Assembly (NCBI GenBank): GCA_021234155.1
Contig: JAJEKV010000036.1
Span: forward strand, 2,720,996-2,784,995
Length of the DNA stretch: 64,000 nucleotides
Reading direction: 5' to 3'
From: Isoetes taiwanensis
Taxonomy: Eukaryota; Streptophyta; Lycopodiopsida; Isoetales; Isoetaceae
Under the pieces are notes generated by a model. The model was not told the origin of the DNA. It ran no database searches and saw only the letters and a program-made list of their open reading frames with translations. A program made the translations under genes and the position numbers. Of the stretch, positions 1 through 64,000 are shown one piece after another; position 1 is the first letter of the stretch, and each line of letters starts with the position of its first letter.

Positions 1-1107
1 GGCAATCAGACTAAGAAAAAACATGGAGAAGTCCAATGTTAGAGCAATCACCACCCATTGATTTTGAATTCCGAAACTCATCTTCTCGTGTCCTTCAAAG
101 AGCAGGTTATATTCTTTTCCTTCGAATCTGAAGAAGCCTCAAGCTTGGTGCTTGAGGATTCCTCTATGCCGACAAGGTTCACCCTTAAGTTCCTTTGCAT
201 GTGCTAAACACAGACCTTAAAAGCATTTCCAGGATTTTTCAGGTCAATCAGATTTTATAAAAGTTCAGTTGCAAGCAAATTCTTAATGTTGCTTGGAACC
301 TTCTTGCTCATTACAACGTTTGAAAAAGTTGGGTATAGCTGGTATTCATATCTAAGCACTTTTTCTACTCTTTAAGTTCATTTAGGACTTTGCTCTGTTT
401 TTGCAGCTATTCTTGGAGACAATAAAGGGTACCTGCAAACATAAGCCAATCTTCTTGAGTTTTTGGTTTAAAAGGGACTTCAAGCTCTTCCATTCCCACT
501 TCAGACTAGCTTGAATGAGCAGGAATCGACCTCTCAAACTGGACATACTTTCTGCGTTGACAGTTTTATTGGCAAGTAATAACTCTTCCAGCAAAAATAC
601 TCTCCTTTAATAGCTGCTACTGATATTAATAGCATTTTTAGTAACAGAGTGTGGGTTGCTTACAAAAAATGCAAACAATTTGAATACTTGCATTAAAATC
701 CTCCCCTCGGTGTGGTGTAGATTCTACACCAATTGTGGAATAGTTTAGGACCAATGTTCCACAAGGATTCAACTTAAAAGTGGCTTCAAGTTCCAACAAA
801 TTTGCCATAAATCAAACTAGAATATTTCCTGTGGAACTGGCTTCCTCGTGATTACAGATACATTAAGCCTTTCGTTATTGTTTCTAGAATCTGTGTTTAT
901 ACATCTTGAAGTTTCATTGTGAAGCATGAGAACTTTGCAGGGAGGCAATTCTTATTTCCTTTTGGGTTTGTGCTAAATTTGAGCCAATGTAGTTAAATGC
1001 AAAAGAAATGTAGAGAGTGACCAAAATGGCTCTCACCCAACCACTCTTCTCTAATTTCTAAGATATCATATTTTTGCCATTGGCAACTTGATGTTCATTT
1101 CTTTAAC

Positions 1108-2499
1108 TTCCATAGTACATAATCTGCTGGGTGGCAAGCCGAGAATTTCCTATCAAGAAACTGTTAAGAATATTGAGACGGAGATGTGTAGATAAAATCC
1201 CAGTAAACTTGTTGAATACTCAGGTACAAACAACATCATTCTTCTTCCATAACAGGAAGGGCTCTAACATATCCTATTTAAAAAAAAAAAGATTTGCAGT
1301 TTGACAGTGACATACAAAAACTGAAGCTTCTCAACATTCCCAATAGCCGTTGGTAGCACTCCTGTCAGATTGCAACTTCCCATTCGTCTGCGGAAACAAT
1401 ACAGAAAAGGGTTTTCAGACGCTGTAAGGGCAGATGAAACTAAAATTAATCAGAAAGGAGATCCAATAGTTCATGTCAGTACTTGTAGGTTTGAGTAAAA
1501 AATGATTTCATAAACTGGTGTAATTAATTAAGATAACAAGTCAAGCAGTTACTGAGCTGAACAGTATCATAAAACATTTCTTGCCCAACCATGAGTCCTC
1601 TCTCTTATAGGCAAAGAAGAGCTCCATGTCATAATTCGTCTTGGCATATCTACAGGACATATTTGGGCAATCATCTTCACTTGCAGTTACTACTGGTAGA
1701 CCTAGGCAATGAGCATTTCCTATGTTTCTTTAGAAATTGAAGCATGGAGAAGGTGACTATCATAATGTTCTTGAATATGAATAGCACAGCTAGAAATTGT
1801 GATGTGAATGAAGAACAATATTAGCAGGAAAATACAAAATGCTACTGGTACCTGACAGAACATACTGTTCTGATTTATCACTTAACAAAAAACCAATGAA
1901 ATGGAAGAACATAGTGCCCCGTAACCTTCAAGATGAAGGAAAGAATGACATTATGACAAACCATTTATCTAGATGCTTACAAGTCAATGAGACTTTTTAT
2001 TTTCAAAATAGGATCTGGGAAGGAGCCTGTCAATGGGTTGCTTGATAGGTTCCTGCACACAGGAAACAAAATTGTAAACCAACCAACCAGCACCAAACCA
2101 AGACACAATCAAATGTACCCAGCTATCAGAACTTACAAAGCTTGTAAAATAGATAAATTGGCAAAGCTTCCGGGTATAGGCCCACTTATGTTGTTATTAG
2201 ATAAATCTAGAAATTCGAGGTTTAACAAGTCTCCTAATGCCTTTGGTACTTGTCCACTCAAGCCTTTGCCTGTTAAATTTCTGCAAGATTGATGAGTGAA
2301 GAGTTAGTGAGAAATGACAGCTCTCTTGCAGTTTTTAGCCTTACAATTTGGTTACTGTGTTTCCTACACAGCTGACACCTTCCCAGTTCAAACAAGCGTC
2401 TTGCCCCTTCCATGTTGATAGATTAGAATTTGATGCCCCCAATTCGCTTTTTATTGCAAGCAATGCATCTGCTGAAATAGCACCACAGAATGTTGGACT
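1108..2499 (-). CDS. LRR receptor-like protein (probably kinase), 5' exons; continues past left edge
   Basis: Minus-strand exons of a plant leucine-rich-repeat receptor. Exon 2499-2345 encodes the LRR N-terminal cap (ADALLAIKSELG..., then CLNWEGVSC). Exon 2280-2137 is exactly 144 nt and encodes two LRRs (NLTGKGLSGQVPKALG..., FLDLSNNNISGPIP). Exons 2052-1981 and 1387-1316 are exactly 72 nt each and encode one LRR each (NLSSNPLTGSFPD; GSCNLTGVLPTAIG). All have consensus borders: CTACAG, CTTGCAG, GTGCAG and CCGCAG acceptors, with GTAAGG, GTAAGT, GTAAGC and GTATGT donors. All LRR junctions share the same phase. A less certain exon (about 1224-1108, reading NKFTGILSTHLRL) may follow. Exon-per-repeat architecture in 72-nt units is typical of several plant LRR receptor-kinase subfamilies. 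The membrane and kinase parts would lie left of the window. I see no stop or frame break in the four firm exons, so this is probably a working cell-surface receptor gene. Confidence 0.85.
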
Positions 2500-5400
2500 C
2501 TGTAGTTTTGATTACAGTGTGATCTTCTCAATTCAATGAACTAGAAATTTAGAACTTGCCCACCTGAGAAGATGTGCATTACCGAAAAACAAAGACTTAA
2601 ATCTAGACCTGGCCTCGAATACTTGAAATCGATGGATGCTATCTAGATGTGATGGAGAGTGATATAGCCTGCATCTTTGGTAAGTGGTGCACAGGTATCC
2701 TTTTCTTGACATGCTGATCCGCCTGCCCACTTCATGTGCAACTTTTTGGAATGAGACTATCAAGTGTACCAAAAATGTACTTGCATTTTGTTGACAAAGG
2801 TACACATGCATTCCGTCTCTATCATAACAAATTGCTGAAACCCTCCTGGATCACTCAGTTAATTTGGCAGGCCACCAGCTGCAGCGTTTGGAAACCCACA
2901 TCCTAGTCCACACTCAAGACAGCCCAGCACCATTCACAGAATTGGATATAGAAGTTTAGATATCATCACATTCACTGTTTTAAGAAAAAAGTCATCACAT
3001 GCACTGCTATTGTACATCCTTTATATTCCCCATCTTTATTGCTGGCTTGGATTACCCTTTTCACTAATGTCGAATACGGCTTCAGCCTGCTTGCAGCTAT
3101 CCTAATGTTGCTACATATATGCTTCAAATTTAGCATTTACAGCAAATTTAGTACTCAATATGTGGAAGAATCATAGATGATGCAGGGCGCAGAAGACTTT
3201 TTCTTGACCTTCAACTGTAGCAGTGCATCAAAGTTGCCTTTTTGCTAGAGTCTGAAACATTGGGAAATAACATTTTATACCTTCTATGCCCATGTAGCTC
3301 ATGATGTCCAGACCTTTTGGAATTCCAAATTACAGTGAGAATGCTGATGGGCGGTCATGGATGAACCCGTCCAATCCGAGACCACGGGGGTCCCCGGACT
3401 TTCAAACCAAGAAATTATCCACCTTCTGTTGTGGAGAGCTTTAGATCTGAAGGATAATTGGCAGGCCCACTTCAATATAGCTGAGGTGAACATTGAAATG
3501 GCTTTAAGGCTTAATATCTGAGATTTATTGAGGCGGTGGAGATTCCATAACTAGGCTATATAACATCCTTGCATCCGGCATCATACGTTCAGTAATGAGG
3601 CGTTTGTTCTGTGCAAAATATTGAGATTCCAAGCAGTTGGTAATTTCTTTATTCTTTGATAAAAGAGAACCACAATACAAACAGGCAGCTGATGAATACC
3701 TTCAGAGTTCCCATTACATAGTGAAGCAAGTCCAAATAGTACCGCTACCCAAGCAAAATATTCCTTTTGCATTCCTGTTTTGCATCTCAATTTCAAACCC
3801 ATAAGTGTCGACGGCAGCTACTCAGTTTAACACATCAGGTTTTATGCCATCCTGACCATGTACTTAAGCCTTGAGCAAATCTACTTAAAAGGATCGAAAA
3901 ATCTGCTAAGATGCAACGATAGATAGGACCTATTCTTCTTGTTACGTTTCATAATTTACGAAAAGAATCTTTTTCCATTCTCCGCTCCAGATTGCTGGCA
4001 ATTTGATACCTATAATTAAAAACCAGAAGCAAAGGAAGACCCAGATCCAGAATTCCAGAAAGTTGAACGGTTCAAGTACAGTGCAAGACGAGTTCTTGTT
4101 CAAGCAAAAAAATTCTTCTTTGCTAATATTGGGCAGCCAACTAGAGTTAAAGCAGGGAATGTGTAGTATTACTGGCAAATGCACTGGAAGGAATGGTCGA
4201 CATCACCAAACTTACTTGAGCTCGACTTGTCGTCTGGGTTTCTTTTGGGATTTTCTGTTCCATTATGGCGGATCGCTTTCAATACGTGTGGACCCGAGGT
4301 GTAAAATATCAGTGCTGAATCTTGGGCCAGCGCGTTATCAGCGCGGGATATTTTTAGAGGCATGTGAACGGCCCACGAGGAAAATCTTAAAAGGTAAAGG
4401 GCTTTCCACGTTTTTTTTTTTTTCACTTCCGGCATTGGGTTTGCTGGAGCGCAACAGAGTTATTTTAGGTGCCGGAGCCAACTTGAAGCTGAGAGTGTTC
4501 TGGTTGGGTCTTCTTATCTGCTATTTTTTAATTTACTTGAAGTGAATCAATGTTATTGGGCTTGGGCGATTGTGATTTTGCATGCATGAGAAGGACTTGA
4601 AGATAACTACAGAGCAAACAAAGCATAGTTACAACAGGTATCTTCCTTTCACATTTTTATTGCTATTTGTCTTTTGCTATTCTGTCTTTTTTGCATTTGT
4701 TCTTCAGCTTTTCTTTATCAATAAAAAACAGATTTTCCTCTTTCAGCATTATATCATCAATAAAAAACAGAGAGGACCCTTTGACTTCATTATTTTATGC
4801 TATTTTCACTTATATGCTTCTATTCACAAAAGTAGATGGCATTCGTTTCCTATTTTATGCCATGTATTCTTTTTCCTAGCCTTTTTCCCAGCCATTCACC
4901 CCTTGTAAATTACAGACAGAGCCTGTATTTTTATGCCCTTCAATATTATTAATTGTCTTTTGCATGCAGATCCAATTACATGTGAGTCATACAACATGGC
5001 TCCTATCAAGAACACGAAAAGAAGAGGAAAACAAATAAGCTTGTTTACAATGCTTGGATTTTGCAAAAATCTATGTATATAGGTATGAGCTTGCACAAGA
5101 GATTGGTATTCATGGACTGATTTTTTTTGTAATCTGATCCAGGTTGTTTATATTATGAAGTTGTAATGAGATTGAGATCTATGTGTTTTGTCAAGTTTTT
5201 GTGATTAAACTATGTTGCCATTATGAATTCTATAAGAGAAAAAAAATATTTTACATCTTACTGTTCCGATTGATATGTATAGTAGCAGGAACTGGCCGAT
5301 TGAGAATTTGAAAATCCGGTTAGGATGAGTAACAGCAGGAAATTTTCCAATATGGTGGAAAAACTTTGCCCAACACTCTGACCATAGCCAGGATACAGTT

Positions 5401-5688
5401 CGCTAATTCGTCCCTTTGTTTTTGGTAATGTGGCAACGAATTTAATGTATTATAATGTGGCAAATGCTTTTTAAAAAAATTTGCTTGGAGTAAAAACTTT
5501 TTAATAAATTTTTTTTTTTTTTTTTATGGATCATTGATTTTAGGTAACTTATCAAAAGACCACTAAAATATCTAGGGCTCCAAAAAATATTATTATGACA
5601 TGAAGCCTATAATAGAAAAAGGTAGACCATCAATGAGTCGTCATGCCATGGCTGGCGAAAAACAAATTGCCCCCTAAAACCGAGAGGG
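2500..5688. other. Non-coding: LRR gene intron/promoter side
   Basis: Apart from the candidate signal exon I see no coding pattern here. The longer open frames (for example 4003-4545 plus) have no domain, compositional signal or splice context. T- and A-rich tracts are common (for example the T run near 4410-4424). Confidence 0.5.
3688..3802 (-). CDS. Candidate signal-peptide exon of the LRR gene
   Basis: A minus-strand reading frame opens with two possible starts and a hydrophobic core (YFAWVAVLFGLASLC), as expected for a secretory signal peptide. It lies about 1.2 kb upstream of the LRR cap exon. The junction to that exon is unclear: the best donor (GAAG/GTATTC) does not give the phase the cap exon needs, while a weaker GTTTGT donor slightly downstream would. 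The assignment is inferred from position and hydrophobicity only. Confidence 0.3.
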
Positions 5689-6288
5689 TCAACGGGAGGC
5701 TTAAATTACTACTAGTATTTTGGCACGTGGCATTTATCTTCCATCTTATCTCTGTTCTGGCGGAGCTAGGCTTGAATGATTTTCTCCGGTGGACTTCAGC
5801 GGGCTAATGGACAACCCTTTGAATGAACTTGCCCCTGTGTTTTTTTAGTGCCCTTGTCGCTGATCTGTCACTGATCTTGAAGATTTTGAAGCGAAATCTT
5901 TGATCCGTCGCTGATCTTTGATCCGTCGCTGATCTTGAAGATTTTGAAGCGAAATCTTCAGATGCACACATCCTTCGGATCTTGAAGCTTAAATCTTAAA
6001 GCCGGATCTTGAAGTTTAAACATATCTTGAAGCTGAGAAGGAGCCATAGCAAACAAATGCATGCTCGGCCATAGCCGCAGAAGAATGCCATAGCCTATAC
6101 TTTCTGCTCGACCATAGCCTATACTTTCTTCCATAGCCTGCTCGCCATAGCCGCAGAAGAACGCCTGCTCGCCATAGCCGAGAAGAAATAGAGGCAAACC
6201 CTGAGCCATGGCCACTCCACAATAGCGGAGGAACTTTTCCTCGTTTTAAAACACGCCGAATATAGGCGTAATTTAAGCCTCCCGTTGA
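5689..6288. mobile_element. Foldback / MITE-like element with 21-bp terminal inverted repeats
   Basis: The 21 bases at 5689-5709 (TCAACGGGAGGCTTAAATTA plus C) are the exact reverse complement of 6268-6288. The 600-bp span carries no transposase. Its interior is two blocks of short repeats: GATCTTGAAG/GATCCGTCGCTGATC units (about 5860-6020) and CCATAGCC-rich units (about 6040-6200). No target-site duplication is obvious directly outside the repeats, so the true ends could be slightly different. Confidence 0.6.
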
Positions 6289-6534
6289 TTACTATAAAAG
6301 AGAAGCTTTCATAAAAATAAGAATACTCATGTGAATAAGTGGTGTTTGCTTAAGCTTATGCCATCGCGGTAAATATCGGACGTGGGCATGTTATAGCCAG
6401 CCCTAAATGACAAAAAAATCGCTAAGTCCGCAAAAATGCTGTGTAATTTTTTTTGGGCGTGGCTATAACAGGTCAAAGATATGGATATACCATGGATATG
6501 CCTATGGCTATAACATGACGGCATCTGATATATA

Positions 6535-7380
6535 CGGTGCTCCTTATGTACAAAACACTGGTGCAACCAGTTTTGCTTTATGGGTGCCAAGTGTGGGGCC
6601 TGGCATATCTAAGGAAATGTGGGTGAAGGTTGAGGATGTTCAAAAACGTTCTCTCCTTAGTGAATTGGGGGTCAAAGCCCAAACACATATGCAGTGCTCT
6701 TAGTGGAAGTTGGTTTTCTTCATCTTGAAGGAGAATCGTTGTATTTAACCCTTTCCTACTTGGGCAGAGTGAGAAACTTAAGTGATAATAAAGTTCCATT
6801 TCAGGCACTAGTAGAATCTCATTTGCAAGAACATTCAGGAAGGTATCAGCAAGAGTGTGAGTGGGCAAGCACTTGGGGGATTGACATTCATGATATGTCA
6901 GAATCAGATGCTGGAATTCGGTGCCTAGTACATGATAACATTCTTCAAAAAATATGGGAAAACACCGGAGTAAAAACGGACTTATAGACGTAAGATCAAT
7001 CCACTGTTGGTATATGCTGAGTAGGGATATTTGAATGCAGATCTCAGTGTCAGGAAGAAGAAACTGATATCGGAAGCAAGATTAAGTAGCCATAAATTGG
7101 AATTGAAGTAGGTCGCTTCCATGATATACCAAGACAGCTCCGTTTTTGCTCATGTTGTAGAAGGGCTCTTGTGGAAGATGCGCAACATGCTTTTTAGAGT
7201 GCGTGGAGTCCTCCTATCTGCGAGACCAATATGGAATTATGGTGTCTAATATACTTGATCTTCTAAATCTAGATGCTATAGTTCTTTCTAGATATCTAGA
7301 TGATTAGTGGAAAGTGCGCAAGGAGATTCTAGAGTTAAATGAGTTAGTGGATAATTTTGAGGCCGATGGCCTCATATGAT
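6535..7380 (+). mobile_element. LINE (non-LTR retrotransposon) 3' remnant
   Basis: Translating in shifting frames gives the C-terminal part of a LINE reverse transcriptase. It reads LVQPVLLYGCQVWG near 6558, then HLEGESLYLTLSYLGRVRNLSD near 6720, then RLSSHKLEIEVGRFHDIPR near 7085. That is followed by a Cys/His cluster (FCSCCRRALVEDAQHAF) like the terminal zinc-binding motif of such proteins. The same LVxPVLLYG motif recurs in the LINE fragment at 20.9-21.7 kb. Several frameshifts and stops show that it is dead. The 5' portion is missing, as usual for target-primed insertions. Confidence 0.7.
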
Positions 7381-9490
7381 GTATCTATACTCTCTCTATC
7401 TATTTGTAAAAATGGCCGCCCATGGATCTGAGGGTCTAATCCGGCGAGAGAAAAATACATTTCACATATAAAGTTGGACATTGAAGCTAATAAAAGAAAA
7501 GCATTTATATCCACAAAAATTTGTTGCTACATGCTATATTGTTTTTGCTATAGTTCGTGGTTCATCCCATCCTCATTCTTTTGGAGTGTTTGTTTATAGC
7601 AATCTCATATACAAAGCATCGGAGTTGGAGCTCCTGTCTATGGCAATGATTTGTATTTGGGAGGAGCCTAGGCACTTTGTTTTCAGGTTCGATAGCCGTA
7701 GTTCCATTATGTGAAAAAAAGATGTGTTTTTTTATTTGAAAAAAAATCAAAAATCAAAAGTGCAGTCGCGCTGTGTTATGGGATTTGTGTTAAATTTAAA
7801 AGTTTATACATTATTCATAACTTTGCTCATGTTTTTTGATTTTTTTTTTTTTTTCAAACCAAAAAACCACCATCTCCCATAACATACTAAAACAAAAAAA
7901 ATTCAAAACGTGCTATTATGAAAGTCTAATCCATTCTCTTCGAGATCGCCACTTTGCCACATTATTCAATCTAAATTTGTACTTAAGGTGGTACCACTTT
8001 CTTTATCGTTAATGTTTATTGGCAATTTGGGACCCTTAGATTATGGAAGATTCCATGAAATCTTCAACATCCAGGGTCATCATATTTTCTTTCCTAAAAA
8101 CTCTTGCACATACTAATGGTGCAACGAATGGCAATGTAATCTAATGGTTTAAGCCCGCAAAACCATTGTCCAATCAACCAAGAGTAATAGAGCATGCCGG
8201 AAATCCTGGCAGAAAGATTCCAACGTCCAGGCCACAATGGCCTTACCAGGCCCCTCACGACCATGCAAGAATGATTGAATCCGACCAGGCTGCCCTCCCT
8301 CTGATTGAAGAATAATTTGATCCGACCACTATGAAGAATGATTCAATTCGACCTCTATGATGATTGAAGAATAGCTCTATGAATCGATCAAAACATGCAC
8401 CCAGCCTTGAATTTGCCCTGAATGCCCTTCAATCTAGCTTTGATTGCGACCTTAATAGGTTTGAAATAACAGGGTCCTCTACCAACCAAAGCCACGAGGC
8501 TCCAGTGAGATCAAGCAGCCGTCTAAAACGGCCATTCCTCGCCCCAAATCGTATTTCTTAAGTTTGGCAAAACGTCGGCCTGTCAAAGAAGAATCTGGCA
8601 AAAACCCCAGTTGCAGATCAAAGGAAGAATCGCTCCAGCTAATTCTCCAATCCCGCTTCGATTGGCATGAACCTAGAGAGAAGGAATCATATTGCAAGCC
8701 CACAACATTTTATCTATTAAAAAAGCATCAAAAAATAACTCAAAAATAGAAACAAGATCAATAAACCAAACAAGTTGCGCAAATCGTTTAAAACATGCCA
8801 TTTTTTTTATGAAATACTATACCGCAATCATAGTCCCAACTATTGCGAGAATACCCTCCCGCAATACGAAACTAATTATGCAAACTTTATCAATCTAAAT
8901 CTATCAAGCATTCTTCGACTTGGCATTTCATTCCTAAATTTAACTAGTGTTATAAACCAGCATTTTGGTATCCAGTGGTAATCCATGGAAGCAAGGTCAC
9001 TGGGGAGTTCCATAAAGATAGGATCTGCCTTTAAGTGAAATTTGGGAACTCTATCTCATGTGGGACTTCTATCTCGCACTCTTGGTGCTTTTTTACTTCC
9101 TCCTTTAACATCCTTGGTTACCAATCCCTTTTTTTTTTAGGGAACGGAGGTGTTTTTTTATATTATATAGAATAGAAAATACAATGCCTCATTGCAGCAA
9201 GAGAACTACTACAGGAGTAGACTCAACATCTTCATTCCCGTAACTGCAGAAGCTTATTAGAAGCTCTAATAGCAGATCTACATTAAGGCACAGAAATGTC
9301 TCTCCACATCTGAACCAGAAGCTGCAAGATGATCAAGAAGAGCCAATGGCTCTCGAAATAACTCCTCTTGTTCTGAGAAACACACAAATAACCTGAATTG
9401 CTGAAGTAATACGAAGATGTGCGACCTGAGATTATAAGACAGCAGCCAAATATAACACAAATAGGTATATTAGTACCTGAGGAAGCATAT
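7381..9490. other. Non-coding, AT-rich; weak inverted repeat at 7733-7890
   Basis: No gene is seen. An inverted arrangement of A-rich and T-rich arms with matching TGTTATGGGA/TCCCATAACA segments (about 7777-7886) could be a small foldback relic. The rest is unremarkable. Confidence 0.4.
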
Positions 9491-9708
9491 GCACAGACTT
9501 GGTAGTATCTGGCATAGCATGCTAATTCCATATGGAAAGCCAAGGTACTTTGGCATCAGTACCAAAGTTTCACACAAACTTCAGTATTTGAGTGCACAAG
9601 CTCAGACTTGGCAGTATCTGGCATGGCATGCTAATTCCATATATGGAAAGCCAAGGTACTTCGGCATCAGTACCAAAGTTTCACTCAAACTTCAGAATTT
9701 GTATGGCT
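9491..9708. repeat. Tandem duplication, about 110-bp unit, two copies
   Basis: The segment starting CAGACTTGGTAGTATCTGGC is followed by a second near-identical copy starting about 9604. Both continue through AATTCCATAT, CCAAGGTACTT and ATCAGTACCAAAGTTTCAC. There are only a few differences between copies. Confidence 0.85.
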
Positions 9709-11600
9709 TATCAAGCTTTGCAATGCTTAAAAAGCAACCTGAGTGCTTCTGTGCTCAATCTGGCTACTGCTATATATCCTGTTATCCCTCCCTCTTCAAT
9801 ATAAGCCAATAATTCTGATTAACTGCACAATTTCCCAAAGCAAACTGAATCTTTCTTATCTTCTATAACAGAACCTGGATATTCCTGCTAGCAAGGAAGA
9901 GTGAAGGGAAAGCGGCATAACTAAAAATCTTTTCAAGAAATATATATCAGACCATTTTCACTGCAAGAATTACATATTCTAATGCATCTTTCCATAACCT
10001 GGATCTGACTGAGAAACTTCTTCTCCTCTTCGCCTTATAGGCCAGTGTCCCATTCGGGCAAACCCTTTCAGCATGACCATAACCAAGAAAGGAAATGGAT
10101 ATAATGCAAGCATGAAAGAGAAGAACCACGTTTGTGGTTACCTATTACAACAGACCAAGACTCGGATTGTGCCGCCAGAAAGAAGAAATAATGTGCATCC
10201 AAAGCAGATCTTGAATCCCTAATTTCTCAAAACTAAGAATTCTGTTATGCCCTACTAGTCTTATGTAGAAGAATCTTCACCAATGGAGCAGTGGCAGTGC
10301 CGGATTGTGGGAGAGAAGGGTGGTCCCTCTCCCACAGCCGCCCTAGCCGCTAACGATGGCGCAGGCGCCAAGAAACCGCATTTTTTCCCTTGGTTACCAA
10401 TCTAACTTTTCAAGTGCCTTGGGTGATGTGAAATTTTAGAAGCTGCCACTGTCTATACCATGATCCCTTGTTTTCCAACTATTGTGATAATTGAAATCAT
10501 TGAAGGATTTGATGAGGTTACTTGATTCCACTGTCGTCGAGACGTACATTAGGTTCTCATCGTGGCCGAATTCTGATTCACGTTCCACATAGTCTATTGC
10601 TGCCATGAGGGTGTCAAAAAAATTTGAGTGCTCTTATTCATCATCTGTATCTGTGCTCCAATCAAATATTTCAAAGTTTGCATTCTCCATCTTTGGACAA
10701 TTGTGAAACATGTGTCGTGCACTCATGCAAATGAAATAAAGCTTTTCTTCCTTTTGATCTGCCCTTTTTTTTAGAGTGTACTTTTCAAGAAATCCCCAAA
10801 GCTTTTGATGTGTTGGTGCATTGGTGAACGTGATGCTCCCCGAACCTATACGATGCTCCCATCGTATAAATATGGGAAATTCCCCTCCCATGGCGACTCC
10901 GGAAAGGATCTCCGTCTGACTCGGACCACTTGTGATGGCCAAGTGTCTGGGTGAAGGACACGGGGGTGTCATTTGTCCCATGACGTCTATAGGAATTCTA
11001 TATAGCAGAAGCATACATCCTATATAGCGGAAACATACATACATGTTAGCACCTGGCAACAATACAAATAAATAATATGCCACCATGAAAGGTGGCCCAT
11101 CATCATTAATACGAATAACAACAGAATACCAATATAACAAAGGAGATGCACCATAAATGAGGATTCTACCCTAGGCTCAGACTCATGGGGGTCAACTAAT
11201 AGCCAGGGCCTCTGGATAACAGCAGACAGAATAATGACAATGGAGCTGGCATAGAACAATGGCTAGGGTAGTCCATTCCACCCGTCCCTCATGTGCACAC
11301 TTTGCAGATAGACTGAATCATGCTATGGCATGGTTGTAGCCTTTCGGAAATGTAATCCCATGGAATCATCCTACGAGACTACTCTGGATTACATCTCCCC
11401 AGTCCGACGAGGCAGGAAAGGGATGAATCTTCTCCAGAATCACAATGGTTCCATGGGTGTGTTAGAGGGTACGTGCCACCTCGATGCACATGCATCTGTA
11501 CCCGACTTACCCCCCTAAATCTATACCGAGTCTAGGACGTCCCTATAGGCATGTATCCTACGACCCAGGGGGTGTCAGACCCATACCCAGGCCACACTTA
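9709..11600. other. No supportable gene
   Basis: This interval lies before the copia nest. A minus-strand frame at 10634-11140 ends in a knuckle-like Cys/His stretch but is not convincing. Nothing else is recognisable. Confidence 0.4.
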
Positions 11601-11769
11601 GTGTGTTACTTAGGGTTTAGGGTCACGTGTGTTGATGACATGGCCTATCTATAAAGGCTATAGTCACTTAGAGTTTAGTAGGTTCTTTCTCATGCATGCG
11701 TAGAGCAGCCTACGCCCCTTTTTCATCTTTCTCTGTTCCTTCAATTCTCTCAGTCACAGAGCACTTTCA
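11601..11769 (+). repeat. copia-1 5' LTR (5'-truncated)
   Basis: 169 bp matching 18546-18714 with three differences by eye. It ends GAGCACTTTCA immediately before the primer site. It contains TTAGGGTTTAGGGTCACG, a telo-box-like motif, and CTATCTATAAAGG as a possible TATA element. Confidence 0.9.
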
Positions 11770-11781
11770 TGGTATCAGAGC
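11770..11781 (+). other. Primer binding site (initiator Met-tRNA type)
   Basis: TGGTATCAGAGC directly abuts the 5' LTR. This is the standard plant LTR-retrotransposon primer site, complementary to the 3' end of initiator methionine tRNA. Confidence 0.9.
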
Positions 11782-12039
11782 ACTGGCTTGGAGGAAAGAG
11801 TTAGCATCAGTCTACTCAACAGTTTATTTGTAGATTACATTGAAAAGAGGCTTATCTACCTTCAGAAGAATTGCTTTGAGGCTTCTCAACAATCAAAATT
11901 TGCCCATCGAGGGAAAACCTCCAGGATTTCTTGCTAGCTTTGCAAACAGAGGAATTTGCCAAGAATTGTAAATTCTGGAGCAAGAATAGTCAGATCCCTT
12001 TAATTCTTGCTGCACTGGGCCGTTTTTGAGGCTGAGCAT

Positions 12040-12760
12040 GGATATATGTATATCCAGTTCTTGATGGTGATAACTATTTCACATGGAGAGATGCCCTTCA
12101 AACCCATCTTAATTTGAAGGATTTAGGTGATGTATTGGGCAAATCCCGGAATCCTCTCATCCCCGAAGACATAAAGAAAGACTTCTATGCCCTCAATCAT
12201 TTGAGAGCATGTGTATCACCGGAATTCATCGCGTGATATCGGAGATAAGACCACCTTTCAAGAAGCCTACGATTATTCTTCACAATGCATGTGTTCATGC
12301 GGGGTGATGGAAAGCGACTCTCTCTTCAAGGGAAAATGAGTAATCTAAAAGGCTGCAAGATTGCACAAATATGAGAGATTATATTCAACAATTAAAGGAG
12401 TTAGAAGAAAAGTATCATGGAGCAGGTGGTACTATGGATGAGATCAAGCTTATCTTATATGCCTTGAATGGTTTATCCAAAGAATATCAAGCATGTCAAG
12501 GATTTTTATCAAGCTGCAGACCCAAGATTCAAGTATCTTTTCATCAGCTACGGCAGCAACTATATGATCTTTGAAATCGAACACAAGAAGTCGACAAATG
12601 AAGAATCAGCACACTATTCAAAAGCTAAGTATTCTCCTGCTCCGGCTAATAAATATGATAGATCTGAAAAAGACACTTCAATAAGTCTTACGATCTTTGA
12701 TTCTAGCTCTAAAGATCCTCTCTCATCTGGTATTGTGGCATCAAAGGTCATATGAAGCGT
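12040..12760 (+). pseudogene. copia-1 gag remnant
   Basis: Frames read PVLDGDNYFTWRDALQTHLN near 12050 and then MRDYIQQLKELEEKY...GGTMDEIKLILYALNGL at 12371 onward. These are the N-terminal and middle parts of a UBN2-type copia capsid protein. Stops and frame changes separate the blocks. A zinc knuckle is not evident. Confidence 0.75.
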
Positions 12761-12929
12761 AGCTGCTTGAGGAAATTAAAGAGAGTTTGCTCAATATCGC
12801 AAAACTCAGCCATCTCCTCATGCACACTTGAAAGAAAAATCCACTTCAAATCCCACTTCAACTCTTTTGCTCATGTATCACATATTGATATTGATATTGC
12901 GGAGACCCAATTTCTCAATCTAGGCTGAG

Positions 12930-14400
12930 ACCTTGGCGGCAGATGATGTCTTGCTCATTGATTCCGGACCACTAAACACCTAGCAGAAAATTCAGGACTT
13001 GTTCACAATCTCAAGTCTTATGATAAGACTTCGATAAGAATGGCGGATGGTCACATAGAACATTCAAGCGCCAAAGGAGCTGCTATCCTTCAAACAAAAA
13101 ATTGCCTCACTTTGAGAATTGAAGATGTGATTCTTGTACTGGCCTCCTAGTTAACTTACTTTCGGTGTAAGTGAATTTGATAAGAAATTAGGTTTGTAAG
13201 GTGTTGTTCCTGGCGGATTCATTCACATCTTGCAAAAGAATCCCACGGCTTATGTCGATCTCAAAGCTTGGACCTATAGCACAAGTTTTTCTCAACAAGG
13301 AAGGACTTTTATGTGCTTCACAATCACTCTGCCACAACAAAAACATCAAACTCATATACAAGAAAGCCGGTTCAAACCACTCAAGAATCTTTGTGGCATG
13401 CAAGGATGCGGACATGCAAACCTTTACGCTCTAGTTTACGCATCAAAGTATCAAATTGTAAAAGGCTTACCGGTTCTCAAAGCGCCAAGATCTTCCTTGT
13501 CTGCGCATGCGGACTTGGCAAGCAAATCCAAGCTCCATATCCGGATCAAGCACAATATCGCCGCAGATAGACCACTTCAATTGATACACTCGATATCGTC
13601 ATTTTGCCAATTGCATCCCTAGGTGGCAGCGGTATTTTATCCTCTTCATTGATGACTTCGGCCGCTACACTTGGATTTATCCCATCAAATATAAATGAAG
13701 CTTTTTTCCATTTATCAAAATTTCAGCAGCCTTGTTGAGAATCAATTCTCAACCACTATTAAGGCATTCAGGTCGATAATGCCAAGGAATACTGTCTCAT
13801 GAGTTTGACGACTTTCTACGGTCCAAAAAGTACAAAGGGAATTAATAGTCCCATATGCCCATTCAGAATGGCATCGCAGAGCGCAAGAATAGATCTATTA
13901 TGGATCTCACCGCGAGTATGCTAAAGCATAAAGCACTTCCGGCCAATTTTTTGGCTGAGGTATCCTGGCTAGTTTACATCTCTAACGGGGCCCCCACTAA
14001 AACCACGAAACTCGGACTCCATTTGAAGCTTTGTTTGGAAAAAAGCGATGTATCACACTTCAAAGTGTTAGGATGTCTAGGATATGCTACCTATCCTAGG
14101 GAAATTCTTGAGGAAAAGAATAGAAAGCTAGAATGACGGATCTTTGAAATGTATTTTTATAGGGTATGCAACCAACATGAAGGCATGGCGCTATTATGAT
14201 CCTATTGAAAAAAGTCTTCTCTTCGAGCATGGTCTTTGTGGAAGATCTTGGTATACTCTTTAAATTCTATCACCACGATCAGATAGAATATGACAAGGTC
14301 ATATGCAACTTGCTTGATAATGATCATTATCTGAGAACATTCCAGCCCAAACAAAGCCATCACCACCCTGACCACCCTGGCGCCAAAACAAAGTCATGAT
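12930..14400 (+). pseudogene. copia-1 protease and integrase remnants
   Basis: A retropepsin-like DVLLIDSG motif appears near 12940. Integrase follows: ASKYQIVKGLPVLKAP with CSACALGK-like cysteines (13440-13520), then IDDFGRYTWIYPI (13647). At 13855 comes QNGIAERKNRSIMDLTASML, a classic copia integrase core-to-C-terminal stretch. After it are VSHFKVLGCLGYATYP and a post-integrase GYATNMKAWRYYDP. Several frame changes and stops make it non-functional. Confidence 0.8.
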
Positions 14401-14629
14401 GCCTTTGCAACCAAAGCACCTACACCCACTCACGTAACTCTCATGCACAATCCGTGTATGATGATTTTGGCGCCACTAGACTTTGTTGAACCTCGTTCCA
14501 TCTCCGGCATCTTCTACCCATACTCCAGTTGAATATTCATCTATGGACCACGAAGATCCGCTTCGCATCGCACGCTTACCAGCTATAGACTATCGTGAAG
14601 ATAGTGTCATCCCAACCAATCTTGCAAAC

Positions 14630-14840
14630 TCCAGTTTTTGCAATTATGCCTTGATGGCAAAAGTGTTGATGGATTCTGATCCAACAACATATGCTCAAGC
14701 AGCAAAGCATGCTCACTGGAAAACAGCAATGCACGAAGAACTCACCATGCTTAACACTAGACGTCGTCCTCGGAACCATTTCGATCCATGGACGAACGGC
14801 CCACATGACCTCTGCCACGTAAACCCATGTAAGTCATAAC
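14630..14840 (+). pseudogene. copia-1 reverse transcriptase, N-terminal part
   Basis: The frame 14483-14839 contains DPTTYAQAAKHAHWKTAMHE, the start of copia RT (usually ...A..HP.W..AM.EE...). The match fails after LNT, where the inserted block begins. Confidence 0.7.
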
Positions 14841-17390
14841 AGAAATTTCGATTTTGAACTATACCATCACCATTTGAGTCTTCACTTGTTTCTTAATGAC
14901 CTCTGAGAATTTCAAGACCAATGGGGTCACCTCTACCTTGTGGTGATTGCTCAAACATTAGAGAATTTGGCGGTTCACGCACCAAATCCGAGCTGCCTTC
15001 TTCAATTGTTCTAGCATAAAGTGCCCTAAACCTTGCTAAAGTTGGAGGTATTTGCCTGTTTATCATAGAACACATTGAGTTTTATGTTCCCATGTTTTCT
15101 TGCTATCGTTTGACATTGGTGGAAGCCGCCAAACCCTATTTTGGTCAAAAAAGCTGCTTGAGGTTCGAGAATTATTTCTCTCTTATTATAACAAGTTTTA
15201 ACTTAATTCTTGTGGCCATAAGTTGCTAACTATACGAGCTATAGTGTCATGATTTTTTGGAGTGTTCATAAGTCATGTTAACCTCACAATTTACTAAAAG
15301 AATCTACGATACAGAATTCAGGACACAAGTATATGTTAAAATGCTCAAATAACAACCATCCATAATACCATGAGGGTAATAGGTGATGCATTCTACTTAT
15401 ATCCACATAGAATATAACTCTTATCAACTTACATATAGGGTAACTAGAGTGTAACCATGCAATTTTTGGGATTAAAACATGATGTACATTTTAGGAGGAT
15501 TAACACATTAGAGTATAAAAGTTGAGTTAACTCCACAATTATAGCTCCAAAACTCCACAATGGTCATAGTTAGTGATGTTTATTGATGAATTAAGTGAAT
15601 GTTGTGAAGTTTAGCTATGACAATATGTAATTAGACCATATGACATTATATGTATGTTTCTTTAGTTCATGGAAGAGACACTACCTTTCCCCATATAAGC
15701 CTATAAAATAGTTGAAAATGTGAACATTGACTTATATGGAGATCTCTTATATAGGTTGTATGTCCTTATTGAAAAAAAATACGAAGAAATCTGTTTATTT
15801 CTTACTAGCATAAACTTTATATCTGTGTTGCTGCTATAAAGCATTGTCATCTAAGTAGAATAATGTTACATGTAGGTTATCTTCCATGTATATTATATTT
15901 TTCATGGATGCGTACCTTTCTTGGCAATATAAATCTCTAGTTGCATGTTAAAGTAACATGTTATTTCTAAGGTTTTAATTTATATAAGCATGCATCACCA
16001 TTTATGGTCCATGAGACCAATTGTATAGAGCATATATCTCTCACTAGCCTTATCCATTTTGCCCCATAGAATGATACTATGGCTTTTTAGCTTCGATCAC
16101 ATGATTTTTGAAAGGTGTAAGTGGAGGTCCATGTAGGTTCAATTGGTCATAAGTACCTCATAAATTCTCAATTCTTTGTGCTTCAATCTTACCCTTAAAT
16201 TACGCAAGCTCACATAGTCAACTAATTTTCTCCTACAGAGAATCATACAAGTAAACTATATCTGAAAAAGTTGAGATCAAAATTGATTAAAGTGATGCCA
16301 TTATTGATTTTAAACTTTCAATCATTTGGACCAATGATGGTTGCAGAATCGACTCAAGTGAGATAGTGAGTCTATCTTGATGTTTTATAGAAAAAGTTTT
16401 TCATATTTTTCCTTGGTTCTTTTTGCATTTGTTTCTTGATATGAGATACTTCTAGGATGTGATTTTGTAAAGTCACACCTTTAAGGCACAAATCTAGAAT
16501 AAACATGGAAGACATAATATAATTAATGCTATTTATTTTAATACAATCCTCAAGATAATGACCAATGATATTTTTTGTGAACAAAGTGGTTCAGGAGCTA
16601 CTCATGTCCCAAAACTCAACGTGAGATGGACTAACATAAGTATATTATTGATTTTTAAATGGACTATGGACCAAGAATGTAGTGTACGTAAATCGTTTTT
16701 TTATTTTTATTTACCATGTCTTTTACTCTTTTCACGAGCTTGTTTTTGCATTGGTTTCATATTCTTATAAACTTTCATAATGTGATTTTTTGGAGGACAA
16801 CCTAGAGTCATATGTATCAATGTTACCCATTTGTATAAATTCCCTAAAATTAAAATTAGAAGTAAAAGTCAAAACATCAAATTCAAACTCAACAAACATT
16901 TTTCTAGGATGGAGGACCTCGTGAACTACTTATATGCCAAATTTGAGATCAAAACTTATCTCCTTCCAAAAGTTGTTGTTTTTATACCACAAGCGCGCGG
17001 GAACCAAAGATTGGTTCTCGAAAGCGAGAAACGGTCGACTTCGTCATGTTTGAATGGCTATATCTTCCTTCACAGACTTCGGATTGAGATGCGGTTTTTT
17101 GTGTCTTGCTCTATATCTCGTGTAGAAAAATCACATTATAGCCAAAAAAATCAAAAAAATCTTTTTATTAAGACAGTTTTACTTTGTGTGAACATGAAGC
17201 TTTTGGTACTTGACCCCCTTGGGTTTGCTAGTGCATAACTCACAAGAACGGGAGCTGATACATTTTTGTGTATTTTTTATGTGAACCATAACTGCCATAT
17301 ATGAACTCCTAGAAAGGCTTTGGCCAGTTTTTGTGCCCTTGATTTTATATGATTTTTTTTGTAAACCTTCAAAATGCCCTTTAATGGTCC
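14841..17390. other. 2.5-kb AT-rich block inside copia-1 RT, unidentified
   Basis: This non-coding sequence separates the N-terminal RT motif from the YVDD part, and about 100 residues of RT are missing across it. I find no long open frame with a domain, no LTR pair and no clear terminal repeats. It may be an inserted non-autonomous element plus a deletion. Confidence 0.5.
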
Positions 17391-17394
17391 ATCA

Positions 17395-18440
17395 TGGGAC
17401 AGGTCTAGTGTTAATAAACAAGATACTTGGGACCTTGTTCCAAAACACATTGGTCTCCATTATTTTGCTATATGTGGATGACACCATAATGACAGGGGAT
17501 GCTGAAGAACTCATACACTCCACCAAAGCTCGCCTCAATGCTCACTATGAGGTAACAGGCTTAGGCCACTTACATTACTGTCTTGGCATCAAAATTTGGC
17601 AAACCTCTACAGAGATTTTTTTTGTCAAATGTAAGTACAAGCGAAATTCTTGAGAAGTATCACATGTCGATTATGCGGCCGCACCAAATCCATATGATCC
17701 GGGCCAACAATTGACATTACACACCGAGGATGAAGTCGTTGATGGCACATTGTATAGACGACTCATTGGTGCCCCTCGCTATATCTATGTACCACTCGTC
17801 CCCGACATTGTGTATGTGTAGGAGTACTCTCTAGATTCATGACACATCCTAAAGAGACTCATTGGAAGGCAACAAAGAAAGCGAGTCCTTCGATATCTCA
17901 GAGGGGCTGCTAAAGAAGGACTGAGTTATACAAGAGTATTGCATCCTCAATTAATTCTCTACTCGATTCGGACATGGCATCAACGGACATTGACCATCGA
18001 AAATGTCTATCAGGGTATATTTCCTTTTTGGAGGCAATCCCATTAGTTGGAAGTCACAAAAGCAAGAAACTAATAGCATTAGTACAACCGGATTTGAGCT
18101 TAAAGCTCTCACACTTACAGTTCAAGAAATGCTATGGTTGGTACACCTATTTGAAGATCTTGGCATTCTCACAACCCCCGCAACGATTTATTGTGATAAC
18201 ATTGGGGCTATTCAACATGCCAAAGACTATCGGATGCATCTTCAAATAAAACACATGGACATCAAACTCGCTTTGTTCGAGAACGGCACCAAAAGGATGA
18301 CTCAATCTTTCTTCTTTGCTCCACCAAAGAACAACATCTTCGATGGTTTTACAAAAGCACTTACAGGAAGACACTTTACTGACATGAAACATTTTTTGCA
18401 TGTTGTACCTGCAGCCAGTACTCAAGAGGGACATTGATTT
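17395..18440 (+). pseudogene. copia-1 reverse transcriptase C-terminal part and RNase H
   Basis: LLYVDDTIMTGD (near 17466) is the RT catalytic YVDD box. It is followed by GLGHLHYCLGIKI. RNase H is covered by the frame 18003-18437: ISWKSQKQETNSISTTGFELKAL, then a YCDNIGAIQHAKD catalytic aspartate region, then IKHMDIKL and NIFDGFTKAL, ending just before the polypurine tract. The RNase H segment is the best-preserved part of the element. Confidence 0.85.
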
Positions 18441-18499
18441 CTCCACTGTTAAATTCTTAAATTTTGTCTACTTTCAGCTATGCTGGTCATCAGGGGGGA

Positions 18500-18714
18500 T
18501 GTTAGGTCAACCTATTATGATGACTCAGCAAGCATCTTTTTCCACGTGTGTTACTTAGGGTTTAGGGTCACGTGTGTTGATGACATGGCCTATCTATAAA
18601 GGCCATAGTCACTTAGGGTTTAGTAGGTTCTTTCTCATGCATGCGTAGAGCAGCCTACGCCCCTTTTTCGTCTTTCTCTGTTCCTTCAATTCTCTCAGTC
18701 ACAGAGCACTTTCA
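18500..18714 (+). repeat. copia-1 3' LTR
   Basis: Begins TGTTAGGTCAACC just after the polypurine tract and ends GAGCACTTTCA, giving 215 bp with TG..CA ends. The last 169 bp are about 98% identical to the 5' copy. Confidence 0.9.
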
Positions 18715-19690
18715 ACATATATCATTCAATATACGTATTTTGTATTGTGGTGCATACTTGTCTCTCTTATGTTTTCATAGTAAACGAGTAAGTTTAACAT
18801 GGTATCAGAGCTTGCATCTAGTTCTGGAATTTTCGAGGGCTCACTAGGACGAAAACTTTGTATATTTTCTTCTTCTTTTTTTTTTTTGTTTGAAGGCAAG
18901 GTTGGTGGGACTTGCACCCACCCACGTCTCCCACCCGATGGTAGCTAGTGGGTTGTATATTTTCTCTGAAGTTGGATATCCAGCTTGGAAGATGAAGATG
19001 GAAATCGTCCTGCAAAGCGAAAAGCTGTTTGGAATTGTGACTGTGAATAACCTTCCTCTAGTGCAGCCAGTTGATGCAACTACCGGCAATCTTGTTTTGA
19101 ATGGTGTTGCATACGATGCGTGCGTTAAGAATGTAGATGACTGGAATGAAAAAGATCAAACAACTGGAGCATTGATTCTCTCTATGCTCTCAAAGAATCC
19201 ATTTTAATAGATGCTAAGAATTTTGTTACTTCTAGTGAAGTATGGAAGTATTTAGAAAAAACTTATATGAAGAAGACTATGCATGAAGTAATTAGTCTCC
19301 ACAAGGATTATACATCATTGCAGTATCGTTTGGATGATTCCTTCGACGAACATGTGGATAAATTTAAAGTGCTTCTAGAAGCACTGTCTGCAACTGGTGC
19401 TAGTATTCCGCATGATTAACATGTTGTCCATTTTCTGGAATCCATGCCGGAAGAGCTCCAGACGCTTAAGACTGTGCTAGCCAATAAAAAGTCTATGACC
19501 TTAGATCGGGCTTGTGAATCTCTAAAAGATGGGGTACGAAAATTACAAAGGCAATCCATGCAAGAAGATCAAGCTTTACTTGTTAATAGTAAGAAACGAG
19601 GTCGACAAGATGAAAAGGCTTTTGTTACTGATACAAAGCGCACTTGCAGTCGTAGTAGAAGCTGGAGTCATGAGGGTGATAGACAGGAAT
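18715..19690 (+). mobile_element. Second copia element (copia-2), LTR end plus gag fragment
   Basis: An LTR tail (18715-18799, ending AAGTTTAACA) abuts copia-1 on its left. It is followed by a Met-type primer site TGGTATCAGAGC (18800-18811). A gag of the UBN2/DUF4219 type comes next: YPAWKMKMEIVLQSEKLFGI near 18980, then KNPF...EVWKYLEKTY, FDEHVDKFKVLLEAL and FLESMPEELQTLKTVLANKK. It stops at 19690, where a different LTR begins. The gag is interrupted by a small SINE-like insertion and by stops. Confidence 0.85.
18871..18952 (-). mobile_element. 82-bp SINE-like insertion with 13-bp target-site duplication
   Basis: The 13-mer TTGTATATTTTCT occurs at 18858-18870 and again at 18953-18965, flanking the insertion exactly. 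On the minus strand the insert reads CCCACTAGCTACC..., contains a pol III B-box-like GGTGCAAGTCC, and ends in a poly-A tract (poly-T on plus). Removing it restores a copia gag reading. It looks like a short, possibly 5'-truncated, tRNA-derived SINE. Confidence 0.8.
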
Positions 19691-20907
19691 TGTGACGTTC
19701 CAGCACAGTATACGGTCCCAGGACGTATACTGTACTGCCTCGTTACGCGTACACGCCATCTCGATTGATGTGCACGCCGACGTGTAGCTAAGCAAGTAGC
19801 ACCCTAGGGGGCAACTTGCAAGTGTGTGCACATTTATTCATGTGTACACTTTAGCCCACTTAATTAATATAGGCAAGTGGGCCACACCCATTTATATCCC
19901 ACATGTTTAAGGGTTGGTGGAGACCCTAGCCCTAACTTGTAGTCTATATAAGGCAACCTAAATCCTAACTTTCTATTTTCGCCCACAACCTTCTAGAACT
20001 CCATTTTGCTTGCTCCAAGAGCCAATCTTGACTCCCGAAGTCTGTCTGAGCAGCCTAGCTCATCAGCTTCCCTTTCTAGCTCCATCTTCAAGCAGATCTG
20101 CAGCATGGACACATTCAGAGCAGGAGGAGCAAGCCAGGGATCAGGTATTTTGCCAATTCAATAGTCTAATCCGCCTCCCAGACATAGAATAAGTAGGTTT
20201 AGCCTATTGAATTGCCCATAACAGCCATCTAGACCTCTAGATACCAAGCCATAACTAAAGAACCTAACTCTGTGATTTAGATTAAATCTTATTCTTTAGT
20301 TCTTCTATGATATGTATGTGATGATGATCTCTGTGGAATCATTGTATTGGGAAGGGGGGTAGAGGCCTTAAAAGCCTAGTAGTTGATGCTCCTAGCTAGC
20401 CCTCTTTAATGCACTATTAAATTCGGCCTGTGTACAAGAACCACACCTGGTTGTGGGTGGAGGGGCCAGACTGGCTTACAAGGAGGTTCATGTCTTGACT
20501 CATGATCACGTCCCTCTGGTAGTAAAGCCTATCGGGGACTACAGTGCACTAGGCCTAATGCTCTGCCACTGCGTGCAGGCTTTGCATGGGTTCGACACTC
20601 TTGGGGTGGTGTACACCTTCCATGGAGTTCAGTCGAGTACGGGCAGTGGCCCTCAAGTCACCTTGAGTCAGCATGCCAACCTCTGGTGGGAGCAATCCCT
20701 ACCTGCCCCATCGGAACTGGGGAGATGAAATCTAGGAGTAGCCCCTTTGGCTATGCATCCGGCGGGCTACAGTCAGGTCCCAAAACCTTTCAGCCTACTC
20801 TGCAAAGTGTGCACAGGAGGGGTGGATGGAGTGGACAACCCTAAGCCATGTTCTTATGCCAGCCAAATCCATTCGCCATGAATTCTGTCTGCAATGACTT
20901 CAGTCAT
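19691..20907 (+). repeat. Long LTR related to the H3-carrying element, 3'-truncated
   Basis: It starts TGTGACGTTCCAG, interrupts copia-2 gag, and is diverged from but co-linear with the LTR at 49260. Shared landmarks are a tip inverted repeat, CACCCTAGGGGGCAAC, a TATATAAGG box (19945-19953), the mini-exon at 20105-20144, TGTGGGTGG, and CATGAATTCxGTCTGCA near the end. Homology stops at about 20907, about 320 bp short of a full LTR, where LINE sequence begins. Confidence 0.8.
20105..20144 (+). other. LTR mini-exon with splice donor
   Basis: ATG opens a 13-codon frame (MDTFRAGGASQGS) ending at G/GTATTT. The other LTR has the same length and nearly the same peptide at 49644-49683 with G/GTAACT. 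Conservation of length, frame and donor between two diverged LTRs suggests a real coding leader exon. Confidence 0.5.
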
Positions 20908-21748
20908 CCCCCTCTTTCACTTACCAGGGACAAGATGTAGAGGTGGCTCCGACCTACAAGTACTTGGGGATCGAGTTCTCTGCTACCATCCATTGGGATG
21001 CTGCCATCAAGTTGAGGGTCACGGCGGGTTGGAAAGCACTATATGCCATGCAGAACAACAGCCACAAGGCAGAGTTGTATGCCTGGGGCATCAGTCACAC
21101 TTGTTTAGGGCCTTGGTCGAGCCGGTCCTCTTGTATGGGGCAGAAGTGTGAGGTCCGGTGATATTCCTCAACACCTGGAATCACCTCAAGCAGGTGCAGA
21201 AAGCCTTCTTGGCACGAGCCCTTGGGGTAAAATCCACAGTTCCATACCGGATCCTACTCCAGGAGACAAGTCTTTTACCCATTCAATGGGCTGCATTGGA
21301 ACGCCATATTATTTACTTCCAGAAGGTGGTCGCTATGGGTGATACACGTTTGCCCAACCTTGCTTTGGCCGTAGCAATGGGTCCCCAATGCCTCAAAGCC
21401 TGCTGTAAGGACAAGCAAGCTCAGTGGTTCTCACGTCGGGGTGTACAGGCAAACAGATGTGTACAGGTACAGACAAAGAAGGATCACAATGCACTTAAGA
21501 TGTACCTAGATTCTACTTTCCTTCGCAAGCTCTGGGATGCAGATGCTCTGACGCACGTTAAGCTGGCACATTATCAGCAACAAGTCAATCATAGGCTCAC
21601 AAGAGGCCCATACCAGTACTTGTACACCCATCTGCCCATGAAGAAGCGCAGACTTATAACTTCTATTCGCACGGGTGCACATCGCCTCCGCATTGAGACA
21701 GGACGTTGGGCTCGGGAAGCACGCATTAGAGAAAATATGGGATCTTAA
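20908..21748 (+). mobile_element. LINE 3' fragment (reverse transcriptase C-terminal region)
   Basis: Reads APTYKYLGIEFSATIHWDAA near 20943 (the thumb-proximal YLGI motif of LINE RT). A shifted frame then gives FRALVEPVLLYGAEV, and an open frame of 196 codons from 21158 carries QVQKAFLARALGVKSTVPY and ends HRLRIETGRWARE. It is 5'-truncated and fused directly to the LTR at 20907. At least one frameshift, near 21150, makes it inactive. Confidence 0.75.
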
Positions 21749-24019
21749 ATGGTCCTCCTAAGAGAAAATATATGTTATTTTTTATAATTTTAAAGTAGTA
21801 TTTACGTCATAGTATTGGGTCATAGTCTAGAATAAATAGCAAATCTTTTTTACTTCCTTAATATCTAGAGCTTTGTCTTATTAGACTATCTCCATATTTT
21901 ATCTAAGATATGGAGATATTTGACCATACGTGAATATGTTGCCACACGTTTGAAGGCTTTTAATATGATGCCACACGTTTGAATGCTTTTCCTAACATAT
22001 ATAAAGCAGTGTGATTTTTTGTTTGAGGCTAATATTTCCGTCTCAAAAAAAAAAACCTGAGCGCAACACGTGTGCTTAAGAAAATAACAAAAATTAAAAA
22101 ATTTCAAAATTCTTGCCCCTTTCTTGCTCTTCAAGCAAAAAGCAATTCCCCCGATGGCTCAGCCAACCGCCAGATCTCTGTGCCTTGCCATAAAAGAGTG
22201 CCGAGAGCATCCAAGCTTCTTAAATGGAGCTTACTTTGGCGTTTATTTGTCCTGTATTGATTTGCCATAGAAAATTTTAGCAGAGCTATTTGTGCTCAGG
22301 CCGGCAGAAAAATCTAAGCAATAGCCATAGCCAAGTCCGGTGATCTACTCACGGCAGATAGTAAAATACAACCCATTCTCGCAGCTTAGATCATCGTAAT
22401 TCTTACACTAACTCAAACAAGGTAATCTTGCAGATGCCAGGACGACGGATAGGAAGTGCAGGCTGAAGCCAAAACAATGTTTGGGTTCGCTGTGGTTCGG
22501 CCAGGGTTAACAGGGAGGCGTCGATTGTGTTCTCCAAAGAGCTGCTTAACTGATTCATAAGCCCATGTTTGGGCAATCGCTACAGATTCATTTGGGCACT
22601 TAGATTCGTGGAAGAGCCTCAACTGAGGCATCACATGCAACCCAACATCTGGGTAGGTAATATCCCTCTCTCTATTAAACGGCACCATATCCAGCTCAAT
22701 AGGAGACCTCCAGTTTCTTCAAGAGCTTGATCTTAGTAGTCAATGCAAGAGCTTGATCTTTTTCTATCAGGGAAAGAATCTGCCACATTTTGTGGATACA
22801 TTTAATGATGCGTATCATGTATATCAGATTTTTATTTTTCCTTTCTTCACTCTTTGGCATAACAAGCTCTAGCCACTGCTTTTGAATCATCTAGCATGTA
22901 TCATGTCAAATTGAGGTTTTCTTTCCCTTAGTCAATTTTCTTGAAAGCCAAAAGGTCTGATTCATTTGGTTCAGAGGTCATTCAAAAGAGTAGTAGAGGT
23001 AGGCAACTGATTTGTGTTTGATTTTTTTTTGTTTTCTACAACATGTGCATTTGTATAGAGCTGTTTCATCTTGCATAATGCATTGGCTTATATGTAGACA
23101 ATTGCTGTTTTTTAGACATCCACAATTGCCCTATCATTGCTTTAGAGAACACCCATTTAGACTGATGTTCTTTCCTTGGAACTTTGTTCCCATGGCTTCA
23201 ATCCATAGGAAATGGAAATACAAATAACTCTAGCTGTGTATTTTTTAGTCTTTCCATGTGCATAAAATGCTAAACTTTTGTCTTATTGAACATTATTGTC
23301 AATGCTTATCCAGTTCTCTCACCTGTGAAGGGCTCAGGGTTATCCATTAATGCTCAGGGTTACTCACGGACGATGCCTTACTTTTTCCATATGCATATAG
23401 CGACAAAGCTTTCAAAAGGTTCTAATGTCAGAGCAAAGAATTAGGTAAACTGCATTATGAGCTCCAGGCCAGGATGCTGCAAGAATATTGGTACAAGGTT
23501 TTAGTTTCAATTAACTTTATACAATGTAAGAGTCCATTCCTCATAGAAAGAAAAGGTTCCAGATTCATCATGCAACATCAGAAATGGTGTGTAGATATAT
23601 GATACATCTGAAAGGCCATAGACATGAGCATCTGCATGGATTTGCTTTGCAGATAATGCACTCCCATCCCAAACTCTTGATGTTTGTAGGCATGAAGCAC
23701 TTGCAATGATTGCGGATCTCTTTCTTTTTTCAACATAATCATACAAATGTTTGCATGCAAGATGATGTGAGAGCGAATTGCTTTTTACCATCCACAACTT
23801 TTGTTTTCAGATTTTGTCATTGAAGCTTCTAGGGATAATCTAAAAGGACTCACTCATATTGTTTCTAACACGCTAGCATATATGATGTTAATGGATATCT
23901 CTGTCTATACAACTCTAGTAACTCCAGTAGCATTCGAAGCATCCACAATCAAAAGAAAGATCATGCAACATATTGTTTTTGGGCAAAGACGCAAGTTTTT
24001 GGTTGTTTTATGAGAATGA
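21749..24019. other. No supportable gene
   Basis: AT-rich sequence. A minus frame at 22413-22688 has an ordinary composition but no domain I recognise and no clear splice partners. Confidence 0.4.
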
Positions 24020-24488
24020 AGGGGAAGGGGATCATTGGAACAATTGCTGTTACTGGTATTTCAACGAAAGATGCAAAGGACACTGCGTTGAGGTATCCAC
24101 TTTTCTTACAAGTGTCAACTATTTCTAAACAAGATTTTTCACATCCTTTCTGATCATATGCCCACTGTGTTTGTTGATTGCAGGCAATGGAAATAAGAAC
24201 TAAAATACTGTCAGGGGACAGGGATAGGGAACTGGCAGTAGCAAATATAGTTAGGACTATTGGCATCAACGCAATTGAAGATTCTCATGTGGCACTTCAG
24301 CCGCAAGGGAAATCTAAATATATTTCGTCTCTGCATAAAAGTGGAGTCACAGTTGCTATGGTAATTTACACAACCTTCAGAAAATAAACTAGGTAGAGGG
24401 TTATTAAACCTGAAAGTATTTTAACTGAAGGTCATGTAAGGTTGGCGATGGAGTAAATGGAGTAAATGATGCCCCGGCGCCAATTTGA
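24020..24488 (+). pseudogene. Copper P1B-type ATPase (PAA1/PAA2-like) three-exon fragment
   Basis: Exon to 24092 reads KGIIGTIAVTGISTKDAKDT, from the P/N-domain region. Exon 24184-24360 reads EIRTKILSGDRDRELAVANI...GKSKYISSLHKSGVTVAM, with correct CAG and GTAATT borders. Exon 24441-24488 begins VGDGVN, the P-domain hinge motif of all P-type ATPases. These match the order in plant chloroplast copper pumps. The last exon carries a 9-bp tandem duplication (GAGTAAATG twice, 24451-24468), so the hinge reads GDGVN-GVN-DAP, and then a TGA stop at 24486. I see no neighbouring exons for the aspartyl-phosphate DKTGT site or the membrane helices, so this is a gene fragment, not a pump. Confidence 0.8.
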
Positions 24489-25050
24489 TTTTCATTCCTA
24501 ATAATATTTTTAGGACTTTGAGCAAATAATCACTTTTTATAATTCCTCTCATCAATAACATTTTTTACAAGACACTTTGGCACCTATTTAGCCCAGCTTA
24601 TTACAAGAATCACTCGGTATCAAAATTTTATTATTCCCAAAAGTTACATGACATGCATTTGCAATCTTGCACTTTAAAATCTAGATATTTAGTATGATGT
24701 CATGTTAGAAAAACATGCTAGCATTTTGGACTTTGAAATCTAGATATTAGTATGATATCATGTTAGAGGACATGCTAGTCAATATGTGTTATAATGGAGT
24801 TTGTGATTAATGAAAGCTTTCAATGAGAACTCTACCATTGAAATGGCATTTTTTCTTAGATAATGTCAATTATTATGCAACCCTATTCTATTCTATTCTA
24901 TTTAAGGTCTTCTAAAATACATAGGAGACTTCCAAGGTGAATTCCACATTTTGAATCCCATTTTCAGACACACTATAGATTCAGTTGGAGATGTTTTCAC
25001 CCCAAGGTGACACAAATTCCCTCGCAATGCATTTAGAAAAGAGAAATGTT

Positions 25051-25072
25051 CGCGGCGGCCTTGGCCGCCGCG
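25051..25072. repeat. Perfect GC-rich hairpin
   Basis: CGCGGCGGCC, a TT spacer, then GGCCGCCGCG. This is a 10-bp perfect G/C stem in otherwise AT-rich DNA. Confidence 0.85.
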
Positions 25073-25202
25073 ATAAATTTCTTGTATGAAATAAATTAGA
25101 TGTGTAAAAAGGAGATATGAAGATATGGACGCACGCTTAACTTGCCGATGAGCAAGAGTTATTTACGATCAAACAAAGGAGTTGCTACTCAGCTAAAGAG
25201 CA

Positions 25203-25276
25203 CCCCACTTTACTCGATTGCATGGCCGGATGTTTGCTGCCCCACTTTACTCGATTGCATGGCCGGATGTTTGCTG
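25203..25276. repeat. 37-bp perfect tandem duplication
   Basis: CCCCACTTTACTCGATTGCA... through ...GGATGTTTGCTG occurs twice in succession with no differences. Confidence 0.95.
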
Positions 25277-28227
25277 AAATGATTAGTAACAATATCTTAT
25301 GGCTTTGAGCATCTCAATTGCAAATATGCCCAATTATCTAGGGTTGATCCGTAGATAAATTGAGATCTGGAATATTAAGTCTGCTACTTTTTTATCAGCC
25401 TAGACAAGTAAAATGGTTGTGGATCACCTTAGGCAGGAAATATATGAAAAAGAAGGAAATAAGATGTCTGTATCATTTAAGGTGGTGAGATTGCTTCTGT
25501 GAGGATGTAATTGTAGCAAGTCTGTTATTCAAGTATTGTTAATAAAAGTCTGCAATGTTTTGCAAATCTGTGTATGCAGAACAAATATTTCATCGTCAAC
25601 ACATGAAATAATTTACTTTAAGTCTTGTTTTACACCATGTACTTTCTTTGAATCAGTGAGGAAATTACTACCATTACAGAGTTGGAAGATATTACAGACT
25701 TAGATTTAAATTTTAAATGGTTACGATTAGAATCCCACTTAGATGATAGGTCTATTTTGAAGAGATAAAAACTTCGTTGCTTGGGCAAAGAGACTGTGGA
25801 ACATCATGAAAAAGCAACAAGAATATAGAGGAATAGAATGGGGAGCAAATATAGACTGAAAAATCTTCAGAATAATAACCTTCTTCAAAATAATATCTGT
25901 TTTAGCAATTTTGCTTATCTTATGTTTCAGCAATTTTGCTTCTCTTATTAGTTTTATCCCTCTTATTGTACGTCTTCCTTCCATCTCAGATCCTTATCAT
26001 TCTGTAGCTTCAAGCTTGCATCCTCCTTCTACTCACGTAGATCAAGTGTTTGTAGGAAACATCTCATAGCTTCTTCTATGGCTCGTCCACACTGTGACGA
26101 TAGTACAGTTTGCTCCTTTTTACATCTTTCTACTATACATTGAAGCATAATAACATAATGAATGAAATCCAAAATCATAGATTATTGTGCATTTTATTTT
26201 GTTCAGCTTCTTTTAAGTGCTGCAAGATCGATTCTTGCTGCATACAGATCAAATAATTCACTGCAGAAAGATAAAATAAAGACAAACAACACTTAATGCT
26301 TTAACTGGAATTTAACTTTGCATAGTGTAGCCACTCCAAACTCCATCATATTAGAATGATCATCCCTTATTTTCAAAGGATATCTTGTTCATGCATTTAG
26401 GCTATCGGTATGAGAAATTTATGCAAAATGTAGCTCTCATAAAATTTTCAAAGAGCAATCTCGTTTTAATTCTTAGCAAATCCAGCACAGTGGAGCCCAA
26501 GATGCCTAATTTATGGAAGCTCAGGGATTGAACCTGAAAATCACCAATTAATCTCTTAAGAAAAGTAAATATTATACATGTACGAAATTCTTAACCTGTT
26601 TGAATGAAATCCTTCCGATTTATCTGCCATATTGAGCATTATGTTGATGCTTCCAAATAAAATCCTTGATTGTCATACCTACAAATCCAAATCTTTGAGA
26701 TGAACGTTTCAAAGGGCATTCTCATCATGAAGCTTAGAGATGTTGAGAGCATGCAAAATGACTGTCCTCGCTTCAGAACCTTCTTTCCACATCGTCTACA
26801 AGGCAAAACAAAAAAACGTCAGTATAGAATCATGGAAAGACTATAATCAATGCAAACTTACCATGGCAAGCTCTTGCGGTCAGGCACAAACACAAATACC
26901 CTGTTGCAATAGAGATATAGGTCACCGGAATGGAGGGAAACTAGAATGGCAGGAAGCGGGAAAGGAATGAAGGGGAATGGGGTTTCAAATTCGAGAGGGA
27001 AGCGAAAATGGGGCCACGTTCTAGGGTCACATACTTCGAAATATTTTGACAGAACAAATTCCAAGGCATATTTTTGGGGTTTAGGATTCGAGAAATATCT
27101 AGAGATATTTCAATATCTTGGACGATTATACACTTACCATGGGAGAATGTGACCACCCAAAATTTGCCACGTAATATGTATTAGAAACAAAGGACCTCAT
27201 CTCCCATTGGCCAGAGGAAAAAGCTGACGTGTAATTTATGAATTTTCATATTGGGCCCATATGGGACCTCATATTTTCTCGAATGGGAGGAAAGGCTTTG
27301 CCAGTGTTGCCACCAGGGCGCCATTAAAGATGAATGCCATTACCCTCCGGATCTTCAAGCGTTTGCCCATATCCGAAGCGATGTTCGATTACTAGTGCTC
27401 GCCAAATTTGCATGAGTTATTGAATCTCGGCGTCAGTGGGGCTTGTTGGTCATACCCAGGAGTTATGGATGCGGACTCGGTTATTGTCCTCCGGGATGAT
27501 ATTGAACTATCCTATACAAGATATCACATTGTACCCAGCGTGCTTAATTAACGCTAAGGTTTTTTCGAAAACCCTTGTGAGGGGGTTTTAATCGACAATA
27601 TCGCTTGCTACTCTCTTCTTGTTTGGGTCCCATAGGCTGATTGGTCTCCGTGGACGATAAAATCTATTCTATTCTATTCTTTGGTCTATTTGATGCTTCA
27701 ACCCTGACCAGATAATTTCGGTTTGCCCCTGCAAATTGATGTTGTTTTATATGTTTCTTGTGTGGGTTCTATGTGCTCTTGCTTTTCTTCTTTGGTCTAT
27801 TTGATGTTTCTTCTTTGGTCTATTTGATGCTTCAACCCTGACCAGATTTGATTTTGGATCAGGATCAGTGTGTTTGCGGATCAGGGGTTTCTCTCTCCTC
27901 TGTTGGCTTTCCATAGTTCTTTGCTCGAATCTCTCTGCTGCGCTGTTGCTTCTTTGCCACGTGTACGGTCCAGGTTTTTTTCCAGGAGACGTGTACGGCT
28001 CCATGTTTTTTAATAAAAAAAAAAGCTCGATTAGACATATGTGGTGCGAGTAGTTAATTTCTAAGGATGTCCATTCACAAGTTTAATTAATTGGAAATAA
28101 GCATCAACTCGACTTAAAAAATTAATTTCTTGAATTTAGGAGCACTAACTCAATTGAAAACCAGGTAACAGAAATGAGAAAAAACGTTGGAATCTTATCA
28201 AAAATGATGTCTACATACATCTGACAC

Positions 28228-29695
28228 TTATTTTTGTGACAATGGCACATACCATTCCGGACCAAAGCCTGCTTTTAATCTCGCCCATTCATTAAACGGT
28301 GGTTTTAAGGGCCCTCTGAAACATTTCTTCACAAGCACATGAAAGTATGCTATCAAGGATTCAAACCCAACGTCCTCATTCTTCTGCAAGCTTTTACTTC
28401 CTTCCAACCCTAACTTGTCAATGACACCGTTTCCAGAATCATGCTGCTGTTCTTCGATGATAGGAATGCCAATGGCTAACGGATGTGACCTGAAGAAGAG
28501 ATAAGTAAACCATCTCACACCAGCAGCACAGTGAGTGATTTCTTCAGGATAGACTACAAGTTCAAGCAAATTGGCAGATTCCTCATCTCCACCCTTCCTA
28601 AAACGTGAAATAGTTGTTGGGATGACATCGAGACCCCGGGCCTGTATCATGAAAAAGCAGAAACCAGATGAGAGTCTCAGAAATCCTGCACATCAATCAG
28701 CAAAATAGGAAAACTGTAGCAACAAGAAGGAAAATCTGCTTCTACCTCATGAACACAATGTTCAACAGCAAGACGAGCGTCTAACTCACTGGAAGTAGCT
28801 GCAGCAGAGTCCCATAAACCATCATGGACTGGAAATGCACCATAAAATGACCCTAGCTGTTTTAGCCTGGCTTCCAAAAGCTTAAAATGACGACCTTCAT
28901 CTTCTGCAACTCTAACAAAGTCATCAAAAAATGCCCTAGGCATGGCTTCCTTTCTCCCAAAGCGAGCAATGATGTCCTGAAATTTTAACGTAAGTATAAG
29001 TAGGAAAATATACAACAGACATGATTACAAGGAAATGATGTCTAGTAGCAACTATTTTGGCCTGCAATGTTACAATTAATTTCCAGCTTAGTAGCACATA
29101 ATACTACATCTACAATCCAGAAGAAAATACTCAAAGGAAAAATAAGTGTTGAGAAAGAAGTGAATACTTATCACTTATGTCTGTAAACGAATATTTCCAT
29201 GAATTATGGATATCAAATAAATAGATAGAGATCCCACTCACCCAAGCCAAATCTACTGCCCAACTTTCAGTGTGCACAAGACTGTGAAGAAGCGCTTGTC
29301 GGCTATGCAAGCTTCCTGCTTTTCCAAGCTTGGGCATATATTGCGGAGCTACTACCTTCACCTGCCACCAATAATAACAACCAGTCCTTGATGCTCATTA
29401 CCTGCAGAGCTACATCAATGTTTAGAATCAAAATCTATTCCTCTTCTTTCTGCGTAGAGAAGAGAGAACTTACAATGGAAGAACGAGCGGGTTTATCTAG
29501 AACCACAACATTATGTGCTGGATCGTAAGGCAAACTGATAACACCCTCAGTCCAAAGTCTTGCTGCCATATCTCCAAACTCCACCTTTTTCCAGGGGTCC
29601 GGTGTTCGCAGAACCTTGAGTGCTGCTTGTTCCAAAGTATCTCCTTTACAAGGCGGCAGCAACATAACCTCGGCATCGCCGGAGCTGGCCATCAT
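28228..29695 (-). CDS. Ferritin-like DUF455 family protein (four exons, 328 aa)
   Basis: Exons 29695-29474, 29361-29242, 28976-28746 and 28641-28228 are all phase 0 with GT..AG borders, giving 74+40+77+137 residues. The order of motifs is complete. Exon 1 is the N-terminal cap ending VVLDKPARSSI. Exons 2-3 give HTESWAVDLAW joined to DIIARF, and exon 3 has VAEDEGRHFKLLEARL. Exon 4 gives ARGLDVIPTTISRF and LLELVVYPEEITHCAAG. The conserved Glu and Glu-x-x-His residues are those expected of a di-iron four-helix bundle, and the family is annotated ferritin-like with unknown substrate. No disruption is visible, so this is probably a functional conserved host gene. The ATG at 29695 is chosen as the first in frame; one codon later is equally possible. 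Confidence 0.92.
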
Positions 29696-30592
29696 CGCAA
29701 GCTTAAACCCTCTCTAGGACAAACTTTAGGGCATGGTCGTTTATTCTTTAATGCAAAACTAGTTATATTCCAGCTTGTGTTTTTAACATCTACATGTGCA
29801 CATAATTGGGTGTATTATTGCCTTGAGTGTGTATTATTGCTCGGAGGCCGTCAAATGATGGCATCTTCTGTGGAATATGCCGGTGTGGAAGATCTCGGGT
29901 CAGCATGGGGTCAAGTTGACCCCATTTAATAGGGGCGCCCCTTACCCAGCACCATGGGTTGAGGCACACTCCAGCCTGTACAATACAATAACACATGAAT
30001 ACAATACAGCAAAGCAAGCAAATTAACCAGATCGACTCCTTCTTTACAGCACAAACATGGCGTATTCACCAATACAATACAATACACTGGTCTTCTTACT
30101 GGATTTCTTACTGGTTACATTGGTCTTCTTACGAGCTACAATTTGTACATGAATAAAGCTGTGAGAACATGATGAGGGACACAAAAGAAGAAACATGCTT
30201 AACTTACTGCTGGAAGCTTTTATAAGAACACATAAAGGATTCGGGTAGAGAATTTATTCAACAATCAAGACTACCGGCAATTATAGCCTTAGATCTTAAG
30301 CTTGCTCAGGGTAAAAGCATATAGCTGGGGGTCATTTTTTATGTCAGCGACAGTAGGTGCTTAGGGGTTGCTTTAGGTGATGGCCTTTTTTTTTGATGGG
30401 TTGAAGAACGGTAAAGAACGCGCGAAATAGGTTTGGCTCTCCCATCCGAATCGGGAAATTCGTTGGCCATGTCAACAATCTGGCTGTAGGGGCTGATTCT
30501 CCCGCTCCAATTTGCCGGGCTGAAGCAGCTCCCAGAAAATTTTAAAAATTAGATGGAGAATAGTTGGTTTAGAAAAAACACAATGAATTTCA
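29696..30592. other. Intergenic, likely DUF455 promoter side
   Basis: No gene is seen. Short AATAC-type repeats occur near 29985-30080, and repeated TCTTACTGG-like segments near 30090-30130. Confidence 0.4.
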
Positions 30593-31672
30593 ATGGATTT
30601 GGTTGAAAGATACGTTGCTGAATTTGCAGCACAATTTGATGGCCAGGATCTGGAAGATCTTGCTGCTGCTCTTGGTATTGATCTGGATGAATTCCTCCTA
30701 AATTTTGTTGTGCAGCATGAGGTATCAAATGCACAGGATATTCATGAAATTGTGGATCCATATGCATCTGCACCTGCAACTGTGGTACCTTCATCTCCAG
30801 TATATTTAGTTCCTGAAGCCTCTACAACATGCTTTGATGATTGCAAAAAGGTGTGCAATTGTACATCCCCAAATACTGCATGTAGAAGAATTCTATCAGC
30901 CAGAAGGAGATTACAAAGGAAGAGGAAGAGAGAGTCTGAGAAATTCGTCCTCGAAGCAAATAAGGGCAAATGAAAACTCACTACCAAACAGAAACAAAAA
31001 TTGGCCAAACAAATTGTGGATTTCACTAATAAGGTATGCCTTAATTTGAATTTTGAGGATAGAAAAGAGGTTTTTGCAAGAGCAACGGAACAGCTTTCTG
31101 AATATGGTATCATAGGAAACAAAGAATTAAATGTTTACAAGCATGTTGTTAACAGTGTGAAGGAGGCTCTTGCTGTCAAGAAACGTTGCAGGACTCAGGA
31201 TATCCACCTTGATGATGGTTGTCACTGGACCAAAAGACCCGGCATTCCAACAAATACCTTACGTCCCCATGGGATGCAAAGTCATAATCATTACCAACAT
31301 GGACATACCGGGAGAAATAGTCAACGGAATGACATCCACATCGACAATTCTCTCCAACACATGCACGTCAAACGAACGTTGGTCAAGTACAGGCACCAAG
31401 GACCCAAGACCATCTTCAAGAGAACATTCCCGCTCGCATTAGCATATGCTATGACAGGACACAAGAGCCAGAGCTCCACGACAGAAGGCAACGTAATCAT
31501 GGTCGTAAGGAGGGTGTTCATGCCTGGGCTACTGTACGTGTTTGCTGTCACGAATAAAGGACAGGAGACAATTGTCAATCATGTCACCAATCACGACGGC
31601 GGACTTCCAGCCGAACCAAGCGTTGCTAATGTAGCTGCTTCAAATCCTGTGGTAATCCCTACTTTGTCATAA
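30593..31672 (+). pseudogene. PIF1/Helitron-type helicase remnant with N-terminal module
   Basis: The frame 30593-30973 gives an acidic N-terminus (LEDLAAALGIDLDEFLLNF), a Cys-rich piece (CFDDCKKVCNC) and a basic tail. After a stop, the frame from 31001 gives IVDFTNKVCLNLNFEDRKEVF. It then jumps to the C-terminal helicase region. GCKVIIITNMDIPGEIVNG (near 31276, in another frame) and FKRTFPLALAYAMTGHKSQ (near 31420) match the late motifs of PIF1 helicases. VRRVFMPGLLYV follows. Most of the helicase core (Walker A and B) is missing. PIF1-type helicases of this kind occur in Helitron transposons. The N-terminal module is not one I can name. Confidence 0.7.
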
Positions 31673-32294
31673 TCCTTTCTATCAAGATCCCACTCCGGGA
31701 TGCCCAATGTAAGATTCATAGATTAATACATGTTCTCGCCATCAAAAAAAGAAAGAAAAAGCAGACAACTATGAACTCCCATCAAATGTGAAAGCCTTCA
31801 GTAGCGCTGATCAACAATGCCACCATAAAGCCCTATCACGTAGCATCTAAATTCACACCCTCACACTATCGCGCCCCCACACTACTTCTAGACACCAAGC
31901 CTATAAGTAATGCCCCCACATGCATAGCGTGCACTACTTCTAGGCGCTAAGCAACTTTCAACTCATGTCTTAACGCACAAAACTCCACAACACAATCATG
32001 TCAATCAATGAAGCTACTCCATCCCACACCCTCACCCTATCGCGCCACCACACTACTTCTAGGCACCAAGCCTTCTCTATTCCTCAAACTAGCATTACAT
32101 ACACATCCCCATTACATCTTACCCTATAACATCCTAACCACCCCAATGACAAAACCTTGCAATGCTGCAAGGGAGTTCTGTACATTTCCCAAATGCCATT
32201 AGGAGGCGGATTCAAAAAGCGTATCCAGTGGTAAACCCAACTTTGTCGTAATTCTTTCTATCAAGATCCCATTTCGGGATGCCCAATGTAAGAT
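31651..32294. repeat. Dispersed direct repeats after the helicase remnant
   Basis: About 60 bp at 31651-31712 (containing TTTCTATCAAGATCCCA and GGGATGCCCAATGTAAGAT) recurs at 32231-32294. A second segment (CTATCGCGCC...ACTACTTCTAG...ACCAAGCC) occurs near 31865 and again near 32035. Confidence 0.75.
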
Positions 32295-32318
32295 ATCCTT
32301 ATATATCTACTCTATATA

Positions 32319-33070
32319 TGTTCTTATGTTTGTCGCTTATCCAGGCCCAGTCGATTCGAGAATCCGAGCGGCTCCGCGTGGCTTTGGGGCGTATCCTACG
32401 GCCGGATGGCTGGGGGAGTTTATATATAATTCAGATAGAGGCGATCCTACGGTCGGGTTGATTTGATCGATCGCCGGTCCGAGGATCCTACGGCTCACGT
32501 TGTTGCAGGGACACATCCCTACGGTGTACATGACTTTGGGAATTATATGTAATAGATCCTATGGCTCATGTTGCGTGAGATCTCGACCCTTGATGGAGTC
32601 CGAGGATCCTACGACCCCAAATTGAATGCATATGTTCTTATGTTTGTCGCGCTTATCCGGTAGTGTCCGTTCGAGATCCTCGGCCCGTGGCTTTTGGGGC
32701 GCATCCTACGGCTTTCGGATGGCTTGGGGAGATTCTATATATATTCTATATAGAGCGATCCTACGGTCGAGTTGATTTGATCACGATCGTGGGTTCGAGA
32801 TCCCTACGGCTCACGTTGCTTGGGGACACATCCTACGCCCGAGATGGCTTGGGAGTTTCTATGTAGACTCTATGTAATCGATCCTCACGGCCAGTTGCTC
32901 TTGATTACACTGATCGTCGATCCAGAGATCCTACTGACTCCGTTGCTTGGCACATATCTTACGGTCTACATGGCTTTGGGAATTATATGTAATAGATCCT
33001 ACGGCTTATATTGCTTTTATATGGTGAGATCTTGATCGTTGATCAGTCTAAAATCCTAAGGCTCATGTTG
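32319..33070. repeat. Satellite with a roughly 314-bp period and GATCCTACGG motif
   Basis: TGTTCTTATGTTTGTCGC begins units at 32319 and 32633. Within and between units, versions of GATCCTACGGCTCACGTTGC and TTTGGGAATTATATGTAATAG recur. A further diverged partial copy starts near 32838. No coding potential is seen. Confidence 0.75.
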
Positions 33071-33109
33071 AATGCTCGTCCCTTAGGAAAGGCTTCTAAA
33101 ATTTTTATG

Positions 33110-33178
33110 TTATTGGAGGGATTGAACCACGGACATCAACCCCCCAAACCCCCCACTCTAACCACTAGACCAAGCATT
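33110..33178 (-). mobile_element. tRNA-like SINE head (A and B boxes)
   Basis: On the minus strand TGGTCTAGTGG (A box) is followed 44 nt later, start to start, by GGTTCAATCC (B box). That is the spacing found in tRNA genes and tRNA-derived SINEs. The arms do not fold into a convincing full cloverleaf, and G runs fill the middle, so a SINE head is likelier than a functional tRNA gene. Confidence 0.5.
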
Positions 33179-33246
33179 AATTCCATGAATGATTTATGTT
33201 TCAAATATACTTAAGGGTAATGTTCTGATTAAGATAAAATAGAATA

Positions 33247-34020
33247 TAACATTCTAGATAGTTCAAGAAAGTTCTAGAATGTTCTGGAGGCTCTAGAAAG
33301 TTCTAAAATCTTCTAGAATGTTCTAGAAAGTTCCAGAATATTCTAGAGTATTTTGGAAGATAAGAGAATCTAGGGGAAATTTAAGAGAATCCTTCCAGAA
33401 AGTCCCAAATTCTAGAACATAAGAAAATCTGGGGGGAATCTAAGAAATTTCTTCCAGAAAGTTTCAAATTGTTCTAATAAGTTCTAGAATATAGGAGAAT
33501 CTACGGGAATGTAAGAGAATCTAGGGAAATACTTCCAGAAAGTTCTAAGGTATTTTGAAAGTCTCAAAATGTTCCAGAAAGTCTTAGAATGTTCTAAAAA
33601 GTTATAGAATGTAAAGGAATATAGGAGAATCTAACGCAATCTAAAAAAATCTCATAAAATGTAAGAGAATCTAAGAAAATATTTACAATCCTAAGGGAAT
33701 CTCTTAAAATCTAGGGGATCTAAGGGAATCTTCATAATATCTAAGGGAATCTAAAAAATGTTGATGAAATCTTAGAGTATCTAGGGGAATCTTTATAGAA
33801 TCTCTTTGAATCTCATATAATGTAAGGGAACCTAGGGCAATCTCATAAAATCTAAAGGGATCTAAGAGAATCTAAGGGGATCTTCATAGAACCTTGAAGA
33901 ATCTATGGAAATCTAATAGAATCTAGGGGGAACCTTATAAAATTTAGAGGAATCTCCACGAAACCTCCAAGAGAACCTTGGTAGAATCTTAGAGAATGTA
34001 TGAATTTAGAGTATTCTCAA
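33247..34020. repeat. 10-bp-periodic TTCTAGAA array (heat-shock-element-like)
   Basis: From 33251 the sequence runs in exact 10-bp steps, for example GTTCTAGAAT GTTCTAGAAA and GTTCCAGAATA. That is, alternating nTTCn and nGAAn pentamers, the architecture of heat-shock elements. The order decays after about 33360 but TTCTAGAA/TTCCAGAA recurs to about 33600. It then grades into GAATCTAAGGGAATCT-type repeats to about 34020. It may be a simple minisatellite. Confidence 0.75.
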
Positions 34021-34139
34021 AAGATCCTTTTAGAATGTAGGGCACGACAAGAACTTGCACGTAGGAACATGCTAAAACTCGGACATGCACCGTAGGACGC
34101 ATTAAATTTCTTGTATATATATACAATTATATTGAGTGT

Positions 34140-34440
34140 CACAAATGTTGGCAGTGCCACAAATGGTGTAGAGATTGATGCCACAAAATGTTGGTAGAGA
34201 TTGATCTCGGCCATCCACTTTTGAGATGGACGGTCCAGACGGTGCCACCTCGTAACTCCCCAAGCACCCCTCTTGTTGGTGTACCAAAATATTGGTACAG
34301 ATTGATCTCGGCCGTCCATCTCTTAGATGAGCGGCCACAACAAAAAGCCCCAAATAAGGCCCTTAGTGCGAGTGTGTGTAGACATTTAAATCTCGGCTGG
34401 TCCATCTCAAATCTGGGCGGCCACGTTAAGCCCCCAAATT
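34140..34440. repeat. GATCTCGGCC(A/G)TCCA repeat block
   Basis: Three related segments (near 34190, 34300 and 34390) contain GATCTCGGCCxTCCATCTC-like sequence. The first also carries an inverted partner, GAGATGGACGGTCC. No gene is seen. Confidence 0.6.
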
Positions 34441-34700
34441 GAGCCCTTTATTTGGGACTTAGGCCGTGGCGTGGGGTTGCCCTCTTCCCCATTTCCTCGG
34501 GCCCTTGCGAAGAACTCCTCCATCTATGGCCGATTCGGGGACCGTGATATCCAGTGCGCCCGATCGTTTACGCACTTATCTTTCTCTACTTAGGCCTGCG
34601 CTTTTCCTATATGTCGACCGACCGGATCCATTCTAGTGCCCCTCTCGGTTTCGTTCAAAAGTAGTTGAAGCGGTGATCAAAGCGGACTCAAATTTTGCAG

Positions 34701-35245
34701 CACACAACTACAATATATCTTCATCATGCTATTGCTGATTATCGCGAAGCTCTCACACAGCGAATGCCCGAAACTTGAAGTTTTCTTTTCTATGCTTATG
34801 ATCTTCCATATGAAGTGGTGATATACACCAATGTTATTGCCGTTTCAACATTTAGGTGGTATATTTTGTGAATTAGGGATCGAGGAGGCAAATGATATGG
34901 CAATGTTGATAGCAAGATTGTACCACGGGGATCTTATGATATAATTGCTTTGAGGAACGCATATCATGGTATGAGTCCTTCTACAATGGGTCCGACTGAC
35001 CCACAATACATGGAAATATAATGTTCCTCGGGTGCAAATCCGGGCTCATTTATTCTAAAGAAAAATATGTTTATACTAGTTTTTGTAATCACCCATCCGC
35101 TTTCATTACCTCGAGGGATTTGGAGTGCATCATGTGTTAAACCCTGATCCATCTGAGAGGCATTTTTGGATCAGAAGGAAAGCTTTTATGCAAAAGACAT
35201 TGCTAATCTAATTGAATCGGCACATCGAGGTCAAGTGGCGGGGCT
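34701..35245 (+). pseudogene. Alanine-glyoxylate aminotransferase 2-like fragment
   Basis: Exon-like pieces in correct order match AGT2-type class III aminotransferases. The piece after TTTTGCAG at 34701 gives HHAIADYREALTQRMPETLK. A piece after TTTAG at 34856 gives VVYFVN, then EEANDMAMLIARLYHGDL, ALRNAYHGMSP and TWKYNVP. From about 35096 GFGVHHVLNPDP reads, and then KDIANLIESAHRGQVAGLL. Multiple single-base indels and stops occur. The active-site lysine region and the N-terminal organelle signal are absent. This is a broken gene fragment on the same strand as its neighbours at 35.7 and 37.3 kb. Confidence 0.75.
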
Positions 35246-35687
35246 TTTGGAGAAACTATACGGCGAGACTCTTGAAGAAGTTCTTGCAAGCAAAGCTTTT
35301 CTAAGATTTCAACATATGTTTTGATAGGCTGTGGAGATGGAATCTTCAACAAATTGGAAGTACTAAAGCTAGGCTATGTGCGAAATTGCATCTTCGACAT
35401 TCGCGCCTTTGCTTCAAGACGCTGGTACATTGCATTTTAGGGAAAGCTGTATTAGCAAAATTTGGCAAAAATTTCGAGCCATATTTTTCTTGGGGGTGCC
35501 GGTTACTTTTTTTTTTTTTTTTCGTTTGTGGAAGAGCACTGGGAGTTCATCGCCAAATCCCAAACTGCGATCACGGTGATCACGGGGTTGCGGAAATGGC
35601 TTTGGCGTGGTGCTTTATTGGCCGGACTGGCTAGAAGGCGTCTTCCCTCGAGATCAATCGGGTAAATCGTGATTGAGGAAGCTAATG

Positions 35688-35820
35688 GGTGATGAAATTA
35701 GAAGGGTTGTTGGATTTTATCCGTAGAACAAAATAATCCGGTTTTAATTGGTGAGCCTGGTGTTGGAAAGAGCGGTAGTTGAGGGCTTAGCGGTGAGGAT
35801 TGTTCGAGGAGATGTTCCTA
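35688..35820 (+). pseudogene. ClpB/HSP101 fragment around first Walker A
   Basis: Frames read DEIRRVV, then NNPVLIGEPGVGK in split frames, then AVVEGLAVRIVRGDVP. This is the stretch around the Walker A loop of the first AAA+ domain of ClpB/Hsp100 disaggregases. A deletion and frameshifts sit in the P-loop. No other ClpB exon is visible nearby. Confidence 0.7.
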
Positions 35821-37293
35821 GGTAGTACTTTTGTCTTTTTTATGCATGTGCAAAGCTAAGTATAGGGGTGAATCAATTGTTCTTAAGATCAATTGCCTCA
35901 TGTTTTCTTGCCATTGTCATAATCTTTGCCATCTCTTCTCTTTGTCCATTGTTGGATTACTCTAAATCTTTGTGTTGTTCTTTTACGAGGGGGATCCAAA
36001 AGGCTGCGTCCGACCTTGATTTCAAAACGAGATCGATCCACCAAGGTATTAGAATTAGAGATTAAAGGTGTTAATTGGTTGAAATGTTGATATATCTTGA
36101 GGGGACTATAAAATACAATGTGCATTGCCTTGATTTGTCTATTAAAGGGACCATACATGTGCCAAGGGAGTTTGTTTCGATTGTTCAAAGATGTTGAGCA
36201 ATAACAAAACACATAATATGGCTATATGTGCATAATACATGTGACAAGTACAAGGTGCTGCAAAATGAGGTTAGTTCACTTTATGTTTTTGCCTTTATCG
36301 AGCATTTTACATGGCTTTGTAGTCTCAAGGGGGTGTGGTAGATGGTTTTACTTACAAGAAATAGGGTATGTTTGATGTTAGAAGGGCGATAATTCAATTG
36401 GTGGTCATTCTATACTGTTACAGTGATGTGTTGCTCTTCTTGATGCATATATGACATACCTTTTCGCTCCAAGCATTATATATCTTCTTGAGAACTAGAG
36501 TTTATGGAGCCTGGCGGAGACAAGAAAATGGCATTCGGGATTGTGAGCAATCTAGAAAAAAGCATTTTGGCAATCTAGCGAGCAATTTGCCAATGTCTAT
36601 TGCTTGGAGCAAATGGTATGTGTCTTTTCTTGCAGCGATGATATTTTCATTTACTCACGTATTTGCAATGATTAGATCAACGTTTCTAATTTGCCTTCTT
36701 CTATTTGCATCATCACAAGAATCATGACTAGGCCAATTTCTCCTTTGATCTTTTTGCAGCATTTTGAGGGGTGGATCACATCATGCATCAAGACTTCTAT
36801 CATGGATCATTGAATAGTTTCACGGAGGCGCAAGGTACATCAACATTAGACCCGGCATTTTTTTTGTGTTGCAATGCTTTGAATCTCTTGGCACGTGATA
36901 CAAATGTGGGATTGTAAATTGAGTTGTTGCATTTTGTCCGGGGATTAAAGTTTTTTGATTTAGCTTGAGTGATGTTGCAGCCTGGTCTTCAGATATTGAA
37001 CCCGTGACTAAAGCATCTTATTTACACGTTGTCATACCGTTATGAGGCTTTGACTCAAGACCTTATGGCGCTAACATATGCAAGGCCGCTAGATCAAACT
37101 CATTTCATATTCAACTTGAATAATCTTTGCCAAATATCCCCGACTTTGGTCTATATAGGCTTAGCATTACTTCTTAGTTTTCACTCTGCATGGGTTTTGA
37201 GCCAAGTGCTTTTTGTCCATGCTACATGCTATATTGCGTCTACTTGTTACTGCATGGTTGGAAGTCTTTTGAGTGGCCTTTTGTTTTTAACAG
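35821..37293. other. No supportable gene
   Basis: Intron-like or intergenic AT-rich sequence between the ClpB and WD40 fragments. Small open frames have no domain signal. Confidence 0.4.
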
Positions 37294-37649
37294 GGTCACC
37301 AAGGTTGTGTCAATGCTTTAGCTTGGAACTCAAACGGGACTCTTTTGCTCTCGGGTTTTGATGACATGAAGGTAAGTCTCCTGCAAATTTGTTGTGCTGG
37401 TGATAAATTAACATATAAACATTGTCTTATATATCAGGTGAATCTCTGGGAATATGGCATCTCTGATTATGTAAGCTGTGCTTTGTTGTTATTTTAATCT
37501 GGCAATTGATTTCTAATCCTCTAATAACAAATATGATGTTCCACAGGACCGAGGCTTGGATCTTACACATGTCACGTTCAGTCCTAATGGGGAGGAGGTG
37601 TTTTTAAGTTATAGCGGGGAATATGTTTATCTTATGGATGTTGCAAACA
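37294..37649 (+). pseudogene. ASG2/DCAF-type WD40 protein fragment, three exons
   Basis: Exon 37294-37371 gives GHQGCVNALAWNSNGTLLLS. Exon 37438-37470 gives VNLWEYGISDY. Exon 37547-37649 gives THVTFSPNGEEVFLSYSGEY then VYLMDVAN. All have AG acceptors and GT donors. The first two match the first WD40 repeat and the third a late WD40 repeat of plant ASG2-like proteins, which are WD40 plus TPR substrate receptors of CUL4-DDB1 ligases. The intervening WD repeats and the TPR part are not recognisable. It is therefore most likely a captured or internally deleted fragment, although very long introns reaching further right cannot be excluded. Confidence 0.65.
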
Positions 37650-38888
37650 GTAAGTTTAAGCAACCATGGTGTCTAATAGTAAGTGTATACATTAACCAAC
37701 TAGTGATCATAAGAACAAATTACGTGGCTGGTCCCCGGCTTTTATTTGGGCCCATATATTATTATCTATTATTGCAAATACTTTTTAAGTTCTTGAAGAC
37801 CTTGGATGCACTTCTTTTCTCTAATATTGGCTTCCTTTAGAAGTTGCCTTCTATGATACTCTTTTGTTGTTATGCTTAGCGATTCTCGGCGTTTTTGTGG
37901 GCAAGGTCCCCTAGTTTATAATTTCACGTATCTTATAAGATCCTTGATTCTTTCTTAGGTCTTTTATACGGAGAAATAGATGTAATTGGACCAGGGGCTT
38001 TTAAATGAGAGGGTGGAAGTTCCCAACATGGAAGGCGTATTTGCAATAGGTTATTGTGCTAGCTATTGAGCACCTTTGGGAAAAATATCTTTGACATTAG
38101 CGGAGTAATTTTTTTTCTTTGCAAACATAGTTAAAACCGTTTGAATTGAGTGCACTAGAGATGTCTTGTGAAGCATATGTATTTTTCTTAGAACAATGCG
38201 GCTCAAAACATTCAATTAGCGTGTATGCTATCACAGAATTCCTAAGCCAGTGGAGATGCTTGCGTTTTTCTATGAGAGTGTGTGACCTCTTGATAAAATG
38301 TTTTTCTTGAAAACAATCTATTAATCTTTGCTTAAAACATTTCTTTCTAGCGGTAGCATTACGCTCAAAATCGGTGCTACTCGGTCAAAGGATGTGTAGC
38401 GATACATTATCACAATGGCGTATTTTTAATAACCACCAACATGATTCACTAGGTTTGCCAAGGCCAGCATTGGATTTTGGCCATTGTGCGATTCTAGCCT
38501 TCCTGTCGGACAATTGAGTCCAATGGCCTGCCTACGGTACTTTAGCGACTCCCAAATAACTCTTGAACTCAGGTTATAATTGACAAATGGAGTAGGATGG
38601 AGTTCCATATGTGTATAATAAACATCTTGTGAGCAAGGTTTCTTCAAGTCTTAAATAGATCTCGCTATTGAAGATGCACGTATTTCTCGTTAGCTCAACA
38701 ACTTCTACAACACATTAAAGATGCTGCTTCATTATACAAAGCTGATCTTTGTTCACTATAAACAATGGGCACGGAAGTCTTCTAGCATCAGTAAATACAT
38801 TGATCTTTCCTCTTAGGCATACTTCAATCTATACTTATTTGTTGGATGTTGCACACTACTACATTTCTCTGCATCCCATCGAGAATCT
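37650..38888. other. No supportable gene
   Basis: AT-rich, no domain-bearing frame seen. Confidence 0.4.
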
Positions 38889-39283
38889 TGGCTTTGGGTT
38901 ATATAGAAACCCATGACACAAACTTAGATTTAGGCACAATTTGGCCATAGCTTAGAAACCTGCCAAAATAATGGTTATAATTCATGCCATTTCCATGCAT
39001 CTTCCATGCTACTCTATTTGCGCATTCTATATATGTTGAGTTGCAAGGTGTGAGACCAAGTAAGATGATATTTTTTACAATGTCTTGCCTTTGGGTTATA
39101 TAGAAACCCATGACACAGACTTAGATTTAGGCACAATTTGGCCATAGCTTAGAAACCTGCCAAAATAATGGTTATAATTCATGCCATGTCCATGCATCTT
39201 CCATGCTAGTCCATTTGCGCATTCCATATATGTTGAGTTGCAAGGTGTGTGACCAAGTAGGATGATATTTTTACAATGTTTTG
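38889..39283. repeat. Tandem duplication, about 200-bp unit, two copies
   Basis: The unit CTTTGGGTTATATAGAAACC...ATTTTTTACAATG is repeated directly. It includes CATGCCAT(T/G)TCCATGCATC in both copies, and differences are few. Confidence 0.85.
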
Positions 39284-40541
39284 GGATACATAATTCCAAG
39301 CGAGGTAAATAGTTGCATGATCTAGTGGAATTAATTTGGAAATGATCATTATGGAAATGGGGGAGTGTTTGACAAAATTCCCCAAAGACAATGTTGTTTC
39401 TTAAACCACTATGATTGTTGGTTATAATGGTTTGAGTGATTAATAGAAGATGCCTGACCATTTCTGGTCGAGATGCCTTGGCATAACATTTCAACGTGGA
39501 ATGTTGTAGACCTTATAGAAGAGGTATGGAAGGTGCTCAAGAAAATGAAGGAACATCGAAATATGGCCATCTCCATTTTTAGCCATCTCCATTTTTTTAG
39601 AGCCATCATTGCTTCCAAACAAAATTCATAAAAATGCCCTATATAGACTTGTGCGAAAACTTAAGGGCATTTGGAAAAAGTGCCTTTTTTTTTAAATGCT
39701 TATGCCATCCTATTTTATCATTACTAGGGGTCTAAGATTTGGGACTGCATCTTTTGGCATTGACCTTATCCATATATTCCTCAAGACTAAAGACCTTTGC
39801 TGATTCTCATTTTCATTTATTTATTGCATGTTGCACATTACTACATTTACATTGCCCTTTTAACTCTTTGGCTTTCTTACTGAATGTCAAGAGAATGTTC
39901 GTATTCCGCCGGCATTGTTGGCACATGTGAGATTAGTTACAATTGTCATAAAGAGTTTAAGCATAAAATGGGTGACAAATGACCATGAATTTCAATCCAC
40001 ATTAGAAAGCTTGATCCAATTTAGCTTATATGAAATGGGATCTATGTGGAAATTGGATGGTGGAGGTTACCTCACTCTTATATTAATTGTTTGGAGATCA
40101 AATCTTAACTGCATGCAGTTTTCATAGAAGTTGAGAATGTATGCAACGATTTGTTTAATAATTGAGCCCACGGATATAACGGACATAAAACAACATGCTT
40201 ACGGTGGCTCCCCATGTCAATCCATGTTGGGCGGGTGTGAATAAGGAAAGATGCCACGACGGTATTATGCCTTCTTTGTAGCGAGGTTGGAACCTAAACA
40301 AATATATGCAATTAAAAATACATTTAGCTTACGCCTAGGTAACTTCTAACCTTTGACTAAGTATTGTAGCATAAAAAGGGCTGCAATCATCATACTACTT
40401 GGTGACGAAAAAGTAAATGTGTTTGAAGACATCCTTGAAGTCTGTCTAATTCAATTCTCCATAAAATGTGAGAACATACGAAGAGCCACGGCCTAAAAAA
40501 TGGTTACAACTATTCCCTCACCCCACAGGCTAGACATGCTT

Positions 40542-40726
40542 TGAGACATGTTTGAAGCATGTTGAATTCGGAATTCGTATTCAATGGTACTTGCATACAA
40601 AAAGATTGGTGACCTTTGGGTTGAAAGCCAGGTTTAGAGACATGTTTGAAGCATGTTGAATTGAGGTCGTATTCAATAGTACTTGCATACAAAAAGATTG
40701 GTGACCTTTGGGTTGAAAGCCAGGTT
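40542..40726. repeat. Tandem duplication, about 94-bp unit, two copies
   Basis: GAGACATGTTTGAAGCATGT... to ...GGTTGAAAGCCAGGTTTA occurs twice in a row, with a few substitutions and a small length change. Confidence 0.9.
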
Positions 40727-43700
40727 TAGTACATCTTATTTGCCTTAAATTTATTGGTTGAACTCTATGTAGATGCTTGATCAGAGAAAAAACCAGCCTT
40801 TAAGATTTCCATTCTCTTCTTGCGGTAGCATTCTGCCCAAAATCCAGGTAGCCGCTCAGCCAGACTATATGTACCAACATCAAATTCACATTAAAGTATG
40901 TGCATGTGTGGATTTGATGCTACATTGAAACAGAAACCTATGTAGTGGGGCATAACTTTAGAATGAGAATGAGAATGAGATCTAAATGCTCCAAAATGTT
41001 TCTACAAACTTGCTCCTTGATGATTTCATCATGATATGGTAAGTTAATTGTGCATTTAGTCAGCCAGGATCGTCACCTCTAGTTCACTCGATAGATGCTT
41101 TTTGACGCCTGCTAGAATCCTACTTGGTAATCTTGCCATGCATTATATGAGCTTGACTGTTTTCACCTTTTAACTTTTGTTGTTTTATGTAGAATATTTT
41201 AGAAGGTTAGATGATCTTAATCTCTATACTGTTTAATACCGTTTATGATGGTGGGTTTTGTTGCATCTTTAACTGGCAGATTAATGAAGGAGACTTCAAG
41301 TAAATTGGCCTATGCTTATCAATATGTTGGTTGTGACTCTTTCCACTTGCAACATGTTCGTCATGTTCTTGGAAAGGTATCCACCTCGAGATAATCTACA
41401 AATCGGTGAGCACATTGGACATTAATTCTAAATTTAGTACTAATTTGGGTTTTACCCATTCAATTTAGATTTGGCGAGAATGTTTGCAATGCCTGATTAG
41501 AAGCGAGCTTGCATAAAATGCCATCTTCAACTTGTATATATTTGGTACATGTGGGTTTACTCTAGGTACAATATTTGCCTTTTATTCGGATATGTTTTGC
41601 TCTTCTTTCTCTCACATTTGTGTATGTTCTTTGAATTTCCTCACGTTGGTACCATTTGGCAACTCGTGGTACCATATGGCATGGTCTTGAGGAAGCTTTT
41701 GAACTACCAAGTGGTATTAGTGCATGTTGACTAGACTTTGTACAAATGTATCACAGGTTTAGATGCACTAACATTTCTGCATTTTATGAGATTTAAGTTA
41801 TGAAATTCATCTTTCAATTTACAGGTGCTTTTGGCATTCTATTTAATTGAGGATTTACAAATGGGATTGTCGATAAAGGCAATTGTAAGCTATCGTTCAT
41901 GTGTTTAATTTGCTTTATCGTAAGAAATTGAAGATGTGTGTGAAGATGTAGGTTCTTGCGATAATATATATGCGCAGCTTTCGGCTCTTTTATGGCGACC
42001 ATGATATATGTATTTTTTTTTAATGTCGTCATTGGATTGTTAAATTTCTGTGTTTTATTTTTTGCAGGAATTGTGGTGAAACACTTATCATCGACTTAAA
42101 GCTTTCTTCGCTGGAGGTGCAGGACTTTGGATATTGTCAGGCACTGCAATATATTATCACGCTTGACCATGCCGCAAAACTTGATATATTTCATTGTAGT
42201 TATGATTGGCTTTGGAAGGCGGCTCTAATCTTTGGTACTTATTTTCTTGCGATTCATCCCCTTTGTACCAAATGGGATATGGATAGGAAAGATATCCATT
42301 TGTTTCAACCATTGTTACCTTGCAAGCATAGCAATGACAACTTTGATGAAGTTGTCAACTAGAAAAGCGGGGAGCACATTTTATGGTACAATTCAGACAT
42401 TAGACGCATATTGCCTCATAGTCTTGGACGGATGAATCAGCGTCCGTTTATACGCACATATGGCCATGGTCATGGTCATGGTCGTGTAGTTGAATTACCA
42501 ATGCCAACTATAAGTACAAGGTCCAAAAAGCAAGGGGGCTCTGGCAGCATAGTTTGTTTTTTATTACCATGAAACAACAGTAGAGGCATGTTCATATGGC
42601 TGTGAATTAAGTCTATAGGCAGGTTCTTTGCGATCCATAGTTATGGTTGTGAATTAAATCTAGAGGCATGTTCTTTGTCGATCTATGGTTGTAGCTCATG
42701 TACCATATGATTACATTTGAAGATTATTGTTAGTGAAAAAATTGAATCAGCGTGAAGCGGCACCACGGTAGCACAAAAAGTTGTCCTATGGTCATAGTTG
42801 TCCTATGGTTATAGTATTGCAATGTTGTAACTTTCTAGGAAGAGGCGTACAATGCACCAAAATTGTCCTATAGGTCTAACTTACTGATGATGATGGGTAT
42901 TGATGAGGAGTAATTAAAAAGGGCTATAGGTCTAACTTTTGAAATGATGGATATTGATGAGGAGTAATTAAAAAAGGGCTTGATGTTTTAAGCTACGTCC
43001 CATGAAGACAATGCAACCCTAACCTCAAGAACCTTCCCAACTCTTTTCGTAATCATGCAATGGTCCTAAAAGGCTATGCTATGCATTATACCTCCTTCCT
43101 TTTTAGAATTCCAAAGTAGGTCCTTCCTTTTCTAAAATTTAGGCTGGTTGTAGGGGGTGGTTTTGGTTTTAGTGCAAGAATGATTTTTCTTATAAGGGCA
43201 TGTTCTTTAATCTTTTTGATTGCTATAATTATTTGATGATGCTATGTTGCATATTCTAAAGGCATTGATTGTGTTGCAAGTTAAGCTTTGTTGCCCACGG
43301 TGATAAGCGATTGCCCCATTTTTAGGATATGCAATTACCTTTTGAGTGTGCATGTCTACAAAGTACATCAATGGTTGATGTACTTTGTAGACACATGCCA
43401 AAGGAGCTCTCTATGCAAAAGCAACCTCGGCTTTTTGCGAAATGCGTCAGGTTGGTCAGCGAAATTCCTACCCCAAGAAATAAATTGTTCTTTTGGTCTA
43501 ATAGGTCATTGATCTTCCATGTGCCACACCTTTATAATAGATTCCTAGAAAACCTTAAAGAATCTTATAGAATCTCTCTAAAATAGGGGTAGCCTTGATG
43601 GAATATTGGTAAACTTGAAAATCTTATAGAAACTCGGGGAATCTATTCTTGCCAACGTATGTACATTCGGCTTTGTACACTTCCTCATAGTACCCATACT

Positions 43701-46700
43701 TGTATATATATATTATTACATATTCTCTTCATATGGCATTGAAATTCACGCCTTACCCTATAACACCCTAACCTCCACCCCAACCCTGCATTTTCTCTAA
43801 TTTTTCTAAGATGGATTCCTAAGGTTTTGATGGTTTTGGCTGCTAGAAAAATAACCCGATAATCTTAAAAAAAAATATTAGTCTTATCCGATCGAGAGGG
43901 AATTTTTTCCCTCGCATGCTGGTGGGTATGCTACTCATACCAATGGCAATAATTCCAAGGATTAATGCTGCCGGACTTCGCAATTTTTTTTGCTGCTGTT
44001 ATGGAGACCGGTGCATCCTCGAAAAATATTTGAAGCTCATTTTCAACTGGTATCTTTATCTTCTTCTTGGCAAGCAGAGCATAGCCTTGGATGGCCTTAT
44101 CTCCTCCAGATTCTTGCAGCATGGGATGTAAGTTTTTTTTGTCCTCATTAAGCTTTTCTTAATTTCTGAGGTTTTATTTTTAAGGGTCTTTTGACTGGGG
44201 CTTTAAGCTTTCATGTCATTGCAGTCAGTAAGCCTTTTTCTTGCAACTTGATAGAATGATCGTTTAACGTATGGCACTAAATCCAATTTGGACCTAGAAT
44301 CTCAGTACTCAATACATTAGTCAAAATCAGTAACACGGTGCAGGAAGACAAAACTAATGTGCATCATCATCAGGGACTCTTATGAGCCTACAGGGTAGAA
44401 CCTTGGGAGCCAAAGCCATTCAGTAGTTTCCTTCCCATGCCTCACCTTCAAATTCAGGCAGGACTATTGCTTTTACTTTAATCTTAAACTCCAAGTTAAA
44501 TCTTAATATATGTTATGTGTGGCAAATGATGATCATTTGACCTTTTTCGAAGGTAATGTTCATGTGCACTCTATAAGGTATTCATAGTTCTTTTCATCAT
44601 TACTCATAAGATTGATACAACATTTTTTAGGAAGAGTTAAAGATCTGATTGATACAATATTCTTCAACAAGAATTAATTTATTCTTCACATGATGGATGG
44701 AAATGTCTATGAATTTATTCGTTGCATGGTGTACTGAAACATGTGTGAATGTATCTCCAAAGAAGATTTATCAAATCAAGGCAACATGTATTTATAGAAT
44801 GAAGAGGATCTCCGGCTTGGTTTATATGGCATGGCTTCGCTTCATCTAAACATAGGTGCATTTCTTTGTATCATTTAGGTTCTTCTTCTAGGAGCAACAA
44901 AATGCTCTATGTGTTTGGCCTTAACACCACGCAAGAGATCTTATTATACAAAACAATGGTTTTGGAAGACACGATTTATGTCTGAATAGGGCCAGGTTTT
45001 AGGGGTGCCATCACCAATGCCCATGATATTGCCATTATTGAATTTCTTAGATTACCCTTTTGTAAGTTGTGCCAGACCTTTCTTGTATTTTTTTTATAAT
45101 AGATGGGTTTAATTACAAATTCGATGCAACTGAGGGAAGGTGGGATGTTGGCACATAATGGCACATCTCACATTGCTTCATATTAGGAGCATGTGCCTTA
45201 AGGAAAGAGGTTTGTAAAACATATCCAAAACTTTACATTCCATAGCTGAAAGGAATTACAAAGGCTTTTCTTCGGTGGAACACTTGAGAGTAATTGTTGT
45301 AGAATTTGGCCTAAGAGAGTCCAGTTTCTAGATAGCTATTAGCAGACAAGAGTATGTTTTTCAGATGCATCTATAGTAGGACTAAAATAACAGAGAATGC
45401 AAAAAGAATTATCTTCAATTGTAATGCGAAAACCTCATCTTCTATTATATAACGGTAAGAATCTGGATGCCAAATATATGTTGAATGGTCGGTCAATATG
45501 TCTACGCTTCTCGACTGGACAAAAATTAAAGAGCTCTCTCTACCTTATTTCGAATAGGGTCTTCATTGTTCTCTATAGGGAAGATTCGATTCTGTTAATT
45601 GTGAGTTCTTGGCATACACCATGCAGCAGTAGTCTATGACTGTCGGATGCTACAAAGCTGCCATGCTCATGACCACAAAATAAGAACAAGAGAAACAAAT
45701 GTGTACAAAGAGTGAAGGAAACGTGTGCCAAATGAGGCTCTCCAAACTTGAGATAAAACCTGAATACATCTGAAGAGGCTCTGGTCTAATATAGTGTAAA
45801 CCGCAAATCTAAGCCCTACATCTAGCTAAATCTAAGCCCTACACTTACGCTAACCTAAACATGCCAAGTGTAGTTTGCCACCACTGACGCCTAGCATGTG
45901 CACAATGTTAACCATTAGGTGGTTAACAGCTTCTCCTATTCTTTGGTAGGCTAACATTACATTCAGTAGGTCTGCATGGAAAACATGGTGTCCATGCCAC
46001 AAAGAGGTTTTTGGAAAGGAAGTAGTTGGTTCCATGAGGAAATCTACGTAGCCAGTTAGCTTCCATCTGCTTATGATCATTATACCTAGGCAGCAGTGAC
46101 ATCACAATTTGAATTCCTCTTTTCTCTGTTGTTTGCAGTGCATGCCATTGGCTAATTCATATGCTTATAGTTGGATTCTCCTTATGTTTCAAAATAACCT
46201 GGATCGTGTTGAATCATGTCCAGAACAAGAGTGCCACAATGTTGTAAAGGAATATAAATTACTACACATTGGTGCCGATTTTTTTAGATGATAACCGGGG
46301 CAGGGAAGACGTTGAGAGCTGTTAGATCTAATAGTATTGCTACTGCTTTTTTGCAGTCTTTGTTACTGCCAGAACTATGTGGTATGGCTCCACAATCACT
46401 CTAATGCCAATGGTGTAAATGTAAGCTTTAAGTCAGTATTTTTATGCTACTCTAAAGTGAGGCCTCTGCTTGCACCAGATGTGTTTCTTAGTAGCTTATT
46501 AAAAGATTTGTGTTACAATGCGTTGCCACAAGAAGATACCGGTCGTGTCTGGGAAGTGCTATTGAGAACTTCCACGCGGAGTTGCTACGACTTGATTACA
46601 TGTGTCATGATATTCTATGTACAAATTGCATTTTAAAACATTCAGCTCCTTTATCAGCCGCACCAGATTCCTTTGCTAAGAAGCGTCCAAATGATTGGGT

Positions 46701-49259
46701 GAAAGCAAGCTAGGGTATACGTGAATCGAAACATTACCAAAAGTACCCATGGATACTCGAAGATGATGGTGTAGTTCAATTTTCGGCATCTTAATGGTAT
46801 TAAAAAAGTACTTTAGGACATTGTCTATTCGCCACTCTTAATCTTAGTACAATTAGTCTTGGATAAGGATGTAATCTAGGTATTTTAAAATACATTTGTG
46901 TACTCCTACAGAAGTATACAGAAAGGTACCTGTTAGATAATTTTTTATGTATACCCTATCATGCTTTCACCCGATTATGGCTATAGTCTTTGAGCAAGAT
47001 TTAACAAGATTTTGTTTGCAAGTTAACCTTCAAGTCTAGATGATTACCTTGTGCCCTTCCCTCTTGACTTCGCTCTAGGCTTGCTAAATCGTGTACACAA
47101 TTATGTTTATACCTTTGTTGTCGCATTGCCAAGAGGGCAATTACATGTTTTAGAAAACAACATGGCAAACTCTATAAATATTTATGCAGTAATTGATGTA
47201 CTTGTTCAGCTTCTGATTTACAACTCCAAGGTTATGACAACATTCTACCATGTGTGAGATCTTTTAATTTTGCCATTTCATGACATTCAATTCCAGTTCT
47301 GTAAAGGATTTGTACTTGCAGGACCTCAATGGCTTATGCCTCTTTCCACATTTATTTGCTTTGGATGCATTAATGTGACCATGAACTTTTCAGTCTTGCA
47401 GCTTTGAATCATTACAAATTTAAGTTCCAAGTATGAACTATGGCAGAGGAATTTGGCAAGCATTCATGATGTCCAATATGGACTCTTGAATGGATTGTGA
47501 ATATATGAGAATATGACAGTTCTTGTTACAATTCTATGAAGCAGATGAGCTCTATTGATCTGGAAGAATTGCAATAATATTATAGATTAGATAAGGGAAT
47601 TCAATCATGTTTGCTCTAATTTTGCAGTATCTGTCATGCTTCAGACATGACAAACTTCAAACGCGCACAAAGGAGAATTCAGGCTATTTTTTGGTGGTTC
47701 AGAATCTCAAATAGTGTTGCTTCATATCCAACTTCCATGTCTCTTAGAATTTATTTGACAAAGGTGTAAAGATAATCGGTCTTCTTACCACGGAATAATT
47801 TAAGGGCTAAACTTAGATATTTGGCAAATTTTTAACATATTTTCAAAAAATATTGGCTAAAGTAAATGGAAAAAATTGAGGAAAAATAATAATTTTTGCT
47901 TGATTTTTTTTTGCGCCTGCACCAACCTTCGATCTCTTTAGTACATAGTGAAATTTTGCATTGTTTAGCTAAACTAAATGAATTTCAGGCTAGTTTAGTT
48001 AACATCAGTCTAGTTTATAAGAAATATATGATTGTAGTAATTTATTTTCTAGCATCTACAGAATAATTTGAGGCCTAGATATAGCTAGCTAGCATTGTTT
48101 TAGAATGTTTCGAGAAAGAAAATGATTAAAGTAAATGGAAACAATTGGAAAAAAAAGTATTGTAATTTTAGCTTAATGTTTTCCATTGACCACATCACAT
48201 AAATTTTTGGCATGAATTTTGGGTTAGTTTAGCTAAACGCTAGAATGTATGAGAGGGAAAATGTGTAGAGTTTAGGTAAACCACAGAAAGTATTGTGATT
48301 AATCTCGGGCAAGTTTAGCTAAAGCCATTATGGCTAATAATAAATATACGATTAGTCCCTGCTTCTTACAAAGCATATTCAAATGTCATAGCTCCTCCTT
48401 CAATCTTTACTCAGCTTCAACATATGTATCAGAGCAAATTTTGGGGAAGAGATGTGAAAATGTATAATCTCCAGATTCATTCATTTTAGCAAATGTGCTT
48501 TCTTTGGATATGTGTGTTTAGTGTATTTTATAGATGCAAGCCAGCAATCATATCATGCTGCAAGTAATCCAAACAAATGAAAAGCACAATGTATCAAACT
48601 TGACTCATCCATATTTCCAGCATGGAGCTTTAAAATTTAATATCATGCCATGTACTGGATGCATCAAGTGCTCTCAACCATATCCAATCTACTATATATA
48701 ACCTATTGTCAAATGAATCACTAGCTAGCAATCACTTTCTGCTTAATAAAGACAATCAGGATTTATGCCTAGCATCATGAAGTTGTCTCAAAAGTATATT
48801 ATTTTATAACAAATTATTATATTTGTGCTCCCTTTTGTTGGCATTCATTTTAAAGTAAAATTATGCTATTTTGTGTTAGGTTTGTTTGACTAACATTTTA
48901 CAATTTTGAAGGTCTACAATTTTGTAATTTGCTTCAAAATTCTTGAGACACGTCCTTTCAATTACTACGTAATGTAACTTCACTATGTTGGAACTCCTCA
49001 ACTGCAACTGCTATTTAGTACGCTTAATTAATGGAGGGACAAGTGGATGTTCGTTCAGCACTAGAAGATTTAATATGGACTAGATGATGGAAGTTCTCAA
49101 AATGAAATGACATAGATGTTTTTCCAACGTCATAGAGCATTAGAGCATACAATGTTTGTTGATGGTTGTTTTACTCTGCTAGAGAAAAATATCACCTAGA
49201 GGGCACAATGCTTATCAGCCCAATTTCATAGGTAGGAGCACAATTGATTTATCTCTCAA
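40727..49259. other. Gene-poor AT-rich stretch
   Basis: No coding gene can be supported. Small frames such as 42117-42362 and 46337-46713 are open but lack motifs. The stretch contains the 43353-43393 hairpin. It also holds diverged repeats containing CTAAAGTAAATGGAAA (near 47860 and 48130). Confidence 0.45.
43353..43393. repeat. Perfect 19-bp hairpin with 3-nt loop
   Basis: TGTCTACAAAGTACATCAA at 43353-43371, a TGG spacer, then its exact reverse complement at 43375-43393. Confidence 0.95.
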
Positions 49260-49475
49260 TGTGACATTCCAGTATAACGTACGATCTGAATACGTATATT
49301 ATACTACCACGTCACACGTACATGTCATCATGACAAGTACTTGAGAGCCGTGAAGGGTTGCACCTAGGGGGCAACCTCGTATGTTGTGCATGTATATTAA
49401 ACATATACAACTAAAACCCCCTTGCCACGTGGCAATACCCCATTTGGTCCCTCTTAACCTAACCCTAAAAGTTCA

Positions 49476-49484
49476 CATATAAGG
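49476..49484 (+). promoter_or_regulatory. Putative LTR TATA box
   Basis: CATATAAGG lies 168 bp upstream of the mini-exon ATG. The related LTR has TATATAAGG at nearly the same distance. Position and conservation suggest the RNA start lies shortly downstream. Confidence 0.55.
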
Positions 49485-49643
49485 AACCAAAGAGGAAACC
49501 ATAAACCTTTCCTCTTTCGCATTTTGGGCTTCCCTAAGCCATTCCGGTTAAGGCAAGCTGCCATTTCGCATTGCTAGACGCCGTTGAGCCGCCTTTGCAC
49601 ATCAGATTGATCAAGAGCAGCAGTCCTCAGCAAGAACGAAGGC

Positions 49644-49683
49644 ATGGACGCATTCCGGGGAGATGGAGCTAGCCAAGGATCAG
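49644..49683 (+). other. LTR mini-exon with splice donor
   Basis: ATG plus 13 codons (MDAFRGDGASQGS) end at G/GTAACT. The related LTR gives MDTFRAGGASQGS with G/GTATTT at the identical offset. Splicing from here past the H3-like ORF to a downstream acceptor would fuse this leader to a Gag-side frame. The candidates are TTTGCATAG/CAGCA near 53133 and TGTATGCAG/CTAGAG at 54191. Confidence 0.5.
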
Positions 49684-50769
49684 GTAACTTGCTATTCTGT
49701 TGTGCAAAGTTGCCTTTTAGCCCGACAATGAGTTAGGATAGCATGTTGGATCAGTCCCATCAGCCTTGTAGATTCTAAGATCAACAGCGGTAACGAAAGA
49801 ACCTAACCTTGTATGTTTAGGTAAGATAGATTAGATCTTATTCAGTATTTCAGTTCTTTGATGTTGATGATGTTCCATTCTATGCTCTCCCTGGTATGTG
49901 GGAAGGGGGTAGAGACCCCAAACCTTCAAGCTTGATGATCCTAGATAACCTCATTAATTCCCAATTAATGCCACCAGGCAACAAGAGCCCACCGTGGTTG
50001 TGGGTGGCGAGGCTAGACCGGTGGAATACGGGGGACTTGTCCCATCACTGATTGATCCCTCTGGTGTGTAAAGCCTACCAGGGATCTTAGTGGGCTAGGC
50101 TTAATGGTTTGCCACTGCGTGTGGGCAAGGCATGAGCTCGACACCTCTTGGGTGATGCGTCACCTTCAATGGTATTCAAGTCGAATACGGGCAGTGGCCC
50201 TCTAGCCACATGTGATGGGCTTCTGAGGTGACTCTCTCCTGCCTCATCGAGACTGGGGAGATGCAACCCAGTAGTAGCCCTCTTGGCTATGCACCCGGCA
50301 GGCTACGGTCCGGTCCCAAGACTTTTCAACCTACTCTGCAAAGTGTGCACGGGAGGGGCGGATGGAGTGGACTACCCAACAGCCACGTTCTTATGCCAGC
50401 CCAATCTAATTGCCATGAATTCGGTCTGCATTGACTTCTAGAGACCCAAGCCGTCAGTCGATTTCCCATGAGTCTGAGCCTTGGGTAGGATTCCCTTTTG
50501 TTGCTATTATTTATGTTGATATTGTTACTCATGTTATGTTATGATGTATTCACCCTTCGAGGTGACTTTATTGATATATTGAGGTCATGTGCTCATGTTT
50601 ATTTGCGCTTTCGCAGCTAGGTCGATCCCGAAGGAAGACAGGGCAAATGACCCATCCACTCTTGGGATTGGCGTCAGGTGGATGGCCCTTGCCAGTTTGG
50701 CTATCAGGGGGATGAACTCCGCCTTCTGATACGATAGTAGCATTGTAGAAGAAGTAGGGGACATCACAG

Positions 50770-50781
50770 TGGTATCAAAGC
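50770..50781 (+). other. Primer binding site (initiator Met-tRNA type, one mismatch)
   Basis: TGGTATCAAAGC begins 3 nt after the LTR. It differs by one base from the usual TGGTATCAGAGC. Confidence 0.85.
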
Positions 50782-50989
50782 ATGATCTTGGTAGACCAAG
50801 TTCGGGCACTGACCATTCCCTGTTAGATCTAACAGTAGACTTCCAGTCTGGGGAATAGCAACCCAAGCATGAACCTCAAAAATTGGAAAAAAAAAATTTC
50901 CAATCCTTAGAGCAGTTAAGTAGAGTAATGCTAGGTTAGTAAAAAATTTAGCAAAACCTTGAAAAATTATGGCCATTAGGGAGTGACCT

Positions 50990-51052
50990 CTCACAGAGTG
51001 CGCCCTGGGCAATTCCGAAAATTTTGGAAGTGCTTCTCGTGCACTGTGTGAG
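50990..51052 (+). repeat. Hairpin repeat copy 1 (upstream of H3 ORF)
   Basis: CTCACAGAGTGCGCC...GTGCACTGTGTGAG. The ends pair to form a stem, and the loop contains ATTCCGAAAATTTTGGAAGT, itself nearly palindromic. Confidence 0.85.
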
Positions 51053-51203
51053 TGGTGGACCCATGTTGACCTAGATAGATGCATAATTAGTGCAATCTGA
51101 TAGTGCAGGGTAGCTTAATCCTTGAATTTGAGCTAGAATTGTATGTTATAACACTAAGAAACTATTTATAAAAAAGAAAGTTTGAGTAAAAAAGGGGTGA
51201 CCC

Positions 51204-51266
51204 CTCACAGAGTGCGCCCTGGGCAATTCCGAAAATTTTGGAAGTGCTTCTCGCGCACTGTGTGAG
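51204..51266 (+). repeat. Hairpin repeat copy 2 (upstream of H3 ORF)
   Basis: Almost identical to copy 1 (63 nt). The stem CTCACAGAGTGCGC pairs with GCGCACTGTGTGAG with one mismatch. Confidence 0.85.
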
Positions 51267-51491
51267 TGGTGGACACTTTTTGCCTAAACAAACCTAATAT
51301 TTTGATCCTACCAACACTAATGCCTTGCAAAATGGTACGACATGAAATTGCGGGTCCAAACCCTAAAATCCCCAGACCTATAAATAGACCATTAGGGTTC
51401 CTCATTTTCATTTTCCTTCAAATTTACTTTGTTCTCCGCCCAACAAAGGCAATTTTAGGCGCTTCTAAAGGCGATCACACTATTTCAAAAC

Positions 51492-52634
51492 ATGGCCCGC
51501 ACCAAACAAACTGCTCGGATGGTAGTACCCGACGATTATATCAGTGCCTAAGTCCTCGCTGCTCAACAGAAGGCCAGAGAGACTCAGGATCGAGCCAGAC
51601 AAGAGACCCTGACGCGAACCCTGGCACCCAAGAGGAGGATCAGGAGCACCAGGAGGAAGAGGGACACGGCCAGAATACTGAAGAGCAGGAAAACCCTGAG
51701 AGTCAGGGTGATGGAGGACAAAACGAGGAGGACGAGGACGAAGATCTACCAAAGGAGCTGGTGCAGAAGCTAAAGAAGATGGCGAAGAAGAAGAAGGCAG
51801 CAAAGAGAAAGAGAATCAAAGAGAAGCTGGAGCGGAAGAGGTTGAGGGAGGAGTGCCAGAAGCAGAAAGAAGACAAAGGGAAGGATCCGGAGATGCCTAA
51901 GAAACCCCGACGCAAGACGAAGTCAACACCGGCTAAGGGGGTCACCATAACGGAGCGGGAGCCCGACAGGCCACCATCCTCAGACACTGAGTCAGACGAG
52001 GATGAGACAAACACCCAACAGAAGGCTCGGGACCTTCGAATGTAGATGCCGAGGGGAAGGAATCGGCAGCAACAGCGCCAGCATACCCCAAATGGCCGAA
52101 GCCGACAGCAGATCCTAAGAAGGGCAGGCTGGCACGAGAGTTTTATGTACTCAAGCATGAGCAAGAGTATAGGAAGAAGCTGAAGGAGTACAACCACTAC
52201 ATGAGAATATACGAGGAGTGTACTCCAAATATTACGAAGAACACAAGGTAACATATGTGGAGGGAGGAAGGCCATCAAAGAAGAACACACTGAAGCCACC
52301 CCCGGAGAGACCCACACCCTCAAAGAAGCCAATGAAGAGAAAGGCAGACTCCTATTTTGCGCGAGCTGCTCGGGAGATCCGTCATTTTCAGAGGAGCTAC
52401 GGGCTGTTGATTCCACGAGCTGCCTTCGCGAGATTGACCCGCGAGATCCTGCAACAATTCGACAGCACCAGAAGAGTAACAAACAACATGTTACTCGCAT
52501 TGCAGGAGGCAGCGGAGCAAAGACTAGTCCAACATTTTGAAGACTCTCTAGCATGTGCCCTCCATGCAAAGGGAGTAACTTGTATGCCTAGGGACATGAA
52601 ATTAGCTAGGTTTATTAAAAAGGAAGACTGCTGA
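51492..52634 (+). pseudogene. Histone H3-like protein ORF of the retrotransposon (disrupted copy)
   Basis: The ATG at 51492 starts MARTKQTARMVVPDDYISA, whose first nine residues equal the histone H3 N-terminus; a TAA follows at 51549. The reading continues in another frame through a Glu/Asp-rich then Lys/Arg-rich, probably coiled-coil linker (EEDEDEDLPKELVQKLKKMA, about 51640-52030). A third frame carries PKWPKPTADPKKGRLAREF and HEQEYRKKLKEY (about 52045-52215). The last part is an intact 138-codon frame, 52218-52631. Its residues 48-138 (52359-52631) form a full histone fold: AREIRHFQRS and LLIPRAAFARLTREIL, then ALQEAAEQRLVQHFED, ALHAKGV, MPRDMKLAR. By hand alignment to canonical H3 from residue 45 to the end, there are no gaps and about 46 of 91 identities. 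Equivalents of C110, H113, D123, R69, R72 and R83 are kept; R116 (G) and R129 (F) are changed. The ancestral protein would be about 380 aa, almost three times H3. One stop and three frame changes disable this copy. Confidence 0.88.
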
Positions 52635-52782
52635 CTTATTGTAACAACCTAACTTTTTGTAAATACAAAAATAAGTTTTGATCATGTTAAAGTGTAAAAT
52701 TGTAAGTAATTAGTTGTAGTAATGATATCTGCATTTGGAATTACCCAATTTGGACCAAAAAGAGTGTTTTTTTGGCCCCATC

Positions 52783-52850
52783 CTCCACGAGAGTGCACCG
52801 TGAGCAATCTAGAAAAATTTTGAAACGCCTCTTGGCGCCTTTCGTGTGAG
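52783..52850 (+). repeat. Hairpin repeat copy 3 (downstream of H3 ORF), diverged
   Basis: CTCCACGAGAGTGCACC...CCTTTCGTGTGAG is the most divergent copy, keeping the AATTTTGAA core and the outer arms. Confidence 0.7.
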
Positions 52851-52954
52851 TGATCGGCCACTGATCTTTGCCAAGGCTTGGCCAAATGTAGAAAGTAAGG
52901 ATACAATCCGCCCTAACTCGACGAGATAGATAGGACCCAAACAGGACTCCACCC

Positions 52955-53017
52955 CTCACAGAGTGCGCCAAGAGCCATTCCGAAATTTTTGAAAGTGCCT
53001 CTCGCACACTGTGTGAG
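52955..53017 (+). repeat. Hairpin repeat copy 4 (downstream of H3 ORF)
   Basis: CTCACAGAGTGCGCC...CGCACACTGTGTGAG, 63 nt, same orientation as copies 1 and 2. Confidence 0.85.
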
Positions 53018-53133
53018 TGATCAGACAAAATTAGACCTAACTTATTTCAACTACCTCTAAATTAGATGAAATTTGTTGCAATAGGATCCTTAGGATGCAC
53101 TCTTTAACCTAGTTTGCCTATGATTTGCATAGC

Positions 53134-53992
53134 AGCACCTCCGACTGATAGATATCCCCAAACCCTAGGGGTTATATGATAGACAAACTCCTACACCTCC
53201 TACGTCAGCAGCCAGACCTCGACGACTTCGTCGACCGGGAGACGCAAGACTTCCCCATCAGCATAAGGGAAGCCCGGACGTACACTGGCCAGTCATCAAC
53301 GGACATAGAAGCCTACACTGGCATTAGGCAGATGATGGCACAACAGGAGTTACCCACAGAGGAGGAGTTCATAGCGATCCAAGAGCGGATGGGAATCAGA
53401 GGGAAAACAACGAGTGCGCTCCTACCCAGCACCTTGTCGGCAGCAGCACCAGTCGAACAGGATAGAGGCAGTATCAACTTAACATCTTCTAAGTCCATGT
53501 TCGGCTAACTCTGGGGGGAGATGATAGCAAGCATTCGGTGGATCTAATACTCGGGGAACGTGGGGCTGTAATCAGAACCGGAGAGGAGGCGGGGAAGGCA
53601 GGGCACGACAAAGCCCTCAGGTTCTATTTGCCATTGCTCATTGATGGAAGGATAGCGGTCATACACCGTCAATTCAGCCCATGTGGAGAAGAAGGGGTTT
53701 TTATGCTTATTGCCCTCTCAGGCTTCGGAAGACATGCTCGGATGGCCCCAAACATCGATCATATCATCCTTGTCAAGAGGACAATAGCGTTAAGCATCTT
53801 CGACCGCGGGCAAATTACCCTTATAGGCAAAGACATCGGTTGGCATCACCGCAGCCACCCACATCGAGAGAAGAGTTGAAGACTTGGTGACCGCACTCCA
53901 AGGAGGCACGACCACCAACATCCTCAGGAACTTGGGGCGAACAGTCGGCACAGTCCAAGTGAAGAAATTTTTGGAGGACAACCCAGCTTATA
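53134..53992 (+). pseudogene. Unassigned ORF between H3-like ORF and gag
   Basis: Segments in shifting frames read LLHLLRQQPDLDDFVDRETQ then EARTYTGQSSTDIEAYTGIR (53176-53505). In the next frame come ALRFYLPLLIDGRIAVI and HIILVKRTIAL (53538-53876). The last part reads VTALQGGTTTNILRNLGRTV then KKFLEDNPAYRRFQE (to 53989). Consistent amino-acid style over about 270 residues suggests one former protein, perhaps the N-terminal half of Gag, but I recognise no domain. The stretch 53993-54190 ends TGTATGCAG and could be an intron before gag. Confidence 0.5.
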
Positions 53993-54190
53993 GGAGATTC
54001 CAAGAATAGAATTAAAATTTTCAATTCTCTATTTCTATCATTGAATGTAAAAATATTATATCCTATGAATATAAGTGGTGATATTACGCATGTTCTCTTG
54101 ATATATTTTGTCCCCACAACTATATCATCAAACAAACAAATGTAATAACAAACAAAGAACTAATCATCACAGTGCAATCTAATGTGTATG

Positions 54191-55565
54191 CAGCTAGAGT
54201 ACCCAGGAATGTGGAACAAGATAGACAACTTCCGGAAGAACAAACACCTGCAAGACAATTTTAGCCAAGGAACCTATTCCAGGAGTTCGAGGCACCAACC
54301 CCAGAAGAAGAAATATCGCAGATAAGGTCGGACATCCACTTTTAAATAAGAGCCTTTGTCGGGGAGGCGGGGCAGCAATGGGACCGCACTGTAATGTCCA
54401 ACTACCAAACACCGGCCTACAGATAAGTCAAAGGCAAAGAAGAGAAGCCGAGAAGGAGATCACCCAAGACGGATTCTCCTCCAACTCTAGTTCGAATCGA
54501 CCGGACCCGAAGAGCAGGAGAACGATCCATAAGGACCGGAGGGTCCCAACCGCGGATAGGGATAGAATGGAAGTCGAACTATCGTAAGAAAGTTGACTCC
54601 CAAGACCGAGCAATGTGTGGAAAGCTGAAGTTAGAGCAGTTCTCGTGAGATAACTGTGTCTGGAAATGGAAGCCGAGGCATGGTTGGATGAAATGAGGGA
54701 GTATGAGAATGCTTATAGCATGAAGAATAAGGACAAGGGTGGTAGCAACAGCCAACCCTCAAGGGAGCAAAGCTATGATTTGGTGAAAAGGCATATGCCA
54801 AAGCCCATGGGTTGGCGCAGATAGCTGCAGATTCAAGAAGTTCGCCAAAGCATTTGCCGCCATTATGTACCAAGAGAACACAAGTGCCATATGATGAAAC
54901 AGTTCTATAGGTTGGAGCGTGGCAATAAGACCCCGTATATAATCGAGGAGTTCATGAGGCTGAGGCTCTATGTGCCGAAATTGAGTGAAAGACATGCAGT
55001 AGAGGGGTACATTGAAGGCTTGAATGAAGAGATCAAGAAGCTGGTGAGAGCAATAAACCCCAAGACAGTGTCAGAAGCAGAGTCCAAGGCAGTGAGCTTA
55101 CAAGGAATAGGACCTCAAGCAAATGGACCGAGGCAGCGGTACTATCAGGACAAGGGAAAGACTACAGGAAGCTACAGCCCAAGAGCAACAAGCCCAGCAG
55201 CTACCAGACCTCAGTACAACACAAATTACGGGAAGCAAAGCAACACAAATTTTGGCAAGAAGGACAAGAAGCAAGTCAGCTTCAAGGAGCAAGGAGGTGG
55301 TTCAAACTACTCTAAACCAGTGAAACAGTTCTTACAGTCCATCCTCAAAGAGAAGAAGCAGGAATGTATTGAAAAGCAGTTGTGCTTCAGGTGCTTCCAG
55401 CCAGGGCATCGGACATATAACTGCCCATTGGTGATGAATGCGGCGTTAACAGAGCTAGGAGGATGGGAGACACCCACGGACATCGACGAAGAAGATGCTC
55501 CCGACTACATCCAGGGTGAGTGCCACATCTTTGCCGCTATTGACTCCGAGAATGCTGAGAGTTAG
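54191..55565 (+). pseudogene. Gag (capsid and CCHC zinc knuckle) of the H3-carrying element
   Basis: Degenerate up to about 54880, then open for 224 codons (54891-55562). It reads FYRLERGNKTPYIIEEFMRL, then LSERHAVEGYIEGLNEEIKK and VRAINPKTVSEAESKAVSL, the pattern of retrotransposon capsid domains. A long polar Gln/Asn/Lys-rich linker follows. The knuckle CFRCFQPGHRTYNC (55383-55424) has exact C-x2-C-x4-H-x4-C spacing and binds RNA in such proteins. Earlier stops show that it is not functional as it stands. Confidence 0.85.
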
Positions 55566-55870
55566 TACCAAGTCATTTTGATGACTGGGAAGGCCCAAGC
55601 CAAATCCTTCATAGTGTTGATGACGGGGAGTACCACGCTTTTGCTCGCTAAGGATGGTACGGATGTTGAAGCCGAAGGTTTCAGGGCCGGTTGTGTTGGC
55701 TAGTGGGGCAATCCGACACACGGCAGGGAAGAGGATCAACTTCAACATAGACTTGCCAGGTATCAATGTTGGAATGGGAGCAGAAGTGATGAACATCGAC
55801 AAGTACGACTTGATCATAGGCGTGGAATACCTTGGACGGCTGGAGCCCTGATTGATTGTGGGATCCATCA
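55566..55870 (+). pseudogene. Retropepsin-like protease remnant; element broken off here
   Basis: KAQAKSFIVLM followed by TGSTTLLLA near 55590-55650 sits where an Asp-Thr/Ser-Gly-Ser active site is expected; a single inserted base shifts the catalytic Asp out of frame. KYDLIIGVEYLGRLEP (near 55801) matches the usual D-IIG-(M/V)-(D/E)-(W/Y)-L motif after it. Recognisable retroelement sequence ends at about 55870. Confidence 0.65.
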
Positions 55871-55876
55871 GGGTGC

Positions 55877-57230
55877 ATCAAACATTTAGCATATTATATG
55901 CTTATGAGGTTTGGGATTAGGGGAGCGAAGGAGTTGCATGATGTCTTAGATTGTGATGTGTACTTAGACACTGATATAGGTGGTGAAATCATTAAGTATG
56001 GAGAGAGAATAAGTAAGAACCATCAGCCGACTGTTATCAAGTTCTGAGAGGCACTTCCAAAAACCTGTTTGGACGCATGAGTCTGATTTTATCTTCACCT
56101 ACAAGCAATATGTCTGCCACTTACCTGCAAAGGAGCAGAATTCGAAGGTGAGGGCATTATTTCTTCAGCCAATTCTGTGTCCTAGAGAAAATGTAAGTGA
56201 TTTCTTATGTAAGTTTTTTTTTATTTATGATAATATTTTAATTGCATGTCTTTCTTTACATCTGGTATGTTGTTACACCTGCTAGAACGAACAAGATATC
56301 CAAATGTTGAAAGTCATGCCCACCGTCATTGGTCCTGAGACACAAATCTGTAATATGAGCAGTCGCATATTTTTGGTTTCTCGTTTTTCAAATGCAAATG
56401 TTCCGGTGGAAGTCGGAATGAGCATTACGAGCCATAGGAATTCCAATTCTTATGACAAGTAATTATTTTAATTGGGTTTTCTATTTTTCTTGTTTGTTAT
56501 TAGGGTTCTTATTAGATTTTTCTTGCAAGTATGATCATAGCCTTGATTTGAAGGTAGATGCATGTATGGATCTGGTCTCAAAGCCAGTTAATGCTGATGG
56601 CGCAACAAGATCTTTCACAAATGTGCTTTCTGGTAATTGTACTGGACTTGGACTTTACATTTGTTTAAGTCTTTAAATTATAGTATTTATTCTGTCAAAT
56701 CGATTCTAGTATTCTGTTGTAAATGCTATTGTTATAATGTTTAGATTTTTTTATTCTTTATTCTGTCATAATGAATTCTGCTATTTGCAGATGAGGTTTC
56801 CAAAAGTCAGCTTAATGGCAGTGGTTCTAGAGTTGTACTTGGGGAGTTATAGAAGAATGTAGCAGTACAGGGATCGTCTTCAAGAGTTTTGCGAGATGCA
56901 GATATAGTGCAACAAGAAAATACCTTATCTGTACTTGAGGCTCCAAAGTTAGATGGTCACTCAGGTTAGCAGCTTTCTATCGTTGATAATTCTGGTCAGA
57001 TCATCGGTGGCGATGGTGCTAAAGTCTATTGTGAGCTGGTCAAGGATAAATATGACGAGGATTTTTATAAGCAGCTTAGTATGGATTGTCCGGAGGGTGC
57101 AAGGGCACTTGGAAAGTACCACTCACAGGTTATGAGTAATTCTGGGACGTTCACAGGTTGTACATTCAATTTAGGTATCGATGCAAATAAGCTTTTACAA
57201 GTTATTTCTGCAGTCGTCAAGGAGAAGTAG
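55877..57230 (+). pseudogene. Crypton/DUF3504-like tyrosine recombinase gene, multi-exon, degenerate
   Basis: Exon 1 (to 56192, donor GTAAGT) gives MRFGIRGAKELHDV, the first catalytic Arg region, then IIKYGERISKNHQ. A shifted frame gives HESDFIFTYKQYVCHLPAKE and VRALFLQPILCPREN. Exon 2 (56286-56458) gives ICNMSSRIFLVSRF then ANVPVEVGMSITSHRNSNSY. This resembles the NHS-x-R ... GH-x-S ... Y catalytic blocks of Crypton-type recombinases, but His is replaced by Met in the first block and Gly by Ser in the second. Exons 56530-56632 and 56791-57230 end GTFTGCTFNLGIDANKLLQV and a stop. The N-terminal DNA-binding half is missing, and internal stops occur (56045, 56848). Identification is from motif order only. 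Confidence 0.55.
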
Positions 57231-57735
57231 TGATGGATTGTATTCTGGATTTCTGAGATGTAATTCAAGTTGTGGATTTTGGAGAACTTATGGATTTGTG
57301 GATTCAACGAAATTCTGGACATATAGCAGTTTTGAACTTGTGGATATAGAAGACTTAAAAACTTTTGGTATTGGCATGAGTTTCAGTTGAACTCATTCTT
57401 GCAATCTGTTTTGCAGTTGAACTTCTGGATTTGGAACCCTGTGTATTTCAGTTTAATGAACATTGTGTTATGAATTGTAAGAAGATTTAATATGTAATAG
57501 TTTAGTGTAAATGTCTGTAATTTAATTTATACTTTGTTTGTTTAAGCTGTGTGGATAATAGTGTGTATAATAGTGTATGTGCAAACTTTTGACAGAATAT
57601 TGCAGTAATCCCAAGCTATGAAGTGAATACAAAGATCTCAAACTAAAACAATCAGGGAGAAAACCCTGGAATTGGAAGGAAGGGAAAAGTTCGTAACAAG
57701 AAATTCAAAAGTGTGTTTTGTTTTTCAAGAATCTT

Positions 57736-58125
57736 GTGATTGCTTGAGCTAATCACGCTTCATGCCACGCACATAAGAGAACCTTTCGATAGACTATATG
57801 TCAAAAGGCCTAGATTTTGTGATTTCTCGAAATTGTCTCGAGCGAATCACACCATAGGAAATCTTTTAAAAGAAGATATATCATTTGTGATTATCTCGAG
57901 CTAATCACGCTTCGTGAAATGCAATGGGTAATTTTTTAGATGACAATATGTTAGAAGACCTAGAATTTGTGATGGTCCTGAGCTAATCACGTCATGCACC
58001 TTGAAACATGCATGGAAGCCTTCCTAGCAGATTCAGGGGTCAGGCAGCAGATTCAAGGCAAAACCATTGGGGGCGAATCTTGCCATATGGGCACCACCTC
58101 AGCATGATTAGCTCGAGACAATCAC
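57736..58125. repeat. Array of five GTGATT..CTCGAG..AATCAC palindromes
   Basis: Near-palindromic sites lie at 57736-57756, 57819-57850 (expanded centre), 57887-57908, 57969-57990 and 58104-58125. Examples are GTGATTATCTCGAGCTAATC(AC) and ATGATTAGCTCGAGACAATC(AC). Spacing is about 70-135 bp. No coding frame covers them. Confidence 0.8.
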
Positions 58126-58316
58126 ATTGATTCTCTCAAGTGGATCGCATGATTCTCTCCTAGGAATTTGAAGATTTGCTTGCAAATAAAATGAACGAAC
58201 TTGAGGATAGGGCACCCAATCCTAACCCTTATTCCCAGCCAATAAGTCCAGATCATGGCTGGGTGATACATAGTCAATTCCTATTCTGTAAGCTTCCTCA
58301 CATGTCCCAAGAGTCA

Positions 58317-59385
58317 CGGGGTCTTTTTGGCCCCCAAATGGAAAGGTCCCGGAAAAAATCGTTTTAGCGATTTTACGGAAAATCGCTAAGCGATTCGGCC
58401 TGAAAAGGCCCCCCGGAAAAGGCCCCCATGGTGCATCGCCGCGACCACACACCCTGGCCGCGACGAGGCCCGACGCCGAGGGCACCGACGCGATACGCCG
58501 CCGGGGGCACGAAAGGCCAGCGCGGGCTAATTTGAAACCAAAAAAAAAAAAATGGCAAAATTGCTTAGCGATTTTTCGCCATTTTTAAATGTCTAGGGTC
58601 TTTGATTTAAATGTCTAGGGTCTTTGATGATGACATGTCATCATTCCATGGTGACATGTCATCATCAAAGGTGCCATGTACCATCCACATCATCACCAAG
58701 CATGCCACGTCAAGATACACATGTCATCTACCATAAAACCTTTTTTTTAAGCCATGTTTGACCTAAGAAAAGTCATTTTTGATACATAAGGTGACATGTC
58801 ATCATTCCATGGTGCCATGTCATCATTCCATGGTGACATGGTGACATGTCATCATCAAAGATACCATGTACCATCCACATCATCACCAAGCATGCCACGT
58901 CGACACACATGTCATCTACCATAAAACCTTTTTAAGCCATGAATGACCTAAGACATGTCATACATAAGGTGACATGTCATCATTCCATGGTGCCACTTCC
59001 CATCATCATGCGGTGAGAAAAGCGAAAAATCGCGATTTTTATTTATTTTTTTTATTTTTCTTTCTTCCCGACGCGCATGGCGAAAATAAAGCGATTTTCC
59101 TTTTTAAAAATCACCGCGGGTGATCGGTGACCGACTTGCGGACGCAGACTGTTGACTTTTGAAAATCGCTTAAGCGATTTTCGCTTTTTTTTTGAAAAAT
59201 CACCTGGCCAGGTGATCGCATTTTTCCGGACGGACGAAAATTAAAATCGAAAGTGATTTTCACTTTCCCTTTTGAAAATAAACTTATTTTTTTCAGAAAA
59301 TTTGAAAATCGCGATTTTTCCCAAAATCGCTTTTGCCGATTTTGGTCCGCTATAGAGATTCCGATTTGGAGCCAAAAAGGCACCG
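58317..59385. mobile_element. Non-autonomous TIR DNA transposon with 9-bp target-site duplication
   Basis: CAAGAGTCA occurs at 58308-58316 and 59386-59394, exactly flanking imperfect inverted ends (CGGGGTCTTTTTGGCCCCCA and, inverted, CGGTGCCTTTTTGGCTCCA). A 9-bp duplication suggests a Mutator-like element. The 1.07-kb interior encodes nothing. It is filled with AAAATCGCTT/AAGCGATTTT motifs, including the perfect palindrome 59161-59182, and with a tandem repeat at 58630-59000. Confidence 0.8.
58630..59000. repeat. Tandem repeat, about 165-bp unit, inside the TIR element
   Basis: The unit runs GTGACATGTCATCATTCCAT... through ACCATCCACATCATCACC, CAAGCATGCCACGTC, CATAAAACC and TTAAGCCATG. It is present twice, plus the start of a third copy near 58975. 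Confidence 0.85.
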
Positions 59386-59394
59386 CAAGAGTCA

Positions 59395-60640
59395 TGCATG
59401 GTTATAGCATATGACACTAAACAAGCAATTGTGCAATGCATTTTCACATCATCATAACAGATGGCAAAGCCGCCATAAAAGTTGACTTCTAGCCTACAAG
59501 TTCTTGAACGAGTAAATATAAGTCGCAACTCTTTGCATAGCGGAGTAAGCCTAGGCGTTGCACAAAGATCTTTTGTAAACTAACCCTGGCGGCGAAGTTA
59601 AAAAGTTTTCTCTAGAGTATCTGTATCCAATTGACATACATTTGCCGAATAGTTCACATCATTAAGATCACAACATCCAATTCAAGGCATCTTGAAAGAC
59701 ATAAGGCCCTAGGGTAGATCTTGTATTCAGTCAAATCTGGGGGAACATACTTCCTTTCCAGGAAACATTCAAAAGAAGGTGAATAGCCCCAGTATAATCT
59801 GCTGGTTCATACAGAACTGACTACCAGAAAATTTTAGTCCTGTCCTTGAAATATTGTCTTGTTAAATTTTTCCAACGAATCTTCATTCCTGACCTTGAAA
59901 TATTGTCTTGTTGAAGCTTTCCAACGATCCTTCCTTCCTAACCTGGCACATCTTGAGCATTGCAACTGATATTGCCATTAATGAAGCACAGTTGAGAGTG
60001 CAAGTTTTCCTGTTATCAACAAGCTTTTTCAATGAAGTTCACGTCATTAGAGCAAGGTTCTTGCTAAAAGATTGGACTCTGACCTACCAACACATGTTAA
60101 TAGGTAGTGGCAGAGATTGAACATGCATCTTCAGTGTTTTATGCCAGTTGGCAGTGTACTGATACCTGCAAGCAGTTTGAGGGCATAAAGCATATAATGT
60201 ATGAAGCGTGTTGCCTAAATAAATTACAAGTAGAACTACTTGCAAAATTGCAGGAAATTTTGGGAGAGGTGATTAATTTGCAGCCCTTTTTCATCCTTAG
60301 AACCAAATTGGGAGCCATGAATGGGTCTACAAGGACATCATTAGGTGAATGAAGTCCCAATGACCATCAGAAAATTCATGTCCAAATTTTCGCCAGCTAA
60401 TTCTTCACATCCAGATGGGTCATGGATATGTACACAAAGAGGTAAATCAATTTCATTCATATCTACAGCGTTGAAGCTTGTACAGCAGGCATAACAGTAC
60501 CATGCCAGAAGATCACATATACCAAGCTGTTGACTGATCCTTTTCTTCCTGTGGTTGGTGCACACTCTTGTATTCACTGGGTAAACAATTTCAAAAACTG
60601 GCACAAAGGGAGTCTTTATTGTGACATCAACTATATGTAG
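59395..60640. other. No supportable gene; downstream of the PPR gene
   Basis: AT-rich sequence. A short duplicated phrase, CCTTGAAATATTGTCTTGTT, lies near 59844 and 59892. It probably includes the PPR gene 3' UTR on the minus strand. Confidence 0.4.
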
Positions 60641-62422
60641 CTATCTTAACTCATTGATAGAAGTTCTGCAAGGACCAAACATTGAGGCCCATGAGCTGAT
60701 ATCTGGCTTGTGTGGAATATTATTGAGCAACGAAGAGGCTTCATCCAACAGAACAGCTCGACCCAAGAGAGCGACCATTGAATTACAATGATCTAGTGAA
60801 GGGGTGACAAAATGATCTTGACTCATAGCAACAAAATAATGGCATCCCTTATCCACGAAACCACCATGGCTGCAAGCTGAAAGAACACTGCCAAAGGTTA
60901 CTTCATTTGCCAAAGTGCTCAGGACCTGCATCTGCTCAAAACATTGGAGTGCCTCATTGACATATCCGTGTTGTGCATAGGCTGTAATGATGGCATTCCA
61001 AGATATCATATTTCGTTGAGGCATTTCTTTAAAGAGTTTATAGGCCTGTTTCAGCTGTCCTTGTTGTGCATAACCTGTTATCATGGCATTCCAGGAAACC
61101 ACATTCCGTCGAGGCATTTGCTGGAATAATTGCATTGCCCTTATGAGCTGTCCACGTTGGGCATAAGCTGCAACTAATGCAGTCCAAGATACTACATTTG
61201 GATTAGGCATTTGGGAAAAGAGATGAAATGCCTCTTCAAGCTCACCATGTTCTGCATAAGCTGCCACCATAGCAGTCCATGAGACTACATCTCGTCTGGG
61301 CATCTGTTTAAAAAGTTGTAAAGCTTCCTTCAGCTGTCCGTCCTGAACATATGCAGCAATCATGGCATTCCAGGACACAGCATCCCGCTCAGGCATTTGC
61401 TGAAAGAGATTAAGAGCTTCCTTGAATTGCCCAGCTTTGACATATATTGAAATCATGGTATTCCATGAAACCACATTACGGTCTGGCATTTGATGAAACA
61501 GCTTAACTGCCATGTCAACTCGACATTGCTGAGCACATGCTGCAAGCATAGTTGTCCACGACACTACATTTGGGCAAGGCATCTGTTGGAAAACAGCAAG
61601 AGCATCATCTAATTTCCCCTGCTGGGCATAACCAGAAATAACAGCATTCCAGGAAACTACATCTCTCTTGGGCATTTTGTTAAACACTTGATGGGCTTCT
61701 AGAATAAGACCCTGTTGTGTATAAGCAGCAATAATAACATTCCAGGATACTATATCACGTTCAGGCATTTCCTCAAAGAATTCGAGGGCCTCCTTGAGAA
61801 GGCCCTGTTGGGCATAAGCTGCAAGCATGGCATTCCATGAAATAATATCACGTTCAGGCATTTCTTGAAACAGTTTAAGGGCTTCCTTAAGCTTTCTATG
61901 TCGAGCATATGCTGCAATCATTGCATTCCATGACACCACATCCTTCTGAGGCATCTGTCCAAACAATTCAACTGCTTCTTGCAGATCTCCTTGCTGAACA
62001 TAAGCATCAATCATAATGTTCCACGAGAAGGAATTCCGGCGTGGCATATTATCGAACACAATTCTTGCATCCTGTAAGGCTCCGCATTTTCCATACATAT
62101 GCACAAGAAGGTTCCCTATAAATCTATCACTATCCAACCCAATTCTAGCTAGTTGCTCATGGATGCGCATACCTTGTGAAAGGTCCTTCTCCTTGGAACA
62201 TTTTCGTAATCGAGATGCGAATTTCGATATATGAGAGTTCCCATTCCATGAATGCTGTTTGTCCCGTCCCAATTCGTGCAAAGCTCTGAACTCTCTTTTG
62301 TTGTGGATTGGTACGTCTACACTGAGATTAGTCGCAAGGTTGCTGATCTTCTCACAAGAAAGGATAATACGGTCCCTAGAGGTGAAATTGTTTGGGGGCA
62401 TGGCCATGGCCATGCCGAACAA
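60641..62422 (-). CDS. Pentatricopeptide repeat protein, tandem S-type repeats, no DYW domain (593 aa)
   Basis: An intron-less, uninterrupted frame encoding an organelle RNA-binding protein. Residues 1-65 are a plausible transit region. Residues 66-129 hold two less regular repeats (MRIHEQLARIGLDSDRFIGN..., MYGKCGALQDARIVFDNMPR). Twelve tandem 31-residue S-type repeats then run from about residue 130 to 501, for example DVVSWNAMIAAYARHRKLKE. A longer final repeat starts NEVTFGSVLSACSHGG. The protein ends DISSWASMFGPCRTSINELR, just where an E domain would begin, so E and DYW editing domains are absent. PLS/SS-type PPR proteins usually select sites for C-to-U editing; without a DYW deaminase this one would need a partner or act otherwise. 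The start at 62422 is the first ATG; a later Met (residue 4, 6 or 8) is possible. Confidence 0.95.
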   Translation of the reverse strand: MFGMAMAMPPNNFTSRDRIILSCEKISNLATNLSVDVPIHNKREFRALHELGRDKQHSWNGNSHISKFASRLRKCSKEKDLSQGMRIHEQLARIGLDSDRFIGNLLVHMYGKCGALQDARIVFDNMPRRNSFSWNIMIDAYVQQGDLQEAVELFGQMPQKDVVSWNAMIAAYARHRKLKEALKLFQEMPERDIISWNAMLAAYAQQGLLKEALEFFEEMPERDIVSWNVIIAAYTQQGLILEAHQVFNKMPKRDVVSWNAVISGYAQQGKLDDALAVFQQMPCPNVVSWTTMLAACAQQCRVDMAVKLFHQMPDRNVVSWNTMISIYVKAGQFKEALNLFQQMPERDAVSWNAMIAAYVQDGQLKEALQLFKQMPRRDVVSWTAMVAAYAEHGELEEAFHLFSQMPNPNVVSWTALVAAYAQRGQLIRAMQLFQQMPRRNVVSWNAMITGYAQQGQLKQAYKLFKEMPQRNMISWNAIITAYAQHGYVNEALQCFEQMQVLSTLANEVTFGSVLSACSHGGFVDKGCHYFVAMSQDHFVTPSLDHCNSMVALLGRAVLLDEASSLLNNIPHKPDISSWASMFGPCRTSINELR

Positions 62423-62597
62423 GAATCTATTGCGCCATGCCCACGTTGTGCCAGATCTAAGCTATTCAAACCTACATGACATACGGGACAACTTTCTAAC
62501 AGATGTCGTTCATCGGCCAAGACGTGTTTTTTCTTGCACTCCTTTATAGCTAGAGATTTTTTTTTTAAAAAGATGCTTTCATTCATAACGGGTTTAT

Positions 62598-62643
62598 ATA
62601 TTAGATAATTTCCGGTGGGGAGGGATTCTGCCGGAAAACTTTC
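62598..62643. repeat. 46-bp block upstream of the PPR gene, shared with F-box upstream region
   Basis: ATTAGATAATTTCCGG...GGGAGGGATT...CCGGAAAACTTTC closely matches 63614-63659. Each copy lies upstream of a minus-strand gene. Confidence 0.75.
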
Positions 62644-63018
62644 TCGGCGGAGCCGCCAGCCTCGGCGCCGCCGGAAATTAACAAACGTATTAATTACTTG
62701 CCGGGATTACCTTTATGTAAAAATTTCCAGCGATGACATGGCAGTATACTTAAGACAATTTTTTGATGTGGAAAAAATCCCTCTCTCCGGGAACTCTGTT
62801 TCCCTGTTTCCAAGCTTCAGCGATGGCGATCTCTGGCGCCATCGCTGAGTTTGAGCCACAATGATGTTTAAAGAAGGCCCTCTATGGTAATGCATGGATT
62901 TGTGCTCTGTTTTTTTAATTTTTCTTATGTTTTTATGTATTAATCATGTTTTTATTTGTGTGCAGGTGTCTTAGGGCTTTGGAGTCTTATTTGGGAGAGA
63001 TTTTTGAATCTGGAGTGG

Positions 63019-63165
63019 TCTTTTGAAGAGTTTTTTCCTGTATTTGTCACCTAGGGTCCTTTTTGGAAGATTTTTTGCAAGATTCGTCGCCTGGAGCCTT
63101 CTTTTGAACCGTTTTTTGCTGCATTAATCTCCTGGACTCTTCTTTTGTGGAGTTTTTTGCTGGAA
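63019..63165. repeat. 41-bp tandem repeat, about 3.5 copies
   Basis: The unit pattern is C(A/T)G.ATT.(G/A)TC.CCT(G/A)G...C(T/C)TTTTG..G..TTTTTTG, repeated at 40-41-bp steps. It overlaps the 3' end of the F-box reading frame on the minus strand. Confidence 0.75.
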
Positions 63166-63581
63166 CCTTTGATGAAATCAGGGCATGAGATAACCGTAAA
63201 ATCTCTTCTTAAAGGATTATATATGTATAGCTTTCTATCATTATGGTAATCGGGTGATAGAAAAACAAGAACCCCACTTTTGGCAGAATCGACCTGCAGA
63301 TTTAGGGGCAGGGATGATAAAGAAAGACTACACCGGCGGTTATTAGAAGGATTGAAGGCCATACAGCCCAAATAGGAAGGATATTTTGGAAGAATCAACC
63401 AGAATGAAACGGGGGCAGAGATCTGGCTGTACAACTGAAGGAAAAGAGGGCAGAAAGGAAGATTATACGAGCGCTTTGAAAGGGTTCTAAGAGCGAAAAT
63501 CTTAGAAAGAGGCAGATGGGCCATGATCTTGTCTTGGAGCTCCAGAGGAAGCATGGCATAAGGCAGAAGATCTGCCGCCAT
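63051..63581 (-). CDS. F-box protein, short, C-terminus formed by tandem repeat
   Basis: The frame begins MAADLLPYAMLPLELQDKIM, with an F-box at residues about 11-41 (LPLELQDKIMAHLPLSKIFA then LRTLSKRSYNL). A plant F-box-associated-like stretch follows (SGVLVFLSPDYHNDRKLYIY then NPLRRDFTVISCPDF). F-box proteins link substrates to SCF ubiquitin ligases. After about residue 137 the protein becomes a low-complexity Lys/Arg/Ser tail (KKLHKRRVQEINAAKNGSKE), translated through the 41-bp repeat, and stops at 176 aa. Typical members of this family continue for another 150-250 residues as beta-propeller, so it is probably truncated. The start at 63581 is supported by the F-box position. Confidence 0.7.
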   Translation of the reverse strand: MAADLLPYAMLPLELQDKIMAHLPLSKIFALRTLSKRSYNLPFCPLFLQLYSQISAPVSFWLILPKYPSYLGCMAFNPSNNRRCSLSLSSLPLNLQVDSAKSGVLVFLSPDYHNDRKLYIYNPLRRDFTVISCPDFIKGSSKKLHKRRVQEINAAKNGSKEGSRRRILQKIFQKGP

Positions 63582-63613
63582 AGCCAGACTCTATATTTTG
63601 CAAAGGGAGTTTA

Positions 63614-63659
63614 GTATTAGATAATTTTCGACCGGGAGGGATTTCGCCGGAAAACTTTC
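63614..63659. repeat. 46-bp block upstream of the F-box gene
   Basis: Partner of 62598-62643: GTATTAGATAATTTTCGACC...CGCCGGAAAACTTTC, in the same orientation, about 1 kb apart. Confidence 0.75.
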
Positions 63660-63723
63660 GAGCATAATTTCAACTCAGAAATATATAAAAACATTGTAGT
63701 TGAAATGAAATCTGACTTGAAAT

Positions 63724-63730
<7 letters not shown>

Positions 63731-63757
<27 letters not shown>
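63731..63757. repeat. Poly-A tract
   Basis: About 26 consecutive A on the plus strand, possibly the tail of a retroposed sequence lying to its left. No element was recognised. Confidence 0.6.
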
Positions 63758-64000
63758 CCGGCTTGAACTAGTCTAGACTAGCACAAACATCAGCATTGGT
63801 CAATCCCGCCGCTGTCTTATCTGGCCATACAAGAACCGTTAAGTCCTAGATGGTACCATCCTTTCCTGGTATACAGCATCTATGTTATCATATAACATAC
63901 CTTTCCTTGGTAAACAGTTACAAAAATCTTTTAACATTTTTTACAACAAGAAACCTACATCATAAAGATGTAAAAACAAAGGACTAGTTTCAACCCTTGC

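What the first reader, a model, noticed from the sequence alone, without database searches (positions are those of the whole stretch)
51492..52634. LTR retrotransposon with an extra ORF encoding a histone H3-like protein
Seen: between a 1.5-kb LTR plus Met primer site and a CCHC gag lies a roughly 380-codon former ORF. Its 3' third aligns without gaps to the whole H3 histone fold (about 46 of 91 identities by hand) and its 5' end is the H3 tail. Established: some plant elements (Ogre/Tat type) carry an extra ORF before gag, and others target chromatin with integrase chromodomains. Inference: this element captured a host histone gene and may deposit its own histone, shape its chromatin, or steer integration. 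I know of no described family like this.
Basis: partly seen in the sequence, partly recalled or inferred. Interest (0 to 1): 0.97.

Follow-up and report, generated by a model that had tools for sequence, protein, structure and literature searches.

The report
Retrotransposon carrying its own histone H3
A large family of virus-like jumping genes in this genome carries its own, evolutionarily maintained version of histone H3, a protein that packages DNA, which suggests that the elements supply their own histone to influence how the host cell packages or silences DNA.

Summary
The ORF at 51492-52634 starts with the exact H3 tail MARTKQTAR and ends in a gapless H3 fold (46/88 identities to host H3; PDB H3 E=1.7e-21). 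The fold search of this genome gave 9,514 first-look candidates; all 150 scored matched. The best-studied complete element has paired LTRs, a 5-bp TSD, Met PBS, H3 ORF, an orphan ORF, gag-PR-RT-RH-INT and a chromodomain: a chromovirus, not Ogre/Tat. I distinguish six families. A, E and F keep H3 residues 1-8, a long linker and the fold; B-D have an orphan N-domain and an 84-87% canonical H3 core. Selection is purifying: omega 0.03 (B-D core), 0.05 (tail tip), 0.1 (A fold); synonymous divergence from host H3 is near saturation, so capture is old. A TATA box at a fixed distance precedes the ORF in 42/55 tail-type copies. Position 9 in family A is K, I, M or V, recalling H3K9M inhibitors. Protein function, expression and other species are untested.

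The parts
49258..50768 (+). 5' LTR of the window element
   Evidence: blastn to both LTRs of complete element L021/L022, 68.5-69.8% identity
50770..50781 (+). primer binding site TGGTATCAAAGC (tRNA-Met type; type recalled)
   Evidence: sequence; same place in L021 as TGGTATCAGAGC
50988..51052 (+). palindromic ~65-nt hairpin repeat 1, upstream of the H3 TATA box
   Evidence: repeat family; consensus fold
51202..51266 (+). palindromic hairpin repeat 2
51379..51387 (+). internal TATA box TATAAATAG, 113 nt before the H3 ATG
   Evidence: 42 of 55 distinct tail-type copies have TATAAA 109-113 nt upstream
51492..51518 (+). MARTKQTAR, exact H3 N-terminal tail; the next codon (position 9, 51519-51521) is ATG = Met
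51492..52634 (+). decayed H3 ORF (family A): tail + charged linker + H3 fold, in four frame-shifted pieces with a stop at codon 20
   Evidence: tblastn of intact relative L012
52368..52631 (+). H3 histone fold
   Evidence: PF00125 E=1.8e-21; PDB H3 E=1.7e-21; 46/88 identities to host H3
52953..53017 (+). palindromic hairpin repeat 3, between the H3 ORF and ORF-B
53167..53755 (+). 3' remnant of the second extra ORF (ORF-B, orphan); its 5' half is missing here
   Evidence: tblastn of L027 ORF-B; no Pfam hit above cut-off
54609..55871 (+). gag (Ty3 capsid, CCHC) and protease remnant

Best explanation
This is an old, very successful lineage of chromodomain Ty3/gypsy LTR retrotransposons that captured a host histone H3 gene and kept it as an accessory gene between the 5' LTR and gag-pol. 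SHOWN: the ORF encodes an H3-type protein; it is present in hundreds of scored copies; it is under strong purifying selection; in the tail-type families it has a TATA box at a fixed distance inside the element. INFERRED: it is transcribed separately from the LTR transcript. The protein pairs with host H4, enters (H3-H4)2-type particles or nucleosomes, and marks chromatin carrying it (the element's own cDNA, new insertions or host chromatin) so that it is harder to silence. Families B-D would do so by depositing a near-canonical H3 core whose tail has been replaced. The value below is for the whole statement up to nucleosome entry.
For: Copies: 150/150 scored of 9,514 candidates. Of 150 scored PF00125 hits, 135 rank below 15 host-like H3s (bits 144-155); all 17 of those 135 that I fetched are 367-486 aa open frames with an H3 core. 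Place: three elements with both LTRs have the H3 ORF after the 5' LTR and before gag (L021, L053) or, where gag was not scanned, before RT (L051). Selection: omega 0.03 B-D core (2dlnL vs 1 = 611), 0.05 tail codons 2-9, 0.1 A fold, against 0.25-0.3 in linkers. Host versus B-D cores (12 pairs: 2 host genes, 6 element copies): pS 0.77-0.98, pN 0.09-0.135. C110, H113, A114, R116, D123, L126 and I130 (H3-H3' interface, positions recalled) are unchanged in 25/25 intact copies. Internal TATA: 42/55 tail-type copies; a TATA also precedes ORF-B by 118-119 nt in the 3 of 4 family-A copies where its start was found. Tail tip conserved across families with different linkers. Plausibility: unintegrated retroviral DNA is loaded with H3 nucleosomes and silenced with H3K9me3 (PMC8621569, passages).
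Against: No expression, protein or binding data. Family A has lost canonical DNA-contact residues (R63 is P in 11/12, F84 is V in 12/12) and R129 (F or Y in 12/12), so it may not form ordinary nucleosomes. K9 is retained in 24/54 family-A tails and in 6/6 E/F tails, so loss of K9 is not the general point of the gene. Tail conservation is confined to the tip: codons 2-17 together give omega 0.25 (0.15-0.4). Families B-D have no TATAAA within 140 nt (0/17), and 13 of 55 tail-type copies lack it. The single-sequence fold of the window protein was poor (pLDDT 59, pTM 0.23). Copies for selection tests were chosen for long open frames, and the 8-codon tail estimate has more parameters than sites. 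One genome only.
Confidence: 0.58

Rival explanations
1. Histone-tail decoy: the protein does not need to enter nucleosomes. The exact tip ARTKQTAR on a long arm titrates or traps H3-tail enzymes and readers. In the I/M/V-9 part of family A it acts like H3K9M, trapping an H3K9 methyltransferase and blocking silencing in trans.
For: Residues 1-8 evolve at omega 0.05 against 0.3 for the linker; K4 54/54, T6 54/54, T3 and Q5 53/54 in recovered tails (recovery required 6 of 9 matches); tip kept across A, E and F although linkers differ. Position 9 in A is only K 24, I 14, M 10, V 6 of 54, and Ile uses three codons (ATT 6, ATC 4, ATA 4). H3K9M dominantly blocks H3K9me and traps Clr4 in a SAM-dependent manner (PMC5030085, abstract and passages).
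Against: Only 5 changes at position 9 on the tree and 2 between K and non-K, so the restriction to I/M/V rests on few events. K9 is kept in 24 of 54 A tails and all 6 sampled E/F tails. Families B-D have no tip. The fold would not need omega 0.03-0.1 for a pure tail decoy. PMC5030085 has no mention of Ile-9 (searched terms).
Confidence: 0.2
2. Integration targeting: the element H3 (alone or through H4) tethers the pre-integration complex to chromatin, or seeds nucleosomes that the element's own integrase chromodomain recognises.
For: A chromodomain is present on the integrase (PF00385 E=2.9e-10, one element) and the H3 tip is kept in tail-type families.
Against: The chromodomain has Ile and Leu where HP1 has cage residues Y24 and Y48 (by-eye alignment to recalled HP1), i.e. 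the type II pattern whose partner is not identified (PMC3350952, PMC6317226, passages). Families B-D have no tip. Insertion sites were not mapped.
Confidence: 0.12
3. Structural or packaging role: the H3 protein condenses element cDNA or RNA inside virus-like particles, as a nucleocapsid helper.
For: Lysine/arginine-rich linkers and a DNA-binding fold; a gag-proximal location.
Against: Internal TATA boxes and retention of the H3-H3' interface and, in B-D, canonical core residues point to pairing with histones rather than free packaging.
Confidence: 0.08
4. Passenger: a transduplicated H3 fragment with no role for the element, like the RIP-inactivated hAT copies in fungi.
For: Precedent of H3 capture by hAT elements (PMC6710886, PMC3538342); the window copy itself is dead; 44 of 150 scored family-A hits have in-frame stops in the matched stretch (hand count).
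Against: omega 0.1 (A fold) and 0.03 (B-D core) with 2dlnL 292 and 611 against 1, near-saturated synonymous divergence, persistence through six families.
Confidence: 0.02

Closest known systems
hAT DNA transposons carrying histone H3 in Dothideomycete fungi (PMC3538342, PMC6710886)
   Same: A mobile element carries and amplifies a histone H3 ORF.
   Different: DNA transposon; in Pseudocercospora and relatives all copies but the original gene are RIP-inactivated, in Pyrenophora the copies are described as recent with identical copies. Here it is an LTR retrotransposon, the capture is old, several families exist, the H3 is fused to new parts and is under strong purifying selection.
Phalaenopsis Ty3/gypsy elements with an extra m6A-demethylase-like 2-ODD ORF (PMC9289625)
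   Same: Plant Ty3/gypsy elements that acquired a host regulatory domain in an extra ORF.
   Different: RNA demethylase-like domain, not a histone; described in title and abstract as recent and in Phalaenopsis orchids.
Extra ORFs (eORF-5'F) of plant LTR retrotransposons, Ogre/Tat included (PMC6317226)
   Same: Extra ORF of more than 250 codons on the 5' side of gag-pol.
   Different: [quoted passage not shown] here the host is a chromodomain element and the H3 domain is shared across families.
Single viral H3s and other viral histones (PMC9145170)
   Same: Selfish genomes encoding host-derived H3, some with extended tails.
   Different: DNA viruses, not a retroelement; passages read mention no retroelement histone.
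H3K9M dominant inhibitors (PMC5030085)
   Same: H3 tail context with Met at position 9 occurs in part of family A.
   Different: Introduced mutations in host H3; inhibition by the element protein untested; residues after position 9 differ from H3.

Membership tests
Ty3/gypsy chromovirus | gag, PR, RT, RNase H, integrase in that order | tested here: met
   Pfam hits Retrotrans_gag/Ty3_capsid, RVP_2, RVT_1, RT_RNaseH, Integrase_H2C2/rve in order along L021 then L022; one element
Ty3/gypsy chromovirus | chromodomain at the C-terminus of integrase | tested here: met
   PF00385 E=2.9e-10 at residues 691-740 of 765, checked in one element
Ty3/gypsy chromovirus | LTR pair, target site duplication, tRNA-Met PBS | tested here: met
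   L021/L022: LTRs 94.2% identical, TSD ACATC on both sides, PBS TGGTATCAGAGC; L051/L052: LTRs 89.6%, TSD AACTC on both sides, PBS changed; L053/L054: LTRs 95.3%, GTGACC on both sides, PBS TGGTATCAGAGC. Own LTR pair seen in 3 of the 7 elements for which I fetched 16-18 kb
Ty3/gypsy chromovirus | RT tree position among named chromovirus clades | not tested
   no reference RT set fetched
Ogre/Tat | second (archaeal-type) RNase H and no chromodomain | tested here: not met
   chromodomain present and RNase H hits over one region only in L022:334-2628; criteria from passages of PMC6317226
Histone H3 | H3 histone fold by profile and alignment | tested here: met
   PF00125 up to E=1.1e-43, 1.8e-21 for the window; PDB H3
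Histone H3 | H3-H3' four-helix-bundle residues | tested here: met
   C110, H113, A114, R116, D123, L126, I130 unchanged in 25/25 intact copies, R129 changed in 12/12 A copies; the decayed window copy has G at R116
Histone H3 | incorporation into nucleosomes with H4 | not testable with these tools
   no binding assay; monomer fold of the window protein was low confidence
CENH3 | longer loop 1 than H3 (recalled) | tested here: not met
   alignment to host H3 is gapless through loop 1 in the rows shown for families A-D
hAT-type H3 transduplication | terminal inverted repeats and hAT transposase | tested here: not met
   LTRs, RT and integrase instead
H3K9M-like inhibitor | Met or Ile at position 9 in an H3 tail context | tested here: inconclusive
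   24 of 54 recovered family-A tails have I or M, 24 K, 6 V; inhibition not testable

The most novel reading that the evidence does not exclude
A retrotransposon encodes its own silencing-proof histone system: near-canonical H3 cores without a normal tail (families B-D) that dress element DNA in chromatin lacking the usual silencing lysines, and in family A a natural H3K9M/H3K9I-type decoy that traps the host H3K9 methyltransferase in trans, a naturally evolved analogue of a K-to-M histone mutant.
Probability: 0.2. Interest if true: 0.97.

Novelty: new variant of a known kind. Interest (0 to 1): 0.9.

Why it matters
Plants silence transposons largely through marks on histone H3. A retroelement lineage that makes its own selected H3 would be a direct counter-move at the level of the nucleosome. 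It gives a natural set of H3 variants (tail swapped, tail kept, K9 replaced) that shows which parts of H3 a selfish element needs, and it makes testable whether transposons can change chromatin by supplying a histone. It also warns that many 'H3' hits in such a genome are transposon genes.

Tried and rejected
AlphaFold2 of the window's 138-aa ORF without an alignment gave pLDDT 59 and pTM 0.23, so no structure search was made. CENH3 origin: rejected, loop 1 is not longer. Ogre/Tat: rejected. Recent capture or gene conversion with host H3: rejected for B-D, synonymous sites are near saturation. Chromodomain reading the element's own K9me: not favoured (type II pattern by eye, one element). ORF-B and the B-D N-domain: ORF-B has no Pfam hit above cut-off, no NCBIfam hit, no significant PDB match (best E=0.35) and no relative found in viral contigs; the N-domain has no Pfam hit above cut-off in three proteins and no NCBIfam hit in the one scanned; it was not compared with the PDB. 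ORF-B of family A and B show no similarity by BLASTP; B and D do, 49%. IQ-TREE gave no omega value that I could read, so a likelihood grid over omega and kappa was used; one search failed on a thread setting, seen. Literature searches aimed at this system: (and 64 for viral histones). None of the papers listed is, by title, abstract start or the passages I read, about a histone gene of an LTR retrotransposon; the listings were capped (for example 20 of 1,749, 15 of 21, 10 of 288) and cover open-licence PMC papers only. Host identity: not tested by sequence; one search was a paper search on a guess and settled nothing.

Rows dropped: of 20 family-A copies fetched in full, 12 went into the selection test (L003 near-duplicate of L002; L011, L014, L015, L017-L020 because no intact start was found in the longest open frame); L010, kept, has a short frame-shifted stretch in its linker. 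Of 17 B-D copies, 13 were used (L033, L036, L043, L045 left out). Of 60 family-A tails sought, 6 were not recovered (L020, L059, L060, L066, L082, L086).

Full report
CHECK OF THE OBSERVATION. The window contains a 5' LTR (49258-50768), a Met-type PBS at 50770-50781, MARTKQTAR from 51492, an H3 fold at 52368-52631, and a CCHC gag from about 54.6 kb. The fold is not chance: PF00125 E=1.8e-21, best PDB match an H3.3 with E=1.7e-21, and 46 of 88 gapless identities to the H3 encoded by the same genome. Against an intact relative the window ORF lies in four shifted pieces with a stop at codon 20; ORF-B has lost its 5' half, and family-A RT and RH-INT queries find no match in the window. The window copy is dead.

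IT IS A GENE OF A LARGE ELEMENT FAMILY. Searching the window's genome (1.658 Gb, 1,110 contigs) with the 138-aa ORF gave 9,514 first-look candidates; 150 were scored and all 150 matched at E<=1.6e-66, 75-99% identity. By my hand count 44 of the 150 have in-frame stops in the matched stretch and 106 none. A search with the fold of another copy (L007) gave 8,169 candidates, 150 of 150 scored significant, many of them the same places. A PF00125 search gave 8,705 candidates; of 150 scored, the top 15 look like host H3 (164-165 bits; I read 3 of them, L046-L048, all canonical H3) and the other 135 score 144-155 bits with open frames up to 494 aa. I fetched 17 of those 135; all 17 are long ORFs ending in a near-canonical H3 core.

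ANATOMY OF COMPLETE ELEMENTS. I fetched 16-18 kb around seven copies. Three show their own LTR pair: L021/L022 (94.2% identical), L051/L052 (89.6%) and L053/L054 (95.3%); the other four do not within the fetched span. L021/L022 has TGTGACGTTC...GACGTCACA ends, a 5-bp TSD ACATC on both sides and a PBS TGGTATCAGAGC; L051/L052 has AACTC on both sides of the LTR-bounded stretch, and L053/L054 GTGACC. The order in L021/L022 is LTR, H3 ORF, ORF-B, gag, PR, RT, RH, INT and chromodomain, LTR. In L053 the H3 ORF also lies between 5' LTR and a Pfam-supported gag; in L051 it lies between 5' LTR and RT, gag not having been scanned. L021/L022 is therefore a chromodomain Ty3/gypsy element. ORF-B has no recognisable relative in the libraries tried.

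SIX FAMILIES (my labels). A: the window's family; tail MARTKQTAR, a long charged linker, divergent H3 fold (mean 48% to host H3 at 44-135, 12 copies). B, C, D: about 200 aa orphan N-domain, charged or Q-rich linker, then an H3 core 84%, 87% and 86% identical to host H3 at 44-135 (7, 4, 2 copies). E (L103, L104, L107, L109, L110) and F (L108 alone): MARTKQTARK, other linkers, intermediate folds. E and F came from regions upstream of RT hits. Of the top 25 RT hits to L021's RT, 13 have a listed H3 hit upstream on the same strand, 12 at about 5 kb and one at 8.2 kb (hand matching). Of the other 12 I fetched the upstream 2.6 kb for 8, and did the same for 8 lower-ranked RT hits chosen for long RT frames: 4 of 8 and 7 of 8 encode an H3 ORF there, together 11 of 16; L095, L096, L100, L101 and L106 do not in that stretch. 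So of 33 RT hits, 24 have the H3 ORF, 5 showed none in the stretch read and 4 were not looked at: most, not all.

SELECTION. Codon-model likelihood grids (12 of 20 fetched A copies; 13 of 17 B-D copies) give omega 0.05 for A tail codons 2-9 (0.02-0.15), 0.3 for the A linker, 0.1 for the pre-fold module and the A fold, and 0.15, 0.25 and 0.03 for the B-D N-domain, linker and H3 core; 2dlnL against omega=1 is 35, 233, 209, 292, 704, 157 and 611. Tail codons 2-17 together give 0.25 (0.15-0.4), so the strong constraint is on the tip. The 8-codon estimate has fewer sites than parameters (program warning). Copies were chosen for long frames, which favours low omega, but hardly to this degree. Host versus B-D cores (12 pairs from 2 host genes and 6 copies): pS 0.77-0.98 and pN 0.09-0.135; B, C and D against each other (3 pairs): pS 0.74-0.87, pN 0.07-0.09; five within-family pairs: omega 0.007-0.165. 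The capture is therefore old and the core is held by selection. Seven H3-H3' interface residues (positions recalled) are unchanged in 25 of 25 copies; an eighth, R129, is F or Y in A. DNA-contact residues are canonical or conservatively changed in B-D (one copy has C at R49) and partly changed in A (R63 to P in 11/12, F84 to V in 12/12).

THE TAIL. Of 60 A copies sampled (20 in full and 40 tails, mostly with frames of 300 aa or more), 54 gave a recognisable tail (at least 6 of 9 matches, which itself favours conservation): K4 54/54, T6 54/54, T3 and Q5 53/54, A7 51/54, R8 48/54, R2 46/54. Position 9, which was not part of the criterion, is K 24, I 14, M 10, V 6. On a tree of flanking DNA this needs five changes, two between K and non-K, so the I/M/V state is largely inherited; Ile is nevertheless kept through three codons. 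E and F have K9 in 6 of 6. The window copy has Met (ATG, 51519-51521). H3K9M traps the fission-yeast H3K9 methyltransferase and blocks H3K9 methylation dominantly (PMC5030085, abstract and passages); that Ile can act alike is recalled from other K-to-I work, and is not in the passages I searched. In B-D the tail is gone apart from what may be a TGGK/TAGK-P remnant.

PROMOTERS AND PALINDROMES. TATAAA lies 109-113 nt before the H3 ATG in 42 of 55 distinct tail-type copies with at least 140 nt upstream, window included, and in 0 of 17 B-D copies. A first count gave 49 of 62 and 0 of 20, but it included seven duplicate records (four tail-type, three B-D) and, by its start motif, the three host H3 genes; its shuffled control had TATAAA in 116 of 1,620. 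ORF-B has a TATA 118-119 nt before its ATG in the three of four A copies where its start was found; one B and one C copy have TATAA at other distances, and the L021 LTR has three TATAA. Palindromic repeats of about 65 nt precede both: in five elements examined (window, L021, L023, L025, L027) two copies stand before the H3 TATA and one to three between the H3 ORF and ORF-B. RNAalifold predicts 15 pairs; 3 have changes on both sides in 5, 5 and 8 of 20 sequences but are broken in 5, 5 and 4, and the covariation term is only -0.2. I read these as duplicated promoter modules or conserved palindromes; RNA or DNA action cannot be told apart.

HOW IT PROBABLY WORKS. Shown: an H3 gene, in an element, under selection, with promoter-like signals. 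Inferred: a separate mRNA; pairing with H4; presence in nucleosome-like particles; benefit through weaker silencing. Unintegrated retroviral DNA is rapidly loaded with H3 nucleosomes and marked H3K9me3 (PMC8621569, passages), so an element-made H3 that lacks or replaces the tail would have an obvious use. Against a simple 'no K9' model, E, F and nearly half of sampled A keep K9; there the conserved tip on a long arm may engage H3-tail enzymes or readers. The integrase chromodomain lacks two cage aromatics by eye, so a simple loop in which it reads its own K9me is not favoured.

KNOWN OR NEW. Known kinds: extra ORFs in plant LTR elements (PMC6317226, passages), capture of an RNA-demethylase-like domain by orchid Ty3/gypsy (PMC9289625, abstract parts and passages), H3 carried by fungal hAT elements (PMC6710886, abstract and Discussion part 1; PMC3538342, passages), and viral histones (PMC9145170, passages). 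Chromodomain types: PMC3350952 (passages). I found no report of a selected histone gene in an LTR retrotransposon in the capped listings of searches of open-licence PMC papers. I therefore call it a new variant of a known kind.

LIMITS.

Noticed in passing
window 50988-51052, 51202-51266, 52953-53017; L021, L023, L025, L027: Palindromic ~65-nt hairpin repeats with conserved outer arms and an inner stem whose sequence differs between elements while pairing is partly kept; in family A they stand in front of both internal TATA boxes.
   Followed up: partly
L021:5774-6463, L027:2566-3930 (-), L049:5558-6562, L053:5696-6871: A second extra ORF (ORF-B) between the H3 ORF and gag, with its own TATA 118-119 nt upstream in three family-A copies; no Pfam, NCBIfam, significant PDB or viral relative found; A-type and B-type versions are not alike by BLASTP.
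   Followed up: partly
L049:4055-4654, L051:4136-4756, L053:4196-4795: Orphan ~200-aa N-terminal domain fused to the H3 core in families B-D, 33-37% identical to the first sequence aligned, omega about 0.15.
   Followed up: partly
L027:9055-10000 (oriented) versus L028:2630-3571 (oriented), and L028:1-2635 versus 3572-6214: Long direct duplications (97%) inside one copy, covering the gag-protease region among others; may be a nested or tandem rearrangement.
   Followed up: no
window 20103-20901: LTR-like fragment, about 73% identical to LTRs of family-A elements, far from the element at 49-56 kb.
   Followed up: no
window 55908-57289: Matches in inverted orientation (85%) DNA that lies upstream of the element in L025; probably another repeat next to both copies.
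   Followed up: no
L002 and L003 (contig C907, about 583 kb apart): Two nearly identical family-A H3 ORFs, suggesting a recent insertion or a segmental duplication.
   Followed up: no
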